The notes under the pieces were generated by a model. The model had not been told where the DNA came from. It ran no database searches and saw only the letters and a program-made list of their open reading frames with translations. A stretch of 62,140 nucleotides of DNA, taken from Thermodesulfobacteriota bacterium (GTDB lineage: Bacteria > Desulfobacterota > UBA8473). Of this stretch, positions 1 through 62,140 are shown piece by piece; within the stretch, counting starts at the first letter, position 1; the number at the start of each line of letters is the position of its first letter. A program made the translations under genes and the position numbers. The DNA lies in contig JBFLWQ010000021.1 of NCBI GenBank assembly GCA_040757775.1, forward strand, positions 1 to 62,140, given 5' to 3'.

Positions 1-129
1 ATCAATGAGGAGTCAGCCAATCCGGAGCTTATGAGGAAGATATCGAGGATAGGCAAAGGCAGGATATACATGATAGGTGAGGCAGGAGACATAACCTCCG
101 CACTTATGGAAGAAAGAAGCAGGATGTGA
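1..129 (+). CDS. C-terminal end of an unidentified protein (partial)
   Basis: An open frame runs from the window edge to a TGA at 127-129 and gives the last 42 residues of a protein. The tail contains the segment RKISRIGKGRIYMIGEAGDI, then a short basic end. A 'iGkGRiY' segment of this kind occurs near the end of some von Willebrand A-type proteins, but the fragment is too short for an assignment and no function is claimed. The next gene starts 76 bases later with its own ribosome binding site. Confidence 0.5.
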   Translation: MNEESANPELMRKISRIGKGRIYMIGEAGDITSALMEERSRM

Positions 130-205
130 TTTTAGCAAAAAACTTTTTAATGATCGCTCAAAGGAATTTATAAGTATATAGTGGATAATTAAAAGGAGAA
201 CAAAA

Positions 206-1468
206 ATGGGTGATTATAGTGAAAAGAGAGAATGGCAGCCAGTTGAGGAGAGGGAGAAGGACCTTATTGAAAAATTAAAGGGGATAACCAAGCATGCCTA
301 TGAAAAAGCACCTGCAATTAAGAAAAGATTTGATGAAGCTGGCTTCCATCCTTCTCAGATAAAGAGTTTAGAGGATCTAGAGAAGATCCCGATAACAACA
401 AGGGATGAATATATAAAAATACAACGGGAAAATCCCCCCTTTGGCGGCTTCCTGACCGTACCTTATGAAACTCTGAAGAGGATATATGTTCATCCTGGCC
501 CCCAATACGAGACCCTTGCTGATACAGATATAGAGCATGCACAAAAGGTGCTGTGGAAGGTTGGGGCAAGAAGAGGGGATATAGTTATAAATGCTGTAAC
601 CTATCATATTGTACCTGCCGGACTCCTGGTTGACGATATTTTGACTTCTATGGGAGTTACAGTAATACCCACCGGATTTGGAAATACCGATCTTCAGATT
701 CAGATTATGCATGATTTGAAAGCAACTATCTTTGTTGGGTTTCCCCTTTTCTTCATGACGATTATAAAAAGGGCAGAAGAGTTGGGATATGACCTGAAAC
801 GCGATTTCCATATAAGACGAGCCCTTGCCCTTGGATCGTCTCCTGTAAGACGGAGTTTAGAGGAGGACTATAACATAGACACCCGAGAGGTCTATGCGTA
901 TCTGCCTGTGGGAATACCTGCATGTGAATGTGATGAGAAGTCAGGTATGCATATCGAGGAGGACTTTATTATTGAAATAGTTGATCCTGCAACAGGAAGA
1001 CAGGTGCCTTGTGGTGAGACAGGAGAATTGGTAGTTACTACCACATTTAATAATATTTTACCCAGGATTCGTATTGGCAGTGGCGACCTATCTTCTGTCA
1101 CAGATAAACCATGTCCCTGTGGTAGAACCTCCTACCGTATCCCGAAGATTCTAGGCCGAGTTGGAGAAGGGGTCAAGATAAGGGGTATGTTTGTTCACCC
1201 TATCGAAGTGGAAGATGTAGTCTCAAAGATACCTGGAATATCCAGATTTCATATAATATGTACCCATGAAAATATGAAAGACCTCATTACTGCAAAACTT
1301 GAGCTTAATAGTGAAGATATAGACAAAGATGCAATAACTGAATCTTTTATGACGGATTTCCAAAGTAGATGCCGACTTAGAGTTAATAAGGTGGAATTTG
1401 TACCTAAGGGTACGATACCTGATGATGCTAAAAAGGTAGAGGATTTAAGAAAGGAGGTTATTCTTTAG
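206..1468 (+). CDS. PaaK-family (phenylacetate-CoA ligase-like) adenylate-forming protein, degenerate P-loop
   Basis: The 420-residue length and overall pattern fit the phenylacetate-CoA ligase family, which activates aryl acids with ATP and CoA in the cytoplasm. Visible family features are the N-terminal helical region with IPITTRDEY near residue 65, the segment CGETGELVVTT near 265, the CPCGRT cysteine motif near 310 and a C-terminal domain with RGMFVHPIEVEDVV. The Ser/Thr/Gly-rich phosphate loop expected near residue 95 is missing; the sequence there reads YVHPGPQYET. The Asp-Asp normally found after the late GR motif is replaced by GEG. The protein may be a non-canonical ligase or a non-catalytic paralogue. 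The ATG follows AAAAGGAG at good spacing. It converges on the zinc-ribbon gene. Confidence 0.8.
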   Translation: MGDYSEKREWQPVEEREKDLIEKLKGITKHAYEKAPAIKKRFDEAGFHPSQIKSLEDLEKIPITTRDEYIKIQRENPPFGGFLTVPYETLKRIYVHPGPQYETLADTDIEHAQKVLWKVGARRGDIVINAVTYHIVPAGLLVDDILTSMGVTVIPTGFGNTDLQIQIMHDLKATIFVGFPLFFMTIIKRAEELGYDLKRDFHIRRALALGSSPVRRSLEEDYNIDTREVYAYLPVGIPACECDEKSGMHIEEDFIIEIVDPATGRQVPCGETGELVVTTTFNNILPRIRIGSGDLSSVTDKPCPCGRTSYRIPKILGRVGEGVKIRGMFVHPIEVEDVVSKIPGISRFHIICTHENMKDLITAKLELNSEDIDKDAITESFMTDFQSRCRLRVNKVEFVPKGTIPDDAKKVEDLRKEVIL

Positions 1469-1473
1469 GTTAA

Positions 1474-1492
1474 AAACCGTATACAACGGTTT
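1474..1492. terminator. Hairpin between convergent genes
   Basis: A 7-bp inverted repeat (AAACCGT, 5-base loop, ACGGTTT) is followed by a T-rich stretch on the plus strand. It lies in the 36 bases between the PaaK-like gene and the convergent zinc-ribbon gene, so it could end transcription in one or both directions. Confidence 0.5.
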
Positions 1493-1504
1493 CTGTTATG
1501 AGCC

Positions 1505-1720
1505 TCAAGAAAACCCGCCGGAACCGCAAGATGGAGATGATGACGTCGAAGCGAAAGATGAACTCTCTGACTTCCCTATAGAATTGCAGCAGGACAATAA
1601 TTTTTCAGGTCGCGGCTCCTTACATATAGGACAGACAAGTGCTTCATTACCTTCATTCATCTTCTGCAACTCTTCAAATACATGGTTACATTTACCACAT
1701 CGGTATTCATAGATTGGCAT
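1505..1720 (-). CDS. FmdB-family zinc ribbon protein
   Basis: A 71-residue protein starting MPIYEYRCGKCNHVFE, the hallmark of the FmdB/CxxC putative regulatory family. Two Cys pairs, CGKC (residues 8-11) and CPIC (about 31-34), form a zinc ribbon. A Ser/Gly-rich tail ends CGSGGFS. Family members are small and often lie near formate, CO or chaperone genes; the original FmdB was proposed to be a regulator, but the molecular role is not established. It is the last gene of the minus-strand run that begins with hsp20, 47 bases after ccdA. A GGAGG-type site precedes the ATG. Confidence 0.85.
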   Translation of the reverse strand: MPIYEYRCGKCNHVFEELQKMNEGNEALVCPICKEPRPEKLLSCCNSIGKSESSSFASTSSSPSCGSGGFS

Positions 1721-1767
1721 ATATCTCTTTCCTCCTTTACTGATAAGCGGTTAGCTGTCAGCAGTTA

Positions 1768-2499
1768 TTAGTCTCCAAAGATAGACTGGATTATATTGAG
1801 GTTATTGGTCATGATAAGGATACCAGCTACAATAAGCAATGAACCACTTGCTATAGATATGGCTCTTGAATACTTCACCACTTTTTGAAAGAAACTGAAA
1901 AATGCACTTATACACAGGCCTGTAATAATAAAAGGGATACCTAATCCAAGGGAATACATACCCAAGAGATATGTCCCTTGATAAACTGTATCCTGCATTG
2001 CAGCGTATGTTAACATTCCTCCTAATATGGGGCCTATACAGGGTGTCCACCCAATAGCAAATGCTACCCCCACAACCAGCGAACCGAAGAGATTTGTGGG
2101 TTTATACTTCAGGTGGAATCTCTTTTCATATTCCAGGTACTTTATTTTAAAGATTCCGGTTAAGTGTATACCAAAAGCAATAACGATCAGACCCCCGGCT
2201 ACCTCAATTGTCTTTTTGTTGTTAAAGAGGAAAGTCCCAAGATAAGTTGCCGATGCTCCCAGAGCTGTAAAAACCAATCCAAAGCCTATGATAAAAAGTA
2301 TTGTTTCCAAAAGTATATTCCTAAAGTACTCTCCCCTCGTCCTTTGTACCTTTTCACCCAGGAGCTCATTGACAGAGCATCCTGTTATGAAAGAAATATA
2401 AGAGGGGATAAGGGGTAACACACAGGGAGAAAAAAATGTAAATACCCCTGCACCCAGTGCAATGAGTAATGATATCTCTTGAGCCACTCCTGAATTCAT
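1768..2499 (-). CDS. ccdA: CcdA-type cytochrome c biogenesis / thiol-disulfide transmembrane protein
   Basis: A 243-residue membrane protein with about six hydrophobic helices, matching the DsbD-beta/CcdA family. These proteins carry reducing equivalents from cytoplasmic thioredoxin across the inner membrane to periplasmic thiol proteins and apocytochromes. The two redox cysteines sit in the conserved contexts FFSPCVLPLIPSY (near residue 25) and GWTPCIGPILGG (near residue 150). The ATG at 2499 overlaps by one base the TAA stop of the upstream Cys-rich small gene, indicating translational coupling. No soluble thioredoxin partner is adjacent. Confidence 0.9.
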   Translation of the reverse strand: MNSGVAQEISLLIALGAGVFTFFSPCVLPLIPSYISFITGCSVNELLGEKVQRTRGEYFRNILLETILFIIGFGLVFTALGASATYLGTFLFNNKKTIEVAGGLIVIAFGIHLTGIFKIKYLEYEKRFHLKYKPTNLFGSLVVGVAFAIGWTPCIGPILGGMLTYAAMQDTVYQGTYLLGMYSLGLGIPFIITGLCISAFFSFFQKVVKYSRAISIASGSLLIVAGILIMTNNLNIIQSIFGD

Positions 2500-2675
2500 T
2501 AATTTTCCCCCTGGACAATCTTTTTCTCTTTAATCAATTCCCATGCTACACATCGGTCTCTGAATTTACAGTATAAACTGGGATCTTTGCAGGTAATGCA
2601 TTCCTCACACAGTCCTATTCCCAATTTCTGACAGACAGATATAGCCCTTCTGTCTGGATGGTTTTCACAAAACAA
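2499..2675 (-). CDS. Small Cys/His-rich protein, B-box-like zinc-binding, coupled to ccdA
   Basis: A 58-residue frame starting at TTG, preceded by GGGAGG at about 8 bases, and ending in a TAA that shares one base with the ccdA start. The protein begins FCENHPDRRAISVCQKLG and continues with LCEECITCKDPSLYC and RDRCVAWELIK. The pattern C-x2-H-x9-C followed by C-x2-C, C, C and C resembles a B-box-type zinc finger. Seven cysteines in 58 residues and direct coupling to a thiol-electron carrier suggest a metal- or redox-responsive accessory. Function is unknown. The TTG start probably hides it from gene callers. Confidence 0.72.
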   Translation of the reverse strand: MFCENHPDRRAISVCQKLGIGLCEECITCKDPSLYCKFRDRCVAWELIKEKKIVQGEN

Positions 2676-2767
2676 ATTCCTTTTCCTCCCTTAATACTGT
2701 ATGTTGAACGCTTTGGAAAAAGGATACTATTTCAAAGCTCTCTGTTTGTACCTGTAGAGACAAGGTT

Positions 2768-5374
2768 TTAATTAGCTGTAAAAATCAAAGCGTTCCCGTC
2801 ATAATCACCTACTACCTCATTCCCCTCCTTGATATCGCCTTTTATTATGAGTTTGGCGATGGGGGTTTCCACGTTAGCCTGGATGCTCCTTTTCAAAGGA
2901 CGGGCACCATAAGTCGGATCATACCCTATCTTAGCCAGATAATCTTTGGCGATATCCGTTAGCTTCAGAACCATCCTTCTTTCCGAAAGCCGCTTTTGCA
3001 GGTACTCAAGCTGTATATCTACAATCTTCTTCAACTGTTCGGAAGTAAGGGCGTGGAACACAACTATCTCATCAACCCTGTTCAGAAACTCGGGTCTGAA
3101 ATGCTGTCTTAAAGCCTCCAGGACAAGACCCTTCATCCTTTCGTAACTCGATTCGTCCACTTCACGATAATCCAGAATATAGTGGCTGCCGATGTTTGAT
3201 GTCATTATCACTATTGTATTCTTAAAATCTACCGTACGTCCATGGGAATCGGTCAGACGTCCGTCATCCAGTATCTGAAGCAAGACATTAAAGACGTCAT
3301 GATGAGCCTTTTCTATCTCATCAAAGAGAACTACTGAGTATGGCTTTCTCCTCACTGCCTCCGTGAGTTGCCCTCCTTCTTCATATCCTACATACCCTGG
3401 TGGAGCACCAATCAGACGTGCCACTGTGTGTTTTTCCATGTATTCAGACATGTCAATGCGCACCATGGCCTGCTCATCGTCAAAGAGAAAATCAGCCAGT
3501 GTCCTTGCCAGCTCTGTTTTTCCTACACCAGATGGTCCCATGAATATGAAACTGCCTATGGGTCTCTGGGGGTCTTTTAACCCGGAACGGGAACGGACTA
3601 CTGCATCTGCCACTGCTGTTACTGCCTCATCCTGTCCTACTACCCTCTTGTGAAGGTGCTCCTCCAGGCGTAAGAGCTTTTCGATTTCACCTTCCAACAA
3701 TCTGTTGACAGGAATGCCTGTCCACCTGCTTACCACCTCGGCTATATCGTCTTCATCCACCTCTTCCTTCAGTAACCTTTTTGTTTGATCGCCATTTTGT
3801 TGATACTTTTCTTCTTCGGCCTTTAAGCCCTTTTCCAGTTCGATAAGTTTCCCATACTTTAACTCAGCCGCCTTGTTGAGATCATAACCTCTCTCCGCCT
3901 GTTCAATCTGGACCTTTACCTTCTCAATCTCCTCCTTCAACTCCCTGACCTTCTGAATACCTTCTTTTTCCATCTGCCACCTTGCCTTCATCGAATCAGC
4001 TTCAGCTTTAAGGTCACCCAGGTCCTTTTTCAACTTTTCCAATCTCTCTTTAGACGCCTTATCTGTTTCCTTTTTTAATGCCTCCCTTTCAATCTCCAAT
4101 TGCATAATCTTTCTCATTATTTCATCGAGTTCGGAAGGCATGCTGTCAATCTCTGTCCGAAGCCTGGCAGCAGCCTCATCAATAAGGTCTATGGCCTTAT
4201 CAGGTAAGAACCGGTCAGATATATATCTGTTACTCAGTACAGCCGCTGAAACCAGTGCAGAGTCCTTGATACGTACTCCATGGTGAACCTCATATCGTTC
4301 CTTGAGACCTCTGAGTATCGATATGGTCTCCTCCGGACTGGGTTGGTCCACCAATACCGGTTGAAATCTTCTCTCCAATGCGGCATCTTTTTCTACGTGT
4401 TTTCGATATTCGTTTAGCGTTGTTGCTCCAATACAGTGCAGTTCCCCCCTTGCCAGCATGGGTTTCAGTATATTGCTGGCATCCATTGCCCCTTCAGCGG
4501 CACCAGCCCCCACAACCGTGTGGAGTTCGTCTATGAAGAGTATATATCTTCCTTCTGACTCCTGAATCTCCTTCAATACTGCTTTAAGCCTTTCTTCAAA
4601 CTCTCCACGGTACTTTGCACCTGCAATCAATGCCCCCATGTCTAAGGCAATGACCCTCTTTTCTTTTAACCCCTCCGGAACATCCCCCTTTATGACCCGC
4701 TGTGCCAATCCTTCCACTATTGCGGTTTTTCCTACGCCAGGTTCTCCGATTAAGACAGGGTTATTCTTTGTACGCCTGGACAATACCTGGATTACCCTCC
4801 TTATTTCCTCATCCCTCCCGATTACAGGATCGAGCTTGCCCCGCTCTGCTTCTCTGGTCAGGTCCCTGCCATATCTTTCCAATGCCTGATACGTATCCTC
4901 AGGGGTCTGGGATGTTACCCGCTGTTTACCTCTTACATCCATTAAAGCCCTCAAAAATCCGTCTTTGGTAACTCCGTAACCCTTCAAAAGAATGGTTATG
5001 GTATCTTTTTCATCGTTTAGTATGCCAAGGACCACATGCTCTACACTGACATATTCATCTTTAAGCCTTTTGGCTTCCTCTTCTCCTTCCACCAGTACCC
5101 GGTTAAGCCTGGCAGTAATATAAATCTGACCTGCTGCAGCACCAGAACCAGTAACTTTGGGAAGATTTTCTATATGATGAAGTAGTTGTTGACGTATATC
5201 CTGGGCAGAGGCTCCCATCTTCTCAAAGACCCGGGGAACCAAACCATCGGATTGATCCAGTAGGGCTAGAAAAAGGTGATCAACATCCACCTGTTGATTA
5301 TTGTATTTTATCGCCAGGCTTTGAGCGTTATTTATTGCCTCCCTTGTCTTTTCAGTAAGTCTATTGGGATCCAT
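2768..5374 (-). CDS. clpB: ClpB ATP-dependent disaggregase
   Basis: A hexameric AAA+ chaperone that extracts polypeptides from aggregates with the DnaK system. It has an N-terminal Clp repeat domain (1-145), a first AAA+ module with [13 protein letters not shown] and the Walker B segment ILFIDELHT, a long coiled-coil middle domain (about 400-525), and a second AAA+ module with [11 protein letters not shown] and [13 protein letters not shown]. There is no ClpP-binding loop signature. The start is placed at the ATG before DPNRLTEKT because GGAGGTG lies six bases upstream; an earlier in-frame ATG eight codons upstream lacks a site. It is the fourth gene of hsp20-grpE-dnaJ-clpB. Confidence 0.97.
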
Positions 5375-5407
5375 TGAAATCACCTCCTCATCTAACAACT
5401 AGTGCAT

Positions 5408-6439
5408 TTATCTCCTGGCTTTCCCAAAGATTGCATCACCCATTTTATTATCATATAGTTGAGCTAACTTCCCGTACAGATCCTTTTCCTTTTCGCTGAC
5501 TTTTTTTGGTACAACAATCTTTATCTTTACGTATTGATCTCCACTCTCTCCACCCTTCTTGGGCAAACCCAAACCCTTCAACCTGAGGCGCTGCCCTGAC
5601 TGTGTGCCTGGAGGTATTTTCATCTTAACATACCCCTTTAAAGTTAATACCTCTACCTCTGTGCCCATTATAGCCTCCCATGGCATTAAGGGGAGTTCAA
5701 TCTGTACATCATGGTCAGCCACAGTGAAATGAGGATGCGGTTTCAATTTGATATGGAGGTACAGGTCTCCTGCAGGACCGCCACCAATGCCAGTCTCTCC
5801 CTGTCCGGCCAACCTGATCCTGGATTCGTCTTTGACTCCAGCAGGTATTTTGATATCCAGTCGTCGTGGTTTAGCTGTCATTCCCATACCATTGCAGGTA
5901 GTGCAACTTCTATTACCTACCATTGTAGTCCCTCTGCAATTAGGGCATACTTCACCTTTCTGAAGAGTAATACTGTGCTTTCCCCCATTATATGCGTCTT
6001 CCAGTGAAATCGTTAATTCGGCATCAATATTAGCCCCACGAGCCTTTCTGCTCCTCCTGGCTGTTCTTTGTGAAAATCTGCCCCCTTCTGCCTGCCCAAA
6101 AAGGGTAGAGAAGAAATCGCTGAAGCCACCCATGCTTGCAAAGTCTCCGAAATCACCCATTCTCAAATGGACACCTTCCCATCCGGGCGGTGGTCTGAAA
6201 TCAGCGCCTGCCTGCCAGTTGGGTCCCAGCTGATCATATTTTGTTTTCTTTTCAGGATCCCCCAGAACCTCGTATGCCTCATTTATCTCTTTGAACTTTT
6301 CTTCTGCTTCCTTCTTGTCAGGGTTGACATCTGGATGGTACTTTCTGGCAAGCTTTCTATACGCATTCTTTATCTCTTTCCCTGAGGCATCTCTCTTAAG
6401 GCCCAGAATTTCATAGTAATCTTTATATTTTATCGCCAT
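5408..6439 (-). CDS. dnaJ: DnaJ-family co-chaperone with a reduced (single) zinc finger
   Basis: A 343-residue Hsp40 that stimulates DnaK ATPase and delivers clients. The J domain occupies residues 5-75 with the catalytic HPD in [13 protein letters not shown] Gly/Phe-rich stretch (90-130) follows, then the C-terminal beta-sandwich domains with [17 protein letters not shown]. Canonical type I DnaJ has four CxxCxGxG repeats; here only two are seen (CPNCRGT and CTTCNGMG, about residues 163-182). This leaves one four-Cys zinc site, so the protein is intermediate between DnaJ and CbpA. It lies 20 bases after grpE. dnaK is not in the window. Confidence 0.9.
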
Positions 6440-6459
6440 ATTTCTTCATCCTCAACTTC

Positions 6460-7023
6460 TCATACTGCTACATGAACCTTCGATGGACGCAGGAGTTTAG
6501 CATCCATTATATACCCCTTCTGTACCTCATTTATTACTGTGTTCCGGTCAAAATCGCTGGTTTTTATCACTCCCACAGCCTCATGAATGTTGGGGTCAAA
6601 CTCTTTCCCTAAACAGTCTATACGTTCAACTCTATATTCTCTTAAAACAGATATGAGTTGTCTGTATATAGACAATATACCATCAAAGAAGGAGTCATGT
6701 CTATAATTTTTAGCCGAGTCAATAGCCCTCTCAAAGTTGTCTATGACCTCGAGAATTTTGTTTATCAATTCACTCTTTTCCTCTTGAACCCTTAATCTTG
6801 AATCCCTGTCGGTCCTCCTTTTAAGATTATCAAAGTCGGCAAGGAGAGACAGGTACTGTCTTTCCTTCTCCTCAAGGGCAATTCTTAGTTTCATGACTTC
6901 AACATTCCTGTCTGTGTGTGACGCACTAGCAGGCCTGTCTGCGTGCAACGCATAGGCAGACGAATCGCCGTTACTCTTAATGACTTCATTTTCAGCGGGA
7001 ACCTCTTCAATGTTTATTTTCAT
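6460..7023 (-). CDS. grpE: GrpE nucleotide exchange factor
   Basis: The nucleotide exchange factor of DnaK. The C-terminal half shows the conserved segments KILEVIDNFERAI and the final beta-domain with VQKGYIMDAKLLRPSKV; the middle is a long coiled coil. About 187 residues if started at the ATG at 7023, six bases after GAGGTG; a GTG three codons earlier is less likely. The N-terminal disordered region contains two tandem 9-residue units encoded by a 27-base direct repeat that looks like an inserted palindromic repeat (see separate entry). A strong hairpin lies just upstream, between hsp20 and grpE. Confidence 0.93.
   Translation of the reverse strand: MKINIEEVPAENEVIKSNGDSSAYALHADRPASASHTDRNVEVMKLRIALEEKERQYLSLLADFDNLKRRTDRDSRLRVQEEKSELINKILEVIDNFERAIDSAKNYRHDSFFDGILSIYRQLISVLREYRVERIDCLGKEFDPNIHEAVGVIKTSDFDRNTVINEVQKGYIMDAKLLRPSKVHVAV
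6907..6960. repeat. Tandem 27-base palindrome-like repeat inside grpE
   Basis: Two tandem 27-base units, both starting CCTGTCTG and containing an ACGCA core, are joined head to tail at 6933/6934. They are read in frame and add 18 residues (roughly 22-39) to the disordered N-terminus of GrpE. Related CCTGTCTGCC/GGCAGG motifs lie between mltD and htrA (16565-16585), pointing to a dispersed repeat family. Confidence 0.6.
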
Positions 7024-7039
7024 ATTGTCCACCTCAAAA

Positions 7040-7072
7040 CTTAAGGGGCAGTTTAATATCCTGCCCCTTAAG
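7040..7072 (-). promoter_or_regulatory. 12-bp perfect hairpin between hsp20 and grpE
   Basis: The sequence CTTAAGGGGCAG, a 9-base loop, and CTGCCCCTTAAG form a perfect inverted repeat. On the minus strand it is followed by TTTT and then at once by the grpE ribosome binding site. It could be an attenuator or an RNA-processing/stability element that lets hsp20 be made in excess over grpE-dnaJ-clpB. Confidence 0.65.
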
Positions 7073-7117
7073 AAATCCAGTAGTCTCTCTCTACCCTAGA
7101 CACCGATAAGCTTGAAA

Positions 7118-7561
7118 CTATTCTACCGTAATTTCAATCTCCTTGGGTTTTACTTTTTCAGCCTTTGGTAAGGTTATCTTAAGCACACCGCCCTTATGCT
7201 GTGCCTTTATCTCACTCTCGTTAACAGAAACGGGAATCCTGAAGGATCTTGAAAAAGAACCATAGCTTCTTTCAACCCTGTAATAGTTTTCTCCCTCTTC
7301 TTCCTTTTCCTGCTTCTTTTCTCCTTTTATTGTCAGCGTGTCCTGCACAAAGGATATATTGACATCTTTAGGGTCTATACCCGGCACTTCTGTAGTTACT
7401 ACAACAGCCTCTTTTGTCTCTGAGATGTCAATGGGAGGAATCCATTCCCTTTCTTTTCGAATTACAGGGGTTCTCTCACCAAAGAACCTATCCCATAATG
7501 TATCCATATCACCCCTCAATGTCTCTAACTCCTTAAAAGGTCTCCATCTGGTAACGTCCAT
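7118..7561 (-). CDS. Hsp20/alpha-crystallin small heat shock protein
   Basis: A 147-residue ATP-independent holdase that binds unfolding proteins in the cytoplasm. The alpha-crystallin domain spans about residues 42-140 and includes WIPPIDISETKEAVVV, the segment VPGIDPKDVNISF and the conserved GVLKITLPKAE near the end. The C-terminal I-x-I-type anchor is present as IEITV. The ATG is preceded by AGGAGG at eight bases. It is the first gene of the heat shock run, and a hairpin sits in its leader. Confidence 0.95.
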   Translation of the reverse strand: MDVTRWRPFKELETLRGDMDTLWDRFFGERTPVIRKEREWIPPIDISETKEAVVVTTEVPGIDPKDVNISFVQDTLTIKGEKKQEKEEEGENYYRVERSYGSFSRSFRIPVSVNESEIKAQHKGGVLKITLPKAEKVKPKEIEITVE

Positions 7562-7584
7562 ATATATACACCTCCTTTTAGTTT

Positions 7585-7607
7585 ACCCCTGACAGTAATT
7601 CAGGGGT
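7585..7607 (-). promoter_or_regulatory. Leader hairpin upstream of hsp20
   Basis: An 8-bp inverted repeat (ACCCCTGA / TCAGGGGT, 7-base loop) ends 24 bases before the hsp20 start. It is not the CIRCE sequence. It may be an operator or an RNA structure; pairing with the ribosome binding site is not obvious. Confidence 0.45.
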
Positions 7608-7883
7608 TTAAATATCTCTTATCCTATCTATTTATATCCTTTTTTCTAAAAATAATCACTATGTCTCTAAGGTCAATAGGGGGAAATAAGATTATTAAGG
7701 AATTTTTTGCAGAGGCTTCAATTGGTGTGGTGTCAGAATTGGTTTGGCACTGAATTCAAGATTGATCCGGAGGGAATAGTAGACGTTGGTGCAGAAGGTG
7801 CTTCAGCTTGAAGGAGATTTTATAGAACGTTCTTAAGGAGGCATTAGATCGTTACTTGACTCTTTTTGCCTGAAGGTAGTGTT
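7608..7883. other. Intergenic stretch without a supported gene
   Basis: This is the rest of the gap between hsp20 and the MazF-like gene. No frame with a ribosome binding site and family resemblance was found on either strand. An AT-rich block at 7615-7700 probably holds the hsp20 promoter, but no convincing sigma32-like or CIRCE match is visible. Confidence 0.4.
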
Positions 7884-7884
7884 G

Positions 7885-8223
7885 TTAGCCCTTAAGATTT
7901 CGAATATCCAAAGCTATGCTGAGAGCACTGTTAAGCTCCTCGATCTTTTGTGGGGAAAGCGATCCAATAAAGTTTGTCAAAACTGATTTGGGCAGACTCA
8001 CGAGTTCATCACAATGAATACTGCTATCGTGCTTTAATCCTTCATTTACCCCAACCAATACTTGAGTGGAAAGGCCGTCATGAGTTGAATAAATCGGGGC
8101 ACAAACGACTGTGGAGAAACGGGAATCGATGAGGACTTGGCGGCTTATAATAACAAAAACTCTGGATTTTTTTGGATCCTTGGCCGGAGGGTTAGCAACA
8201 CGATACAATTCACCACGTTTCAC
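7885..8223 (-). CDS. MazF/PemK-like endoribonuclease toxin
   Basis: A 112-residue protein of the MazF/PemK fold, normally a sequence-specific mRNA interferase held inactive by its antitoxin. It opens [10 protein letters not shown], typical for the family, and contains [20 protein letters not shown] and the later segment [11 protein letters not shown] around the conserved core strands. The ATG overlaps the antitoxin stop by four bases (ATGA). The stop codon lies within a GGGCTAAC sequence that mirrors the GTTAGCCC upstream of the pair (see attC-like finding). No truncation is visible, so this is the only apparently intact toxin in the window. Confidence 0.85.
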
Positions 8224-8450
8224 AGATCCACCTGATAGGTAAGGACATCCATTGCTTCTTGGTTTAGATAATCCGCACGCTGATTGATAATTTCGAGGTC
8301 TCTGGCATCCTGCTGCCTATGAATCAATTGCCTGATAAAAACCCGGATAGCCTCCTCAATAAACTCGGATCGGTTATTATACTCCCTTGCGTATTCATTA
8401 ATTGCTTTCAGCAAGTCCTCAGATAAGGTTATAGATGTCTTGATTTTCAT
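8220..8450 (-). CDS. Ribbon-helix-helix antitoxin (MazE/CopG-like)
   Basis: A 76-residue protein with an N-terminal ribbon-helix-helix ([20 protein letters not shown], then [17 protein letters not shown]). It should dimerise and bind the operator of its own gene, while the C-terminal tail (about 50-76) neutralises the downstream MazF-like toxin. The genes overlap by four bases, the standard arrangement for a toxin-antitoxin pair. Confidence 0.85.
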
Positions 8451-8520
8451 ATTACAAATATACTCCAGAAATAATACCTTGTCAAGAGAAGTTTCATCGT
8501 CTTGATATCATTTGTTATTT

Positions 8521-8589
8521 GGGCTAACGAGCCTGTAGAAAAAGCCCTTTTGTAGCGGCTTACCGCCAGTCCGGTGGAGGTCGTTGTTC
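8521..8589. repeat. attC-like / integron-cassette-like element beside the MazEF-like pair
   Basis: Starts GGGCTAACGA and ends about 68 bases later in GGTCGTTGTTC. The ends can pair through AACGA/TCGTT and CC/GG, leaving a loop with AGCGGCTTACCGCC. This is the layout, though not the exact core consensus, of an integron attC site. A matching core lies at the other end of the toxin-antitoxin pair (7884-7891). Alternatively it is a simple dispersed palindrome. Confidence 0.35.
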
Positions 8590-8662
8590 AATATTCATCC
8601 TCAAAACAATTTGAACAAGTCATAAATTTAAACCTCACGTCTTATATCTTGCATCATTAGCC

Positions 8663-11458
8663 TTACCCCTCCCCATGCAATATAAAAACAGCCCAATAAA
8701 ATGGATTTGGATATTTCGCCTTTATCTCATTTTTTGCAAGTCTCATCGCCTCTCCCCTGCCTTTGCCCGCCTTCAAATAACCATAAAATTTCTTCATATA
8801 TTCAACTGCCGGGTCTGATGCCACCTCCCAGAGACTCACAACCACACTCTTTACCCCTGCATGCTGAAAAGCACGGGCAAAGTTTGCGACACCCTCCCCC
8901 TCTACCTCTCTACCAACCCCTGTTACACATGCTGATAATACCACTATATCAGCATTAAGCCTTAAATCAAGAACCTCACTTAATGTTAAAAATCCATCAT
9001 CCTTACTTTCATTTTCCACCTGTCCAAGCAGTATAAACGGCTCATTTAATCCCTGAATCATCCCCGGCAAAGAGGCATGGGTGGCAAAGTGGATATACTT
9101 ATATCTTTCAAGCCCTGTCTTTATTAACTCCGTCTCATTTGCCCTTACTGAAAGCAGGACATCGGGGGGCTGAGGGTTTACATTCATCATCTTTGAAATT
9201 TCCCTTACCTCAATCTCTGTCTCGGGCAAAGGTGGAAACTCTACCTCTTTACCTGTAGTATCAGCCTCTGTTGTCTTACCCCATTTAGCCTTTATTGCAA
9301 TACCTCTGAAGGAGTATTTATCCAGATTTACAACTATAGTTGCCTTTTTATTGTCTTTCCATGCAATATATCTTGGGTCTTCTTTCGTATATATGGGATT
9401 ACCTAATGCAAAAAGCAACCTTTCTGTTTTTCTCTCCTTCAAATTCCTCTGAAGTGCGAGAACTGTGGCTGATTGGTAGTAGGTTATGTTATACCTATCA
9501 CCTACATAGAGATTGTCTTTCACTCCACTGCCTTCCTTTATCACAAGTGCATCAAAAGGGAGCAACCCAAGTATCCCATCAGGGACGATGATTATCTTCT
9601 CATCCGCTTTAATACCATTTAGTGCTTCTCTAAGCAGCAAGTCATACAGCCCCTTTGCCTCTTTCACAGAAAATTTTTCAATCTGTTTTGTATTCATTGG
9701 CTCTATAAAAGCCTTAACCTTTGCCTCCAGTGCTTCCTTTGAAAATGGTATCTTTATGAGCCTCTTTACCCCACCCTTTCGGACAACAAACACATAACCA
9801 GCATTATCATCAAGAGCATACTCAAGTAAGACCTCATCTTCTTTAAGTGGCAATTCTTCCGGGGGAATGGGTTTGGGATAATTTAAGGCAGTATATCTGG
9901 GATATTTTTGCCTCAATCCAGTTATCAGGTTATTGAGTTCAGTATTAAGCCCATCCTTTCTCTCTTTTAATCTTCTTAAAACATCTTCTCCTCTTTTATA
10001 TGCATCATCCCACTGTGAATCTATTGCAGAAAGCTGGTTTAAGATAGATTGCTCCTTTTCCCTGAGTTCCTCTGGTATCTCAACCCTCTGGCTCTTTCTT
10101 GCAGACTCTGCCATCGCCTCAATGAGTGTCCTTGCCTTTATTGCCTCTGAGAAATAAAAGGCATTGGACGATATATCCTTGCCATAAGGGCTAAATTCCT
10201 TATCTACCTTCTCTCCCATTATTGCCCTCTCTGAAAGGGTTGAGACGAGTCCCCTGTATGCACGGATACGACCACCATAATAACCTGCACCAAAAAACCC
10301 TCCTCTCTCCTTTACCCTTTGCCTCATCTCCTCAGAAATGGAGACTGCCTTAAAGAATTCTTTAGATGCAGGTTTAAGTAACCCGCTGCCCTTTAATGCC
10401 AGCCCATGTTGAGTGTGAAATTGGATTCGGTAGGAGTCATCGGTATTCCATCCGGGTGTCATCTCCTTAAGGAGCTCTAATGCAGGCTTATGTCTCCCTG
10501 TGGCAATATAGAGCTCCACTAAGAAAGGATTCCCTGTCCACTTAATGCCTGTCTTTCCTTCCTCCTTTTCTGCCTCAAGAAACTTTATCTCTGCCTCCTT
10601 ATATCTCTTCTGGGTAAGATAAACCGTACCGATGTTATTTAGTCTCATGGCTATATCCCGTGGGATTTTTAGTTTCCTATAGATATTCAAAGCCCCCTCA
10701 TAGTAAGAGAGCGCCTTCTCATACTGACCAAGGGATCTATAAACCTCACCGATGTTATTCAGGCTCATGGCTATATCCTGTGGGATGTTTAGCTCCCTTC
10801 TTATCTTAAAAGCCTCCTCATGGTAAGAGAGTGCCTTTTCATACTTACCAAGGAATCTGTAAACCTCACCGATGTTATTCAGGCTCCTGGCTATGTACTC
10901 TGGGATTTTTACTTCCCTCCTTATCCTCAAAGCCTCCTCATGGTAAGAGAGCGCCTTTTCATACTTACCAAGGAATCTGTAAACCTCACCGATGTTATTC
11001 AGGCACGTGGCTATATCCTTTGGGATGTTTAGTTCCTTCTTTATCTTCAAAGCCTCCTCATGGTAAGAGAGCGCCTTCTCATACTGACCAAGGGATCTAT
11101 AAACCTCACCGATGTTATTCAGGCACGTGGCTATATCCTTTGGCATGTCTAGTTCCCTATATATCTTCAAAGCCCCCTCATAGTAAGAGAGTGCCTTTTC
11201 ATGCTGACCAAGGGAGTCGTAAACCGTACCGATGTTATTTAGGTTCACGGCTATACCCTGTGGGATGTTTAGTTCCCTGCATATCTCAAGTGACCTATTG
11301 AAATACTTAAGTGCCTCCTGATACCTCCCATATTTATATGCCTTCACCCCCTGGTCATAGAGCCGAATTGCCTCCTCATTTGACTGACTCAAGGCAGTGC
11401 CCAAAAATCCCAAAGATAAAGCTAAAAGTACCAATATGCAAACAAGACCCCTTCTCAT
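8663..11458 (-). CDS. Exported TPR-CHAT (caspase-like) protein
   Basis: A 931-residue protein with a Sec signal peptide (basic MRRG, then a hydrophobic stretch ending near residue 25). Residues about 30-300 are TPR-type repeats, including five nearly identical 40-residue units of the form LNNIGEVYRSLGQYEKALSY. A helical linker follows to about 500. The C-terminal CHAT domain (about 600-931) belongs to the caspase-like cysteine proteases; both catalytic residues are present, His794 in HFATHAS and Cys844 in LSACVTGVG. The signal peptide places it in the periplasm or outside, unlike cytoplasmic CHAT defence proteases. It is monocistronic and divergent from the Abi-like gene. Confidence 0.88.
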   Translation of the reverse strand: MRRGLVCILVLLALSLGFLGTALSQSNEEAIRLYDQGVKAYKYGRYQEALKYFNRSLEICRELNIPQGIAVNLNNIGTVYDSLGQHEKALSYYEGALKIYRELDMPKDIATCLNNIGEVYRSLGQYEKALSYHEEALKIKKELNIPKDIATCLNNIGEVYRFLGKYEKALSYHEEALRIRREVKIPEYIARSLNNIGEVYRFLGKYEKALSYHEEAFKIRRELNIPQDIAMSLNNIGEVYRSLGQYEKALSYYEGALNIYRKLKIPRDIAMRLNNIGTVYLTQKRYKEAEIKFLEAEKEEGKTGIKWTGNPFLVELYIATGRHKPALELLKEMTPGWNTDDSYRIQFHTQHGLALKGSGLLKPASKEFFKAVSISEEMRQRVKERGGFFGAGYYGGRIRAYRGLVSTLSERAIMGEKVDKEFSPYGKDISSNAFYFSEAIKARTLIEAMAESARKSQRVEIPEELREKEQSILNQLSAIDSQWDDAYKRGEDVLRRLKERKDGLNTELNNLITGLRQKYPRYTALNYPKPIPPEELPLKEDEVLLEYALDDNAGYVFVVRKGGVKRLIKIPFSKEALEAKVKAFIEPMNTKQIEKFSVKEAKGLYDLLLREALNGIKADEKIIIVPDGILGLLPFDALVIKEGSGVKDNLYVGDRYNITYYQSATVLALQRNLKERKTERLLFALGNPIYTKEDPRYIAWKDNKKATIVVNLDKYSFRGIAIKAKWGKTTEADTTGKEVEFPPLPETEIEVREISKMMNVNPQPPDVLLSVRANETELIKTGLERYKYIHFATHASLPGMIQGLNEPFILLGQVENESKDDGFLTLSEVLDLRLNADIVVLSACVTGVGREVEGEGVANFARAFQHAGVKSVVVSLWEVASDPAVEYMKKFYGYLKAGKGRGEAMRLAKNEIKAKYPNPFYWAVFILHGEG
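10681..11280 (-). repeat. Tandem 120-base TPR-coding repeats
   Basis: Five consecutive 120-base units within the TPR-CHAT gene are nearly identical at DNA level, each containing AACCTCACCGATGTTATT or a close variant on the plus strand. High nucleotide identity indicates recent duplication or gene conversion. Unit number may vary between strains. Confidence 0.8.
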
Positions 11459-11518
11459 ATCAAACCTCTTATTTCAGGTTGGTATTGTCAAAGCTTTTGC
11501 TTTAAGAACGATTTTTGC

Positions 11519-11548
11519 TTGACATTTCTTTCTCCCATAAGGTATTTT
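11519..11548 (+). promoter_or_regulatory. Possible sigma70-type promoter for the Abi-like gene
   Basis: TTGACA at 11519-11524 and TATTTT at 11543-11548 with 18-base spacing, on the plus strand, upstream of the gene starting at 11665. Predicted by eye only. Confidence 0.4.
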
Positions 11549-11565
11549 TTCAAAAGATCATACAC

Positions 11566-11637
11566 AACCATTTTACCTGATAATACTAAATTTTTCAAGT
11601 TATCAGGGCAATTAATCATGTAAATAAATGGTTAGGC
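11566..11637. repeat. Nested inverted repeat ending in GTTAGGC (attC-like)
   Basis: Outer arms AACCATTT (11566-11573) and AAATGGTT (11626-11633), inner arms CCTGATAA (11576-11583) and TTATCAGG (11600-11607). The right end reads GTTAGGC (11631-11637), which fits the GTTRRRY core of integron attC sites. The left core does not match the consensus. It directly precedes the Abi-like gene, whose end is followed by GCCCAAC at 12442-12448. Confidence 0.35.
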
Positions 11638-11664
11638 ATAATAAAAAATGTCTAAGGGTGCATT

Positions 11665-12432
11665 TTGAAATTAAATCAGCGATTTGATATAGAAATTGGC
11701 TTAGATGAAGCAAAAAGGCGGTTTGTGAACAGAGTCTACAATAAAGTCTTTTATAATTTCTTTCTCGGTATTTCAGATAGTGAACGCTATCGCATCCACC
11801 GGGAGATCGTGTCTGCTCTTGGTGATAAGTTTCCAGATTACAAAAATCTTGCCGAACAAATTGGTGATGATTTTTATCGAAATCTACAGGCACTGGAAAC
11901 ATTCTACCAAACTTCAGGTGGCTATCGAAGTACTGTAGATCAGCTTATCAAGTTGATACTAAGCGAATCTGAAGTCGATTTGGGGGTGCAATGGACCAAC
12001 GGTAGGTTCATTAAATCGGGGGCAGAATTGCTTGATGAGAAATTGGTTGATGACAGTTTGCATTGGCTTCGAGAAAAAAAATACTCATCTGTAATTAAAC
12101 CATTTGAGAAAGGGCTTGACCATCTTCTCCATTCTGAAAAACGACCAGAACTTCTCTCAGATGTAATTACGGATATGTATGAGGCTCTTGAGGCTTTATC
12201 AAAAATAATTACTGAGCGTTCAAACAAAGATCTATCAGCTAATCGGGAGTTATTTATCTCCAAAGTTAACGCGTCAAACGAATATAAGAAGATTCTGCTT
12301 GAGTATATAACTTATGCGAACGAATTTAGGCATGCCCAAGAAGAAGGTATGAGTAAACCCGCCATATCACCACGTGAGGCTGAATCTTTTGTATATCTGA
12401 CGGGGCTTTTCATTCGTTTAGCAATTCAATGA
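11665..12432 (+). CDS. Hypothetical protein with Abi-C/HEPN-like C-terminus
   Basis: A 255-residue, mostly helical protein without signal peptide. The C-terminal segment EYITYANEFRHAQEEG followed by ISPREAESFVYLTGLFIRL resembles the C-terminal domain of abortive-infection (Abi/HEPN-type) proteins, where an Arg-His pair lies before a final helix. This is pattern recognition, not a proven match. The start is a TTG with AAGGGTG upstream; no in-frame ATG fits. The gene is alone, lies between attC-like core sequences, and may be an acquired defence cassette. Confidence 0.6.
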   Translation: MKLNQRFDIEIGLDEAKRRFVNRVYNKVFYNFFLGISDSERYRIHREIVSALGDKFPDYKNLAEQIGDDFYRNLQALETFYQTSGGYRSTVDQLIKLILSESEVDLGVQWTNGRFIKSGAELLDEKLVDDSLHWLREKKYSSVIKPFEKGLDHLLHSEKRPELLSDVITDMYEALEALSKIITERSNKDLSANRELFISKVNASNEYKKILLEYITYANEFRHAQEEGMSKPAISPREAESFVYLTGLFIRLAIQ

Positions 12433-12509
12433 AAATGAAACGCCCAACACTTATAAAGTCTCCCCCTATCAAGAAAAAAAAGGACCCTGATCGGAAAATA
12501 TAAATCCTA

Positions 12510-12526
12510 GCACTTTTCTAAAGTGC
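12510..12526. terminator. Hairpin between convergent Abi-like gene and selB
   Basis: GCACTTT, a 3-base loop and AAAGTGC form a perfect 7-bp stem in the 113 bases between two convergent genes. There is no long T-run, so terminator strength is uncertain. Confidence 0.4.
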
Positions 12527-12545
12527 AGGATGATTTTCTGAAACA

Positions 12546-14462
12546 TCACATACTGCTTTCCCTCAAAATCCTCTTGTCTCCTACCCTGATGGTAACCCTT
12601 ATCTTGTCAAAATACTCAATTAAAGGTGTAGAGTATTTTCGTGACGATTTTGTAATATCCTTGAATTGAGATATGGTAAGCTCTTTATTTTCTCTGAGAA
12701 AGGCCACTAAATCCTCTTTTAATCTGGCAAGGGCATCACTGTGGAAGTAAAATTCCTCTTTTATCTTTACCAGTGTTTCTTTTTCAACCAGCATATCCAA
12801 TACAGCCTTCACCTCTGATGCATCGGCGGCTAACCTATCCACCAGTTCCTTGTATGTAGGAGGTGAGAGTTTTTCTTTAGAGTAAATATCAACAATTTTT
12901 TCTTGAATTTCCTTTTGGGATTCTTTCAATGATACCGAATAATCGGTGAGTCGAAACTTATCCTTTACTCCCTGTATCTTATCGATTTTAGTGAGTTCGA
13001 CTATAGCCTTATTAAACAGTTTTGCATTTACGTCTTTATGCAATTTGGTCTTCAGTTCCTCTTTTGATATCCCCTCCTTCATAGGATAAGCCATATGATA
13101 CCCTTTTATCTGTTCTATCATTTTCTCTTTCAGATTGTCATAGATACCTTGATGGACTACCCTTATGGTGTCCTTGTCAAACTGAATCAGTTCCCTGTTA
13201 GTCATTAAACCCTCCAACAGGGTTGATAAAACAGAAGGACTTATATCGACCCTCATCTGTAACTCTCGTACACCCAACCCCTTGAACCCGGAGTTGTAAA
13301 CATGGGTTTTTATTATATCCTTTTTATCGCCACTCTGAAAGACTTCCAGGTCGGTTAATATCTCCTTGAAAAATTTCTTTCTTTTTGTTGGATAGGAATC
13401 TAAAACCTCACCTCCCCCTATGGTGTAAACCGGGGAGTTGCTTCTTATAATAAACCTGTCCTTATGCATAGTTATAGCAGGGGTTTCCATTTTTAATCGG
13501 GCAAAAGCACCCTCACCGGGAGGAAGCTTATCCCTGTCAAAAAATATTATAACAGCAACAATCTCACTTGTCCCTGTATGGAATTTTACTTTTGTCCTGT
13601 TTTTAATTGGTTTGGGAGAGCTAGGCAGGTGCTCTAAATAAACATCTATCAGAGAGGTTGGGGCTATTGTGCCAGGATTAGTTATAACCTCCCCTCTCTT
13701 AATAGAAAATTTGTCAATCCCATGGAGATTCAACGCTGTTCTGAGTCCTGCCGTGACATTTTCCACCCCCTTATTGTGGACCTGAAGACCCCTGACCTTC
13801 GTCTCTATTCCTGAGGGAAGAATCTCTACTGTTTGTCCAACTGACACGCTTCCAGAATAAAGGGTACCGGTAATCACGGTACCAAATCCCTTCATAGTGA
13901 ACACGCGGTCTATCGGCACTCTCAACAGACCTTCAGATGATTTTTCTTCGACTTTTTCGGCCAGGCTATCCAGTTCAGCTAAAAGCAGGGGGATCCCTTC
14001 GCCAGTGACAGATGAGACCGGGATTATTGGAGAACCCTCTAAAAAGGTTCCCTTTACAAATTCTTCAATATCTCCTTTAACCATCTCCAGCCATTCTTCA
14101 TCTACCAAGTCAGTCTTCGTTATAGCTATAATGCCATTTTTTATCCTTAAAAGGCTGCAGATTTCAAAATGTTCCCTTGTTTGAGGCATAATTCCTTCAT
14201 CGGCAGCAATAGTAAAGAGGACTATATCAATCCCACCAACACCCGCTACCATGTTCTTTATAAACCTCTCGTGACCAGGAACATCTACTATCCCAATCCT
14301 TTCTCCACTGGGTAGTGTCAGTGGTGCAAACCCCAGCTCGATAGTTATTCCTCTAAGCTTCTCTTCTTTTAGCCGATCCGTGTCAACTCCTGTAAGAAGC
14401 TTTATCAGTGATGTCTTGCCGTGGTCAATGTGGCCAGCCGTTCCGAGTACAATATGCTTCAT
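12546..14462 (-). CDS. selB: SelB selenocysteine-specific elongation factor
   Basis: A 638-residue GTPase that delivers selenocysteyl-tRNA to UGA codons marked by a SECIS hairpin. The GTPase domain (1-170) carries [33 protein letters not shown] and TKTDLVD. The elongation-factor domains II and III follow (about 175-350). The C-terminal third is the winged-helix array that binds SECIS RNA. Its presence implies UGA decoding in this organism, but selA, selD and selC are not in the window and no convincing selenoprotein was found here. Convergent with the Abi-like gene. Confidence 0.95.
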
Positions 14463-14931
14463 ATTTTTTCCTATTGATTAAGAGCTTAAAGGGCTGCGCC
14501 CAGTTAGAGTTTTGGAATAATGGAAGACTAGAATAGTATTATGCAAAAATAGTCAATTAACCCTGAAGGAAATGAAATACAATGTTATCAAAGAAAGAAG
14601 ATAGTAGTCAACAACAAAAGTTACTACCTGAGTCATCGTAAATAAACCATGAACTATAGTTATAAAGAATTTATCATGTTCTGCTTTTTCACATGCTCTG
14701 CTTTTCCTTGACTTTTTTATAAATTTTGTTTAGTCTATCAACTTCAAAGTTAAACAGTGAAATGATGCCTTTGCATAAACTGCCGATTGATAGTGCTTAC
14801 AGAGCCATTTTCACAGCGATACTAAAGAACATTTGGGACATCATGTGTCGGCAGATGGCTTTCAATACACTCCGTACTATTTATGTGAAAAAATTTCAAG
14901 GGCATCATTTAAAGAAAGGAGTTTATTTTAT
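14463..14931. other. Intergenic stretch between selB and mltD, no supported gene
   Basis: This 469-base gap separates divergent genes. Short frames exist (one reads into mltD from 14833) but lack ribosome binding sites or family resemblance. A possible promoter for mltD (TTGACT in a T-rich block near 14708-14740) is weak. No tRNA-like fold was found, including selC. Confidence 0.4.
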
Positions 14932-16437
14932 ATGTGTAATGCTGATGATATAGGTAAATCAATATTGAGACCCATTACAGTTACAAACGTTATTATTTTA
15001 GTCTTATTTGTCTCTCTTTTTTCCACAGGATGGGTTAAATCGGATACAACAAAAACACTGTCTAATAATGGGGGCGTTTATTCTGATGATCACGATTTTA
15101 TGCTTAAAGATGATGGGGATATTCAGGAATCTACTGTTCCACCTGATTTATTAAAAGAGCAGGCAAATGAAGGACCCATTGCGGAAAGCGAGGAATCTGA
15201 CTACGAAAACCAGAATGTGATTTCTGAAAAGGAAAAGAAGTATGATATCCCCATTGTAGTTAATGAAAGTGTTGAGAATTTCATCCATTATTTTCAAACA
15301 AGCAATAGGAAGGTCTTTTTGAAATGGTTGTCCATGGCACAAAGGTATCTTCCAATGATGAAAGAGATATTCAGGAAAAATGGTTTGCCCGAAGATATTG
15401 TCTATCTGGCAATGATAGAAAGTGGTTTTAATCCTAAGGCATATTCTCGTGCCCATGCCAGCGGACCCTGGCAGTTCATTAAAGGAACAGGGCAAAGATA
15501 CGGACTGAAGATTAATAGGTGGCTCGATGAGAGGAGGGACCCTGAAAAATCCACTATAGCTGCAGCAAAATACTTGAAAAATCTTTATGATATGTTTGGT
15601 TGCTGGTATCTGGCTGCGGCTGCTTATAATGCAGGGGAAAATAAGATTGTACAGGCGATTGATATATATAACACCAGAGATTTCTGGGAGATAGCAAGGC
15701 ATCCCTATCTCGCGAGAGAGACAAAGGACTTTGTGCCTCAACTGATAGCCAGTGTGATTATAGCTAAGGATCCTGAAAAATACGGTTTCGATGACATAGA
15801 TTACAAGCTCCCATTTACATATAACAAAGTCCATGTTCCTGCTACTACCAACCTGAAGGTCATTGCTAGGGCGTGTAAAACGGATTACGATACTATAAAG
15901 ATGTTAAATCCTGAACTGAAAAAAGGATGTACACCTCCAAACTATCCTGATTATGAACTTAGGGTTCCCATAGGAAGAAAAGAGGTATTTGCGAAAAATT
16001 TTGACAAGACAGAGCCTAGCGAGAGATCTACCTTCACAAGACACACTGTCAAAAGGGGAGAAACTCTTTCAAGGATTGCCAGCCTGTACGATACCAGTAC
16101 AGAGCCGATCATGCGGTTAAATAAGATAAAAAATTCAAGGAGTATAAAAGCTGGAAGGACTCTGATTATCCCTGTTAGAAGTTCTAAAATTGCGAAGAGA
16201 GACACAGATAAAAAAAGAGGTTTCATTCTTAGTAAGGTTGCAAAAAAAGGATACCTGGAATCTGAAAGAAAGGAGATAATGTATACTGTAAGAAAAGGGG
16301 ATACCCTATGGAATATTGCTCAGAGGTACGATCTGAAAACTTCAGAGATTCGATATTGGAATAAAATGGGGATTAAGGATACTATACACACAGGAACTAC
16401 TTTAAGATTAATGGTAAAATTGGATCTGGACACCTAA
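14932..16437 (+). CDS. mltD: MltD-like membrane-bound lytic transglycosylase with two LysM domains
   Basis: A 501-residue peptidoglycan-cleaving enzyme of the envelope. After a cytoplasmic start, a hydrophobic segment (about residues 14-31) anchors or exports it. The SLT domain (about 150-275) has the catalytic Glu in YLAMIESGFNP, then ASGPWQFI and YNAGENK. Two LysM peptidoglycan-binding domains follow, one near 395-440 (HTVKRGETLSRIASLY) and one near 450-500 (YTVRKGDTLWNIAQRY). The ATG at 14932 is chosen because AAAGGAG precedes it; the frame is open further upstream without a site. A terminator-like hairpin follows the gene. Confidence 0.9.
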   Translation: MCNADDIGKSILRPITVTNVIILVLFVSLFSTGWVKSDTTKTLSNNGGVYSDDHDFMLKDDGDIQESTVPPDLLKEQANEGPIAESEESDYENQNVISEKEKKYDIPIVVNESVENFIHYFQTSNRKVFLKWLSMAQRYLPMMKEIFRKNGLPEDIVYLAMIESGFNPKAYSRAHASGPWQFIKGTGQRYGLKINRWLDERRDPEKSTIAAAKYLKNLYDMFGCWYLAAAAYNAGENKIVQAIDIYNTRDFWEIARHPYLARETKDFVPQLIASVIIAKDPEKYGFDDIDYKLPFTYNKVHVPATTNLKVIARACKTDYDTIKMLNPELKKGCTPPNYPDYELRVPIGRKEVFAKNFDKTEPSERSTFTRHTVKRGETLSRIASLYDTSTEPIMRLNKIKNSRSIKAGRTLIIPVRSSKIAKRDTDKKRGFILSKVAKKGYLESERKEIMYTVRKGDTLWNIAQRYDLKTSEIRYWNKMGIKDTIHTGTTLRLMVKLDLDT

Positions 16438-16487
16438 AAATCAGGAATCGAAAGTCGGGAGTCGTAGATAGAATATAAAATAAAATA

Positions 16488-16527
16488 AAACCGTTTCACG
16501 GATTACGATTCGCGATTTACGGTTTTT
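16488..16527 (+). terminator. Rho-independent-type terminator after mltD
   Basis: AAACCGT at 16488 pairs with ACGGTTT at 16519-16525 and is followed directly by further Ts. The long loop contains repeated CGATT/CGGATT motifs typical of dispersed intergenic repeats. Confidence 0.55.
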
Positions 16528-16634
16528 TAATCCGCCATGCGGATTCGCCCCAAAGTAAATTTTTCCTGTCTGCCTACAGGCAGGCATTTTTCAGGACAGA
16601 CTGTGCAGGCTTCATGAGGTAAAAGGAGGACATT

Positions 16635-18125
16635 ATGGAACACAGATATGGGCTAAAGACTTTAATAGGGATAATTATAGCTTCCTTTGTAGTGGGTATA
16701 ATTGTGGCTTCAGAACTGAAGTTGACGCCCTCTTTAAAGGCTATTTCTACTTTTGGAGTAGAAAAGGATAGGGATGGTGAAAACAAATCATCAACAGTAC
16801 CCACCCAGCTGCCATCTTTTGTTGAACTGGCAAAAGAGTTAAAACCAGCAGTTGTCAATATCAGTACTACAAAGGTTATTCATAGAGGGAGGCAGGGATT
16901 TACACCTTTTCAGAGTCCTTTTGGTGAAAGAAGCCCTTTTAGAGACTTTTTCGATAAATTTTTTGAGGACATGGTACCCAAAGATTTCAAACAGACCAGT
17001 TTGGGGTCAGGATTTATTATTGACGAGGATGGTTATATTTTGACCAATTACCATGTGATCCAAGGTGCCGATGAGATAAAGGTCAAACTCTCAAATGAGA
17101 AGGAGTTTAAAGCAGAAATAATAGGAAAAGACCCCAAAACCGATATTGCATTAATAAAGATAAAATCCTGGAAAAACCTGCCTGTAGTTAAGCTGGGTGA
17201 CTCAGATAAGTTGGAGGTAGGAGAATGGGTAGTTGCCATTGGTAATCCTTTCGGGCTCGATCATACAGTTACAGCAGGAATTGTAAGCGCTAAAGGAAGA
17301 ATTATCGGAGCTGGTCCCTATGATAATTTTATACAGACCGATGCTTCTATAAATCCGGGGAACAGCGGAGGTCCCTTGATTAACCTGAAAGGAGAGGTGA
17401 TTGGCATCAATACCGCCATTATTGCCAGTGGGCAGGGGATAGGTTTTGCAATCCCGGTTAATATGGCAAAGGGGCTTATCCCCCAACTCAAAGAAAAGGG
17501 GAAGGTAATTCGAGGATGGTTGGGTATTGTGATACAGAAGGTCACCCCTGATCTGGCCAAATCATTCGGGTTGAGAGAGACTGAAGGCGCGCTGGTAGCT
17601 GATGTTGTGGAAGGTAGTCCTGCGGATAAAGCAGGGATTAAGCGAGGGGACATAATAATAGAAGTAGACGGTGAAAAGATCGACGAGATAAATAAGTTAT
17701 CAAGGTTTGTAGCAACTCTTAATGTGGGGAAGGAAGCAAAAATAAAAATTATCAGAGACGGGAAGGAAAGTACATTAAAGGTTATAATTGGAGAATTTCC
17801 AGAGAAGGAAATAGTCGCTTCAAAGGGAGAAGTAAGAGAAAAGCTGGGGATGGTAGTGCAAAATCTGACCCCGGATATTGCAAAACAGTTCGGATACATA
17901 GGCGAAAAGGGGGTCTTGGTAACCGATGTTGTTGCAGGCAGCCCGGCAGATGAGGCTGGAATAAAACAAGGAGACCTGATAAAAGAGATAAACCGTAACC
18001 CCGTTAAAGATTTGAGAAATTATATGGCTATCCTGAACAGGGTAAAAGGAGATAACCTTCTTCTACTTATCAGGAGAGCCGATAGTGCACTATATATAGT
18101 GCTTAAGATGCCGGGAAAGGAATGA
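16635..18125 (+). CDS. DegP/HtrA (Do) periplasmic serine protease
   Basis: A 496-residue envelope quality-control protease/chaperone. A hydrophobic N-terminal segment (about 9-28) serves as signal or anchor. The trypsin-like domain holds the triad His140 (NYHVIQG), Asp170 (KTDIALIKI) and Ser244 (GNSGGPLIN). Two PDZ domains follow (about 295-385 and 400-490), as in DegP/DegQ, and each contains a GSPAD..AGIK motif. AAAAGGAGGA precedes the ATG. It is the first gene of an apparent operon with amgK and the RapZ-C/MurU fusion (gaps of 24 and about 5 bases), tying proteolysis and cell-wall recycling to one transcript. Confidence 0.95.
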   Translation: MEHRYGLKTLIGIIIASFVVGIIVASELKLTPSLKAISTFGVEKDRDGENKSSTVPTQLPSFVELAKELKPAVVNISTTKVIHRGRQGFTPFQSPFGERSPFRDFFDKFFEDMVPKDFKQTSLGSGFIIDEDGYILTNYHVIQGADEIKVKLSNEKEFKAEIIGKDPKTDIALIKIKSWKNLPVVKLGDSDKLEVGEWVVAIGNPFGLDHTVTAGIVSAKGRIIGAGPYDNFIQTDASINPGNSGGPLINLKGEVIGINTAIIASGQGIGFAIPVNMAKGLIPQLKEKGKVIRGWLGIVIQKVTPDLAKSFGLRETEGALVADVVEGSPADKAGIKRGDIIIEVDGEKIDEINKLSRFVATLNVGKEAKIKIIRDGKESTLKVIIGEFPEKEIVASKGEVREKLGMVVQNLTPDIAKQFGYIGEKGVLVTDVVAGSPADEAGIKQGDLIKEINRNPVKDLRNYMAILNRVKGDNLLLLIRRADSALYIVLKMPGKE

Positions 18126-18149
18126 TTTAGATATTACCTTAACCCTCAA

Positions 18150-19271
18150 ATGCTTGATTCCACATCTCATTCAAAACTAAAAAAACAATTCGATATCCTT
18201 CTAAAAAAATCCTGTAATATAAATTTGCTGAAGATGGACTCCTTACCTGGAGATGCATCAAAGCGGAAGTATTTCCGCCTGTGCCATGATGAGGGAACTT
18301 TGATTGGTGTCTATGGGCAGGATGAAAAAGAAAATCGCTCTTTTATATATTTTTGCAACCACTTATACTCCGTGGGACTCCCTGTTCCCAGGTTGTACGC
18401 AAGCAGTATTGATAAAGGGATCTACATAATTGAAGACCTGGGAGATGAAACCCTTGCCGAAAGGATTTCATCTCCTTCCATATCTAAAGAAGAGATACTC
18501 TCCCTCTACATACAAAGTGCAAAAGACCTGGTTCATTTTCAGATTTTGGGACATGTGGGTATTGATTATGAACATAATTGTCACCAGAGCCCGGTGTTTG
18601 ACCGAAAGAATATAGAAGATGACCTCCAATATTTTATGACCAATTTTTTTGTCCTGGCAAATGATTATTTAAAAATAGCTGGGATAGAAAACGAACTAAA
18701 CAGATTAACAGATATTTTAGCGGGGCATCAGCCCATGTTTTTCCTTTATCGGGATTTTCAATGCAGAAATATAATTGTTCGCCCTGATAGGAGCCTCGGG
18801 TACGTTGACTTTCAGGCAGGTCGTCAGGGACCACTCCAATATGATGTTGCAACCCTACTCTATGCCTCTAAAGCAAATATCTCCGATGAAGAAAGAAAAA
18901 TCATTTTATCCAATTATTTAAATCAACTGGAAAGAGTGATAGCGTCTGGGAAAGATTCAAAAGAGATGAGAAAAATTTTGGATTCAGCAAGGCTGGTAAC
19001 CCGGAATGACTTTATGTCCAACTATTATTTTTTCGTCCTTTTCAGGATTTTACGGGCATTAGGGGTTTATCTGTTTTTGGCGGTTCAGGAGGGGCACTGG
19101 AGGTTTTTAGAAGGAGTCCCTGAGGCATCAAAGAACCTTATGAGTATTTTTTATGGGCAAAGCCTCTTAGGAGAGGTTTTGCCCCAACTTCAAAAATTTG
19201 CACAGCGATTAAGTACAGAAGATGCCTTTCTGTCTCCAACGAAGTTGATAAGCTTAATTAGTTCGCGCTGA
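18150..19271 (+). CDS. amgK: AmgK-like amino-sugar (MurNAc/GlcNAc) anomeric kinase
   Basis: A 373-residue protein of the aminoglycoside-phosphotransferase fold. AmgK phosphorylates recycled N-acetylmuramate and N-acetylglucosamine at C1 so that MurU can make UDP-sugars without de novo synthesis. The catalytic loop reads YRDFQCRNI (Tyr in place of the usual His at the first position), followed by the metal-binding segment GYVDFQAGRQGPLQYDVATLL, split here as GYVDFQAGRQ and GPLQYDVATLL. The N-terminal lobe has SLPGDASKRKYFR. Immediate linkage to a MurU-type nucleotidyltransferase supports the assignment over antibiotic resistance. Confidence 0.82.
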   Translation: MLDSTSHSKLKKQFDILLKKSCNINLLKMDSLPGDASKRKYFRLCHDEGTLIGVYGQDEKENRSFIYFCNHLYSVGLPVPRLYASSIDKGIYIIEDLGDETLAERISSPSISKEEILSLYIQSAKDLVHFQILGHVGIDYEHNCHQSPVFDRKNIEDDLQYFMTNFFVLANDYLKIAGIENELNRLTDILAGHQPMFFLYRDFQCRNIIVRPDRSLGYVDFQAGRQGPLQYDVATLLYASKANISDEERKIILSNYLNQLERVIASGKDSKEMRKILDSARLVTRNDFMSNYYFFVLFRILRALGVYLFLAVQEGHWRFLEGVPEASKNLMSIFYGQSLLGEVLPQLQKFAQRLSTEDAFLSPTKLISLISSR

Positions 19272-19276
19272 ACTAT

Positions 19277-20446
19277 TTGGTTTTAATTACAATGGACAAT
19301 AAATTAAGTGTGTCGATTTATAGCTTCGGTTTTAATTATTCCCATACCCCTGACGATCCCCATGGACACGGTGGCTATGTGTTTGATTGCAGGGGGCTAC
19401 CCAACCCAGGCAGGCAAAAAGAATTTCAGAATTATAGTGGGCTTGATAAACCGGTTGGTGATTATCTTGAGGACTATCCAGAGGTTCACCAGTTTTACAA
19501 CCTGACCCTAGAGCTTATAAAAAGTCATTGTGAGTCTTTTTCAGCACGAGGGTTGGAGCATCTTATGGTCTCTTATGGCTGTACTGGCGGACAGCATCGG
19601 TCGGTCTATATGGCTGAAAGAATGAAGAGGGACTTGACTCTGGCAGGATTTAACACAGAATGTATCCATATGGAGAAGTTCCGATGGGATACTGCCTTTG
19701 CACAGCCCTGTAGAAAGGCATTTATCTTAGCCGCTGGTCTGGGAACAAGGTTATTACCCTTAACAAAGGAAGTGCCGAAAGCACTGGTGAAACTAGGGGG
19801 GGAGGCAGTTATTGACTTAGTATCGAAGAAGTTGGTTGAAGCAGGGGTAAAGGAGATAATTGTCAATACGCATTATCTAAGCGAGCAAGTGGAGGCTCAT
19901 TTAAAAAATACGCACTTAGACTGTAGCTTTACAACAGTATACGAACCTGAGCTGCTGGATACCGGGGGAGGCTTAAAGAATACTGAAGGTTTTTGGGGAA
20001 GAGAACCTTTCTTCATTCATAATGTAGACATCATAAGTGAAACCGACCTAAAGTCAGTTTATCGCTATCACTTAGCATCAAAGAGCTTGGTTACCTTAGT
20101 GCTCCAGGAGCGGCTCTCGACGAATTATTTTGTTGTCGATTCGATGAATATTGTTTGTGGGCTTTACTATTCCCAAAAGGGTCTTATTGATGTCAGAAGG
20201 CAACACAAAGGGCCAGTTAGGCACCTGGCTTTTAATGGTATTCATGTAATTTCCCCTGAGATATTTAACGAGATCAAAGAGGTAGGAAAGTTCTCTATTG
20301 TCAGCCTTTATCTGAGATTAATAGAAGAAGGGTTTTTGATTTGTGCATATATAGATAACAGTCAACTTTTTGCAGACATCGGAAACCCCGAAGGTCTTGA
20401 AAGGGCTGACGAGTGGTTCTCTAAAACGAAAACACATATCCTTTGA
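19277..20446 (+). CDS. RapZ C-terminal domain fused to MurU-like nucleotidyltransferase
   Basis: Two domains in 389 residues. Residues about 8-135 match the RapZ C-terminal domain: VFDCRGLPNP, SGLDKPVGDYL and GCTGGQHRSVYMAE. In enterobacteria that domain senses glucosamine-6-phosphate and binds sRNA GlmZ. Residues about 150-389 are a sugar-1-phosphate nucleotidyltransferase with AAGLGTRLLPLTKEVPKAL, like MurU, which makes UDP-MurNAc from MurNAc-1-phosphate. The RapZ ATPase half is absent. The start is either the TTG at 19277 or an ATG at 19292; neither has a clear ribosome site, as expected for coupling to amgK five bases upstream. Confidence 0.85.
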   Translation: MVLITMDNKLSVSIYSFGFNYSHTPDDPHGHGGYVFDCRGLPNPGRQKEFQNYSGLDKPVGDYLEDYPEVHQFYNLTLELIKSHCESFSARGLEHLMVSYGCTGGQHRSVYMAERMKRDLTLAGFNTECIHMEKFRWDTAFAQPCRKAFILAAGLGTRLLPLTKEVPKALVKLGGEAVIDLVSKKLVEAGVKEIIVNTHYLSEQVEAHLKNTHLDCSFTTVYEPELLDTGGGLKNTEGFWGREPFFIHNVDIISETDLKSVYRYHLASKSLVTLVLQERLSTNYFVVDSMNIVCGLYYSQKGLIDVRRQHKGPVRHLAFNGIHVISPEIFNEIKEVGKFSIVSLYLRLIEEGFLICAYIDNSQLFADIGNPEGLERADEWFSKTKTHIL

Positions 20447-20491
20447 AAAAGTATCCCTTTTTGCTTTAGCATAAATTCCTGAGTGAGACTG

Positions 20492-23400
20492 TCAGGGATG
20501 GCTCACTACTGCCACTGGGAAATTTACATAACCATCAGGTGTATTTGTAATCGGATGCTGTGCCCCGTTGGTTATCTTCGGCACTGTCTCCGAGACATAA
20601 GTATCAAGCTCCTTCATTGAAACCTTGTTATCCTTGATTAAGTCAGCTTTCCCGCTTATCCCCTCAATTATAGCATAAGTAAATGCCCCATGTTTCCATT
20701 TGTCTGATTCCTGAGAAAGTTCTCTGCCACGGCTTGATGTGAATATCACTGCATTTGCCTCCTGAAGCTCCTTTACAAAACGATCATTATCAACACCCCT
20801 TGTCTTCTTTCCAGCCACACCTTCTGAGTGGCAGGTGTCTGCAAATATGAGTTTTTTAGACGGCAAATCCAGTATAGCCTTCAACTCCCTCCATGGTATA
20901 GCCTTTGATTTCTTTATCGTACCGTCATTCATTATAACTGCATCAGCAGGCAAAAAATAGAAATCTCCCCTATCATCATTTATCCCATGTCCCGCTATAA
21001 ACAAAAGGACAATATCATTTGCAGATGCCTTGCTTAAATAGTTCAGGTTATCAAGGATGCTGTCGTAAGTCGGCTTTATTGAGCTGCTGTCACTGATGAT
21101 AAGGCTGTTTATTTCACGGAATAATCTTCCCTTCTGGCTTTTGAATGCCTCAACAATCCCTTCTGCATCAGCAACTGCATAAGAGAGCGGGGTTAGGTTC
21201 TTGTCCTGATATTTGTTTATTCCTATGGAGAGTATCCAGAGGTTGGGAAGGATTGCTTCTGACAGGCGGGACGCCTGTCCTGCCACTTCAAGATATATGC
21301 GGACAGATTTCCTTCCTTCGGAAAAGCCATTGAATGCTGTTACCTCTATCAGATTCTCTCCAATGTCCAGACTGACAGGGATTTTTAAATCAAGGGTTTT
21401 CTTGCCTTCAGGTACTTCTATACCTTTGGGAGTGATTTCAATCCCCCTGATGTCATTGCGAGCCCCGACAGGTCGGGGCGAAGCAATCTCACTGCCTGTA
21501 ACCTGCCTCCCGTTTACAAAGACCTTTACCCTTTTTATTGTCTGATTTCTGTCTTCAATATAAAGGGAGACTTCAGCATCAGTTGAATTCATCTTTTTCC
21601 CGTCTTCAGGTGATTTGATAACGATGAACGGCGGCTCTATGTTCTGGATTGAAGCAACTGTAACAGCGGACTTTTGTTTATCAACCCCGAGAGTTTCTGC
21701 AATCGCTTTTTGTGTATCACCAAGCCTTAATGCTGTCTCAACTATCTGAGGCTTATAGAATGCTGAACGATACTGGTCTATGCCATAGACGTTATTGCCG
21801 ATGCGGACATTCAAATGTTTGTCGCCATTGGCAGAGGAGTTGTAATAGCCTTCGGGGGTGATAATGAGCCACTCGCCATTCCTGAAACTTGCCAGCATGG
21901 CAATTTCACTGCCGGTTGCCACATTCCACATCCTCACAGTGCCATCCCAGCTTCCCGAGTATGCGTAGCGACCATCCGGGGAAAAGGCAACCGAGGAGAC
22001 CCATGTAGCGTGACCCCTGTAAGTTCTTATCTCGTTTCCCGTAGAGATGTCCCATAGCTTAAAGGTATTATCTGTGCTGCCCGACAGCACGAGCCTGCCA
22101 TCCGGTGATAAAGCAATAGAGGAAAGGCCAGGATGTCTAAACTCCCTGACCACTTCGCCTGATGATATTTCCCAGAGTTTGACGGAAGCATCAGGGTCAA
22201 AGGGATTGAATACACTGCTGATACCTAATACAATCTTCCTCCCGTCCGGAGAATACAATGCCGATTTAATACTCATAGTTTCGAAGTCTTTTGTCGTATG
22301 TATGTCAAATGTGTTCAATTCTCTGCCGCTGTAAATATCCCACACTTTGAGGGCATAGTTCTCCCTCATTGGGTAGGGGCGAGAGTAATCTCCTGTACCC
22401 GCCGAGACGGCATACTTTCCATCCCGGGAGAATGCGACTGAAAAGACAGCCCTCGTCCCGACAAATGTCCGTATCTGGCTCCCTGTCTGAACATCCCAGA
22501 GCCTTGCTGTTTTATCAAAGCCGCCTCCCGAGAGGAGATATCTGCCGTTAGGCGAAAAAACGACTGAAGTAACCTCACCTGAATGTCCGATAAAAGTCCT
22601 TAGCTCTGTTCCAGTTATCGCATCCCAGAGTTTGAAATTCTTATCGTGGCTCCCCGAAACGGCGAACCTACTGTCAGGAGAAAAGGACAGCGAATTGATC
22701 CACCCCTCATGCGCTTTGGAAGTCCTTGTCTCCTTTCCTGCCGACATGTTCCAGAATCGGACGGTACCGTCGTGTTCCCCTGAGATGATCGCTCTGCCGT
22801 CAGGAGATACGGCAATGGCGGTAACGCCTTTTACCAGGCCGGAAAACGTCCTCAAAGTGTTTCCAGTAAAAGCATTCCATAGCAGAAGTTCCCTCCTTAT
22901 CGCGCTCAATACGTTTTTGCCGTCGGGTGAAAACGCAAGAGGAGTTCCCTTTTCATCATAGGAAAAGTTCCTCACTTCTTTCCCGGAGGCTGTCTCAAAG
23001 AGCTGGAGAGGCATTTTATAGCCACCCGACAGGATATGGCTTCCGTCCGGTGATATGGCAATATGCAGATAATCCCCCATCTGCTTCTGCCATAGTTCCC
23101 CCTCGGTATTTACCTCATAGAGGCTTAAATAGTTCTTCTCCCCATAACGCATGGTCAAAATGTATTTGCCATTTTGAAGAAGCGCTGCTGAAGCTACTTT
23201 TTCCTTCCCTGTAAAGCTTTTTACCTCCTTTCCCGTTGCTACATCCCACAGCCGTACCGTTCCGTCGCTACTCCCGGAAACGACCTGACGGCCGTTTGGG
23301 GAAAAACCAACTGAGTTGACAGTACCGATATGGCCTTTGAACGTCCGCACTTCTTCTCCAGTCGCAGCATTCCAGAGCTTAAGGGTAGTATCCTCACTTC

Positions 23401-23830
23401 CGGAAAGTACATGCCTTTCATCAGGAGAAAAGACGACCGATGCTACAGGGGCAGAATGACCGGAGAAGGATTTTATTTCCTTTGCCGTTGCAATATCCCA
23501 CACCTTAACGGTGTTGTCCGAGCCGCCTGTCAGCAATGAACGGCTGTCAGGTGAAAAAGCAGCACTTATGACCTTATCTGCCTCGCTGAAAAAAGCCCGT
23601 ATCTCCTTTTCCTTGGCAACGTCCCAGAGTCTGAAGCAGTACTCCCCTCCCTGCTTTGACAGGAAGTATTTTCCGTCAGGCGAAAAAAACGCAGTGTGGA
23701 TATCGCCTGATCCTGTGTGCCCCAACTGCACAAAAATCTCAGACTTTTCAGCGGCGATTGCGGGGTTAAAACCTGCTGCAATGGCAAAAAATAGTAAAGA
23801 CATCAGACCAAACCATTTTTGCCTTCTCAT
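20492..23830 (-). CDS. Exported WD40-repeat caspase (peptidase C14) protein
   Basis: A 1112-residue protein with a Sec signal peptide (residues 1-26, ending AIAA). Residues about 35-640 are WD40 repeats (typical unit: SVVFSPDERHVLSGSEDTTL, then KLWNAATGEE), probably two beta-propellers. A linker with Ig-like strands (about 720-840) leads to a caspase domain (about 860-1105) that opens LWILSIGINKY. The dyad is His948 in IAGHGIND and Cys1000 in FADTCHSEG. Two palindromic intergenic-type repeats are inserted in frame in the linker (residues 781-793 and about 850-857). It likely acts in the periplasm or outside; the substrate is unknown. Convergent with the RapZ-C/MurU gene. Confidence 0.9.
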   Translation of the reverse strand: MRRQKWFGLMSLLFFAIAAGFNPAIAAEKSEIFVQLGHTGSGDIHTAFFSPDGKYFLSKQGGEYCFRLWDVAKEKEIRAFFSEADKVISAAFSPDSRSLLTGGSDNTVKVWDIATAKEIKSFSGHSAPVASVVFSPDERHVLSGSEDTTLKLWNAATGEEVRTFKGHIGTVNSVGFSPNGRQVVSGSSDGTVRLWDVATGKEVKSFTGKEKVASAALLQNGKYILTMRYGEKNYLSLYEVNTEGELWQKQMGDYLHIAISPDGSHILSGGYKMPLQLFETASGKEVRNFSYDEKGTPLAFSPDGKNVLSAIRRELLLWNAFTGNTLRTFSGLVKGVTAIAVSPDGRAIISGEHDGTVRFWNMSAGKETRTSKAHEGWINSLSFSPDSRFAVSGSHDKNFKLWDAITGTELRTFIGHSGEVTSVVFSPNGRYLLSGGGFDKTARLWDVQTGSQIRTFVGTRAVFSVAFSRDGKYAVSAGTGDYSRPYPMRENYALKVWDIYSGRELNTFDIHTTKDFETMSIKSALYSPDGRKIVLGISSVFNPFDPDASVKLWEISSGEVVREFRHPGLSSIALSPDGRLVLSGSTDNTFKLWDISTGNEIRTYRGHATWVSSVAFSPDGRYAYSGSWDGTVRMWNVATGSEIAMLASFRNGEWLIITPEGYYNSSANGDKHLNVRIGNNVYGIDQYRSAFYKPQIVETALRLGDTQKAIAETLGVDKQKSAVTVASIQNIEPPFIVIKSPEDGKKMNSTDAEVSLYIEDRNQTIKRVKVFVNGRQVTGSEIASPRPVGARNDIRGIEITPKGIEVPEGKKTLDLKIPVSLDIGENLIEVTAFNGFSEGRKSVRIYLEVAGQASRLSEAILPNLWILSIGINKYQDKNLTPLSYAVADAEGIVEAFKSQKGRLFREINSLIISDSSSIKPTYDSILDNLNYLSKASANDIVLLFIAGHGINDDRGDFYFLPADAVIMNDGTIKKSKAIPWRELKAILDLPSKKLIFADTCHSEGVAGKKTRGVDNDRFVKELQEANAVIFTSSRGRELSQESDKWKHGAFTYAIIEGISGKADLIKDNKVSMKELDTYVSETVPKITNGAQHPITNTPDGYVNFPVAVVSHP
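21261..21279. repeat. Palindrome GACAGGCG-GGA-CGCCTGTC inside the WD40-caspase gene
   Basis: An 8-bp perfect inverted repeat with 3-base loop, read in frame as part of AGQASRLSEA at the junction between linker and caspase domain. It has the form of a REP-type intergenic palindrome. Confidence 0.7.
21452..21490. repeat. GTCATTGCGA...GAAGCAATCTC repeat inside the WD40-caspase gene
   Basis: A 39-base element with inner 8-bp arms GCCCCGAC/GTCGGGGC, read in frame as EIASPRPVGARND (residues 781-793). It has the same outline (TTGCGAG ... GAAGCAA) as the intergenic repeat at 33889-33967. Confidence 0.7.
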
Positions 23831-23906
23831 TTTTCTCCCTCCTTGTATTACCTGCCCTCAGGTTCGCATAGATTTTAATTATCTGCGGAGATCGTCAAAG
23901 GTTAGG

Positions 23907-25169
23907 TTAACTCCCCTCTCCCCCCTCTGTCGTTTTCCTAACCAGTAAAATTAACAGGAGTCCAACAGCAGCCATAGTGGCACTGATCATAAAGGCATAA
24001 TCATAGGTGCCTGTTCTGTCCCGAAGTATACCGGTAACCCAGTGAACCAGGATAGCCCCCAGACCATAAAAGGGCGTCCATGCCCCTATGACAGTACCCA
24101 TCATTTCCCTTGGGAAATAGTCTCCTGCACAAGCCCCATAGATGGGAAATGTTGCCCCGTAAAAAATTGCTACCCCCCCCACAAGGGCATACAGCATTAC
24201 CCATGAATCTCCGGTGAAGAGAATTCCCGCCATGAAGACAGCAATAAAGGAGTTGGAGATAATGATAGTTCTTTTTCTGCCGATATAGTCGGACAAGGGT
24301 AAGATCGTTAAAACTCCTGCCACCTGACAAATACCGTGCACTGTTGCCAGAAAGCTTGCCCTTTCCAGGGACAGTCCAATCTGATATTTGGCATAGTCCA
24401 CCATAAAGGTAGTAATGCCGTAGAGGCCATAAGATATGGAAAAATAAGAGAACCCTATAAGCCAGAACCTGCTGTTCTTCAAAATGATGGGGAGAAAGCT
24501 GTCTTTTGATTGGGTCTTCACGTCCATGTTATTTGTTAGGGGGGCATCTCTCTGTCCCCATGGTAGATATCCCGTACTCTCGGGGTCACTTCTAAGTAAC
24601 AGACCGTTGACAATTACCATCACCAGCGCGCCGGCTCCTAAAAAATACCAGCCATAGCGCCAGTTGAAGTGGAGCACTATCCATGGAAAGGCTGCCCCCA
24701 TGGTTGCGAACCCAAGCCCGTACCCTGTGGAAAGTATACCAAGAGCCAACCCTCTACGGTTTGGAGAGAACCATCGTTGGACTACGGTAATTACCGGTGT
24801 CCACATCCCCGTGGCACCAAGACCGGCTATGGCGTAAAAGAAGCAGGCCGCCCCGAGGGTTTTTACTGTTCCCATCAGGAGGACGCCAAGGCTGAGGATG
24901 AGACAGCAGACTGTAATTACACGACGTGCTCCAAGTCTGTCAGTCAGATAACCGGTAAGGGGGGTCAGGGCAATATAGGAGAAGAGGTAGGAATTATAGA
25001 TAGATCCGCCGGCAGTTCGATCGAAGCCAAGGGTGCGAATCATCTCTGGAAGAACAACTCCGTATCCGAGGCGGACAGAATAGTTAATAAAAAGATTGAC
25101 AAAACAGGTTGCCAGGATGATCCACGCCCAGTGAAAAGCTTCTCCTTTTTCTATGACTTTTTTCAACAT
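23907..25169 (-). CDS. MFS transporter, oxalate/formate antiporter-like
   Basis: A 420-residue, 12-helix transporter of the major facilitator superfamily. The loop 2-3 signature is GYLTDRLGARRVI, and the central loop after helix 6 contains LRSDPESTGYLPWG. The N-terminal HWAWIILATCFVNLF and the stretch YGLGFATMGAAFPWIV resemble the oxalate/formate (OFA, monocarboxylate) subgroup, so a small carboxylate is a plausible substrate; this is inference. The stop of the downstream thioredoxin-HEAT gene's upstream neighbour leaves only about 20 bases between the two, suggesting a two-gene unit in which the thioredoxin-HEAT gene comes first. Confidence 0.85.
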   Translation of the reverse strand: MLKKVIEKGEAFHWAWIILATCFVNLFINYSVRLGYGVVLPEMIRTLGFDRTAGGSIYNSYLFSYIALTPLTGYLTDRLGARRVITVCCLILSLGVLLMGTVKTLGAACFFYAIAGLGATGMWTPVITVVQRWFSPNRRGLALGILSTGYGLGFATMGAAFPWIVLHFNWRYGWYFLGAGALVMVIVNGLLLRSDPESTGYLPWGQRDAPLTNNMDVKTQSKDSFLPIILKNSRFWLIGFSYFSISYGLYGITTFMVDYAKYQIGLSLERASFLATVHGICQVAGVLTILPLSDYIGRKRTIIISNSFIAVFMAGILFTGDSWVMLYALVGGVAIFYGATFPIYGACAGDYFPREMMGTVIGAWTPFYGLGAILVHWVTGILRDRTGTYDYAFMISATMAAVGLLLILLVRKTTEGGEGS

Positions 25170-25189
25170 CTTACATTACCTGATTGGGT

Positions 25190-26176
25190 TTATAACCCGG
25201 TACTCCCTTTTTCTGATGCTATCGTTTCAAGAGCTTCCTTTGCAGCTTCTTTTATTTGAGGATCGTACTGACCGCTTAAAATCATCTTAAGTCGGGGTGC
25301 TATCCTGTGATCGCCTGATTTTCCCAGAATATAGAGTATGTCGCCCTTGATTGTATCTTCTGCATCATCGAAACGTTCCCAGAGCGGATCGACTACCTGA
25401 GCAGCCAGTTCTTGATTATTCTCCGCTATTTCTTCCATTGCTGTCATGGCACCCAAACGGATTCCCCACTTCTCATGCGTCAGGAGGTCGATAAATACCG
25501 GGGGAATCTGTTGCCTGTCAGCTATCATTGCTGCAATATGAAGGGCATCTCCCTCCTCTAACATCTTTTCGAGATATGAGGTACCCAGGGTAGCAAGATC
25601 ACGTTTGATAATAACCTTGACGAGTTCTTCCAGTTGTAATGGGCCTGTCCATCGAAAATGTTCGTCGAGTACAACAGTTGGCACAGATTGAATCCTATTT
25701 GATTGAGCTATTTCAGGGAAAAGGGTGCAGTCTGTAATAGTAAGTTGAATAAATTCGTTTACCAAGGCAAGGGGTATAATCTGCCGGACTGTCTCGGGAC
25801 AAACAGGACACTGTTGAGAGATATAGAGGTTCAGTGTGGTTGGAATCTGGAGCTTTTCAAGATGACCCTGTATAGAGCCTGGGACAGGAGGGAACCCCTT
25901 GTTATAAAAAGAGAGGATTTCGAGAAAAGGCTCAAGTTCCATACCAAGAGGGATAGCATGGTAAGTAAGGATACTGCCTATTCGTATAGCCGGGATCTCT
26001 TGTGGCTGCCCCTTTTCTCTGACAATATGAATCTTTGGGGCAAGGCGCTTCAAATTTTCGCAGAATTCATCGAATTCTCCGCTCCTTTTGTCCTCCGTTA
26101 TAAGGAGGCTTATCTGAATATCACCGCATAGATCACTGTTCCATTTTTGAACCCGTTTTTTTTCTTCTGATGTCAT
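25190..26176 (-). CDS. Thioredoxin-fold protein fused to HEAT repeats
   Basis: A 328-residue cytoplasmic protein. Residues about 110-195 form a glutaredoxin/thioredoxin fold like the second half of protein disulfide oxidoreductase, with the redox motif in YISQQCPVCPETV and the cis-Pro segment IQSVPTVVLDEHF. Residues about 1-100 may be a degenerate thioredoxin fold. Residues 205-325 are HEAT-like helices (TALHEKWGIRLGAMTAMEEI-type repeats), normally a protein-binding scaffold. The combination suggests a thiol-disulfide enzyme with its own docking domain. It precedes the MFS gene by 20 bases. No partner is evident. Confidence 0.75.
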   Translation of the reverse strand: MTSEEKKRVQKWNSDLCGDIQISLLITEDKRSGEFDEFCENLKRLAPKIHIVREKGQPQEIPAIRIGSILTYHAIPLGMELEPFLEILSFYNKGFPPVPGSIQGHLEKLQIPTTLNLYISQQCPVCPETVRQIIPLALVNEFIQLTITDCTLFPEIAQSNRIQSVPTVVLDEHFRWTGPLQLEELVKVIIKRDLATLGTSYLEKMLEEGDALHIAAMIADRQQIPPVFIDLLTHEKWGIRLGAMTAMEEIAENNQELAAQVVDPLWERFDDAEDTIKGDILYILGKSGDHRIAPRLKMILSGQYDPQIKEAAKEALETIASEKGSTGL

Positions 26177-26363
26177 TGTTGCCTCGTCTCCGTGGAGATC
26201 GAACTATTATCCGAGAACTTTGCAAAATTATCCCTTTTCGCTTCAGCATATATTTTTTGTCTTTCCAGCCCGCATTATAAAATCCTGTATCCGCTACTTT
26301 AGATTCCATACACGTTAGCTTAAACCTGCCATGACTATTCTATCGGAGAGGCAGAGGTTCTTC

Positions 26364-26819
26364 TTAAAGATTTAAAACCATAGCAGTTTCATCACAATCA
26401 GGGAACTTAATGCATTTTAAACAATCCGCCCATATCTTGTGGGGGAGAACAGACTTGTCTGCTGTTTCAAACCCGAGTTTTCTGAAGAACTCGGTCTGAT
26501 ATGTCAAAGCAAAGACTTTATATATGCCTAAAACTTTACATTCAGATAGACAGGTCTCTACAAGTTTAGTACCAATACCCTTGCCCCAGAAGTCTTCACG
26601 TACTATAAGAGACCTGATTTCTGCCAGGTCTTCCCAGCAGATATGCATAGCACATGTGCCAATGATATTGGCTGCCTTTTCGTCCACATAAACACTAAAG
26701 TCTCTGACATTATCATAAAGCTCACTCAAAGAACGAGGCAGCATCTCGCCCTTTTTAGCATAAACCCCTATTAAATCCTGAATCTCTTTGATATCTCCCA
26801 CTCTTGCTTTTCTGATCAT
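26364..26819 (-). CDS. GNAT acetyltransferase, short ArgA-like N-acetylglutamate synthase
   Basis: A 151-residue GNAT enzyme with the acetyl-CoA loop in LIVREDFWGKGIGTKLVE and the strand YKVFALTYQTEFFRKLGF. The C-terminal motif with IWADCLKCIKFPDCDETAMV matches short, stand-alone N-acetylglutamate synthases that start arginine synthesis from glutamate. Assignment as NAGS is from resemblance; a generic GNAT is the alternative. It lies 9 bases after aroK, in the pil-aro operon. Confidence 0.75.
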   Translation of the reverse strand: MIRKARVGDIKEIQDLIGVYAKKGEMLPRSLSELYDNVRDFSVYVDEKAANIIGTCAMHICWEDLAEIRSLIVREDFWGKGIGTKLVETCLSECKVLGIYKVFALTYQTEFFRKLGFETADKSVLPHKIWADCLKCIKFPDCDETAMVLNL

Positions 26820-26828
26820 ATTAAAGTA

Positions 26829-27344
26829 TTACAACACCCCCTTGACTTCTTTAACGACCTCTAAAACCTCTCTATCTGTAGTATCAATGGTTACATCAGC
26901 CCTGGCATAAAATACTTCTCTTGATTTCAACAGTTCCTTTATTTTGGTAAGTTTGTCAGAAACAGTTAATAGTGGACGAGCATCATTTCCCTTTACCCTG
27001 GAGAGAATCACTTCCGGGCTTGCTGTTAGACATATTACTATACCATTCTTTTTCAGGTCATTGATATTCTCAGGATTAATTACCACCCCTCCACCAGCAG
27101 CTATAACCAACCCCTTCAACTCTGACAGATCCTTAACTACCTCCCTCTCTATATCTCTGAAGTAACTTTCCCCATACTTTTTGAATATCTCATGTACTTT
27201 AATGCCGAGTCTTTTTTCTATCACATCATCGGTATCAATAAATTCAAAGGAAAAGTCCCTTGCCAGAATCCTTCCCACCTCTGTTTTTCCTGTCCCCATA
27301 AATCCTACCAGTACTATATTCCTGTTGAACTTTTTCATCGCCAT
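26829..27344 (-). CDS. aroK: Shikimate kinase
   Basis: A 171-residue enzyme that phosphorylates shikimate in aromatic amino-acid synthesis. It has Walker A GFMGTGKTEVGRILA, the shikimate-binding DTDDVIEKRLG with the following FRDIEREVV, and GGGVV. Length is typical. Two possible ATGs occur (residues 1 and 3). It follows aroC; both lie downstream of pilMNOPQ. Confidence 0.95.
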   Translation of the reverse strand: MAMKKFNRNIVLVGFMGTGKTEVGRILARDFSFEFIDTDDVIEKRLGIKVHEIFKKYGESYFRDIEREVVKDLSELKGLVIAAGGGVVINPENINDLKKNGIVICLTASPEVILSRVKGNDARPLLTVSDKLTKIKELLKSREVFYARADVTIDTTDREVLEVVKEVKGVL

Positions 27345-27404
27345 GTTTCAGCTTCAACCCTTCAACCCTTCAACCCTTTAACCTTAAACTCCTAAACCCC
27401 TTAC

Positions 27405-28631
27405 CTAAAAACTATCAACATAACTAAGGTACCCCTGATAGTTTCTCCTTGTCTCTTCAACAGAATCCCCTCCAAACTTTTCCAGGAAAGCATTGGCAAT
27501 TTCAATGGCTACCACTGATTCACCGATCACTCCTGCAGCGGGAACAGCACAGGTATCAGACCTCTCCACACTGGCATTAAAGCCCTCTTTGGTATCAATA
27601 TCTACTGATTTTAAAGGTTTGGTTAAAGTAGGGATGGGTTTCATAGCAGCCCTGGTAATTATATGTTCACCGTTAGAGATTCCTCCTTCAATACCGCCCG
27701 CATTATTTGTCTTTCTGAAAAAACCCTCCTTTGGTTTAAGCCCTTGAGCTTCTGTGTCATAAGGTACTTCAGATAACCCTTTGTCATCTCTGGCCGGTGA
27801 TTTATAGTATATCTCATCATGAACCTGAGACCCCCATCTCCTAGCAGTCTCAAACCCCAGACCAACCTCTACCCCTTTGATTGCCTGTATACTCATCAGG
27901 GCATGTGCTATCTTCCCATCGAGTTTTCTGTCCCACTGGGTATAAGTTCCTAACCCAACAGGTACACCTGTGGCAATTATCTCGAATACCCCTCCAAGTG
28001 AATCTCCCCTGGCTTTTGCCTCATCTATTTTTGCCTTCATCTCTCTTTCGGCATCGCCATCAATACATCTCAGTTCCGAAGCCTCAGCCCTTCCGTATAC
28101 ATCCTCAGGGTTTAGGTTTTGAGAACTGATTCTTATTCCTCCTATTTCAGTTACATGGCTGATTACCTTAATGCCGAATTCTTTAAGAAGACATTTTGCT
28201 ACAGCTCCTATCGCAACCCGACATGCAGTTTCCCTTGCACTTGCCCGCTCAAGAATATTTCTGATATCCCTTTGGTTGTATTTGATAGCACCTGCAAGGT
28301 CAGCATGGCCTGGTCTGGGTCTGTTAAGACGAATCCCCTTCCCTTCATATTGAGAGGATACAGACATCTCTGCCTTCCATTTTTCCCAGTCTTTGTTTTG
28401 TATAACCATGCTGATAGGAGAGCCCATAGTCTTGCCCCATCGAACCCCAGAGGTTATACTGACCATGTCCTTTTCTATCTCCATTCGCTGCCCTCTGCCA
28501 TAACCCATCTGCCTTCTGGCAAGATCAATATTTATATCCTCTTCTCGAACGCTCAAACCAGCGGGTATGCCTTCAAGGATGGCTGTCAGAGAACTTCCAT
28601 GTGATTCACCTGCTGTAAGATACCTTAACAT
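27405..28631 (-). CDS. aroC: Chorismate synthase
   Basis: A 408-residue FMN-dependent enzyme that converts EPSP to chorismate. The N-terminal signature [10 protein letters not shown] and the segments [13 protein letters not shown] and [16 protein letters not shown] are present, as is [14 protein letters not shown] near 300. The start is placed at the ATG giving MLRYLTAGE, with AGGTGA seven bases upstream; an earlier in-frame ATG adds seven residues without a ribosome site. Length is typical for the longer bacterial form. Confidence 0.95.
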
Positions 28632-28658
28632 AATGGTCACCTGGGCCTGCAATGTTAA

Positions 28659-28727
28659 AAGGGTTCAAGGATTCAAGGGTTCGAGTTAAATTGGTTAGGA
28701 AACAAACCCTTGAATCCTCGAACCCTT
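28659..28727. repeat. 23-base inverted repeat between pilQ and aroC
   Basis: The arms at 28659-28681 and 28705-28727 match with one mismatch, both containing GGATTCAAGGGTT or its complement, with a 23-base loop. It resembles the TTGAATCCTTGAACCCTT motif at 37448-37466. It could act as a terminator between pilQ and aroC, but there is no T-run. Confidence 0.6.
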
Positions 28728-28794
28728 GACTCCTTATGTTATGATTTTACCAACCAATCTGGAGATAATCCATATTTGAGATATGATGATCTTT

Positions 28795-31035
28795 TTAGTT
28801 GACGGGTTTTTGCTTGACAATAGTGGGGGTAAGGAATATCAGAAGTTCGGTTACCTCGTCCTTTTTGTATTTGCTCTTAAACAGCCACCCAAGGATGGGA
28901 ATATTTGATAAGAACGGGACGCCGCTTATTGCATCAGTCTGCGTACTTTCATAAATTCCACCGATTACCGTAGTATCCCCGTCTTTCACAATAACCTCTG
29001 TTTCTGCGCTCCTGGTATCTATGCCTGGTTCTCCACCATATCCTGTTTGAGAAGATTTCTGATCTTTCTTTGCCAAGACCTTCATTATAATACTTCCATC
29101 CGGTGTGATGTGGGGGGTAACTTCCAGTAACAGGGTAGCCATTTTGAATTCCGTTGATACTGTCCCTTCTGAGCTCATTTTAGGGTAAGGAAGGGCTACC
29201 CCTTGTTCTATCTTCGCCTTTTTGTTATCCATGGTAATGATCTTTGGTCTTGATATAATCTTTACCTTTTCGTCCTTTTCCATCGCTGTTAGCTTTAAAT
29301 CCAGTGTTGCTGAAGAATTTACAAGACCGAACCCCAATCCTCCATGGGTTAAACTGGAGGGGAGATTTATAGCATAATTGCTGCCTGCTGTTCCTGAAAC
29401 AGTATAAGTGCCCGATGAAACACCTCTTGAATATGTTCCACCCCATTGAACGCCAAGTTCTCTTGTAAATGTCGGATTGCTCTGTACTATTCTTGCCTCG
29501 ATCAGTACCTGGGGGGTTGGAGTATCCAACTCCCTTATTATCTTTTTTGCTTCGCTTACAATCCCTTTAATGTCGGTGATGAGTATAGAATTTGTCCTTT
29601 CATCAGCAGAGGCTTTCCCCCTTTTAGATAACTTGTTCTGTATATGGGGCAAAATGTCTTTAGCCACAGCATAGTTTATACGGATTGTCTCTGTAACTAA
29701 TTCTTCAACCTCTTGTGTTCCTTTCTTTTTTTCTATCAGGGAATGTTCTTCCTTGGCGATTTTTTCATAAGGGGCAATCCTGATAATATTTCCTGCCCTG
29801 ATCATTCCCAGATTATTGGTGTCCAGAATGACATCCAGCGCCTGATCCCACGGGACATCAACCATTCTGATTGTAACCTTGCCTTTAACTTCGTCTCCGA
29901 AAACTATGTTCAGGTTACTAACCTCGGCTATCAGCCGAAAGAGATTCCTTATATCTGCATCCTTAAAGTCCATTGAGACCCTTTTGCCAGTATATTTTCC
30001 CTTTACACCCCCTTCCACAGGGGTTAACTCCACAGCAGGTGTCATCTTTTCAGCTTTTTCTGTCTGAAACCCTTCTTCAGAGTTCCGGGTTTCTCCTGCC
30101 CTCATAGCTGCTTCAACCTCTGTCCTTGGTACAGCAGATACAGGCGGAGCGGAAGCTGTCTCTTTATGTAATGCCTTCTGGGGCTGATTGAATTCGAGAT
30201 ATATTCTGTTTTCCTCCTGAATAATATGATATGGTACCATAGTTCTCAATGTTATATCAATCTTAGCAGTATTTTTGCCTGAACTTATGGTTTGATTAGG
30301 TTTAATTAGTCTTACAGCACTGTTAATTTCTTTAATCTCCATGACTTCCCGGAGTTTTTTCGGGATATCCATTTCAACCAATTCCAGAACCAGTGTATCC
30401 TTAGCCACCCTGGAAAGATTATATCGGGCTTTACTGGATGTGGATATTATAATCTGAGACTTTCCTGTTATCTGCCTGAAATCTATGCCTTCAACTGTTC
30501 CCCCTTCTTTAGCTTTTGTTTTATCGACAGAGGTTAATTCTGGATCTGTGGGTTTCTTTATATAGAGAACGAGTCTATTGGCATCCTTAGCCACTTCATA
30601 ATCTGCCATTTTATTCAGAGCAATCTCTATTCTGCCAACTGTCCCGGTTTTATTATCAAACTTTGTAATGTTTATATTGTCTATAATACCATTGCCTGCT
30701 TCTATAGTTCCTGTCAGTTTCCCCAAATCAGCGTTAGGTATATCAACAACTATCTTAGGAGGATCGGCTAACTTGAACACTGTATATGACATAGCGCCAA
30801 GTCCCTGGATAGTAAGTTTAGTTCTGTCCGCCTCTTGTGAAATTTCTAACCTCTGGATTTTAGATGCCAAACTCTCTTCCGATTTGATAGTCTCTGATTT
30901 AATCTGAAGGCTTTTGGGAGAGCACGCAAAAATCAGGAAGGTGGATATTACCATGGAGAAAAACATCAACCCCCTTACCCGCTTTTTTCGTTGGATATTG
31001 GGATTATTGCAAACAATATTCCCTGGATACTTCAT
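28795..31035 (-). CDS. pilQ: PilQ type IV pilus secretin
   Basis: A 746-residue outer-membrane secretin. The N-terminus has a hydrophobic segment ending FLIFACSP, a lipobox-like sequence. Two AMIN-type domains (about 50-150 and 175-275) bind peptidoglycan. An STN-type domain with VSMDFKDADIRNLFRLIAEV starts near 355. N-domains follow, then the secretin core with VEVTPHITPDG-type motif (here LLEVTPHITPDGS) and the C-terminal VPFLSNIPILGWLFK. The multimer forms the gate for the pilus fibre. The start overlaps the pilP stop by four bases. Confidence 0.95.
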   Translation of the reverse strand: MKYPGNIVCNNPNIQRKKRVRGLMFFSMVISTFLIFACSPKSLQIKSETIKSEESLASKIQRLEISQEADRTKLTIQGLGAMSYTVFKLADPPKIVVDIPNADLGKLTGTIEAGNGIIDNINITKFDNKTGTVGRIEIALNKMADYEVAKDANRLVLYIKKPTDPELTSVDKTKAKEGGTVEGIDFRQITGKSQIIISTSSKARYNLSRVAKDTLVLELVEMDIPKKLREVMEIKEINSAVRLIKPNQTISSGKNTAKIDITLRTMVPYHIIQEENRIYLEFNQPQKALHKETASAPPVSAVPRTEVEAAMRAGETRNSEEGFQTEKAEKMTPAVELTPVEGGVKGKYTGKRVSMDFKDADIRNLFRLIAEVSNLNIVFGDEVKGKVTIRMVDVPWDQALDVILDTNNLGMIRAGNIIRIAPYEKIAKEEHSLIEKKKGTQEVEELVTETIRINYAVAKDILPHIQNKLSKRGKASADERTNSILITDIKGIVSEAKKIIRELDTPTPQVLIEARIVQSNPTFTRELGVQWGGTYSRGVSSGTYTVSGTAGSNYAINLPSSLTHGGLGFGLVNSSATLDLKLTAMEKDEKVKIISRPKIITMDNKKAKIEQGVALPYPKMSSEGTVSTEFKMATLLLEVTPHITPDGSIIMKVLAKKDQKSSQTGYGGEPGIDTRSAETEVIVKDGDTTVIGGIYESTQTDAISGVPFLSNIPILGWLFKSKYKKDEVTELLIFLTPTIVKQKPVN

Positions 31036-31634
31036 GGTGTTTCTCCTTCTTCAGCGTTACGGAGTTTGAGAGAAGCCGTTCTGGTTTTGGTCTTTCCGTG
31101 ATAATTACGGTACTCTTCTCTTATTATTATCCTGTCCTTCAGTATATTAATAACCCTTCCATTATTTTCACCTATAAGGGTCCCTTTCTTTAACACATAT
31201 CCTTTGCCTTCAGTGTCCTCAACCATAGCAGCAGAGATATTTTTATCATCCCTCCATATGATTCCGATGAGCTTTAACTGATTAAAACTGTATCTCTGAA
31301 GTGGGGTGAGATGGTCACCTTTTTTCTTGCTTTTACCCACTGTAGCTTTGGAGATAAACGGTTTGAAAGGATCCCTCTTTCCGGTAACACTGTATTGGTA
31401 TTTAACCTTTTCATTCTTAATCTCACTTTTTTTCTCAGATGTTGCTTTTTGAGATTCATTGACGTTCCTATTCCTACCAATATTTTTGGGAAGGGAATCG
31501 GTTGATTGGGATTTAGTCTCTGAGTTTATTAAAATAAACGAAAAAAACAGGACAATGGAAAGAAGTAGTATTTCAATCTTAGAACGACTACTTCCCTTTG
31601 GTATTCTTAGTCGCACTTTTATCTTCTTTCTCAA
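31032..31634 (-). CDS. pilP: PilP type IV pilus assembly lipoprotein-like protein
   Basis: A protein of about 195-200 residues linking the PilMNO platform to PilQ. One hydrophobic N-terminal segment (ILLLSIVLFFSFILI) is followed by a disordered region and the beta domain with YSVTGKRDPFKPFIS, PLQRYSFNQLKLIGIIW and LKKGTLIGENNGRVINI, which are characteristic. No cysteine follows the hydrophobic stretch, so it is anchored rather than lipidated. The start is uncertain: TTG at 31634 or GTG at 31616; both overlap pilO's end. Confidence 0.88.
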   Translation of the reverse strand: MRKKIKVRLRIPKGSSRSKIEILLLSIVLFFSFILINSETKSQSTDSLPKNIGRNRNVNESQKATSEKKSEIKNEKVKYQYSVTGKRDPFKPFISKATVGKSKKKGDHLTPLQRYSFNQLKLIGIIWRDDKNISAAMVEDTEGKGYVLKKGTLIGENNGRVINILKDRIIIREEYRNYHGKTKTRTASLKLRNAEEGETP

Positions 31635-32193
31635 GAAATTTAAAGGTTGTTGCCATGCAAGAGACAGTCAATGAATCCTCTCCATCAGGAATTTTTGTAT
31701 TACTCATATTCAGGTTTGTAATATTTACTATGCGTGGTAACTTACTCACCTTGTCAAAGAAGGCAGCAACCTTGTGAAATCTTCCTAACACCTTAATATC
31801 AACAGGAATTTCAGCATAAAAATCTCGTTTAACCTCTGGCATTGGCTTGAAAAACAAAAACTCAAGTTCTGCCTCCCTTCCCAAACTGGATATGTTGGCA
31901 AGTAAACTGGGGATTTCTTTTTTGTCAGGAAGTTGGGTCAATGCCATGGTAAGTTCTGCATTCAACTTTGCCACTTCTTGCTTAAATTTTACCAGTTTTC
32001 TGGCGATAGTCTGTTTTTTTATCAAATCTGACTGCAATTGATCCAATTTAGATTGAAGTTCGCTTATCTCATTTTGTTTGGACATATAAAAAAGGTAGTA
32101 GTAAGCAGCAGATATTAAAAACAAGACACCTATAAGTATCATTATCTTTTTTGCAGTAGGCAATTTTGCTATTTTATCCAGTGCATCAGCCAC
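31588..32193 (-). CDS. pilO: PilO type IV pilus inner-membrane platform protein
   Basis: A 201-residue protein with one transmembrane segment (about 17-36, IMILIGVLFLISAAYYYLF), a coiled coil (about 40-85) and a ferredoxin-like periplasmic domain with IPVDIKVLGRFHKVAAFFD, as in PilO. It pairs with PilN in the alignment complex of the pilus machine. It lies 12 bases after pilN. Confidence 0.9.
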   Translation of the reverse strand: MADALDKIAKLPTAKKIMILIGVLFLISAAYYYLFYMSKQNEISELQSKLDQLQSDLIKKQTIARKLVKFKQEVAKLNAELTMALTQLPDKKEIPSLLANISSLGREAELEFLFFKPMPEVKRDFYAEIPVDIKVLGRFHKVAAFFDKVSKLPRIVNITNLNMSNTKIPDGEDSLTVSCMATTFKFLEKEDKSATKNTKGK

Positions 32194-32205
32194 TTCAATT
32201 ACTCG

Positions 32206-32754
32206 CTACTTTTCAGGTAGTAATACCTGGCATGTGATATCGAACCTTTTAAGTTTCAAACCTTCCCATATTTCTTGCTGTGATTGAATAAGCTCAATAT
32301 CTGAGAAATAGGTTGACCTTTCCATGTTCTTCATAAAACTGGCAATCGTTTCATTATCCAGCGCTATACCACTCAGGGTTAATTTTAGATCGGTTTCTTG
32401 CAGTGAGCTAATCCATAATCTGTTTGGGGTGCTTTTACTGAGTTCATAAAGTATTTGTACCGGGCCAGTCTTTTTACGACTCAGCATGTCAATAACCTTA
32501 ATCTTGTCCTCCAATTCTTTCTTCCTTTTTTGATATTCCTTGACATCTCCCACTACTTTATCTAAGCGATTGATCTCATCTTCGGTACTTTTAATCTCAT
32601 TGTTTAGCGTGTTGATTTTCCTGGATGCATTAATATGAAAATAACCAAGGACAAGTGCCAACAATACTACAGAGAGAATACCTATAGATACAGATTGCCT
32701 TGCACTTTCTCTCTTTCTTGCTTCCCTTATCGGTAATAGATTTATCCTTATCAT
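32206..32754 (-). CDS. pilN: PilN type IV pilus platform protein
   Basis: A 182-residue protein with the conserved cytoplasmic peptide MIRINLLPIREARKRE, which inserts into PilM, a transmembrane helix (about 24-44) and a coiled coil leading to a ferredoxin-like domain (WISSLQETDLKLTLSGIA). The four-base overlap with pilM (ATGA) indicates coupling. Confidence 0.92.
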   Translation of the reverse strand: MIRINLLPIREARKRESARQSVSIGILSVVLLALVLGYFHINASRKINTLNNEIKSTEDEINRLDKVVGDVKEYQKRKKELEDKIKVIDMLSRKKTGPVQILYELSKSTPNRLWISSLQETDLKLTLSGIALDNETIASFMKNMERSTYFSDIELIQSQQEIWEGLKLKRFDITCQVLLPEK

Positions 32755-33812
32755 TTGTCCCCAGCCCGTCTTAATGCCAAACCTACACCCACAGCCATCA
32801 GCGGAGCGATGTATTCAAGGTATTCTGAGTCAAAAGCCTTTTCACTAAAATCAATACCTGCAAATGGGTTTACTACCTCTACAGGAATATCTGCTACCCT
32901 ATCCTCTATGAGTCTTTTTAATTCAATGCTCTTTGAGCATCCTCCGCTCAGATATATCTTATTGATGCGTTCATCTGCAAAGGTTGCCCAGAAAAAGTCC
33001 ATAGACCTTTGAATCTCTGTAGCCAGTGAGAGAGATGCCTCCGTAACAACATCCTCTATCTCTCTATAGTCGATCTCCTTGACCTGTCCACCTATCTTCA
33101 GAAGTTCGGCTTCCTCGTAGCTAATATCCTTCCTCTTTTGAATCTCCGCAGTAATCTTATTGCCCCCAATAGATATATCTCGTGTAAAAACAGACATACC
33201 ATTTTTAAGAATAGTCATGTTCAAAATACTGGCACCAATATCAACAAGGGCTATTACCTCACCTTCATTATATGGATAATTTATTTCAAACATATTCTCT
33301 AAGGCAAAGGAATCAACATCCATCACAACGGCATTCAACCCGGCTTCTTTTATTACCTTAATGTAATCGTTAATAATGTCCTGTTTAGCAGCTACCAGGA
33401 GTACATTCATTTGAGTCTTGTCTTCGGGGTTTTCTCCCAGTATCTGAAAATCAATATTCACATCATCAATCTCAAAGGGAATGTACTGTTCTGCTTCCCA
33501 TTTAATTGATTCCTCAAGCTCATTCTCACTCATAACGGGCAGAGATATATTTTTAATGATTACAGAGTGTCCGGATATTGAAGTGGCTACATTTTTAGTT
33601 TTTATGTCAAGATTCGACACTAAATTTTTGATGATATTGGTAACAGCGCTCTGGTCCTTTAAGGCTCCATCGACAATAGTACCTGGAGGCAGGAAGCCAA
33701 TCCCCACATTCTTTAGCTGATAGCCATTTTTGATTTCCTGAAGTTCCAATAGTTTAACAGAGCTGGAACCTATATCTATGGCAATAATGTCCTTCTTTGG
33801 AAAGAAAATCAT
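32751..33812 (-). CDS. pilM: PilM actin-like ATPase of the type IV pilus
   Basis: A 353-residue cytoplasmic actin-fold protein. Phosphate loops are IAIDIGSSSVKLLEL at the N-terminus and ALVDIGASILNMTIL near 190; a late adenosine motif is YLSGGCSKSIELK. It binds the PilN N-terminus and sits under the pilus platform. It is the first gene of pilMNOPQ; the pilus motors and pilins are not in the window. Confidence 0.95.
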   Translation of the reverse strand: MIFFPKKDIIAIDIGSSSVKLLELQEIKNGYQLKNVGIGFLPPGTIVDGALKDQSAVTNIIKNLVSNLDIKTKNVATSISGHSVIIKNISLPVMSENELEESIKWEAEQYIPFEIDDVNIDFQILGENPEDKTQMNVLLVAAKQDIINDYIKVIKEAGLNAVVMDVDSFALENMFEINYPYNEGEVIALVDIGASILNMTILKNGMSVFTRDISIGGNKITAEIQKRKDISYEEAELLKIGGQVKEIDYREIEDVVTEASLSLATEIQRSMDFFWATFADERINKIYLSGGCSKSIELKRLIEDRVADIPVEVVNPFAGIDFSEKAFDSEYLEYIAPLMAVGVGLALRRAGDK

Positions 33813-33888
33813 AGTTAAAGACTCTCAAAATAAAATGAAACTTACATACCTCAAAGAGACACAAAGAATAAAGAAAATGTCTTTGCGA

Positions 33889-33967
33889 GGAGTTCGCCAT
33901 AGGCGAATGACGAAGCAAACTCAAAGGATGGGATTGCTTCATCCGCCTCTGGCGGATTCGCAATGAC
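33889..33967. repeat. Dispersed repeat with two hairpins upstream of pilM
   Basis: Starts with TTTGCGAGGAGTTCGCCATA and ends GATTCGCAATGAC. It holds two inverted repeats: TTCGCC/GGCGAA and ATCCGCC/GGCGGAT, the latter nested in ATTGC/GCAAT. A relative is inserted in the WD40-caspase gene (21452-21490). Confidence 0.6.
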
Positions 33968-34051
33968 AGGAATAAATGCATTTTCAAATGAAATATGATA
34001 TGTAGTTAAAATTAAAATTGAATAAAAAAATATCATAACCCAGCAGCAGTG

Positions 34052-34411
34052 TCAAGATTCATTTCTAATTCCTTTTTTAACTTTTTTTTTGTTATTAAGG
34101 TTTTCATTCCTTGGATTCTTTGGACTTTTAAACTGGTAAATAATCTCATCTTCTTTGGCTAACCCCAGCCCCTGTCGGGCTATCCCTTCTATGTAACTTC
34201 TGTCTTTCTTCAGAGAATAAATCTTTGTTTTTAAATTACGGTTTTGTTCCTCGATATTATTATTAAGTGCCTTTATCTGATCCCTCTCTTTAGATAAACG
34301 GTAAATATGGATAATTCCCCGTTCCCTGAAGGTGGTGAAGAATATCATGACAAGAATTAATAATAGTAAAATAAGCAGGTATTTCTTATCTATCTTCTTT
34401 TTACGCCTCAT
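34052..34411 (-). CDS. ftsB: FtsB/DivIC-like septum formation initiator
   Basis: A 119-residue bitopic protein: basic cytoplasmic start, one transmembrane helix (about 11-26, YLLILLLLILVMIFF), a leucine-zipper-like coiled coil (about 38-75) and the conserved segment IEGIARQGLGLAKEDEIIYQF. FtsB bridges FtsL and FtsQ in the divisome. A lysine/asparagine-rich tail extends beyond the usual end. It overlaps the larE stop by 11 bases. Confidence 0.85.
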   Translation of the reverse strand: MRRKKKIDKKYLLILLLLILVMIFFTTFRERGIIHIYRLSKERDQIKALNNNIEEQNRNLKTKIYSLKKDRSYIEGIARQGLGLAKEDEIIYQFKSPKNPRNENLNNKKKVKKGIRNES

Positions 34412-35207
34412 TCATTTTCCCTGTTCTGTATCCCTCTAAGTCCAAAGTAATATACGTAAATCCGAATTCCTTAAACTTGGTTACTATCTTGAGCATGGTG
34501 TTTTTATCATAGAACCTGGGCATCTCCTGAAGATCAGCCTCAATTCTAGCAATCTCTTTGTGGTATCTTACGCGAAACTGTTTAAAACCCATGTCCCTTA
34601 AGAATCTTTCACACTTACCGACCTTGTTTAACAGTTCATAGGTAATTTCTGTTCCATAAGGGAACCGGGATGACAGACAGGCAAAAGAAGGCTTGTCCCA
34701 GATAGAAAGATGTAGTCTTCTGCTCAATTTTCTGATTTCATCCTTTGTAAACATGGCTTCTAAAAGGGGGCTGCGAATTCCTATCTCTCTTGCCGCTTCC
34801 ATACCAGGTCGGAAATCTTCCCGATCAACATAGTTTGTTCCGTCTGCTACCCAGTCTAACTGGAAATCCTCAGCCTTCTTCATACATATTCCAAACAGTT
34901 CCTTTTTGCAGTAATAGCATCTCCTCCTGGTATTTTTATAGAAATCCGGCATCTCTAATTCATTGGTTTGGACAATCAAGTGTCTGACACCTATCTCTGA
35001 AGCCAGTCTCTGGGCATCTTCAAATTCATACTCCGGGTAGGTAGGAGAAAGTCCGGTTAGGGCTAAGACTTTGTCTCCCAATTCGTCATGGGCAACCTTT
35101 AGTAAGAAGGTGCTGTCTACCCCTCCGGAAAATGCAACCAGTACAGAGCCCATACCCCTGATTATCTCTTTCAGCCTTTCAAACTTTTCATCTATTATAT
35201 CAATCAT
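34401..35207 (-). CDS. larE: LarE-like ATP-dependent sacrificial sulfurtransferase
   Basis: A 268-residue PP-loop enzyme. LarE adenylates a carboxylated pyridinium and transfers sulfur to it, building the nickel-pincer cofactor of lactate racemase and relatives. The PP-loop is VAFSGGVDSTFLLKVA (about 21-36). Cysteines occur in RRRCYYCKKELF (about 93-104) and in PSFACLSSRFPYGTEIT (about 175-190), the region of the sulfur-donor site. larA, larB and larC are absent here. Other nickel genes (cooT, cooS) lie downstream, though in a different orientation. Confidence 0.9.
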   Translation of the reverse strand: MIDIIDEKFERLKEIIRGMGSVLVAFSGGVDSTFLLKVAHDELGDKVLALTGLSPTYPEYEFEDAQRLASEIGVRHLIVQTNELEMPDFYKNTRRRCYYCKKELFGICMKKAEDFQLDWVADGTNYVDREDFRPGMEAAREIGIRSPLLEAMFTKDEIRKLSRRLHLSIWDKPSFACLSSRFPYGTEITYELLNKVGKCERFLRDMGFKQFRVRYHKEIARIEADLQEMPRFYDKNTMLKIVTKFKEFGFTYITLDLEGYRTGKMNEA

Positions 35208-35257
35208 GCCAGTATAGAGTCCCTTGACCAGGAGACTGCATCGTAATTCCCTTTTTT

Positions 35258-35440
35258 GTCATTTCGAGTCCGCCTCTGGTGGACGAGAAATCTTAATCGT
35301 CAGTAATGTTAAGATATTAAGATTCCTAACGGAGCCTGCCCCGAGCAAAGTAACAAGGCTCCTTACGGAGTTTACCTTAAGCGAGGTAACAAGATTCCTC
35401 GCTTTGCTCGGAATGACGGGCTAGGGGTTCGGAATGACGT
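35258..35440. repeat. Dispersed repeat, copy 1 (GTCATTTCGAGTCC...GGAATGACG)
   Basis: The first 36 bases are identical to 48798-48833. The ends GTCATT...GGAATGAC are inverted, and AGTCCGCC-TCT-GGTGGAC forms a hairpin. This copy is expanded by internal AAGATTCCT/GCCTTGTTAC-type tandem blocks. Confidence 0.7.
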
Positions 35441-35716
35441 TTAAGTATTTTAGATGCCTATTCCTTGCTTTGTCAAGAAAAATCTAGTTTCTTCAATAGG
35501 TTAAGACTATGCTCCAGATAAATCCCCGAAGCGATAAGCTGCTTGACAAATTGTCTAGTTTGCCGTACTCTTTAAATAATTGAACCACACAGCATTATAC
35601 GGGCGTCATAAATGTCGCCCCTACTATTTTCATAAATCAATTTTCATCGTTCGTGGGTGACGTAGCCGTCATGAGCAATTACAGAAGAATAATTGTAGAT
35701 CGGGAGACAGTACCAG
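35441..35716. other. Intergenic stretch upstream of the HAD gene
   Basis: No gene is visible. A possible promoter lies at 35543-35571 (TTGACA, 17 bases, TACTCT) on the plus strand. A small palindrome GGGCG...CGCCC is at about 35605-35625. Confidence 0.35.
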
Positions 35717-36349
35717 TTGAGGATTTACAGGGAAGTAAAGCTTGTTATCTATGATTGTGACGGGGTTATGTTTGAAAGCAGAAGGGCAAACCTGGCATAT
35801 TACAATTTTATACTTGATAAATTTGGAAAGCCCCCTATAGATGAAAAAGATCCCCTTTTGACCCATATTGCCCATACCCATACGAGTAAACAGGTAATAG
35901 ACATTCTCTTTAAAGAAGATACAAGACTGAGTGAGGCACATAAATTTACGAGCCGTCTTGACTATACCCCTTATTTGCAGTACATGGAAATAGAACCAGG
36001 GCTTATTGAAATGCTGGAGTTGCTGAAAGACAACTATTATGTAGCTATTGCTACCAACAGGGGCATCACTTTACAGACTATCCTCCGCCGTTTTGACCTC
36101 GAGAAGTATTTCCAGTATTCGGTTACATCCCTGGATGTGAAGATGCCCAAACCTCATCCCGAATGTCTTTTGAAAATCATGGATCATTTTAAATTACCTG
36201 AAGAGGCAGCTTTGTATATAGGAGATTCTGAGATAGACATGGAAACAGCTAAAAATGGGGGAGTAGGGTTTATTGCGTATAAAAATAGCTTATATACTCC
36301 TTTGAAGATAATGACCCATCTGGAGCTTAAATGTATCCTTGGGTTATAG
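35717..36349 (+). CDS. HAD-superfamily hydrolase, phosphoglycolate phosphatase-like
   Basis: A 210-residue haloacid-dehalogenase-type phosphatase. Motif I is VIYDCDGVMFES with the nucleophilic Asp, a helical cap spans about 18-85, motif II lies near IATNRG, Lys is in VKMPKPHP and motif IV is YIGDSEIDMETA. Substrate is not predictable. The start is taken as TTG at 35717 because GGGAGAC lies upstream and no ATG fits before motif I. Confidence 0.85.
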   Translation: MRIYREVKLVIYDCDGVMFESRRANLAYYNFILDKFGKPPIDEKDPLLTHIAHTHTSKQVIDILFKEDTRLSEAHKFTSRLDYTPYLQYMEIEPGLIEMLELLKDNYYVAIATNRGITLQTILRRFDLEKYFQYSVTSLDVKMPKPHPECLLKIMDHFKLPEEAALYIGDSEIDMETAKNGGVGFIAYKNSLYTPLKIMTHLELKCILGL

Positions 36350-36387
36350 GAAAAAAATGTGAAAGTGAGTATTGGAGGAATCAAAAG

Positions 36388-37302
36388 GTGAAGGTTTTGC
36401 TAACAGGTGGTGCAGGGTTTATCGGTTCACATGTATCTGATATGTTGATTGATAAAGGCCATGAAGTGATTGTAATAGACAACCTCTCATCAGGAAAAGA
36501 GGAAAACCTGAATCCAAAGGCTGTATTATACAAGGAAGACATAAGGGATTCGGTTATAAAAGAAATCATGGAAAGGGAGAGAACGGAAGCAGTGATCCAT
36601 CATGCAGCACAGGTAAATGTCAGAGATTCTGTTGAAGACCCTCTTTATGATATGGATATAAATATTGGCGGTACCTTGAATCTGCTGGAAAATTCTATCA
36701 AAAATGGGGTTAAAAAGTTTATCTTTGCTTCTACAGGAGGGGCAATTTATGGTGAACAGAGTTGTTTCCCTGCAGATGAAACCCATCCCACCAAACCTCT
36801 AAGCCCTTATGGTATTACCAAATTGACTTGTGAAAAGTATCTCTATTATTATCACAAAACCTATGGTCTAAATTATGTCTCTCTGAGGTACAGTAATGTA
36901 TACGGGCCAAGACAGGATCCGTATGGGGAAGCCGGGGTTGTTGCAATATTTTCCCAAAAAATGCTGGCAGGGGATCAGCCTGTTATAAATGGAAGTGGAG
37001 AACAGACCCGCGATTATGTTTTTGTGGAAGACGTAGCAAGGGCAAACATACTCACTTTACAGAGGGATGTTTTTGGGGAGTTCAATATTGGGACAGGGAT
37101 AGAAACCACTGTTAACAGTCTGTTTGCAGAGATAAAGACTCTTGCAGAATCTAAAGTTAAAGCTGTCCATGGAGAGGCTAAAAAGGGAGAGCAATTCCGT
37201 AGCGTCTTAGACTGGTCAAAGGCTAAAAGAGAGCTTGGATGGGAGCCGGGGGTTTCATTGAAGGAGGGGCTCGGACGAACACTTGCCTTTTTTCAGGGCT
37301 AA
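36388..37302 (+). CDS. NAD-dependent sugar-nucleotide epimerase (UDP-glucose 4-epimerase-like)
   Basis: A 304-residue extended short-chain dehydrogenase. The Rossmann motif is LLTGGAGFIGSHV, the NAD-stabilising HHAAQVNVRDS follows, Ser/Thr near FASTGGAIYG and the catalytic YGITKLTCEKYL are in place. It likely interconverts a UDP-sugar for surface polysaccharide. The GTG at 36388 is chosen because GGAGG precedes it; an upstream ATG at 36331 adds 19 unconserved residues overlapping the HAD gene. Confidence 0.88.
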   Translation: MKVLLTGGAGFIGSHVSDMLIDKGHEVIVIDNLSSGKEENLNPKAVLYKEDIRDSVIKEIMERERTEAVIHHAAQVNVRDSVEDPLYDMDINIGGTLNLLENSIKNGVKKFIFASTGGAIYGEQSCFPADETHPTKPLSPYGITKLTCEKYLYYYHKTYGLNYVSLRYSNVYGPRQDPYGEAGVVAIFSQKMLAGDQPVINGSGEQTRDYVFVEDVARANILTLQRDVFGEFNIGTGIETTVNSLFAEIKTLAESKVKAVHGEAKKGEQFRSVLDWSKAKRELGWEPGVSLKEGLGRTLAFFQG

Positions 37303-37310
37303 CTAATTAT

Positions 37311-37339
37311 TTGACATCCATAAGTTACGGTGTTATTGT
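37311..37339 (+). promoter_or_regulatory. Predicted promoter of the DUF3842-cooT unit
   Basis: TTGACA (37311-37316), 17 bases, TATTGT (37334-37339). The expected transcript would start at about the first hairpin of the repeated leader element. The TATTGT is conserved in the second copy (42727-42732), where no good -35 is seen. Confidence 0.55.
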
Positions 37340-37495
37340 CTCCTTTGGAGAATGGGAGAAAAACCCTTCCGCCTGAGGCGGAAAGACTTCAGTTTGATCT
37401 TTTGCACCGTAAGGGTTCAAGATGCCGAGAACGTGGGAACTTGATCCCTTGAATCCTTGAACCCTTAAGCCATCAGCTTTAGCTTATGGTAGTCG
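37334..37495 (+). promoter_or_regulatory. Structured leader element, copy 1, upstream of DUF3842-cooT
   Basis: About 160 bases closely similar to 42727-42881. Shared blocks include ATGGGAG, AAACCCTTC, GCCTGAGGCGGAA and CCGTAAGGGTT. Hairpins: TCC-TTT-GGA, TTCCGCC-TGA-GGCGGAA (37367-37383) and a distal hairpin at 37470-37489. It may be a cis-regulatory RNA or a mobile repeat. Confidence 0.55.
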
Positions 37496-37532
37496 ACTTT
37501 TAAAATAAAAACCAGGAATTTGGATTTCTATA

Positions 37533-37952
37533 ATGCGTATATGTGTTATTGACGGACAGGGTGGTGGCATTGGCAGTGCCCTCATCAGGAGATTGAAAGA
37601 GGAGTTTCAGGAGAGGATTGAAATAATAGCCCTGGGGACCAATTCAATCGCTACCTCTGCCATGATGAGAGCGAAGGCTAATAAAGGAGCAACAGGTGAG
37701 AATGCAATAGTTAGAACAGTTCCTTCAGCCGATATAATCATAGGGTCACTGGGGATAGTTATTGCCAATTCAATGATGGGGGAACTTACGCCAAAGATGG
37801 CTGAGGCTATTTCTTCCAGCCCGGCAAAAAAGTTACTCTTGCCTATGTTGCAAGAAAAGGTAGAGATTGTGGGAGTTGCTCCCGAACCCTTACCACATTT
37901 GGTAGAGTGCCTGGTAACTGAAAAACTTAAGGAGTGGGTAAACAATGTGTGA
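37533..37952 (+). CDS. DUF3842 family protein
   Basis: A 139-residue cytoplasmic protein starting MRICVIDGQGGGIGSALIRR, a nucleotide-binding-like glycine-rich strand-loop-helix, with further glycine-rich strands (ADIIIGSLGIVIANSMMGEL). This pattern matches the DUF3842 family of anaerobes, which has no known function. Its 3' end overlaps the cooT start by eight bases, so the two are probably co-translated. Linkage to CooT suggests a role in nickel handling or CO dehydrogenase maturation; this is inference. Confidence 0.8.
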   Translation: MRICVIDGQGGGIGSALIRRLKEEFQERIEIIALGTNSIATSAMMRAKANKGATGENAIVRTVPSADIIIGSLGIVIANSMMGELTPKMAEAISSSPAKKLLLPMLQEKVEIVGVAPEPLPHLVECLVTEKLKEWVNNV

Positions 37953-38136
37953 AGCTAATGCATATTTGGAACGAGATGGCGAGGAAGAACTAATCCTGGA
38001 AAGTGTAGATATTATAGAGCCTGAAGACGGCAAAGTGTTTATCAGGAATATCTTTGGGGAACAGAAAATACTGAACAGCAGGATTAAGAAGATTTCCTTA
38101 ATTGACCATAAGATACTTCTGGAAGAAATAGGTTAA
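37945..38136 (+). CDS. cooT: CooT-family nickel-binding protein
   Basis: A 63-residue protein beginning MCEANAYLERDGEEELILES. CooT from Rhodospirillum is a small dimeric nickel chaperone for CO dehydrogenase that binds Ni(II) through Cys2; Cys2 is present. The following segment VFIRNIFGEQKILNSRIKKI and DHKILLEE fit the family. It overlaps the DUF3842 gene and lies 2.7 kb upstream of cooS. Confidence 0.9.
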   Translation: MCEANAYLERDGEEELILESVDIIEPEDGKVFIRNIFGEQKILNSRIKKISLIDHKILLEEIG

Positions 38137-38163
38137 TGTAAGACCCCTGAGAAGGTATACCTT

Positions 38164-38823
38164 TTGCTTCAAGCGTTGATGTTGATTTACCAGAGGCTAT
38201 ATGATTCTTTTGGGCCGCGGGGATGGTGGCCTGGTGATACCCCTTTTGAGGTAATAGTGGGGGCAATACTTACCCAGAACACCTCCTGGGAAAACGTAGA
38301 AAAGGCCATTACCATACTTAAAAAGGACAAACTGCTTCACCCGGAGAGATTGTATTGTATCGAAGAATCCGTACTGGCAGAGGCTATCAGGCCATCAGGG
38401 TATTACAACATAAAAGCCCGAAGATTAAAAAAATTCATGGATTTTTTATTCGGGGAATACAATGGGGACCTTTCTCTGATGTTCTCTGAAGGCATGGAGC
38501 TTCTGAGGGGGAAGCTCCTGGGTGTTAACGGGATAGGTGAAGAGACAGCCGACAGCATACTTCTCTATGCAGGATGCAAACCTGTCTTTGTAGTAGATGC
38601 CTATACCAGAAGGGTTTTCGCGCGCCATAATTTTGTTTCCGACAACACCAGCTACCATGAAATCCAGAACCTGTTCATGAAGAACCTGCCTAAAGACGTT
38701 GAGCTTTACAATGAGTACCACGCTTTAATAGTCCACCTTGGTAAAAACTTCTGTAAAAGAAGACCAGACTGTACCCTTTGCCCCATTTCGTCACCTGAAT
38801 TTTTCCTTGACAGATCACTATGA
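38164..38823 (+). CDS. Endonuclease III-like DNA glycosylase with 4Fe-4S cluster
   Basis: A 219-residue HhH-GPD protein of base-excision repair. It shows ILTQNTSWENVEKAI, the helix-hairpin-helix LLGVNGIGEETADSILLYA with the lyase context, the catalytic Asp in VFVVDAYTRRVFARH and the C-terminal cysteine cluster CKRRPDCTLCPI. The position of the catalytic Lys of true Nth is not conserved in an obvious way, so substrate range may differ. The TTG at 38164 has an upstream GAGAAGG; an ATG at residue 6 is the alternative. Confidence 0.88.
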   Translation: MLQALMLIYQRLYDSFGPRGWWPGDTPFEVIVGAILTQNTSWENVEKAITILKKDKLLHPERLYCIEESVLAEAIRPSGYYNIKARRLKKFMDFLFGEYNGDLSLMFSEGMELLRGKLLGVNGIGEETADSILLYAGCKPVFVVDAYTRRVFARHNFVSDNTSYHEIQNLFMKNLPKDVELYNEYHALIVHLGKNFCKRRPDCTLCPISSPEFFLDRSL

Positions 38824-38900
38824 TTTAACTATTTATTTTGCCATTGACATTTCACGTAACTACTTGATATGCATCAGTTATTTATAAAAGGAGGATATCT

Positions 38901-39146
38901 ATGGACAGACAGAATATAACTCTATCCCTGCCTAAATCATTATTGAAGAAGGCCAAAATAATTGCCGCAAGCAAAGAAAAATCCCTGAGTGAATTCTTAA
39001 GAGAATCACTTGAGGAAAAAGTCAGAGGAGCTAATGGTTATAAAAAAGCGAGGGGGAGACAATTAAAAATTCTCAAAGAAGGGCTTGACCTTGGGACAAA
39101 AGGACACATTACAACCACGAGGGAAGAAGTTCATGGCAGACGATAA
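38901..39146 (+). CDS. VapB-like ribbon-helix-helix antitoxin (toxin partner broken)
   Basis: An 81-residue protein with a ribbon-helix-helix start (NITLSLPKSLLKKAKIIAA, then SLSEFLRESLEEKV) and a basic tail. AAAGGAGG precedes the ATG. Its end overlaps by 14 bases the start of a PIN-domain toxin gene that carries two in-frame stops, so it is an orphan antitoxin. Confidence 0.8.
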   Translation: MDRQNITLSLPKSLLKKAKIIAASKEKSLSEFLRESLEEKVRGANGYKKARGRQLKILKEGLDLGTKGHITTTREEVHGRR

Positions 39147-39558
39147 AGTTTTCCTTGATACTAACATCATCATATATGCCTATGATGTGAGTGCATGAGA
39201 AAAACACGAAATAGCCAAGAAAATCCTCGTTGATTTATGGGATTCAGGGTTGGGGGTCATAAGTACCTAGGTACTCCAGGAATTTTTTGTTGCCGTCACC
39301 CAAAAGCTATCAAAACCATTGGATAAAAGATTAGCCAGGGAAATTGTGAGTGATTTTTTGAAATGGGATGTTGTGATTAATGATGGTGAGTCTATTTTAG
39401 AAGCCATAGAGATTCTTTTAAGGTACGGGTATTCCTTCTGGGATTCACTGATTATTGAGGCAGCTATAAGGAGTGGCACTGTAATATTGCTGTCTGAGGA
39501 CCTGTCTCATGGACAGACAATTAATAGAGTGACCATTAAGAATCCTTTTAGAATTTGA
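39133..39558 (+). pseudogene. PIN-domain (VapC-like) toxin with two nonsense codons
   Basis: A 142-codon frame starts MADDKVFLDTNIIIYAYD, containing the first catalytic Asp of a PIN ribonuclease. It is interrupted by TGA at codon 22 (39196) and TAG at codon 46 (39268), then continues to RNase motifs FWDSLIIEAAIRSG and LLSEDLSHGQ and a normal stop. Frame and motifs are otherwise intact, so inactivation looks recent. A selenocysteine reading is unlikely because a TAG also interrupts the frame. Confidence 0.88.
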
Positions 39559-39590
39559 AGCCTCTCTACCAACCTATTAATATAAGGAGG

Positions 39591-39671
39591 ATGGGGCTTC
39601 TAATCAAAAGAGACTTTTGGAATGGGGTATGTATTGCTGCTGCTGGAGTCGTTAAAAGAGGCGAGCTATGA
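39591..39671 (+). CDS. 26-residue ORF with TAT-signal-like sequence, overlapping the PAS-HD-GYP start
   Basis: AAGGAGG lies directly before an ATG that opens MGLLIKRDFWNGVCIAAAGV and ends six residues later. The stop overlaps the next ATG by four bases (ATGA). The KRDF plus hydrophobic stretch resembles a twin-arginine signal peptide, so this may be the remnant of a lost exported-enzyme gene, or a leader peptide coupling translation. Confidence 0.35.
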   Translation: MGLLIKRDFWNGVCIAAAGVVKRGEL

Positions 39672-40699
39672 AAGGCAGGAAAAAGACAGAGGACGTCACC
39701 GAGCGCAAACAGGCGGAAGAGGCCCTGCGCAGGAGTGAAATGTTCAATCGCAGTCTGGTAGAGCATCTGCCGCATCTTATCTTTATCAAAGACAGAAACT
39801 TGGTCTATCTCTCCTGCAATGCGAACTATGCTCATAGCCTGGGGATTAAACCGGAAGAGATTGTGGGCAAAGACGATTTTGCGTTTTACCCCAGTGAACT
39901 GGCTGAAAAATACCGTGCCGACGACAGGACAGTTATAGACACCGGGAAGTTGATTGACATCGAGGAAAAATGCCAGGTTGCCGGTGAGGAGCGATGGGTT
40001 CATACGATCAAGGTGCCTTACCGTGACGAGCAGGGCAATATCATTGGTGTACTGGGGATATTTGAGGACATTACCGAGCACAAGCAGGTGGAGGAAGAAC
40101 GCAGACAGAATACGCAGAAGCTAATAAAGGCTATGGAGTCAACTATTGAAGCCATGGCAACGACAGTTGAAATGCGCGACCCCCATACTGCCGGTCATCA
40201 GCAACGGGTAACCAGCCTTGCTTCAGCCATAGCCAGAGAGATAGACCTTTCAGAAGATCAGGTTCGTGGGATTAGCTTAGCAGGGATTGTACACGATATC
40301 GGCAAAATTTCTGTGCCGGCAGAGATTCTCAGTAAGCCTGGCCGATTAAGTGAGATCGAGTTCAGTCTGATTAAGGTGCATCCCCAAGTTGGTTACGATA
40401 TACTGAAGGATATACAATTTCCCTGGCCAATTGCCCAGACCATTCTTCAACATCACGAGAGGATGGATGGATCGGGGTATCCTGCTGGTCTGTGTAAGGA
40501 GGCTATCCTGCTGGAAGCACGAATCCTGGCTGTTGCTGATGTTGTTGAAGCCATGGCTTCACACCGGCCTTACCGTGCGGCTATAGGCCTGGATGGAGCG
40601 TTGGAGGAAATCTCTATGAACAGCGGTATCCTGTACGATGCGGATGTGGTAGGTGCTTGCATAAGGCTCTTTAAGGAGAAGGGGTTTAAGTTTGAGTAA
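39668..40699 (+). CDS. PAS-HD-GYP cyclic-di-GMP phosphodiesterase
   Basis: A 343-residue cytoplasmic signalling protein. A PAS sensor domain covers about residues 24-135 (MFNRSLVEHLPHLIFIKDRN, and GIFEDITEHKQ at its end). The HD-GYP domain (about 155-343) carries HTAGHQQRV, the metal-binding VHDIGKISVPAEIL, and HHERMDGSGYPAGL, so it should hydrolyse c-di-GMP. It begins abruptly in a linker-like DVTERKQAEEALRRSE, which suggests descent from a longer sensor. AGAGG precedes the ATG. It lies 90 bases upstream of cooS. Confidence 0.9.
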   Translation: MKGRKKTEDVTERKQAEEALRRSEMFNRSLVEHLPHLIFIKDRNLVYLSCNANYAHSLGIKPEEIVGKDDFAFYPSELAEKYRADDRTVIDTGKLIDIEEKCQVAGEERWVHTIKVPYRDEQGNIIGVLGIFEDITEHKQVEEERRQNTQKLIKAMESTIEAMATTVEMRDPHTAGHQQRVTSLASAIAREIDLSEDQVRGISLAGIVHDIGKISVPAEILSKPGRLSEIEFSLIKVHPQVGYDILKDIQFPWPIAQTILQHHERMDGSGYPAGLCKEAILLEARILAVADVVEAMASHRPYRAAIGLDGALEEISMNSGILYDADVVGACIRLFKEKGFKFE

Positions 40700-40790
40700 C
40701 AAAGCTAGCTTATGTAACATACTAAAATTCTTGTGTTTTCAAAGGGTTAAGTTAGGTAGTTATTCTTTATTATATAAGGAGGAATAGATT

Positions 40791-42707
40791 ATGTCGGATA
40801 GTAAGGAAAATTCAAAGAAGAGCACCGATCCTGCGGTTCAAGAGATGATAAATAAGGCAAAAGGTATGGATGTAACAACGGTTTGGGATCGGTATGATGC
40901 TATGATGCCACAGTGCGGTTTTGGAGAGACGGGCCTTTGCTGCCGGCACTGTCTGCAAGGACCATGTCGAATCGATCCGTTTGGGGATGAGCCCAAGACC
41001 GGGATTTGCGGTGCCAGTGCAGATGTTATGGTTGCCAGGGGCATAGACAGGGCTATTGCCGCCGGGACAGCAGCCCATTCCGGACATGCCAGACATCTGG
41101 CACATACAATATTGAAGATGGCAGAGGGTAATGCCCGGGATTATATGGTCAGGGATGTGGAGAAGCTAAAGGCGGTGGCTGCCCGTTTAGGTATCCCGGT
41201 CGAAGGACGAAAAGAAAATGACATTGCGCTGGATGTGGCTAAAGCAGCCCTTGAGGATTTCCATGAGAAGGACACCCCTGTCTTATGGGCAGCGACTGTA
41301 GTGACTACGGGTCGTGTCAAAGTCCTGACTGACCTGGGTCTGGTACCAAAAGGCATCGATCATGAGATTTCTGAGATTATGCACCGTACCCTCTACGGTG
41401 TGGATGCTGATGCAGTCAACCTGCTGCTGGGTGGACTGCGCTGTGGTGTTGCCGATCTGGCTGGCTGCTACATGGGGACAGATTTAGCCGATATCCTTTT
41501 TGGGACTCCCAAGCCTGTTGTGACAGAGGCAAACATGGGGGTGATAAGGGCTGATGCGGTTAACATAGCAGTCCATGGTCACAATCCGGTTTTGTCCGAT
41601 GTGATAGTGTCCGTTGCCAAGGAAATGGAGAAAGAGGCTAGGACAGCCGGTGCCTCAGGTATCAACCTGGTGGGGATATGCTGTACGGGCAATGAGGTAA
41701 TGATGCGTCATGGCATTCCATCCTGTACCCACTCAGTCAGTCAGGAGATGGCTATCATGACCGGGGCGTTGGATGCCATGGTAGTTGATTACCAATGTAT
41801 TATGCCTTCTCTGGTTACTGTAGCTGAATGTATGGGTACTACAGTTGTTACTACTATGGATATATGTAAGATCTCAGGTGCCACCCATGTAGACTTTTCA
41901 GAAGAGGCGGCAGCGGAAAAGGCAAGGCAAGTTATCAGTATTGCTGTTAAAAACTTTTCTAAGAGGGTAAAAAGACCTGTGGACATTCCGAATATTAAAA
42001 CTCCGGTCGTTGCCGGATTCTCGGTAGAAGCCATTGTTGCGGCATTATCCAGGCTGGATGCTAAAGACCCCCTCAAGCCTCTCATTGACAATATAAAGGC
42101 CGGTAACATCAGAGGTGTATGTCTTTTTGCCGGGTGTAATAATGTTAAGGTACCTCAGGATAAGAATTTTACAGTTATTGCGCGAAAATTGCTGAAGGAG
42201 AATGTCTTGGTGGTTGCCACAGGTTGTGGAGCCGGTGCGCTCATGCGCCATGGTTTTATGAATCCTGCCAATGTGGACGAATTATGTGGCAATGGGCTTA
42301 AAGCCGTCCTGACAGCCATAGGGGAAGCAAATAACCTGGGTGGCCCTCTGCCGCCTGTATTGCATATGGGTTCATGTGTAGATAACTCACGGGCAGTGGC
42401 TTTAGCTGTTGCTGTTGCCAATTATCTGGGAGTTGATACTGATAAGCTTCCTGTGGTGGCTTCAGCGGCAGAGGCTGTATCTGAAAAGGCTGTCTCCATT
42501 GGTGCCTATGCGGTTGCCGCAGGATTACCAACCCACGTAGGCGTAATGCTCCCTGTTCTGGGCAGCCCTTTGGTAACACAGGTATTAACAGAAAAGGTAA
42601 AGGACTTAACAGGCGGCTACTTTATTGTAGATCTTGACCCTGATTCTTCAGCAGACAAGCTTCTCAGTGCCATTGATGCCCGTCGGGCTGGTTTGGGACT
42701 GAGCTAG
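40791..42707 (+). CDS. cooS: CooS, catalytic subunit of nickel CO dehydrogenase
   Basis: A 638-residue cytoplasmic enzyme that oxidises CO to CO2 (or the reverse) at a Ni-Fe-S C cluster. The N-terminal cysteine motif CGFGETGLCCRHCLQGPCR supplies the D and B clusters. Later conserved segments include GICCTGNEVMMRHGIPSC and LFAGCNNVKVPQD, with C-cluster ligands, and GCGAGALMRHGFM. Length matches the monofunctional CooS family (about 630). TAAGGAGG precedes the ATG. It is followed by CooF and an FAD/NAD oxidoreductase, a known CODH-FNOR arrangement that would reduce NAD(P)+ with CO electrons. Confidence 0.97.
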   Translation: MSDSKENSKKSTDPAVQEMINKAKGMDVTTVWDRYDAMMPQCGFGETGLCCRHCLQGPCRIDPFGDEPKTGICGASADVMVARGIDRAIAAGTAAHSGHARHLAHTILKMAEGNARDYMVRDVEKLKAVAARLGIPVEGRKENDIALDVAKAALEDFHEKDTPVLWAATVVTTGRVKVLTDLGLVPKGIDHEISEIMHRTLYGVDADAVNLLLGGLRCGVADLAGCYMGTDLADILFGTPKPVVTEANMGVIRADAVNIAVHGHNPVLSDVIVSVAKEMEKEARTAGASGINLVGICCTGNEVMMRHGIPSCTHSVSQEMAIMTGALDAMVVDYQCIMPSLVTVAECMGTTVVTTMDICKISGATHVDFSEEAAAEKARQVISIAVKNFSKRVKRPVDIPNIKTPVVAGFSVEAIVAALSRLDAKDPLKPLIDNIKAGNIRGVCLFAGCNNVKVPQDKNFTVIARKLLKENVLVVATGCGAGALMRHGFMNPANVDELCGNGLKAVLTAIGEANNLGGPLPPVLHMGSCVDNSRAVALAVAVANYLGVDTDKLPVVASAAEAVSEKAVSIGAYAVAAGLPTHVGVMLPVLGSPLVTQVLTEKVKDLTGGYFIVDLDPDSSADKLLSAIDARRAGLGLS

Positions 42708-42726
42708 ATAACGGGAAACCATACAT

Positions 42727-42881
42727 TATTGTCCCTCTCGGGGAATGGGAGGAAAACCCTTCTGCCTGAGGCGGAAGGGTTTCAGTTCGATCTTTTGCGC
42801 CGTAAGGGTTTGAGAGGTCGAGGATTCCAAGATTCGAGAGTAGTAAAGAAAAAGCTATCGGCTTTAGCCGATAGTAGTTGA
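42727..42881 (+). promoter_or_regulatory. Structured leader element, copy 2, upstream of cooF
   Basis: Second copy of the element at 37334-37495. Hairpins: TCCC-TCTC-GGGA, a 13-bp stem at 42754-42782 closing on TGA, and a perfect 9-bp hairpin CTATCGGCT/AGCCGATAG at 42855-42874, just upstream of the cooF ribosome site. Between the copies, paired changes keep stems intact at several positions. Confidence 0.55.
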
Positions 42882-42902
42882 CAAAAGGAATAGGAGGCTA
42901 TT

Positions 42903-43409
42903 ATGTCTCAGTCAAAAGAGATATTTGTCAGATTGGATCGTTGTGTGGGATGTCATACCTGCAAAATTGCTTGTTCAGTAGAACACTCCAAAAGCAAAAA
43001 CCTGTTCGAAGCCATCTCAGAACAGCCAACCCCTAAAACCCGTGTCTATGTGGAATGGGTGCCCCCGGATCGTAAGGTTCCGATATTATGCCGCCACTGC
43101 GAGGATGCCCCATGTATGCACGCCTGCATAAGTGGTGCTATCAGTCGTACCGAGGAAGGAATTGTCATAACCAACAGTGATAAGTGTATAGGATGCTGGA
43201 CGTGTGTAATGGTTTGTCCCTATGGTGTTATTGGACGACATCTGGAGACCCGCAAGGCGTATCGCTGTGACCGATGTCCGGACATTCAGTCTCCTGCCTG
43301 CGTGGATGCCTGTCCCACCCAGGCTCTGGTTTATCGGAGCGTTGCGGCATTTTCTGGTGATGTCCGTCAAGATGTGGCCAGAGAGATGGTCTCTGGAGAA
43401 GGGAGATAA
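42903..43409 (+). CDS. cooF: CooF-like 4Fe-4S electron carrier
   Basis: A 168-residue polyferredoxin with four cysteine groups for 4Fe-4S clusters: CVGCHTCKIAC, CRHCEDAPCMHAC, CIGCWTCVMVCPYG and CDRCPDIQSPACVDACP. It transfers electrons between CooS and the downstream flavoprotein. AGGAGG precedes the ATG; the next gene starts one base after its stop. Confidence 0.95.
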   Translation: MSQSKEIFVRLDRCVGCHTCKIACSVEHSKSKNLFEAISEQPTPKTRVYVEWVPPDRKVPILCRHCEDAPCMHACISGAISRTEEGIVITNSDKCIGCWTCVMVCPYGVIGRHLETRKAYRCDRCPDIQSPACVDACPTQALVYRSVAAFSGDVRQDVAREMVSGEGR

Positions 43410-43410
43410 T

Positions 43411-44661
43411 GTGGCAGTAAAACAGATGCAATATGTTGTCATTGGGGCAAGCGCAGCCGGAATGGCAGCTGCAGAGGCAATTCGGAAACTGGATTCACAG
43501 GGTTCTATCATAGTCCTATCAGAAGAACAGGATATGCCGTATTTCCGGCCTATGGTCCCTTTTATCATAAACGGCAAAAAGAAGTTCCCGGAGATGATGC
43601 TTATAGGTCAGGGACCCTACCAGGGTGCCAATATTGGTGTCCGACTTGATTCCAGAGTGAAGGCAGTGAATACAGCCGAGCAAAAGGTTTCTATTAAGAG
43701 TGGTGAGGAATTGCTATACGATAAACTGCTTGTTGCCACCGGCAGTCTGCCTAATATTCCGTCTGACATCAAAGGGGTGGAAGCTGAAGGTGTCTTTGTA
43801 TTACGGACCATTGCCGATGCCCGTGCCATAGCTCGTAGAGCAGAGACTGCCAGACATGCTGTGATGCTGGGAGGAGGTTTATTAAATCTCAAAGCAGCCT
43901 TTGCTTTGCTTGAACGAGGACTGGATGTAACATTAATCGTGAAATCCCCTAATGTTCTCTCAAGGCTGATGGAGCCTGACGATACAGTATTGATTCGTGA
44001 AGCTTTAAATAAAGCAGGCATGAAATTGATGACTGGATCGAATGTTACCCAAATCTTATCCGATTCCACAGGGGTCATTGGAGTACTGCTGGAGAGTGGC
44101 AGGGAGATTGCCTGTCAAATGGTTTGTATCGGCAAGGGAATCCGTGCCAATGTAGAATTTCTTGACAAAAGCGGTATCCTTGTAGACCAGGGCGTGGTAG
44201 TTGACAAGTTCACCCGCTCCAATATTCAGAATGTCTTTGCAGCCGGGGATGTGGCAGTGACATTTGATCCAATTACAGGAGAAAGAATTGTAACCGGGCT
44301 CTGGACTAATGCAGCGGAGATGGGTAACTGTGCCGGACGGAATATGGCGGGCCAGCCAAGTATTTATTCAGGAACCTTTGGCATTTTAAATGCAACCCAG
44401 GTGGCTGATGAACCATTCGTGTCTATGGGTATCGTCCATACGAAGGGGACCGATTATGAGACACACATTAGAGCCACTCCAAAGACCTATCGTAAATTGG
44501 TTTTTACCCCGGACGGAACCAGGCTTGTTGGCGCCCTATTTATCGGTGATATCTCGAAGGCAGGATTATACCGTTACATAATTCGTGAAAGGATGCCTGT
44601 AAAGGATATAAAGTCAGATATAGTAAATCATCGACTTCATTATGGTTACTTTTTAAGGTAA
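43411..44661 (+). CDS. CODH-associated FAD/NAD(P) oxidoreductase (FNOR)
   Basis: A 416-residue flavoprotein of the pyridine nucleotide-disulfide reductase class. The FAD-binding Rossmann motif is YVVIGASAAGMAAAEAI, the NAD-binding motif is AVMLGGGLLNLKAAFAL and the second FAD segment is VFAAGDVAVTFD. In CODH-FNOR operons it couples CooF to NAD(P)H. The start is GTG at 43411 with GAAGGGAG upstream; the open frame extends 63 codons further into cooF but that part is out of family. Its stop overlaps the HigB remnant. Confidence 0.9.
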   Translation: MAVKQMQYVVIGASAAGMAAAEAIRKLDSQGSIIVLSEEQDMPYFRPMVPFIINGKKKFPEMMLIGQGPYQGANIGVRLDSRVKAVNTAEQKVSIKSGEELLYDKLLVATGSLPNIPSDIKGVEAEGVFVLRTIADARAIARRAETARHAVMLGGGLLNLKAAFALLERGLDVTLIVKSPNVLSRLMEPDDTVLIREALNKAGMKLMTGSNVTQILSDSTGVIGVLLESGREIACQMVCIGKGIRANVEFLDKSGILVDQGVVVDKFTRSNIQNVFAAGDVAVTFDPITGERIVTGLWTNAAEMGNCAGRNMAGQPSIYSGTFGILNATQVADEPFVSMGIVHTKGTDYETHIRATPKTYRKLVFTPDGTRLVGALFIGDISKAGLYRYIIRERMPVKDIKSDIVNHRLHYGYFLR

Positions 44662-44753
44662 TGCTCCATGCGTTCATCAAAAAGACTCAATACACTCCTG
44701 AGCGGGAACTAAGGATAGCCCGGAAAAGAATGAAGGAGGTTCGAAATGGCTGA
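44661..44753 (+). pseudogene. C-terminal remnant of a HigB/RelE-type toxin
   Basis: A 30-residue frame reading MLHAFIKKTQYTPERELRIA and then RKRMKEVRNG. The FIKKTQ-x-TP-x-RE segment is the typical C-terminus of HigB-like toxins. The first two thirds of the toxin are missing; the frame runs directly into the end of the FNOR gene. Its stop overlaps the higA start by eight bases, the usual toxin-antitoxin junction. Confidence 0.8.
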
Positions 44754-45084
44754 CTTAAAATATGAACCCGTTTCTCATGATCATAAAGCATTTCTCAAGA
44801 AGGCTAAGAAGCGTGAAGGGTTCCGTAAAGCATACGAAAATTTGGAGGGAGAATATCTCCTTGCCCGTGAGATGCTATCGGCGCGCTCAAAGTCCGGCCT
44901 CACTCAAGAGGCTGTTGCAGAACTAATGGGAACGACAAAAAGTGCAGTATCACGGCTGGAATCTGCAGACAAGCATATTCAGTATGCACAAGCCGTAGGC
45001 TGCGATTTGGAAATCAAATTAGTCCCTAAAGCTTGCCCAACAATACGTTCCACCGGATTGCCCAAAAAGCGGCTTTCCCGGTGA
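44746..45084 (+). CDS. HigA-type XRE antitoxin, orphan
   Basis: A 112-residue protein with a helix-turn-helix (about 57-95: SGLTQEAVAELMGTTKSAVS). The core ends DLEIKLVPK, as usual for the family. The last 17 residues are read through an attC-like element. It probably still binds DNA as a repressor of its own locus, but its toxin is truncated. Confidence 0.88.
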   Translation: MADLKYEPVSHDHKAFLKKAKKREGFRKAYENLEGEYLLAREMLSARSKSGLTQEAVAELMGTTKSAVSRLESADKHIQYAQAVGCDLEIKLVPKACPTIRSTGLPKKRLSR

Positions 45085-45098
45085 AGTTTATGTTGGAT
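45035..45098 (+). repeat. attC-like recombination site at the end of higA
   Basis: GCCCAAC (45035-45041) and GTTGGAT (45092-45098) fit the outer core sites RYYYAAC and GTTRRRY of integron attC sites and pair over CCAAC/GTTGG. Inside, TTCCACCGG and CCGGTGAA pair with one extra base, the expected bulge. The size of 64 bases is in the attC range. The orientation is right for a cassette carrying higA on the plus strand. No integrase gene is in the window. Confidence 0.55.
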
Positions 45099-45128
45099 GA
45101 TGGCAATACAATTATTGACGAGAATATA

Positions 45129-45869
45129 ATGTCAAATATAAAAGCTGTTCATACCAACAAAAAAAACGATACTTTGCTTCTAAGGTTTGTCCTGTCTATT
45201 TTTTTCTTCTTTATTTCTTATTCTATAGCCCCTTATTGCATTGCAGAGGATAAGTCCTCAATTAAAGGAGGTCTATTTCCTGTTCATACTCAGTCATCTC
45301 AGGTAATTACAGAGGAAATGCTGGATATTATAGTAGAAGCGTGTGACCAGTCCCTGTCAAAGAAGATTGAGAATCAATTGTTCAGTTATAAAACAGGGGG
45401 CTATTATGTCGAAAAAGGTATCTTTGTTCCAACCAGAATAAAGGACCCAAACGTATTGACAGCCTTCAACAAAGTATTGAAACCGGGAGTTCACTTTCTC
45501 GACCTTGGAAGTGGTGATGGAAGGGTGGTTTTTTTAGCATCTCTTTTTGGTGCTGCCTCAACCGGGATTGAATTCGATGAGGATATATTTAATTCGAGTC
45601 TCAAGGCTCGGGAAAAACTGTCCAAGAGGTTTGACCTGTCTAAAACAGAACTTATCAGAGGTGATTTCTTTGATGCGGACTTTTCCGGATACGATGTTAT
45701 CTACTATTTTATGAGCGGCAGCTTTGAAGAGAAACGTCTTGAAGATAAATTGGCTAAAGAGTTGAAGCCTGGAGCCATACTCGTTGGCTATATTGAACAC
45801 GAAGCATTTAAGGAGCTGAATTCAGCAGGCAGAATAGGAAAGAGGATTACTGTCTATAAGAAGCAATAG
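45129..45869 (+). CDS. SAM-dependent methyltransferase-like protein with export signal
   Basis: A 246-residue protein with an N-terminal hydrophobic segment (about 19-38) ending in a possible signal cleavage after APYCIA. The rest is a class I methyltransferase fold: FLDLGSGDGRVVFLASL binds SAM, GIEFDEDIF is the acidic loop and IRGDFFDADFSGYDVIYYFM the following strands. A methyltransferase beyond the inner membrane would lack SAM, so it may be a membrane-anchored cytoplasmic enzyme. The ATG at 45129 avoids reading through the attC-like element. Confidence 0.75.
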   Translation: MSNIKAVHTNKKNDTLLLRFVLSIFFFFISYSIAPYCIAEDKSSIKGGLFPVHTQSSQVITEEMLDIIVEACDQSLSKKIENQLFSYKTGGYYVEKGIFVPTRIKDPNVLTAFNKVLKPGVHFLDLGSGDGRVVFLASLFGAASTGIEFDEDIFNSSLKAREKLSKRFDLSKTELIRGDFFDADFSGYDVIYYFMSGSFEEKRLEDKLAKELKPGAILVGYIEHEAFKELNSAGRIGKRITVYKKQ

Positions 45870-45884
45870 ATGTCGAAACACATA

Positions 45885-45910
45885 CAACAACACACTTAAG
45901 TGTGTTGTTG
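45885..45910. terminator. Perfect 26-base palindrome between convergent genes
   Basis: CAACAACACACTT is followed directly by its complement AAGTGTGTTGTTG. It lies between the methyltransferase and permease stops, fitting a bidirectional terminator, although no T-run follows. Confidence 0.6.
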
Positions 45911-45929
45911 GCACAGAATACTGCTATAG

Positions 45930-47330
45930 TTAGTCTCCCCTGAAAATTTCCCTTTTCGCCGTATTGTTCCTTATCTTGAAATACAGGTAAAACAAAAAAC
46001 CTAATCCTATTGTTCCTATACCAAAAAGCGAAATAATAGGTTTGCTCTTTATGGAAAAATAGATAATCCATAGATTCCCCGAGATAAATAACAACGGTGT
46101 AATCGGGTATCCAAACGTTCTGTAGCTGCGTTTCAGGAAAGGTTTTTTTATCCTTAGAACAATCATCCCCATCACTGTTATCATAGAGAACAATGCCAGT
46201 GTAAATCCAATGTAGAGGAGTAATTTATAAAAGGAGGATGTAATAACCATTAATACAGCAATAGCACCCTGCAGAAAAATGGAATGGGCTGGCGTTCTGT
46301 GAATACTGCTCACCTTACTGAAAAGCTTAAAAAACACACCGTCTCTGGACATGGCATAATAGACTCTGGGTCCGGTCATTATCATGGCGCTCAGAGCTGA
46401 CAGAATGCCTATAGCAATGGCTGCTGTGAAATATCTGCTCACATGTTCCCCGAATAGCGAAACAGCAGCCAGATTTCCTATTTCCAGAACACCACTCATA
46501 TCTTCTACGGGGAGGGCATAGATATACAGAATATTTAAAAGCATATAGAGACCCATCACAAAAAATGTGCCATAAAAAAGGGAAAGAGGAATATTCCTGG
46601 CTGGCTTTTTAATCTCACTCCCCAGGTAGGCAGCAGCGTTCCAGCCGCTGTAAGCAAAAGAGATAAATATTAGCGATATTGCAAACTTGTCAGTTAAAAT
46701 TGATTTTAAATTCATCCCTTCAGAAAGGTTGCTTAATGAACCACTGCCAAAGGATAGACCGGCTACAATAAGAGCGATAATAACGGTTATTTTGAATACA
46801 GTGAGAGAGTTTTGAATGAATGTCCCCAAAGACAGACCGTGATAATGAATCAGAGAGAGGATGATGATAATTGCTGCGGCCAGTACGGTAATCGGTGATA
46901 TGGTAAGGATATTAATACCAGAGCATGGAATAGTGATAATTGGGTTTAGTGGAGCTGGCAGGGTACGTAAAAGGTAGGTGGCAGAGGCAATGGAAGCTGC
47001 GGCTATAGGGGCTGAGAATCCAACAATGAGGGATATCCATCCGGATAGAAATGCTACCCCCCTCCCAAAGCTCTCCCTTAAAAAGACATATTCTCCTCCT
47101 GCCCTGGGAAAGATGGCGCCGAGTTCCCCATAACAGAGTGCACCTGAAAGGGCAAAGAGACCACCGAGAAACCAGCAAAGGAGCATACTTTGAGGGTTGC
47201 CAAGTTCCCTTATAATAAAGCCGGATGTAGTAAATATTCCTGTTCCTACTATGTTGGCAACCACCAGAATGAATGCAGAAAACAGGCCTACTTCTCTTTT
47301 CAAGTCACTGTTATTTGAACTATCTTCCAT
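45930..47330 (-). CDS. APC-superfamily amino acid permease
   Basis: A 466-residue inner-membrane transporter with about 12 helices. Helix 1 carries VANIVGTGIFTTSGF, the unwound Gly-rich substrate/ion-binding motif, and helix 6 has FAYSGWNAAAYLGSEIKKP. It resembles LAT/SteT-type amino-acid exchangers; substrate is not predictable. It is divergent from nothing obvious and lies 46 bases downstream of the acyl-CoA synthetase gene, so the two could be cotranscribed. Confidence 0.88.
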   Translation of the reverse strand: MEDSSNNSDLKREVGLFSAFILVVANIVGTGIFTTSGFIIRELGNPQSMLLCWFLGGLFALSGALCYGELGAIFPRAGGEYVFLRESFGRGVAFLSGWISLIVGFSAPIAAASIASATYLLRTLPAPLNPIITIPCSGINILTISPITVLAAAIIIILSLIHYHGLSLGTFIQNSLTVFKITVIIALIVAGLSFGSGSLSNLSEGMNLKSILTDKFAISLIFISFAYSGWNAAAYLGSEIKKPARNIPLSLFYGTFFVMGLYMLLNILYIYALPVEDMSGVLEIGNLAAVSLFGEHVSRYFTAAIAIGILSALSAMIMTGPRVYYAMSRDGVFFKLFSKVSSIHRTPAHSIFLQGAIAVLMVITSSFYKLLLYIGFTLALFSMITVMGMIVLRIKKPFLKRSYRTFGYPITPLLFISGNLWIIYFSIKSKPIISLFGIGTIGLGFLFYLYFKIRNNTAKREIFRGD

Positions 47331-47376
47331 CGCTGATCTCGCCGACCTGAAAAATTACCCACTCCAGTTTTAGCCC

Positions 47377-48768
47377 CTATCCTTCAAAGATACGGGAATA
47401 ATATCTCCATAAGGCACCTGATGCCCTTATTGCCCTTTCAGGGGATGCAAATACAGGGATACCGTTTTCTTCAAGTATCCTGGTATGTTCTCTCACCACC
47501 TTATCCTCACCTATTACCCATCCTACCACCGGTTTATTCTGGCATTGCTTTAAGTCACTTAACACTTGTTTTAAATCTATTTTCCAAATCCGCCTGTTTA
47601 CCATGAGGCAGAAAAGGACAATATCCACATTGGGTTCATGCATAAAGGCAACCAGAGGTACACCGTATACATCATTAATATTCGGTGGGAATCCAACAGA
47701 AAAACAGTCTAAGGGATTTGCTATCTTTGTGGACGGAAGCAAGACCTGTTTAATCTTTTCAATGGTGTCCTTTGAGAATTCAGCCAGTTTCATGTCAAAC
47801 TCTTCACAGGCATCGGCAACCATTGACCCAATACCTCCACTGTAAGTTATAACCGCTATCCTGTTGCCTTTTGGTGTATGTAAAGAGTCAAATATCTTTG
47901 TAAAATCAAGGAATTCATCCAGGTCTTGAGCCCTAATAATCCCGGCCTGCCTGAGCGCAACATCGAATATTGTGTCATCTACGGCTATAGCACCTGTGTG
48001 AGAAGCAGCGGTCTTCTGTCCATCCTCCGTCCTTCCTGTTTTAAATACCACTATAGGTTTCTTTTTAGAAACCTTTTTTGCAACCTCTAAAAATCGTTTG
48101 CCTGCCTTAATGCTCTCCATATACATAGCAATAACCCTTGTTTCAGGGTCTTCTTCCAGATATTCCATTACCTCAGCTTCGTCTATATCACAGCAGTTTC
48201 CAAGGTCTATGGATTTGCTTATCCCGACATGCATAGATGATATAATATATTCCATAACAGGACAGCAGAATTGGCCGCTTTGAGCTATAAATGCTACTCC
48301 TCCTTCCTTAAGGTAATCCAGGGGATAAAAGTGGAGCACAAGGTTGTTAAAGGTATTAACAGGGCCAACTGCATTGGGCCCCATTATTCTTATTCCCTTC
48401 TGTTTTGCCAGGTTAACTACCTCCATCTGCCGTTTTGACCCAGCTTCACCAGATTCAGAAAACCCTCCGGAGACCAGCAATACATTCCTGGTTCCTTTGG
48501 CTGCACAGTCGTGCAGCAATTTAGGGGTATTATCTGCAGGCACCAGAGAGACGGCAAGGTCTATATTTTCAGGGAGATCTTTGATGCTTTTGTATATTTT
48601 AAACCCTAAAACATCACCTCCTTCAGGATTAACGGGATATATCTTTCCATTAAAGCCGAACTCTCTTAAGTTTCTTGTGATAAGGTGTCCTGCTTTATTA
48701 GGTGTCTTGAAGACTCCAACTATTGCAATACTTTTTGGTTCTAAGAACGCCTTTAGTACGTGTTCCAT
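47377..48768 (-). CDS. NDP-forming acyl-CoA synthetase, alpha subunit
   Basis: A 463-residue CoA-binding/ligase protein like the alpha subunit of ADP-forming acetyl-CoA synthetase, which conserves energy by making ATP from acyl-CoA. The CoA-binding domain opens LEPKSIAIVGVFKTPNKAG. The catalytic, phosphorylated His lies in KTAASHTGAIAV near 257. A third domain (about 300-460) is of the succinyl-CoA ligase type. The ATP-grasp beta subunit is not adjacent. A paralogue lies at the right end of the window. Confidence 0.9.
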   Translation of the reverse strand: MEHVLKAFLEPKSIAIVGVFKTPNKAGHLITRNLREFGFNGKIYPVNPEGGDVLGFKIYKSIKDLPENIDLAVSLVPADNTPKLLHDCAAKGTRNVLLVSGGFSESGEAGSKRQMEVVNLAKQKGIRIMGPNAVGPVNTFNNLVLHFYPLDYLKEGGVAFIAQSGQFCCPVMEYIISSMHVGISKSIDLGNCCDIDEAEVMEYLEEDPETRVIAMYMESIKAGKRFLEVAKKVSKKKPIVVFKTGRTEDGQKTAASHTGAIAVDDTIFDVALRQAGIIRAQDLDEFLDFTKIFDSLHTPKGNRIAVITYSGGIGSMVADACEEFDMKLAEFSKDTIEKIKQVLLPSTKIANPLDCFSVGFPPNINDVYGVPLVAFMHEPNVDIVLFCLMVNRRIWKIDLKQVLSDLKQCQNKPVVGWVIGEDKVVREHTRILEENGIPVFASPERAIRASGALWRYYSRIFEG

Positions 48769-48797
48769 TATCCCTCCTGATAATATCCTGGCCTCAT

Positions 48798-48879
48798 GTC
48801 ATTTCGAGTCCGCCTCTGGTGGACGAGAAATCTGATATCGTTAAAGATTCCTCGTTGCTTTCGATCCTCGGAATGACGA
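48798..48879. repeat. Dispersed repeat, copy 2 (GTCATTTCGAGTCC...GGAATGACG)
   Basis: This 82-base copy shares its first 36 bases exactly with 35258-35293 and has the same inverted ends. It lies between two divergent genes. Confidence 0.7.
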
Positions 48880-49023
48880 AACAGGACTTTTTGCGAGTCC
48901 ATCAATAGATTGAAGCAGTATATATAAGAGTTAATATCTGTGTCAAGTCAGAAGTCGGGGTCTGTGATTCAGACACTGAAAATAGCTTTGACAAAGAGAA
49001 TTTTTTTATGGTAGGTTTCTATT

Positions 49024-50148
49024 ATGATTAAATTTATACATACTGCCGACATCCATTTAGGAAGAGAGTTTGATCAATTCGATGAAAAAGGGGAAGAAAG
49101 GAGGGAAGACATCCGTCTCACCTTTCGTCGAATAGCGAGTCTGGCTATAGAAAAGGGTGTTAATCTTTTTCTTATATCCGGCGATCTGTTTAATTCACCC
49201 AATCCATCCAAAAAGGATCTGGAATTTGTCTTTGAAACCTTCAGGATGTTAAGCGATAACAATGTGGTTATTTTCATAACCCCCGGGAATCACGATTATT
49301 ATATTCCAGATGGAATCTGGGATAGAGAATTTAGTTCTCTTGGCCGGAACCTCCACATATTTACTTCTTCAGAGTTTGAAACAATAGGTCTTGAGCGTTT
49401 CAAAGTCTCAGTAGCCGGATGTGCTTACAACAGGCATCAATCCAATTCCAGGTTGTTTGAGAGACCTGAATTCAAGATCAGTCAGCAAAACTCTATCCTG
49501 CTTTTTCACGGTTCATATGAGTATCCAAATCAGGAGTACCGGGATCAGCCTTTCTCATTGGAAGAGCTGAAAAGATTGCCATTCAACTATATAGCCCTGG
49601 GGCACTACCATCGGCACATGGAGATTTTTTCAGAGGAGAAAAGGGTATGTTTCTATCCCGGTGTCCCGGAGGGACTGAACCTGGATGAGCGAAATGCCGG
49701 GAAGCGGTATGTAATATTGGGGGAGATCTCTGACCACGGTGAAGTTAACATAACCATTGAAGAGGTTCAAAGGAAGATCATAGAGATATTAAACATTGAC
49801 TGTACACACTTCCAGGAAAAAGACACGCTGGAGATGAAGATCAGGGAGCATGCCGGTGATAATAAGATTCTCAAACTTAACCTGACCGGCAAGCCGACAA
49901 TGGATATATTAGAGACCATTGACGAGTTACAGGAGAGGTTCAGTGGGTACTTCTACATGTTGAAGATCAATAAAAACCAGTTAGATACCCCCATAGACAT
50001 TCCTGTGGATCCAAGGTTCATAATCGGAAGGTTCTGCCGCAAATTAGAAGACCAGATAGACAGAGCAGAGAATGAGGAGGAAAAGCAGCTTCTTAAGACA
50101 GCCCTTAACCTTGGAATCAATGCCATCAGAGAGGCCGAAAAGAAATGA
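49024..50148 (+). CDS. SbcD/YhaO-like metallophosphoesterase nuclease
   Basis: A 374-residue Mre11-type nuclease. Metal-binding motifs are FIHTADIHLGREFDQ, LISGDLFNSPNP, ITPGNHDYY, LLFHGSYE and ALGHYHRH. It should work with the ATPase encoded next; the stop overlaps that start by four bases. The pair resembles Bacillus YhaO/YhaN more than SbcD/SbcC. Confidence 0.9.
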   Translation: MIKFIHTADIHLGREFDQFDEKGEERREDIRLTFRRIASLAIEKGVNLFLISGDLFNSPNPSKKDLEFVFETFRMLSDNNVVIFITPGNHDYYIPDGIWDREFSSLGRNLHIFTSSEFETIGLERFKVSVAGCAYNRHQSNSRLFERPEFKISQQNSILLFHGSYEYPNQEYRDQPFSLEELKRLPFNYIALGHYHRHMEIFSEEKRVCFYPGVPEGLNLDERNAGKRYVILGEISDHGEVNITIEEVQRKIIEILNIDCTHFQEKDTLEMKIREHAGDNKILKLNLTGKPTMDILETIDELQERFSGYFYMLKINKNQLDTPIDIPVDPRFIIGRFCRKLEDQIDRAENEEEKQLLKTALNLGINAIREAEKK

Positions 50149-52673
50149 AAATCAGGTCCATCGAATTTGCCGGAATAAGGGTTTACTCTGATAACCAGAG
50201 AGTGGAATTTGGCGATAATATTAATATACTTGTTGGAAGAAACAGGGCTGGTAAATCAAGCCTTCAGGATGCACTTGTGATCGGGCTTTTTGGCATGGGT
50301 AAACAGAGTGAGCGGCTGAACAGGTCTTTTGTGTGGTCATGGACCAATCCCAACGAGTTCTGTACAGTAATTCGATACCAGGTTAACAGCAGGCTCTTTC
50401 AAATCGAAAGGGATTTTATAAAGAACAGGGTTTCCTTCGGAGAACTTGTTGATAATGAGACATATAGAGAGTTAACAAATGACTCAGAAAAGGTAAAACA
50501 GTATGTGTCTGAGCACACCGGCATGGAAAATCTGGGTCTGTTTACCTCTACCTGCTGTATAAGACAGCAGGAGCTGTCTAAGGTAAGCGAGAATCTGTCC
50601 GAGGTAGGGCATTTAATCCAGAGGGTGTTTACGGGTTCCATCAAGAGCAATGCAAAAGAGATAATAGATATCTTCAGGACAAAAAGACTCGCAATAAAGG
50701 CTTCAAAAACAACTGAAATAAGGCATACCCCGACCACGAAACGGGAATATGACATACTCCAGGAGGAGAGAGAGTCAGTTACTTCTGCCTTCGAACATGC
50801 AAAAGACGGATTTAAAGAGCTATCAAGGCTGACAGATACTATAAGTAAACTGGAAGAGGAGATTCCAGTAGAGAGAGAACAACTGAAAGAGGTCAGATAT
50901 TTGCTGGAGAAACTAGAAAAGAAGAGTAATATCCAGAAAGAGCTACAGAAGTCTGCTGAAGATTTAGATAGGATTTCAGAGCAAATTCAAAGGGTTAAAG
51001 CAATTGATGAAAGCCTTTCCAGGATTAATAAGAGAATTGAGGCATTACAGTCTATCGAAGGTCATAGGGATATCATAAAGAATGAAGTGCCTGACTGGAT
51101 AGCGTCTAAAGAGGCTATAGAGGATAAACTCATAAGATTGGAGAAAAAGAAGAAAATAACCGGGGAAGAGAGGCACAAGGTTCAGATAGAGCTCGACAGA
51201 TTGAAGCCAGTTGAGAATTGTGGAAAATCCATCGATCAGGACCTTCCAGGGTGGGAGTATCGCAGTTCAGAGATTAAAGAAGAGATTGAGGCTGCTAATG
51301 CCGAGTTGACCAGTGTGGAATCAGAGTATCAGTCTTCCAGAATTCCTTTATGGGGAAAGATTGGCGGCGTACTGCTCTCTTTAGCAGGGATAATTCTGTT
51401 GTTCAGCCTCCATGGAATGTTAAAATGGATTGGAGGGCTGCTTGTCCTGATAGGGGTTTCGACGTTCCTTCTGGCATTGTATCCTGCATTGAAAAATAAA
51501 AGACGGCTGTCAACCAGACTCCGGATATTGAGGGATGGTATCGAAAGAAACCATGCCCAGTTGAGAGATATAGAGGAGAGGATTATCGCTCTTCTTCAGG
51601 ATACCCGGCAGAAGGACATTGAAACTTTAAAGAAGGAATGGGGGAGATATAAGGAATTGAGCGGGCTAAAATCTGTTCTTGACTCAAATGTCGCTGATAC
51701 CGAAGAAGAATTCCTGGAGGCTAATGAGCAATACGAAATGTATGAAGGGATGTTCAGGAATGTCCTCAATGATACCAGTACGGGTTCTGTAAGTGAGCTG
51801 AGAGAGAGATTGAATGATTATCAAAGACTGACAGATGAAAAGAGAAACAGAGAATCCGAAAGGCAGGGAATCCTGGGTAAAGAGGGGCTAAAGGAGTTGG
51901 AGGGTAAACAGAGGACTCTGGATAGCAGAGTCCGTCAATACAATCTGGAATTGACCGAGTCTGATTTGACTTCTTTCTGTCCTGCTACAGAAGAGACAGA
52001 AAAGTGGCGACAGGTTGAGAAAGAACTGGAACCAAAACTCAAGGGTGATGAGCACGAGTTGATAAGGGCGAAGGAGAGGCTGGATACCCTGAAAGACACA
52101 ATACAAGACCCTGTAGGGCTGGAGGAGAGAAGGACCTATATCGAAGGCAGATTGAAGGAACTGGATTTAATCTATAAAGCCTACGGAAAGGCTATAGCAA
52201 CCTTTGAAGAAGCGGTAAGAGAGTTACAGGAAGAGTATCTGCCAGAGATGGAGAAGACAACCAATCAATACTTTAAAGAGATTGTGCCGGAGGAGTTTGA
52301 CAGTGTCCAGTTGGTCAAAGCATGGCCAAAGATAATCCTTTCCTCGAAGGTTAACAGCAGTATCCCCATAGCCAGTCTCAGTCTTGGAACCATTGATCAG
52401 CTCTACCTCAGCCTCAGAATTGCCTCTCTGGAACTGTTGGGAAAGGGTGTAACCCTGCCGTTGATGATAGACGATTCCTTTGCCAACTATGATCCCCATT
52501 GCCAGGCGAAATCTTTAAAGATACTTGAGGAGTTAGCCGAGAGCAGACAGGTAATATTCTTTAGCTGTCATCCGGAATACATGGAATGGGGGAGAGAGCT
52601 AAAAAAATCCAGAGGTTACTCAGTGAAGCTTTTTAATTGGGACAATAACCGCAGGATTTTTGAGATAAACTGA
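50145..52673 (+). CDS. YhaN-like SMC/Rad50-type ATPase with membrane hairpin
   Basis: An 842-residue protein with Walker A GRNRAGKSSLQDAL near 32-45 and, at the other end, an ABC signature (SLSLGTIDQLYLSLR) and Walker B LPLMIDDSFANYD. Two long coiled coils lie between. At the apex (about 405-450) there are two hydrophobic segments, IGGVLLSLAGIILLFSL and IGGLLVLIGVSTFLLALY, instead of the Cys-x-x-Cys zinc hook of Rad50/SbcC. The complex is probably tethered to the inner membrane and may repair or clear DNA ends there. Confidence 0.88.
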   Translation: MKIRSIEFAGIRVYSDNQRVEFGDNINILVGRNRAGKSSLQDALVIGLFGMGKQSERLNRSFVWSWTNPNEFCTVIRYQVNSRLFQIERDFIKNRVSFGELVDNETYRELTNDSEKVKQYVSEHTGMENLGLFTSTCCIRQQELSKVSENLSEVGHLIQRVFTGSIKSNAKEIIDIFRTKRLAIKASKTTEIRHTPTTKREYDILQEERESVTSAFEHAKDGFKELSRLTDTISKLEEEIPVEREQLKEVRYLLEKLEKKSNIQKELQKSAEDLDRISEQIQRVKAIDESLSRINKRIEALQSIEGHRDIIKNEVPDWIASKEAIEDKLIRLEKKKKITGEERHKVQIELDRLKPVENCGKSIDQDLPGWEYRSSEIKEEIEAANAELTSVESEYQSSRIPLWGKIGGVLLSLAGIILLFSLHGMLKWIGGLLVLIGVSTFLLALYPALKNKRRLSTRLRILRDGIERNHAQLRDIEERIIALLQDTRQKDIETLKKEWGRYKELSGLKSVLDSNVADTEEEFLEANEQYEMYEGMFRNVLNDTSTGSVSELRERLNDYQRLTDEKRNRESERQGILGKEGLKELEGKQRTLDSRVRQYNLELTESDLTSFCPATEETEKWRQVEKELEPKLKGDEHELIRAKERLDTLKDTIQDPVGLEERRTYIEGRLKELDLIYKAYGKAIATFEEAVRELQEEYLPEMEKTTNQYFKEIVPEEFDSVQLVKAWPKIILSSKVNSSIPIASLSLGTIDQLYLSLRIASLELLGKGVTLPLMIDDSFANYDPHCQAKSLKILEELAESRQVIFFSCHPEYMEWGRELKKSRGYSVKLFNWDNNRRIFEIN

Positions 52674-52692
52674 GGGCTGGAGAGGTATCTGA

Positions 52693-53841
52693 TTGGTAAA
52701 AAGGGTATTCATAACGTTGTTTTTGGCTGTTTTTTCTGCTATGATTGGGATAGGGATCATCGTCCCTCTCTTTCCCCTTTATGCCCAGAACCTCGGAGCC
52801 ACCGGAATCTGGCTGGGTATAATCTTTTCTGGCTTTGCCATCTCCCGTTCTATATTCGTGCCTCTCATAACCAGGCTGTCTGATAAAAAGGGCAGAAAGA
52901 TATTCATCTGCATCGGACTGTTTGGATATGCCCTGGTTTCAATTATCTATATCTATGCGGGTAATGTTTATGAGCTTGCCATATTTCGTTTTTTGCAGGG
53001 TTTTTTTGGAGCCATGATTGTCCCCATAGCAATGGCTTACATAGGTGAAATATCGCCCGTGAATAAAGAAGGGACATTTATAGGGGCATTTAATATTTCT
53101 CTATTTGCCGGGTTTGGTGTTGGTCCTTTTATGGGTGGGGCTTTAAAGGACCATTTCGGCATGAATGCAGCCTTTTATGCTATGGGGGGGCTGAGCTTTA
53201 TAGCCTTTGTACTGGTTCTGTTATTTCTCCCTGAACTCCATCTGTATAAGAAACAGTGGGGAAATCCCAGGATGTCTTACTGGACGATGCTGAACAACAA
53301 CATAGTTAAGGGGATAACAGCATTCAGGCTCATCAATTCTATGGGAAGGGGGATGGTTGCGACCTTTCTGCCTGTCTTTGCCCACCAATACCTTAGATTG
53401 AGCGGTTCTGAAATAGGGCTTTTGATCTCAGCAAATATATTACTGACCTCCTTTCTGCAGGCACCCTTTGGAAAATTGGCAGACAGGGTGAGTCGAAAAA
53501 AGCTGGTTATTGTCGGAGGGTTTATAGCTTCCCTGGCAATATTACTGATACCTTATACATCTGATTTCACTCATTTGTTGGTTTTAAACATGGCAATGGG
53601 AGTTGCCGGAGCCATCTCTTTACCTGCGACAACTGCCTTAGCAATAGAAGAGGGAAGGAATATGGGTATGGGGGCTATAATGGGGGTATTCGACATGTCC
53701 ATGAGTTTGGGTGTTGCCGGGGGTCCGCTGCTCGGGGGAATCCTTATGGATTTTCTGGGAATAGATTTCATTTTCCTCTTTGGAGGGTTTGCAGGGTTTG
53801 TATCCATTGGGCTTTTTGTCTGGTTTGTGAAACATAAATAG
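52693..53841 (+). CDS. MFS drug-efflux-like transporter
   Basis: A 382-residue, 12-helix major facilitator protein. Loop 2-3 carries LSDKKGRKIFICIGL (the basic motif of the family), repeated in the second half as KLADRVSRKKLVIVGG. It resembles 12-helix multidrug efflux proteins; substrate unknown. The start is TTG at 52693, eight bases after GAGAGG, 20 bases beyond the ATPase stop, so it may share that transcript. Confidence 0.85.
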   Translation: MVKRVFITLFLAVFSAMIGIGIIVPLFPLYAQNLGATGIWLGIIFSGFAISRSIFVPLITRLSDKKGRKIFICIGLFGYALVSIIYIYAGNVYELAIFRFLQGFFGAMIVPIAMAYIGEISPVNKEGTFIGAFNISLFAGFGVGPFMGGALKDHFGMNAAFYAMGGLSFIAFVLVLLFLPELHLYKKQWGNPRMSYWTMLNNNIVKGITAFRLINSMGRGMVATFLPVFAHQYLRLSGSEIGLLISANILLTSFLQAPFGKLADRVSRKKLVIVGGFIASLAILLIPYTSDFTHLLVLNMAMGVAGAISLPATTALAIEEGRNMGMGAIMGVFDMSMSLGVAGGPLLGGILMDFLGIDFIFLFGGFAGFVSIGLFVWFVKHK

Positions 53842-53877
53842 TCCATCCTGAAAAATTACCTTTTCCGCTCTCTGGTT

Positions 53878-53998
53878 CAGGTTTTTTGACCCATCTAAGC
53901 TTGCTCTATTGAAAATTCACAAACTCCCCGCCTCTGGCGGGTCAAACATGTGAATTTTCTGCATTACGCTCGCCAAGATGGGTACCCCAAAAATCCTG
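53878..53998. repeat. Long nested inverted repeat downstream of the MFS gene
   Basis: Outer ends CAGG...CCTG and ACCCATCT/AGATGGGT, then GAAAATTCACA (53911-53921) against TGTGAATTTTC (53949-53959), with an inner CCCGCC-TCT-GGCGGG hairpin (53927-53941). About 121 bases, MITE-like or terminator-like, no coding capacity. Confidence 0.65.
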
Positions 53999-54045
53999 CC
54001 CATGTTTGCTCCAAAGGAAATTTTTCATTTTTCAGTATAAACTAA

Positions 54046-55794
54046 ATGAGGGAGAAGAACCGGAAAAATATGAGATCCAGAGAAGACCTGCGAAGGATAT
54101 TAGACCGTATTGATCGCAGAGGATATAAGGCATATAAAGACATAGAGGGAGAATATGACTTCTCAGACTTCACTCTCTTTATAGACCATGTTCAGGGCGA
54201 CCCTTTTGCCTCTCCTTCAAGAGCTAGGGTCAGGGTTTCTCAGAGAATAGCAGGATTCCCGGATGAGCTGTTGAACACCAGGACAAGGAGAATTGCCTTG
54301 GGAGATTACCTTACAAGGCAATTCCAGAGAAATATAAAGAGCTCTGTCAAAGGTGGCAGGGGGATAGGGAACAGCGGAGTCATAGGGATCGATGCCCCAT
54401 GCCAGGAGGTGTTGGAGAGGACTTCTGTCCTGATAACCAGGGATTTTGTTGAGGCAAGGTTTGTAATGGGTTTGCCTGCTTCAGGAAGAACCGTTCTCTC
54501 ACGGGAGGCTTCTGATATGTTCTTACATGAAGTCCCTGTGCTTGCGAAAAGGTCTCTGGTGTTCCGTAGTCTGAACTCAAAGGAACTGGCAGGTCATGTA
54601 GAAGTGGTGGAGGATCAGGAATTCATTCGGGGAAAATTAGAGGATTCTGATTTAATTTCGTTTATAGCCAATGGTTCCATTCTTCCCCGCAGAAGCGGGG
54701 TAGATGATCGTCCTCTGTTGCCTTCTCTGGAGCATTCCTGCCATGTTGTTTCATTCCAATCCCCTCCATCCCTTGAAGTGGAGTTAACGACCCCGAACAG
54801 AGGGAGGATAAAAGGAATGGGTATCCCAAAAGGGGTTACTCTGATAGTGGGAGGTGGATTTCACGGAAAATCCACCCTCCTGAATGCTGTAGAAAGGGGT
54901 GTATATTGCCATATTCCTGGAGATGGAAGGGAGAATGTGGTAACACATCCGGCAGCGGTGAAGATAAGGGCTGAGGACGGAAGACGGATTGAAAAAGTGG
55001 ACATAAGCCCTTTTATACAGAATCTCCCTTTTGAAAAGGAGACTGCTGCGTTCTCTACCGATAATGCCAGTGGAAGCACATCTCAGGCGGCAAATATAAT
55101 GGAGGCACTGGAAGCAGGGGCATCGGTTCTCCTGATGGATGAAGATACCTCTGCTACAAACTTTATGATAAGGGATCTCCGCATGCAGGAACTGGTCTCC
55201 AAGGACAAAGAGCCTATTACCCCCTTTATTGATAAGGTGAGACAACTGTACGAAGAACTGGGTGTTTCTACTGTCCTTGTTATGGGTGGGTCCGGAGACT
55301 ATTTCGATGTGGCAGACACGGTCTTGATGCTGGACGAATACCGACCAATGGATGTTACTAATCAAACCAGGGAGATAATAAAAAGCTTTCCAGGTGAACG
55401 AAAAAAGGAGGGGGGAGGCAATTTTGGTAAGGTATCCCATCGTGTTCCATTGTCAGAGAGTTTCAATCCACAGAGGGGCAAGAGAGATGTAAAGATAGAT
55501 GCTAAAGGTTTGAGGACTATCCTTTACGGTAGGATCTCCATTGACCTGTCTCATGTTGAACAGCTTCTTGATATGAGTCAGACGAGGGCTATAGGAGAGA
55601 TAATCCACTATTATTCCCAGAAATACTTGAGGGAAGGGGATCCCCTTAGAGATGGCTTGAATAAAGTAATGAATGATTTGGGAAAGGGAGGATTGGACAT
55701 ACTCTCCCATAATAAGATGGGCAATTACGCCCTTCCCAGGATATTTGAGGTGGCAGCGGCTATAAACAGGATGAGGACGTTAAGGGTAAGGTGA
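54046..55794 (+). CDS. Predicted ABC-class ATPase (COG3044-type)
   Basis: A 582-residue cytoplasmic P-loop ATPase of a poorly studied family. The Walker A is VGGGFHGKSTLLNAVERG (about 271-288), a signature-like SGSTSQAANIMEAL follows near 340, and Walker B is VLLMDEDTSATNFM. The N-terminal 200 residues are family-specific. Paralogues lack transmembrane segments; an RNA-related role has been suggested for distant members, but function is unknown. The ATG at 54046 or an ATG eight codons later could be the start. Confidence 0.85.
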   Translation: MREKNRKNMRSREDLRRILDRIDRRGYKAYKDIEGEYDFSDFTLFIDHVQGDPFASPSRARVRVSQRIAGFPDELLNTRTRRIALGDYLTRQFQRNIKSSVKGGRGIGNSGVIGIDAPCQEVLERTSVLITRDFVEARFVMGLPASGRTVLSREASDMFLHEVPVLAKRSLVFRSLNSKELAGHVEVVEDQEFIRGKLEDSDLISFIANGSILPRRSGVDDRPLLPSLEHSCHVVSFQSPPSLEVELTTPNRGRIKGMGIPKGVTLIVGGGFHGKSTLLNAVERGVYCHIPGDGRENVVTHPAAVKIRAEDGRRIEKVDISPFIQNLPFEKETAAFSTDNASGSTSQAANIMEALEAGASVLLMDEDTSATNFMIRDLRMQELVSKDKEPITPFIDKVRQLYEELGVSTVLVMGGSGDYFDVADTVLMLDEYRPMDVTNQTREIIKSFPGERKKEGGGNFGKVSHRVPLSESFNPQRGKRDVKIDAKGLRTILYGRISIDLSHVEQLLDMSQTRAIGEIIHYYSQKYLREGDPLRDGLNKVMNDLGKGGLDILSHNKMGNYALPRIFEVAAAINRMRTLRVR

Positions 55795-55918
55795 TGTGTC
55801 GCTATGTGGTATTCAATTCAGCGATTTCCTATCATGTATATTCTTGACATAAATGGATATTACTGCAACAATAGAATCATAATGAATTACTTTTAGGGTC
55901 AAGGGGGGGGTGATGCAC

Positions 55919-56269
55919 GTGAAACAGATTACGCTGAGAAGTATACCTGATGAGATTGAAGCGATGGTTAAGAAGGAAGCAAAAGCAAAAGGTTTAAGTC
56001 TTAATAAGGCTTTCATTACCCTATTGGAAAAGGCAACAGGTGTGAAAACAAAGGACAGAAAGAAGAAAGCGTTTTATCATGATCTGGACAATCTGTCTGG
56101 TGTGTGGTCAAAAAACGATGCTGCAATATTCAATAACAACCTTCAGCTACAGCAAAAAGTGGATGAGGAATTATGGAAAAAAACAAGGCGATTCTTGAGG
56201 AATTTCTTTCCTCTCCAAGGGTTAGGGTTGTGGCTATTGATGAAGAGACATCAGAAAGATATGCTGTGA
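55919..56269 (+). CDS. Antitoxin-like ribbon-helix-helix protein with out-of-frame tail
   Basis: Residues about 1-85 match antitoxins paired with PIN toxins (QITLRSIPDEIEAMVKKEAK, then HDLDNLSGVWSKNDAAIFNN and DEELWK). The expected stop after DEELWK is lost; the frame continues for about 28 unrelated residues that overlap, out of frame, the toxin remnant. GTG at 55919 is eight bases after a G-run; ATG at 55913 is the alternative. Confidence 0.75.
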   Translation: MKQITLRSIPDEIEAMVKKEAKAKGLSLNKAFITLLEKATGVKTKDRKKKAFYHDLDNLSGVWSKNDAAIFNNNLQLQQKVDEELWKKTRRFLRNFFPLQGLGLWLLMKRHQKDML

Positions 56270-56424
56270 TTGTTAATCATCTCAGGAAGGAAGGCACCCC
56301 GATACCTACCAATGATTTATGGATTTCTGCTTCTGCCATGCAGCATGGGTTAAAAGTTGTAACTACTGACAACCACTACCTGAAGGTTCTGCAGATCATA
56401 ACCGAGTATTATCAGGCAGACTAA
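56173..56424 (+). pseudogene. C-terminal remnant of a PIN-domain toxin
   Basis: An 83-residue frame containing FLSSPRVRVVAIDEETSERY, IPTNDLWISASAMQHGL and VVTTDNHYLKV, the second half of a VapC-type PIN ribonuclease with late acidic residues. The first about 50 residues, including the opening catalytic Asp, are absent. The junction with the antitoxin (near 56175) indicates an internal deletion that fused the two genes. Confidence 0.8.
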
Positions 56425-56442
56425 AATGGATAAAGGTTTCAG

Positions 56443-56472
56443 TTGGACAGACTGCACAAACTTTGGAATAAT
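56443..56472 (+). promoter_or_regulatory. Possible promoter of the ankyrin-caspase operon
   Basis: TTGGAC (56443-56448), 18 bases, AATAAT (56467-56472), 45 bases before the first gene. Identified by eye; moderate match to sigma70. Confidence 0.35.
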
Positions 56473-56516
56473 CGAAATATTTAACTTATCTTGAATAGAT
56501 TTTTAGAGGGTGCCTT

Positions 56517-57977
56517 ATGAAGAAAATATCTGCATCCATATCTGCATCCATTTTAATTTTTGCTGTGATTATCGTTCTGGCAGGATGTGCAACGCCATTT
56601 ATAGATGCAGCATACAAAGGTGATATTAACACTGTAAAGGCTTTATTGGCTAAGGGTGTAAATGTGAACGAGAAGGATTCTGGGGCCAGAACAGCCTTGC
56701 ATCTTGCCTCCATAAATGGCCAAACAGAGATAGCGCGTATTCTGTTAGACAATGGTGCTGATGTGAATGCTAAGGCAGGGCCTTCACAACTTTTTGAACG
56801 GACATTAACACCGTTACATTATGCTGCGATGTCCGATGTTGACAATGTTGATATAGTGCGCCTTTTATTGGATAGAGGAGCTAACATAAATGCAAAATCT
56901 GATACGGGTCGAACAGCCTTGCATTATGCGGCAAATAATGGGCATGTTTATATTGTGCGTCTTCTAATAGATCGAGGTGCTAATAACAGCATTGCAGATT
57001 ATAAAAACAAAACACCTCTCATATTAGCTCAAGAAAAAGGCTATACGATAATTGTCCGCTTGCTTACCGATACTGAAGAGGCACGCTACAAGAAAATTCT
57101 GGCAAAAGAAGAGACACCTAGTGTTTCGGGTTCCTTTGAAAAAGCCTTTGCTCCATCCGTTCAAACTGATGTTGACGAACTTCCTGCAATAAAAGCAAAA
57201 CCCAACAAAAACTCCTACGCTATCGTTATTGGCATTGAGCAATACCGGCAGAAACTTCCCAAGGCTGATTTTGCAGTACATGATGCAAAGATTATGACAG
57301 ACTATCTCACAAAGGTAATGGGCTATCCGGAAGAAAATGTGGTTACACTTATAAATGACAGAGCATTAAAAAGTGACATGGAAAAATATTTTGAAAAGTG
57401 GCTTTCCAACAATGTTGAAAAAGATAGCACAGTCTTTGTTTACTATTCAGGACACGGTGCTCCGAACCCAAAGACAGGGGATGCCTATCTTGTACCTTAT
57501 GATGGAGACCCATCCTTTATTGACCAGACAGGGTATTCTATAAAAAGGCTCTATGAATCCCTTGGAAAACTTCAGGCAAAAGAGATAATAGTTGCACTTG
57601 ATTCGTGTTTTTCAGGGGCAGGTGGAAGGAGTGTCATAGCAAAAGGTGCAAGGCCATTGGTTATAACAATGGAAACTTTAGTAATCCCATCAAAAATAGC
57701 AGTCCTCTCTGCAGCATCAGGAGACCAGATAAGCTCTACATATGAGGAAAAAGGGCATGGTTTGTTTACCTATTTCATGCTTAAAGGAATAAAAGGGGAA
57801 GGCGATACCAACGGAGATGGAAAGATAGAAATCGGTGAACTGTTTAATTATATCAAACCGCAGGTGGAACTCATTGCAAGAAAGGTGTATAATAATGAAC
57901 AGTTACCACAAATGATTGCGCCCAATGAATTGATAAAACAGAGACTAATTGAAAGGCAGAGAATTGGAGAACATTAA
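56517..57977 (+). CDS. Ankyrin-repeat caspase (peptidase C14) lipoprotein 1
   Basis: A 486-residue lipoprotein: signal with lipobox VLAGC, lipidated Cys24, then Ala, which favours outer-membrane sorting. Ankyrin repeats cover about 30-190 (GARTALHLASINGQTEIARI and similar). A linker leads to a caspase domain (about 228-480) starting YAIVIGIEQY. The dyad is His313 (YYSGHGAP) and Cys364 (ALDSCFSGAGG). Near the end DTNGDGKIEIGEL is a canonical EF-hand-like calcium loop. It is the first gene of a three-gene run with a paralogue 29 bases on. Substrate unknown. Confidence 0.92.
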   Translation: MKKISASISASILIFAVIIVLAGCATPFIDAAYKGDINTVKALLAKGVNVNEKDSGARTALHLASINGQTEIARILLDNGADVNAKAGPSQLFERTLTPLHYAAMSDVDNVDIVRLLLDRGANINAKSDTGRTALHYAANNGHVYIVRLLIDRGANNSIADYKNKTPLILAQEKGYTIIVRLLTDTEEARYKKILAKEETPSVSGSFEKAFAPSVQTDVDELPAIKAKPNKNSYAIVIGIEQYRQKLPKADFAVHDAKIMTDYLTKVMGYPEENVVTLINDRALKSDMEKYFEKWLSNNVEKDSTVFVYYSGHGAPNPKTGDAYLVPYDGDPSFIDQTGYSIKRLYESLGKLQAKEIIVALDSCFSGAGGRSVIAKGARPLVITMETLVIPSKIAVLSAASGDQISSTYEEKGHGLFTYFMLKGIKGEGDTNGDGKIEIGELFNYIKPQVELIARKVYNNEQLPQMIAPNELIKQRLIERQRIGEH

Positions 57978-58006
57978 AAGGATAAAAGCCATTTAGGAGA
58001 TGGGGG

Positions 58007-59491
58007 ATGAAAAAGCTTGTCCTGAGTGTAACGAAGGAACTTAATGCATGTATTTTAATCCTTGCCGTATCAGGCTTACTGGCAGGGTGTGCAACACCGT
58101 TGACGGATGCGGCAAGGAGGGGCGACATCCAGCAGGTTAAAGCCCTGCTTGATAGCGGAGCTACGATCGACGAAAAAGGTGGTGAACCTTCTCGAACACC
58201 GTTAGCGTGGGCAATAGAATATGGGCATTTTGATACAGTAAAATTCCTGATCGAGAGGGGTGCAGATGTCAATCATTCTATGGGATGGGGAACACCTCTA
58301 ACTTGGGCCATAAAGGCTGGAAATATTAATATGGCAAAATTTTTGATTGAGAAAGGTGCCAATGTAAATTTAATTGACCGACAAATAACTCCTCTAATGT
58401 GGGCAGCGTTCTATAGAAAACCCAATATTATAGACCTTCTGGTGGAAAAGGGTGCCGATCTGGAATATGCAATATCTGCGTGCGCCACCAACAAAACGTG
58501 GTGGTATAAATCAACTGGCCAGGCTTGTGCTGCAACATTACAGCCGTTCAAGGCAAAACAAGATAAGATTGCACAGCAGAAAGAAAAGGAGCAAGAGGTC
58601 GCTAAGTCCAAAGAGATAGAAATAGCGAAGGCGAAAGAGATGAAGGAGATAATTAAAGAAGTTGTTAAGGAATCATCTATGCAAAAAACCGATTCTAAAG
58701 CCGCTCCTTCCATTCAGTCCGATATAGACAAACCCTCTTTCAGTCCGTCGGAGAGGATAATGAAAGATAACGATCTTGCAGTAATTATAGGCATTGAAGG
58801 TTATCAGAGCCTCCCGAAGTCCGATTATTCATACGACGATGCAAAACTTGTTGGTGATTATGTAAAGGCACTGGGCTTCAAGCCGAGAAACATAGAACTG
58901 CTTTTGGATGAACGTGCAACTAAATCAGCCATTGAAAAGATTATTAAAACATGGCTTCCAAACAAGGCAAAGCCTGAAAGCAGGGTATTTGTCTATTATT
59001 CAGGGCATGGAGCGCCAGAGCCAAAAACAGGTGATGCATATATAGTACCTTATGATGGCGATCCAAATTACCTATCTGATACAGGCTTTCCTCTTAAGAG
59101 CCTTTATGACAATCTCGGTAAACTTCAGGTTGCGGAAATAGTTATTGTCCTTGATTCCTGTTTTTCCGGCGCTGGCGGAAGGAGTGTTCTTGCAAAAGGG
59201 GCAAGGCCTTTGGTGATGATAAAAGATGGCTTTGTGTTACCTCAGAATATTGCAGTGTTATCTGCAACACTGGGAACACAGATTTCCACATCATCTCCGG
59301 AAAAGGGGCACGGCATATTCACATACTATTTTCTCAAGGCATTAAAGGATGGCAAAAAGACCATTGCAGAGATTTACGAATATATAAAGCCACTGGTAGA
59401 AGACGAGGCAAAACAAATCAATGTCCAGCAGAGTCCGGGCATAAATCCTGAACCGGAAAAGTTGAAGGGGAGGTTTGGGTTGAGGAAATGA
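58007..59491 (+). CDS. Ankyrin-repeat caspase (peptidase C14) lipoprotein 2
   Basis: A 494-residue paralogue of the preceding gene. Lipobox LLAGC with Cys28. Ankyrin repeats lie at about 33-150, then a long charged, Lys/Glu-rich helix (about 180-235), possibly a coiled coil across the periplasm, then a caspase domain from about 262 (LAVIIGIEGY). The dyad is His334 (YYSGHGAP) and Cys385 (VLDSCFSGAGG). The calcium loop of paralogue 1 is replaced by KDGKKTIAEI, so regulation may differ. GGAG precedes the ATG. Confidence 0.92.
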   Translation: MKKLVLSVTKELNACILILAVSGLLAGCATPLTDAARRGDIQQVKALLDSGATIDEKGGEPSRTPLAWAIEYGHFDTVKFLIERGADVNHSMGWGTPLTWAIKAGNINMAKFLIEKGANVNLIDRQITPLMWAAFYRKPNIIDLLVEKGADLEYAISACATNKTWWYKSTGQACAATLQPFKAKQDKIAQQKEKEQEVAKSKEIEIAKAKEMKEIIKEVVKESSMQKTDSKAAPSIQSDIDKPSFSPSERIMKDNDLAVIIGIEGYQSLPKSDYSYDDAKLVGDYVKALGFKPRNIELLLDERATKSAIEKIIKTWLPNKAKPESRVFVYYSGHGAPEPKTGDAYIVPYDGDPNYLSDTGFPLKSLYDNLGKLQVAEIVIVLDSCFSGAGGRSVLAKGARPLVMIKDGFVLPQNIAVLSATLGTQISTSSPEKGHGIFTYYFLKALKDGKKTIAEIYEYIKPLVEDEAKQINVQQSPGINPEPEKLKGRFGLRK

Positions 59492-59505
59492 ATTTTAAGT
59501 AACTT

Positions 59506-59542
59506 CCCCTCGCCCCCTCTTAAGCTAAGAGGGGGCGAGGGG
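59506..59542 (+). promoter_or_regulatory. 17-bp perfect hairpin between caspase 2 and the DUF4384 gene
   Basis: A 17-base arm starting CCCCTCGCCCCC and its exact complement flank a 3-base loop AGC. It lies 14 bases after the caspase stop and has no T-run, so it may attenuate or process the mRNA rather than end it, or be a dispersed GC-rich palindrome. Confidence 0.7.
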
Positions 59543-59588
59543 GGTGTTAAGAGGGGGATGAAGGAATTATTGAAAAGGAGTTACCAGG

Positions 59589-60443
59589 ATGACAAGAAAG
59601 TGGCAATTTGTTGTTGCAGTTATTATGTGGATGGCGATAACCTTTCCTGTGCAAGCCTCTGAAAAGCCTGTCCCTGATAAAAGTCTTCAGGGACAAGTTT
59701 GGGTTGAGACTGAGGGCGAGGCTGTTATGGGGGAATATGATACTAAAAGAGAGATAATGGAACGCGCAAAGAGGGACGCCCAGAACAAGGCAGTTGAAAA
59801 GGCAGTTGGCGTATTTATAAGGTCTCATACACTCGTCTCAAATAGCCAGCTTGCCGAGGATTTAATATATGCAGCAGTGAGAGGAAAGGTTGAAAAGGTT
59901 AATATTATTAAAGAGGGATGGGATGAGAAGGACAGAAATCTTTACAGAGTAAAACTAAAAGCCCTTGTCAAACCTGTCTATCCTGAAAAAGGCGAAGGCA
60001 TCTCATTGAAGGTTTCGCTCTCAAAGGCAGATTTAAAGGAAGGTGATGAGGTAAAGATATTTTATCAGGCTAATCGCGACTGCTATGTTTATATATTTTC
60101 TGTGGCTGCTGATGGGTCGGTAACACTCCTTCTGCCAAACTCCGTGAATCCAGACAATAGCGTGAATGCCGGCCAGGTATATGAATTTCCTGTTAGTGGA
60201 AGCAAGATCAAGCTTCAGGCAAGGTTTCTCCCTGGATATAAAGGTCCTGTTGCCGAGGAGAGGATAAAGGTAATAGCCACACGGCAAAAAGAGGAGATAG
60301 TACCTCTTGGTTTTCAGGAGGGTTTGTTCAGGGTCTTTGATGCAAAATCCACCGGGATGATAAGCGACCTGGTAAAGAGGCTTAACCAGTTGGAACTGTC
60401 TGACTGGACAGAGGCAACAACAGTCTACACACTAGGGCGATGA
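59589..60443 (+). CDS. Secreted DUF4384-domain protein
   Basis: A 284-residue protein with a Sec signal peptide (1-23, ending VQAS). Residues about 35-120 resemble the FlgT/LPP20-like N-terminal domain (RAKRDAQNKAVEKAVGVFI). A DUF4384 beta domain follows (about 130-215: KEGDEVKIFYQANRDCYVYI, FSVAADGSVTLLLPN). DUF4384 often accompanies secreted caspase-like or kinase-like signalling proteins, so it may be substrate, scaffold or ligand-binding partner of the ankyrin-caspases; this is inference. AAAGGAG precedes the ATG. Its end overlaps the convergent gene by 19 bases. Confidence 0.85.
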   Translation: MTRKWQFVVAVIMWMAITFPVQASEKPVPDKSLQGQVWVETEGEAVMGEYDTKREIMERAKRDAQNKAVEKAVGVFIRSHTLVSNSQLAEDLIYAAVRGKVEKVNIIKEGWDEKDRNLYRVKLKALVKPVYPEKGEGISLKVSLSKADLKEGDEVKIFYQANRDCYVYIFSVAADGSVTLLLPNSVNPDNSVNAGQVYEFPVSGSKIKLQARFLPGYKGPVAEERIKVIATRQKEEIVPLGFQEGLFRVFDAKSTGMISDLVKRLNQLELSDWTEATTVYTLGR

Positions 60444-61867
60444 TTCCGACAAGCATACCAATTACTACTCTCCTCTTGAAATTCCGAATACTCCGCCAAT
60501 CTTGATAGAGCTTTCAGCGCCTTTTTGGGCGAAGAAAAAATCGCCACTCTGCCGTGATCCTTTATCTTGTCTTCTATTTCTCTTGCTGTGATCTTATATA
60601 ACCAGCCTTCATAAGGTGCCCAAACAATCGGCTTATCTTTGAATTTATCGGCAATCTCTAAAACAATCTCTGAAAATGGAGGAGATATGGATTCAAACCA
60701 GGCACCTACAATCAGTAAAACAGCATGGATTTTGTTGTCACTCAGAACTGCCTCTATGGTTGTAATGAGAACCTCTCCGAAAGGGCGTCCTGAAATCCCC
60801 ATGGCGGGCCAAATATCTACAGGGTTATTTATGGTATGCCACTCGGGTGAGATGCTGATGATCTTTTCTCTTGTTTCCGGGGATAGCTCGGGTATGTTTA
60901 ACTGGTATTCTTCGCAGGCATCCATAGCCATAAGCCCAATTCCACCACTGAGCGAGATTATTCCTGTAGACCTGCCTTTCATCAAAGGGAGATAAGAAAA
61001 TGCCTTTATTAGATCACCAATCTCATCAAAATCACTTACCCTGATTATTCCACATTGTTTAAAAACCCCTTCCCAGACCTCGTTTTTGCCTATCATTGAG
61101 CCTGTGTGAGACTGTGCTACCTTTGCCGAACGTGGTGAGACCCCTGTCTTTAAAGCCAATATGGGTTTTTTCTTTGCTACACGTCTTGCTACTTCTATAA
61201 ATCTTCTGCCATCCTTTATACCTTCGATGTGAAGAAATATAATCTTTGTGTCTTGATCATACTCGAAATACTCCATGCAGTCAGCGAAATCTATATCGCA
61301 GGCATTGCCCAGGTCAATCCCTTTGCCCAATAGATTCAAGTCTGGAAAGCTGCCGGAAAACATACCGGTTTGACTGATAACTCCTATGGGAAGCCTTTTA
61401 ATTTCAGATTGTTTAGCAAAAGATGTACTGAAGTCTACAAATGGGTTGGATACTCCTATAGTATTTGGGCCTATTATCCTGGTCTCAGTGTTTCTGATCA
61501 TTTTTACTATCTTTTCCTGAAGCTGCTTACCTTCTTCATCACTGGCATCAGCAAAACCCTGACCTACAATTATTATGGCTTTTATCCCCTTCTTTATACA
61601 TTCCTCGATAATGCCAGGTGCTTGAGATCTTGGAATTGATACCACTGCGAGATCAATGTCTGCATCAATTTCTTGAATGCTTGGATAGGTTTTTCTACCT
61701 AAGATATTACTGGTATTAGGATTTACTGGATACATCTCACCCTGGTATCCAAGATCGAGTATATTTTCCAGAATATTAAAAGAGTGCATTCCTGTACGGG
61801 AGGATACCCCAACTAGTGCGACACTTTTGGGTTCCATGAACAGTTTTATTCGTTCAACAGCATTCAT
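60425..61867 (-). CDS. NDP-forming acyl-CoA synthetase, alpha subunit (paralogue)
   Basis: About 480 residues, same family as the gene at 47377. CoA-binding domain MEPKSVALVGVSSRTGMHS, catalytic His in AQSHTGSMIG, third domain with ISLSGGIGLMAMDACEEY. The start is set at the ATG giving MNAVERIKLF, seven bases after GAGGA; an upstream ATG at 62026 adds 53 residues without support. No ATP-grasp beta subunit is adjacent. Confidence 0.9.
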   Translation of the reverse strand: MNAVERIKLFMEPKSVALVGVSSRTGMHSFNILENILDLGYQGEMYPVNPNTSNILGRKTYPSIQEIDADIDLAVVSIPRSQAPGIIEECIKKGIKAIIIVGQGFADASDEEGKQLQEKIVKMIRNTETRIIGPNTIGVSNPFVDFSTSFAKQSEIKRLPIGVISQTGMFSGSFPDLNLLGKGIDLGNACDIDFADCMEYFEYDQDTKIIFLHIEGIKDGRRFIEVARRVAKKKPILALKTGVSPRSAKVAQSHTGSMIGKNEVWEGVFKQCGIIRVSDFDEIGDLIKAFSYLPLMKGRSTGIISLSGGIGLMAMDACEEYQLNIPELSPETREKIISISPEWHTINNPVDIWPAMGISGRPFGEVLITTIEAVLSDNKIHAVLLIVGAWFESISPPFSEIVLEIADKFKDKPIVWAPYEGWLYKITAREIEDKIKDHGRVAIFSSPKKALKALSRLAEYSEFQEESSNWYACRNHRPSV

Positions 61868-62140
61868 CTTCATTTCCTCTATTTTGTTTTTCCCCCTATC
61901 TATCCAAGAATTATATTGCAAAGATACCATTAAATATTTCCCATTGCAATACTGAAGAGGGATTTTTCCTGGTTGTTCCGTCCTGAAAATGGAGAAGGGA
62001 TGGTGATTTATTGGGTAGTGCCTCACTTTGAAAAAAAATGAAAAATAACTCTATTAATTATTCTTGTATTTGGGAAGAAAATGGGTTAAGGTTCACAGAA
62101 ATTATTCGGCAAGAATACAGTGGGAATAATTGTATTATTA

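Follow-up and report, generated by a model that had tools for sequence, protein, structure and literature searches.

The gene pair at positions 18150-20446 of the window (the whole stretch of 62,140 nucleotides of a Thermodesulfobacteriota contig that was analyzed) encodes an AmgK-like sugar kinase followed by a protein in which the C-terminal domain of RapZ (RapZ_C) is fused to a MurU-like nucleotidyltransferase. Together they are one form of an AmgK-RapZ_C-MurU unit that also occurs in gut Bacteroidales, where the three modules have the same order and a common descent with those of the window but are joined at a different place. The recurrence of the same three parts with another joint suggests that RapZ_C is a working part of cell wall recycling, and it very probably belongs functionally to the AmgK-MurU salvage route. 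As for its role there, our main reading is that RapZ_C is a MurNAc-6-phosphate (MurNAc-6P) phosphatase, the third component of the salvage unit; we infer both the catalysis and the substrate, and place the probability of this reading at roughly 0.45. RapZ is known as a sugar-sensing regulator of Escherichia coli and has been studied almost solely as an adapter of small RNAs (sRNAs).

The genes of this neighborhood are all on the forward strand. An MltD-like lytic transglycosylase (14833-16437; Pfam SLT, 97.5 bits, and LysM, 100.8 bits) is followed by an HtrA/Deg-type protease with PDZ domains (16635-18125; Pfam Trypsin_2 and PDZ), the kinase (18150-19271, 373 aa) and the fusion (19292-20446). 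MltD-type lytic transglycosylases give rise to 1,6-anhydro-muropeptides. An mltD-like gene was found upstream in the four genus sisters examined, and none was seen in the stretch of G189, another carrier of the fusion. The order htrA-amgK-fusion is constant within the genus of the window and is broken by opposite-strand genes in G189; htrA is kept upstream of amgK in five related fusion loci. The kinase has the aminoglycoside phosphotransferase (APH) fold (PF01636, 48.8 bits, cut-off 23.2) with its kinase motifs present, YRDFQxRN and DFQ being common to the window protein and Bacteroidales, and its closest PDB chain is 3csv. Its best NCBIfam families are AmgK, with 55.3 and 53.5 bits, and the curated equivalog cut-offs of 500 and 550 are not reached. 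The amgK gene of G108 is split over two frames; this genome was kept as a fusion row and its AmgK left out.

The fusion, identified by Pfam and NCBIfam and kept in six genomes, has 384 aa from the ATG at 19292 (the mechanical start of the open reading frame is an alternative TTG at 19277). Residues 6-127 (19307-19672) correspond to RapZ_C (PF22740, 105.4 bits, cut-off 27), with the E. coli RapZ-CTD 5o5s as the best PDB relative, and residues 142-374 (19715-20413) to the nucleotidyltransferase (PF00483 NTP_transferase, 70.2 bits, cut-off 21.2). The latter retains the motifs AAGLGTRLLPLTKEVPKAL, DTGGG, NVD and DIG, and the Pseudomonas-type MurU chains 4y7t and 8hhd, with which its motifs align, are among its best PDB matches. 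Its best NCBIfam family is MurU, at 112.1 and 107.2 bits (curated cut-offs of 370 and 250, not reached). Since the scores of both enzymes are far below the equivalog cut-offs, we name them only AmgK-like and MurU-like. Pfam detected no PF03668, the N-terminal P-loop ATPase half of RapZ, within the 384 aa. The sequence GCTGGQHRSV is unbroken (residues 96-105) and includes a C-x5-R-S loop, CTGGQHRS (residues 97-104, 19580-19603), delimited from the sequence and the secondary structure of a model. Further upstream, Asp32-Cys33-Arg34 (19385-19393) align with D182-V183-R184 of E. coli RapZ in a 50-row alignment. The initial annotation had described the locus correctly as a RapZ_C with its GCTGGQHRSV intact and deprived of the ATPase half, joined to a MurU-like domain and next to AmgK and htrA. 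The genome of the window (G000) also encodes, on a different contig (G000:C11), a complete RapZ of 288 aa. A recent duplication of this host RapZ was discarded as the source of the fused domain, since the trees described below separate the latter from the host copy and unite it with Bacteroidales.

The full fusion was found in six of 297 genomes of the phylum, all of them within one deltaproteobacterial family, and is therefore not unique to this assembly. Counts from these genome searches are lower bounds, since the control genomes matching PF03668 or PF22740 did not include Bacillus subtilis, although its YvcJ is homologous to RapZ (PMC7525490). Besides the genome of the window, the carriers are its four sampled congeners (85% identity) and a genome from a different genus in the family (72%); the two remaining genomes of the family, G164 (85% complete) and G212 (78% complete), were found without it. 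One of the other carrier MAGs comes from groundwater, which may point to a subsurface habitat of the family. The fusion is a single open frame in the six carriers. Compared pairwise with the window copy, the RapZ_C half gave dN/dS values of 0.11-0.22 and the MurU half of 0.09-0.16, low values that indicate purifying selection on both halves; pairs of closer relatives inside the genus gave noisy values, reaching 0.62. An artifact of a single assembly could be discarded given the six genomes, the open frame and the selection. A scan of 95 contig stretches with clade-specific patterns recovered five loci, all among the known carriers and with no new cases, and viral contigs scanned with the complete fusion and also with AmgK-RapZ_C revealed no relatives. 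In other families of the phylum, 20 of the 24 loci examined have MurU and AmgK as neighbors or in one protein, RapZ_C being absent, and in none of the 24 does RapZ_C lie beside MurU or AmgK.

The counterpart with the opposite joint appeared when a plasmid collection was searched with the fusion. Colinear matches over 95-98% of the length were found in Bacteroides finegoldii, Parabacteroides distasonis and Phocaeicola massiliensis. The two annotated matches are proteins of 476 aa, labeled "RNase adapter RapZ", in which Pfam identifies an APH kinase followed by RapZ_C and no RapZ ATPase half. A MurU-like gene is located immediately downstream in both records (for example WP_237923178.1, the "RNase adapter RapZ" of RefSeq, with WP_237923181.1, the MurU). 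In the pair from B. finegoldii, AmgK is the best match of the kinase half and MurU that of its partner, both below the cut-offs. MurU is directly downstream of AmgK-RapZ_C in seven of eight loci examined, a set that takes in four scaffolds of fecal origin, apparently bacterial although entered as "Bacteriophage sp.", and one Prevotella record, the exception, in which MurU is located elsewhere. The Bacteroidales copies came from plasmid and phage collections only.

Phylogenetic trees group the deltaproteobacterial and Bacteroidales copies together for RapZ_C (50 rows; FastTree support 0.988, ultrafast bootstrap 99), MurU (32 rows; 0.983) and AmgK (26 rows; 0.992). The RapZ_C, MurU and AmgK copies that the sampled phylum has of its own fall outside these groupings. 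With such thin sampling, the trees speak for the kinship of the units and not for the direction of a transfer.

The fused domains also share a set of residues. The RapZ_C alignment included 6 fusions, 3 Bacteroidales, E. coli, the host RapZ, 23 sequences from the phylum and 16 from viral contigs. Cys183, Gly190 and Gln251 (E. coli numbering) are found in the nine fusion and Bacteroidales rows and, among the 41 others, in 0, 0 and 1 rows, respectively; five further Bacteroidales-type sequences inspected by eye have them as well. Asp182, Arg184, Cys247, His252, Arg253 and Ser254 are invariant in the 50 rows, stand-alone viral copies included. The pocket for glucosamine-6-phosphate (GlcN6P) is partly retained in the subtype (C247, T248, G249, H252, R253), with His190 changed to Gly; outside the subtype position 190 is mostly Tyr. 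His190 is essential in E. coli RapZ, and after its replacement the ligand of the subtype need not be GlcN6P; Gly190 would leave space for a bulkier sugar. Seven basic residues contact RNA in E. coli RapZ (K170, R184, K194, R196, R211, R238 and K251; PMC9841335). The window copy keeps R184 and has the other six replaced (K170N, K194E, R196Q, R211D, R238L, K251Q). Position 238 is basic in all 24 non-fusion bacterial rows sampled from the phylum and Leu or Phe in the fusion. In the Bacteroidales copies K170 is retained and residue 194 is still basic, and the argument for a loss of RNA binding is thus weaker there than for the fusion.

The RapZ_C half could be modeled with a pLDDT of 89.4 (22 sequences), and the model superposes on E. 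coli RapZ (5o5q) with a VIA-align Z of 19.9 and an rmsd of 1.7 Å over 125 residues. The model of the full 384 aa, built with 6 sequences, had a pLDDT of 34.6, too low to place the two domains relative to each other. In the RapZ_C model a strand (residues 90-97) ends at C97 and a helix starts at R103, with the C-x5-R-S loop in between; a C-x5-R-(S/T) loop placed in this way is a feature of cysteine-dependent phosphatases. The fold as a whole is PFK-like. Among the structural matches (Foldseek, VIA) RapZ is the single clear hit, with PFK and unrelated folds at Z values near 6, and no tyrosine-phosphatase fold appears among the matches listed. The idea of a phosphatase loop is already published for E. 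coli RapZ, in a paper that likens its pocket to the loop of cysteine-dependent tyrosine phosphatases and suggests a slow hydrolysis of GlcN6P (PMC7199280). A later structural account shares the suspicion of hydrolysis in the C-terminal pocket, describing the crystal with GlcN6P as having altered density, possibly of a transformed product, and the C247A and C247S replacements as abolishing RapZ function (PMC9841335). YvcJ of B. subtilis has been described with phosphatase activity (PMC7525490).

According to the phosphatase reading, lytic transglycosylases, NagZ and AnmK would convert old wall into MurNAc-6P, and RapZ_C would remove the 6-phosphate in a cysteine-dependent reaction at its C97-x5-R103 loop. 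The free MurNAc would then be phosphorylated at C1 by AmgK and turned into UDP-MurNAc by MurU. RapZ_C would in this way fill, by an unrelated fold, the role that the HAD protein MupP has in Pseudomonas, where the MurNAc-6P made by AnmK is dephosphorylated by MupP and converted via AmgK and MurU to UDP-MurNAc, and MurQ is absent (PMC5371407). The reading draws on the Rosetta-stone link between AmgK-RapZ_C beside MurU in Bacteroidales and AmgK beside RapZ_C-MurU in the window, on the joint grouping of the three modules in the trees, and on the invariant residues with their strand-loop-helix arrangement. The restriction of Gly190 to the subtype and the published observations on E. coli RapZ and YvcJ (PMC7199280, PMC9841335, PMC7525490) point the same way. 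Against it count the identical loop of E. coli RapZ, a known GlcN6P binder, the loss of His190 in the subtype, and the PFK-like fold with no tyrosine phosphatase among the structural matches listed.

The pathway context is consistent with this reading. AnmK exceeded its cut-off in 28 of the 297 genomes, namely all six fusion carriers (in G189 only as a partial gene at the edge of a contig) together with 22 of the 291 others, an association that is not phylogenetically independent, as the six carriers are one family. None of the six carriers passed the MurQ model, which was passed by 11 of the 22 other AnmK genomes, and NagZ is present in G000. The other 11 AnmK-bearing genomes have neither MurQ nor the fusion and must solve this step otherwise. 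None of ten HADs examined in G000 passed the MupP model (best score 85.1 bits, cut-off 359), a model that discriminates nothing here, as it was passed by none of 22 genomes. Gph-like HADs of the fusion carriers match it weakly, with up to 94 bits and the highest scores in the fusion genus, and could do the job of a MurNAc-6P phosphatase. The best-scoring HAD of G000 lies, by eye, in a neighborhood without recognized wall genes. A clean swap of MupP for RapZ_C in terms of presence and absence was sought and not obtained, given that no genome passed and that the weak scores peak precisely in the fusion genus. The presence of AnmK, the absence of MurQ and the low MupP scores of the ten HADs in G000 fit the need for a MurNAc-6P phosphatase and do not prove it. 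The control genome of Bacteroides ihuae matches both the AnmK and MurQ models, so a phosphatase would compete there with MurQ. NamZ was considered as a marker and rejected: two of eight genomes of the family have it, including G039, which carries the fusion, and a supply of free MurNAc via NamZ thus does not exclude the fusion.

The main rival to the phosphatase reading is an allosteric sensor, in which RapZ_C would bind GlcN6P, GlcNAc-6P or MurNAc-6P without turnover and tune MurU here and AmgK in Bacteroidales, so that salvage follows precursor supply. We regard it as somewhat unlikely. The E. coli RapZ-CTD binds GlcN6P with a KD of 10 nM, versus 186 nM for the full-length protein (PMC7073468), the phosphate-binding loop is intact, and a regulator could well be joined to either enzyme of the pathway. 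However, the Gly at position 190 in the nine subtype rows indicates an altered GlcN6P site, and nothing in our results makes an invariant Cys necessary for mere binding. The initial annotation had proposed something similar, an amino-sugar signal controlling muropeptide recycling directly and without the sRNA pathway. The tie to salvage is strengthened by the opposite joint and the trees, and independence from sRNAs would fit the replaced RNA contacts; the sensor of MurU itself found no support, and with the loop kept and His190 changed the ligand of the domain need not be GlcN6P. An enzymatic role of RapZ_C appears at least as likely as that of a sensor controlling MurU.

Alternatively, RapZ_C could be an assembly module that holds AmgK and MurU together for channeling, its loop being conserved for reasons of folding or to bind an unrelated ligand. 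The dimerization of RapZ-CTD (PMC5737377), the fusion to either partner and the constant order would agree with this, but the strict retention of the six invariant residues throughout the alignment would be left unexplained and in other lineages of the phylum MurU and AmgK occur as a pair with no RapZ_C, making this explanation improbable. Least credible, to the point of being very hard to sustain, is an RNA-binding regulator as in E. coli, with a small RNA or its own mRNA as target. The E. coli RapZ-CTD does bind GlmY and GlmZ (PMC5737377, PMC9841335), but most RNA contacts are lost from the window copy and position 238 is no longer basic in the fusion, an argument that is not absolute, as Bacteroidales keep K170.

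A broader and more tentative scenario is possible, although doubtful: RapZ_C domains might at root be sugar-phosphate phosphatases, of which the E. coli sRNA regulator would be a retooled member, and the subtype with Cys183, Gly190 and Gln251 would be the MurNAc-6P phosphatase of a unit common to Bacteroidales and the deltaproteobacterial family. A RapZ_C detached from RNA regulation and linked instead to a pair of enzymes acting in the same pathway offers a direct test of the chemistry of the pocket, and it is a candidate MurNAc-6P phosphatase outside Pseudomonas-type bacteria. Were the sensor true, wall salvage would have a feedback switch built in. There is also a consequence for naming, since what is labeled "RNase adapter RapZ" in Bacteroidales can be a fusion of AmgK and RapZ_C that lacks the ATPase half. 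Among the papers listed by the literature searches, judged by titles, abstract beginnings and (where given) term counts, none links RapZ to MurU or AmgK, and we found none with the AmgK-RapZ_C-MurU unit, with either of its fusion forms or with a RapZ_C subtype of its own.

Among known systems, the closest is the Bacteroidales pair, which has the three modules in identical order and a RapZ_C with C183, G190, Q251 and a DPxGxGG-type insertion, but in which RapZ_C is part of the AmgK protein and MurU stands by itself, the reverse of the window. RapZ and YvcJ have the C-terminal domain, its fold and the loop in common with the fusion, which differs from them in lacking the ATPase half, in most RNA-contact residues and in the change of His190 to Gly. 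The sister genus represented by G164, from the same bacterial family, reaches the same end of the pathway with a NagZ-NamZ-MurU-AmgK operon, in which NamZ would give free MurNAc and AmgK and MurU are of another lineage; neither AnmK nor RapZ_C was found in this 85% complete genome, as the phosphatase idea would predict. The MupP-AmgK-MurU route of Pseudomonas putida resembles the one proposed here in its AmgK-like and MurU-like enzymes, in the presence of AnmK and in the absence of MurQ. It differs in its phosphatase: no HAD examined here reached the MupP cut-off, and RapZ_C, which is not a HAD, is the candidate replacement.

A sister genus in which no fusion was found (G164) carries NagZ, NamZ, MurU and AmgK in a compact operon (L068:1449-6285), where the MurU domain is followed by a match to left-handed-helix-like repeats. 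In the fusion-carrying MAG G108, two overlapping frames share a split amgK (L065:8557-9667), which is a frameshift or an assembly error. In the window, the fusion gene is faced by a minus-strand gene (20492-23830) encoding a 1112-aa protein with many WD40 repeats, whose C-terminal part, read by eye, is putatively caspase-like (GHGINDD ... DTCHSEG).

RapZ_C domains lacking the ATPase half also occur in family f15 of the phylum (L069:7333-7707, L070:8542-8910, L072:8549-9304 and L074:8400-8768), with one match in each of these genomes. A CLC chloride channel gene is adjacent in every case, identified by Pfam in L069 and L070 and by eye in L072 and L074. The open frame of L072 extends beyond the domain (251 aa), and the neighbors in L074 also include a phasin-like gene and an ABC1/UbiB-type kinase gene.

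Stand-alone RapZ_C proteins were found on phage-type contigs as well (L107-L125 from IMG/VR and 28 phage-collection records); they are about 115 aa long, where the frame was read, and the Cys loop is intact. PHROG 18111 and some of the records label them "ATPase" or "RNA binding protein"; the ATPase half is absent. The AmgK-RapZ_C fusion of Bacteroidales (L169:4984-6414 and L170:4981-6411) is named "RNase adapter RapZ" in RefSeq, which is a misdescription. This fusion and MurU are also present on four fecal scaffolds (L173-L176; MT836462, MT837443, MT837446 and MT839161), deposited as "UNVERIFIED: Bacteriophage sp.", that look like pieces of bacterial chromosome.

Follow-up and report, generated by a model that had tools for sequence, protein, structure and literature searches.

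A conserved unit of two putative envelope caspases and a secreted DUF4384 protein in a Thermodesulfobacteriota bacterium

The window, a stretch of 62,140 nt from a Thermodesulfobacteriota bacterium (assembly GCA_040757775.1, contig JBFLWQ010000021.1, positions 1-62,140, forward strand), carries three genes that encode two predicted ankyrin-caspase lipoproteins (P1 and P2) and a secreted DUF4384 protein (P3; Table 1). Together they constitute a real, conserved and uncharacterised caspase module, probably of the envelope. It is proposed that the module faces the envelope, is putatively Arg/Lys-specific and may be gated in trans by its Ig-like partner, a reading to which a probability of about 45% is assigned. 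Most discussion of caspase relatives in bacteria treats them as death or defence enzymes of the cytoplasm; a caspase family that is conserved, exported and lipid-anchored, and that has a partner dedicated to it, would shift caspase proteolysis to the envelope and help to explain the role of the widespread DUF4384 domain, and it offers a testable protein pair.

Locus organization and caspase domains

Table 1. Features of the three-gene unit, in window coordinates.
Feature	Position	Strand	Length	Description	Basis
P1 ORF	56517-57977	+	486 aa	lipoprotein, ankyrin repeats (~30-190) and C14 caspase domain (~234-467)	Pfam
P1 lipobox Cys24 (LAGC/AT)	56586..56588	+			sequence
P1 catalytic His313 (YYSGHG)	57453..57455	+			invariant in 68/68 domains
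P1 catalytic Cys364 (LDSCFSG)	57606..57608	+			invariant in 68/68 domains
P2 ORF	58007-59491	+	494 aa	lipoprotein, ankyrin repeats (~30-160), long helix 168-225, C14 caspase domain (~257-479)	Pfam, AF2 model
P2 lipobox Cys28 (LAGC/AT)	58088..58090	+			sequence
P2 catalytic His334	59006..59008	+			alignment of relatives
P2 catalytic Cys385	59159..59161	+			alignment of relatives
P2 disordered loop 387-405 with invariant R400-P-L-V	59165..59221	+		candidate self-processing site	pLDDT <50; RPLV invariant in alignment A5
P2-P3 intergenic region	59492..59588	+		strong hairpin at about 59500-59549, without T run	
P3 ORF	59589-60443	+	284 aa	secreted FlgT_N/FlgP-like and DUF4384 protein	
P3 N-terminal FlgT_N/Lpp20/FlgP-like domain (aa 37-130)	59697..59978	+			family profile
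P3 DUF4384 domain	60033..60287	+		predicted Ig-like beta-sandwich	Pfam, 78.5 bits; fold search

P1 and P2 had been described in a sequence-only reading of this DNA as tandem, diverged ankyrin-C14 lipoproteins, 29 nt apart and with intact His/Cys dyads, and this description is upheld by the ORFs, the Pfam matches, the LAGC lipoboxes and the dyads. Peptidase_C14 (PF00656) is matched at 60.8 bits by P1 and 68.3 bits by P2 (Pfam cut-off 21.4), and both proteins also match Ank. The dyad lies within the motifs YYSGHGAP and LDSCFSGxGG and is invariant in all 68 C14 domains compared; together with the AF2 model and Foldseek matches, this confirms a His/Cys dyad within a caspase fold, as C14 membership entails. 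The P2 model (pLDDT 87.6) comprises the ankyrins, the long helix and the caspase domain, in which the catalytic Cys is followed by a disordered loop. The closest solved folds to its caspase part are those of the MALT1 paracaspase (E 1.8e-11, about 20% identity), Geobacter GSU0716 and a yeast metacaspase. In the C14 alignment of relatives, D278 and D383 are near-invariant and occupy positions that we take to be those of the metacaspase and paracaspase S1 acids, which suggests that P1 and P2 are Arg/Lys-specific; RPLV, in the disordered loop, is a candidate self-cleavage site. Both proteins are very likely active proteases.

In the C14 tree, P1 and P2 fall into separate clades (support 0.999 and 0.998, respectively), each of which extends across several phyla, and both clades are represented together at nine loci, the window included. 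The diverged tandem is therefore an old pair that has been maintained together.

P3 begins 97 nt downstream of P2, and the hairpin in this gap has a predicted free energy of -42.2 kcal/mol (z -4.05); its core is present in the genome as one perfect copy and one copy with two mismatches. Since this hairpin separates P2 from P3 and the C14-DUF4384 spacing in relatives is usually only -4 to +33 nt, co-transcription of P3 with P1 and P2 is likely but not certain.

Genomic linkage of C14 and DUF4384 genes

The genome to which the window belongs has 13 C14 genes and two DUF4384 genes, both of which adjoin C14, the second being located at locus C13 between two exported WD40-C14 genes. Two further C14 lipoproteins (C3 and C11) have no DUF4384 neighbour, and P3 is thus not needed in cis. 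Within the genus DUF4384 adjoins C14 at eight of nine loci; neither C14 nor DUF4384 was found in three genomes from other genera of the family.

The sequence-only reading had stated beforehand that a lack of conserved synteny in relatives would refute it; C14-DUF4384 synteny was found in two samples. The first comprises 297 genomes of the same phylum, with 82 DUF4384 genes (69 loci) whose flanks were read. Of these genes, 38 have C14 within 2 kb, where C14 counts and genome sizes would predict 0.39; as genes within one cluster are not independent, the count by locus (31/69) is the safer figure. Six of the 38 are fusions, and 30 of the 32 unfused pairs are on the same strand. About half of the DUF4384 genes in this sample have no C14 nearby. 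The second sample, obtained in one scan of named genomes with a profile of the A-type P3 family, comprises 57 loci in Desulfobacterota, Nitrospirota, Nitrospinota, Deferribacterota and Nitrosomonadales records, mostly metagenome bins in which binning errors are possible. One relative, L135, comes from a bin of Seleniivibrio woodruffii. C14 lies directly upstream within 1 kb at 33 of the 43 loci having at least 1.5 kb of upstream sequence, the C14-P3 distance is 100 nt or less at 31 of all loci, and in the most frequent arrangement the stop and start codons overlap by 4 nt. The two sets partly overlap (for example, L112 and L043) and their counts were kept separate.

Co-occurrence in the phylum sample follows the same direction: strong A-type P3 is present in 10 genomes and strong lipoprotein-type C14 in 13, with nine in common vs 0.4 expected (Fisher p about 1.6e-13, not corrected for relatedness), and in the tenth genome with strong A-type P3 a TPR-PDZ-C14 gene adjoins P3. 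A strict pairing of subtypes was considered and rejected, A-type P3 being found with lipoprotein-type C14 in 36/43 adjacent pairs and B-type DUF4384 proteins with WD40 or other C14 partners in 4/8, a tendency only. The claim that the genes are functionally linked is sustained by the conserved synteny and the fusions, and for C14 and DUF4384 such a link is close to certain.

In two genomes P3 is kept where the caspases have been lost. L027, from the same genus, lacks the caspases: its homology to the window sets in at the final codons of P2 and extends across P3 and the gene after it, although C14 genes are still present elsewhere in that genome (G004); at L095 a C-terminal C14 remnant precedes an intact P3. 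A lone DUF4384 protein of this kind may have a role of its own or act as an inhibitor, and its persistence fits either an inhibitor that has survived the enzyme it restrained or a P3 acting in trans for other C14 proteins. P3 could accordingly be an inhibitor or immunity factor that restrains lipid-anchored caspases that could harm the cell itself or be directed against intruders or neighbours, an option that would also suit the tandem and often broken state of C14 genes in the genus. It is nevertheless considered unlikely, since C14 genes also occur without a neighbouring DUF4384, six C14-DUF4384 fusions would be unusual for an inhibitor, and no recognised defence or toxin-delivery genes lie beside the window unit.

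The strict pairing of C14 with P3 could alternatively reflect an enzyme and its substrate, with a cut between the FlgT_N-like and DUF4384 domains of P3 freeing a signal or altering the envelope. The interdomain linker, KALVKPVYPEKG, contains Lys and is kept in A-type relatives, but it differs in B-type partners, and DUF4384-C14 fusions hold both domains on one chain; this explanation, which comes close to the view of the sequence-only reading, is regarded as improbable.

Envelope location and the P3 partner

Export signals were predicted for all three proteins, in agreement with the sequence-only reading, as two lipoboxes and one ordinary signal peptide. Export calls were made with a simple script rather than SignalP, and only the lipobox result is telling: a lipobox is present in 36 of 58 complete C14 relatives (62%) vs 12 of 199 neighbouring genes (6%). 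A signal-like N-terminus was called in 18 of the remaining 22 relatives, a plain signal-peptide class with a background of 33%. The residue after the lipid Cys is other than Asp in 36/36 lipobox-containing relatives, which is compatible with the outer-membrane location that had been suggested on this ground; it does not amount to proof, as the Asp sorting rule derives from E. coli, and an outer-membrane site for P1 and P2 is only somewhat favoured. Their location in the envelope is, by comparison, highly probable. A disulfide argument for an oxidising compartment was set aside as too weak, the P2 Cys pair 159/174 occurring in only 3/44 relatives, always together.

The N-terminal modules of the C14 relatives bear on both location and function. 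Ankyrin was detected in 27/44 and not detected in 17/44, and the proposal that the ankyrins are the receptor is thereby weakened. TPR, PDZ, thioredoxin/DSBA, laminin-G and CARDB modules also occur; those of the PDZ, thioredoxin and laminin-G types are typical of exported proteins, and with the FlgT/FlgP/Lpp20-type domain of the partner they corroborate the postulated envelope role. The PDZ and TPR modules of some relatives, and the occurrence of the family across free-living bacteria (groundwater and sediment bins), would also be in keeping with an envelope quality-control or housekeeping protease that has no signalling or death role and captures substrates through ankyrin, PDZ or TPR modules in a DegP-like logic. 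For such a protease, however, the patchy distribution (C14 profile in 43/297 phylum genomes), tandem copies and frequent decay would be unusual, which makes this a rather remote alternative.

Export signals on the caspases argue against a defence system akin to known bacterial caspase effectors. P1 and P2 partially match the PADLOC 'caspase' and EACC1-type caspase models, but for the EACC1-associated caspase (NF047832) the scores of 88.1 and 64.0 bits lie below the curated NCBIfam cut-off of 140, no recognised defence system is situated beside the window unit, and no P3 relatives were found in viral contigs; a defence role is therefore very improbable. A defence island was rejected on the gene content of the surroundings (SbcCD-like genes, transporters, an ABC-class ATPase and a CoA-ligase-like gene, with only partial AAA matches), and a viral origin on the lack of P3 relatives in viral contigs.

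The third gene had been identified as encoding a secreted DUF4384 protein, correctly so: P3 has an ordinary signal peptide (FPVQA/SEKP) with no lipobox, and DUF4384 (PF14326) scores 78.5 bits (Pfam cut-off 27). Its earlier 'cell-surface' label was not borne out. FlgT_N scores 19.2 bits in P3, below the cut-off of 28.8, and the P3 family profile retrieves FlgP-type lipoproteins in the PDB (E 3.6e-5 and 2e-4). By these profiles, mainly, the N-terminal domain is probably a member of the FlgT_N/FlgP/Lpp20 group; the FlgT middle and C-terminal domains are absent from P3, whose C-terminal half is DUF4384. The P3 model is of middling quality (pLDDT 77.9), and its fold search against the PDB gave no one clear relative: FlgT and Lpp20 were not among the matches listed, for which reason the link to them rests mainly on sequence profiles, and only Tip-alpha (Z 7.2) was, a structural homologue of Lpp20 according to a reference cited in PMC12222027. 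In the same model DUF4384 is an Ig-like sandwich, for which matches to Ig/FN3-like sandwiches reach Z 8.8. An SHS2-like fold is common to FlgP, Lpp20, FlgT and dodecin; two of these, FlgP and FlgT, assemble into rings associated with the outer membrane (PMC12222027). P3 probably shares with this family the SHS2-like domain at its N-terminus and differs from FlgT in lacking the middle and C-terminal domains, in carrying DUF4384 and in lying outside any flagellar cluster.

Related systems and a possible mechanism

Gingipains and clostripain are secreted clan CD proteases, and resemble the proposed system as Arg-type proteases of this clan outside the cytoplasm; they belong to other families (C25 and C11) and have neither ankyrin nor such a partner. 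DUF4384 has already been reported in caspase homologues or pseudo-orthocaspases, including 23/473 cyanobacterial orthocaspases (PMC8283722; see also PMC7475262). There the caspase domain and DUF4384 likewise form one functional unit, but on one polypeptide, whereas in the window DUF4384 belongs to a separate protein of the operon that also bears a FlgT_N-like domain, and the ankyrin caspases are predicted to be lipid-anchored. Probable signal-peptide metacaspases, again exported C14 proteases, were noted in 2012 as 46 single-domain proteins with one N-terminal helix (PMC3501461); the accessible part of that paper describes no lipobox, ankyrin or DUF4384 partner operon for them. C14-DUF4384 fusions, signal-peptide metacaspases and exported clan CD proteases are thus already known, and no description of a C14-C14-DUF4384 operon was found in the accessible portions of the open-access literature.

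In the gating model, P1 and P2 would be exported, lipid-anchored paralogous proteases of caspase fold, with ankyrin stalks at the N-terminus for binding a ligand or an assembly partner and with C-terminal caspase domains that cut after Arg or Lys. Their binding partner in the periplasm would be secreted P3, with a FlgT/FlgP-like domain that could form oligomers or attach to the envelope and an Ig-like DUF4384 domain gating the protease in trans, much as Ig3 regulates MALT1 in cis; proximity, and self-processing within the loop that follows the catalytic Cys, would bring about activation. A role of P3 as gate or scaffold is, taken by itself, tentative at slightly below even odds. For this model the architecture, intact dyads, export signals, linkage, fusions and folds were computed, and we infer the location, specificity, binding, gating, trigger and targets. 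A more speculative and rather doubtful extension is a periplasmic caspase cascade, in which the two ancient lipid-anchored caspases would act on each other and a ring-forming FlgP-like/Ig-like platform would serve as the switch in trans; if true, this would provide bacteria with a proteolytic alarm or death switch outside the inner membrane.

MALT1 resembles the window system in providing the closest solved fold to the P2 caspase domain and in linking an Ig-like domain with a caspase, and for gating by DUF4384 the parallel with Ig3 would be one of fold class only. MALT1 is a cytosolic human protein with Ig3 in cis and with a death domain and Ig domains on the same chain, whereas P1 and P2 comprise only Ank and C14, and the Ig-like domain of the window system is usually in trans and probably in the envelope. 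Where DUF4384 is fused to C14 it is mostly C-terminal, as is Ig3 in MALT1, a likeness of analogy, not homology.

Neighbours of the caspase unit

Just upstream of the caspase unit, a PIN-domain toxin gene adjoins that of a weakly recognised RHH antitoxin. Compared with a relative of 137 aa from the same genus, the toxin is missing ∼57 residues directly behind its five N-terminal ones (MEKNK), and the gene looks decayed. Between P2, the second ankyrin-caspase lipoprotein gene, and P3, which encodes the secreted DUF4384 partner, lies a near-perfect, very stable hairpin, the core of which has a single further, imperfect copy in the genome; a similar hairpin is found 5′ of P3 in L027, a same-genus locus where the caspases are gone. 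In several genomes, a nucleotidyltransferase-like gene (motif RYIVVGGxAVNLYGIPRMTYDIDL) repeatedly adjoins C14 or P3 loci.

Related domains and other exported caspases

The P3 N-terminal domain is related to the FlgT_N domain of a cluster in the same genome, which encodes two FlgT_N proteins, one CsgG-like and one FecR-like protein, and small lipoproteins. Three lipobox-bearing C14 proteins possess an N-terminal half without a clear Pfam match, containing motifs such as IPLNIAILITD, that possibly represents a new module in place of ankyrins. The window also encodes a second, different type of exported caspase, with WD40 propellers and without a DUF4384 neighbour. Most members of a C14 array in the same genome are likewise WD40-C14 proteins with signal peptides; the array surrounds a FlgT_N-DUF4384 gene of the B-type P3 subtype, and several small exported proteins are encoded among its C14 genes.

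Coordinates of the features described (L, compared loci; G000, the window's own genome; C, its contigs)
Feature	Location	Strand
PIN-domain toxin gene	window 56173-56424	+
PIN toxin relative	L149 6146-6559	-
P2-P3 hairpin	window 59500-59549	+
Nucleotidyltransferase-like genes	L013 5155-5649; L011 13437-13931; L096 4983-5468; L127 5094-5588; L150 3450-3776	
FlgT_N cluster	G000 C27:30442-36187 (L147)	
C14 lipoproteins, other N-terminal half	L149 4615-6087; L112 4427-5935; L116 4531-5982	
WD40-C14 caspase, 1112 aa	window 20492-23830	-
Six-gene C14 array	G000 C13:48000-76000 (L011/L012)
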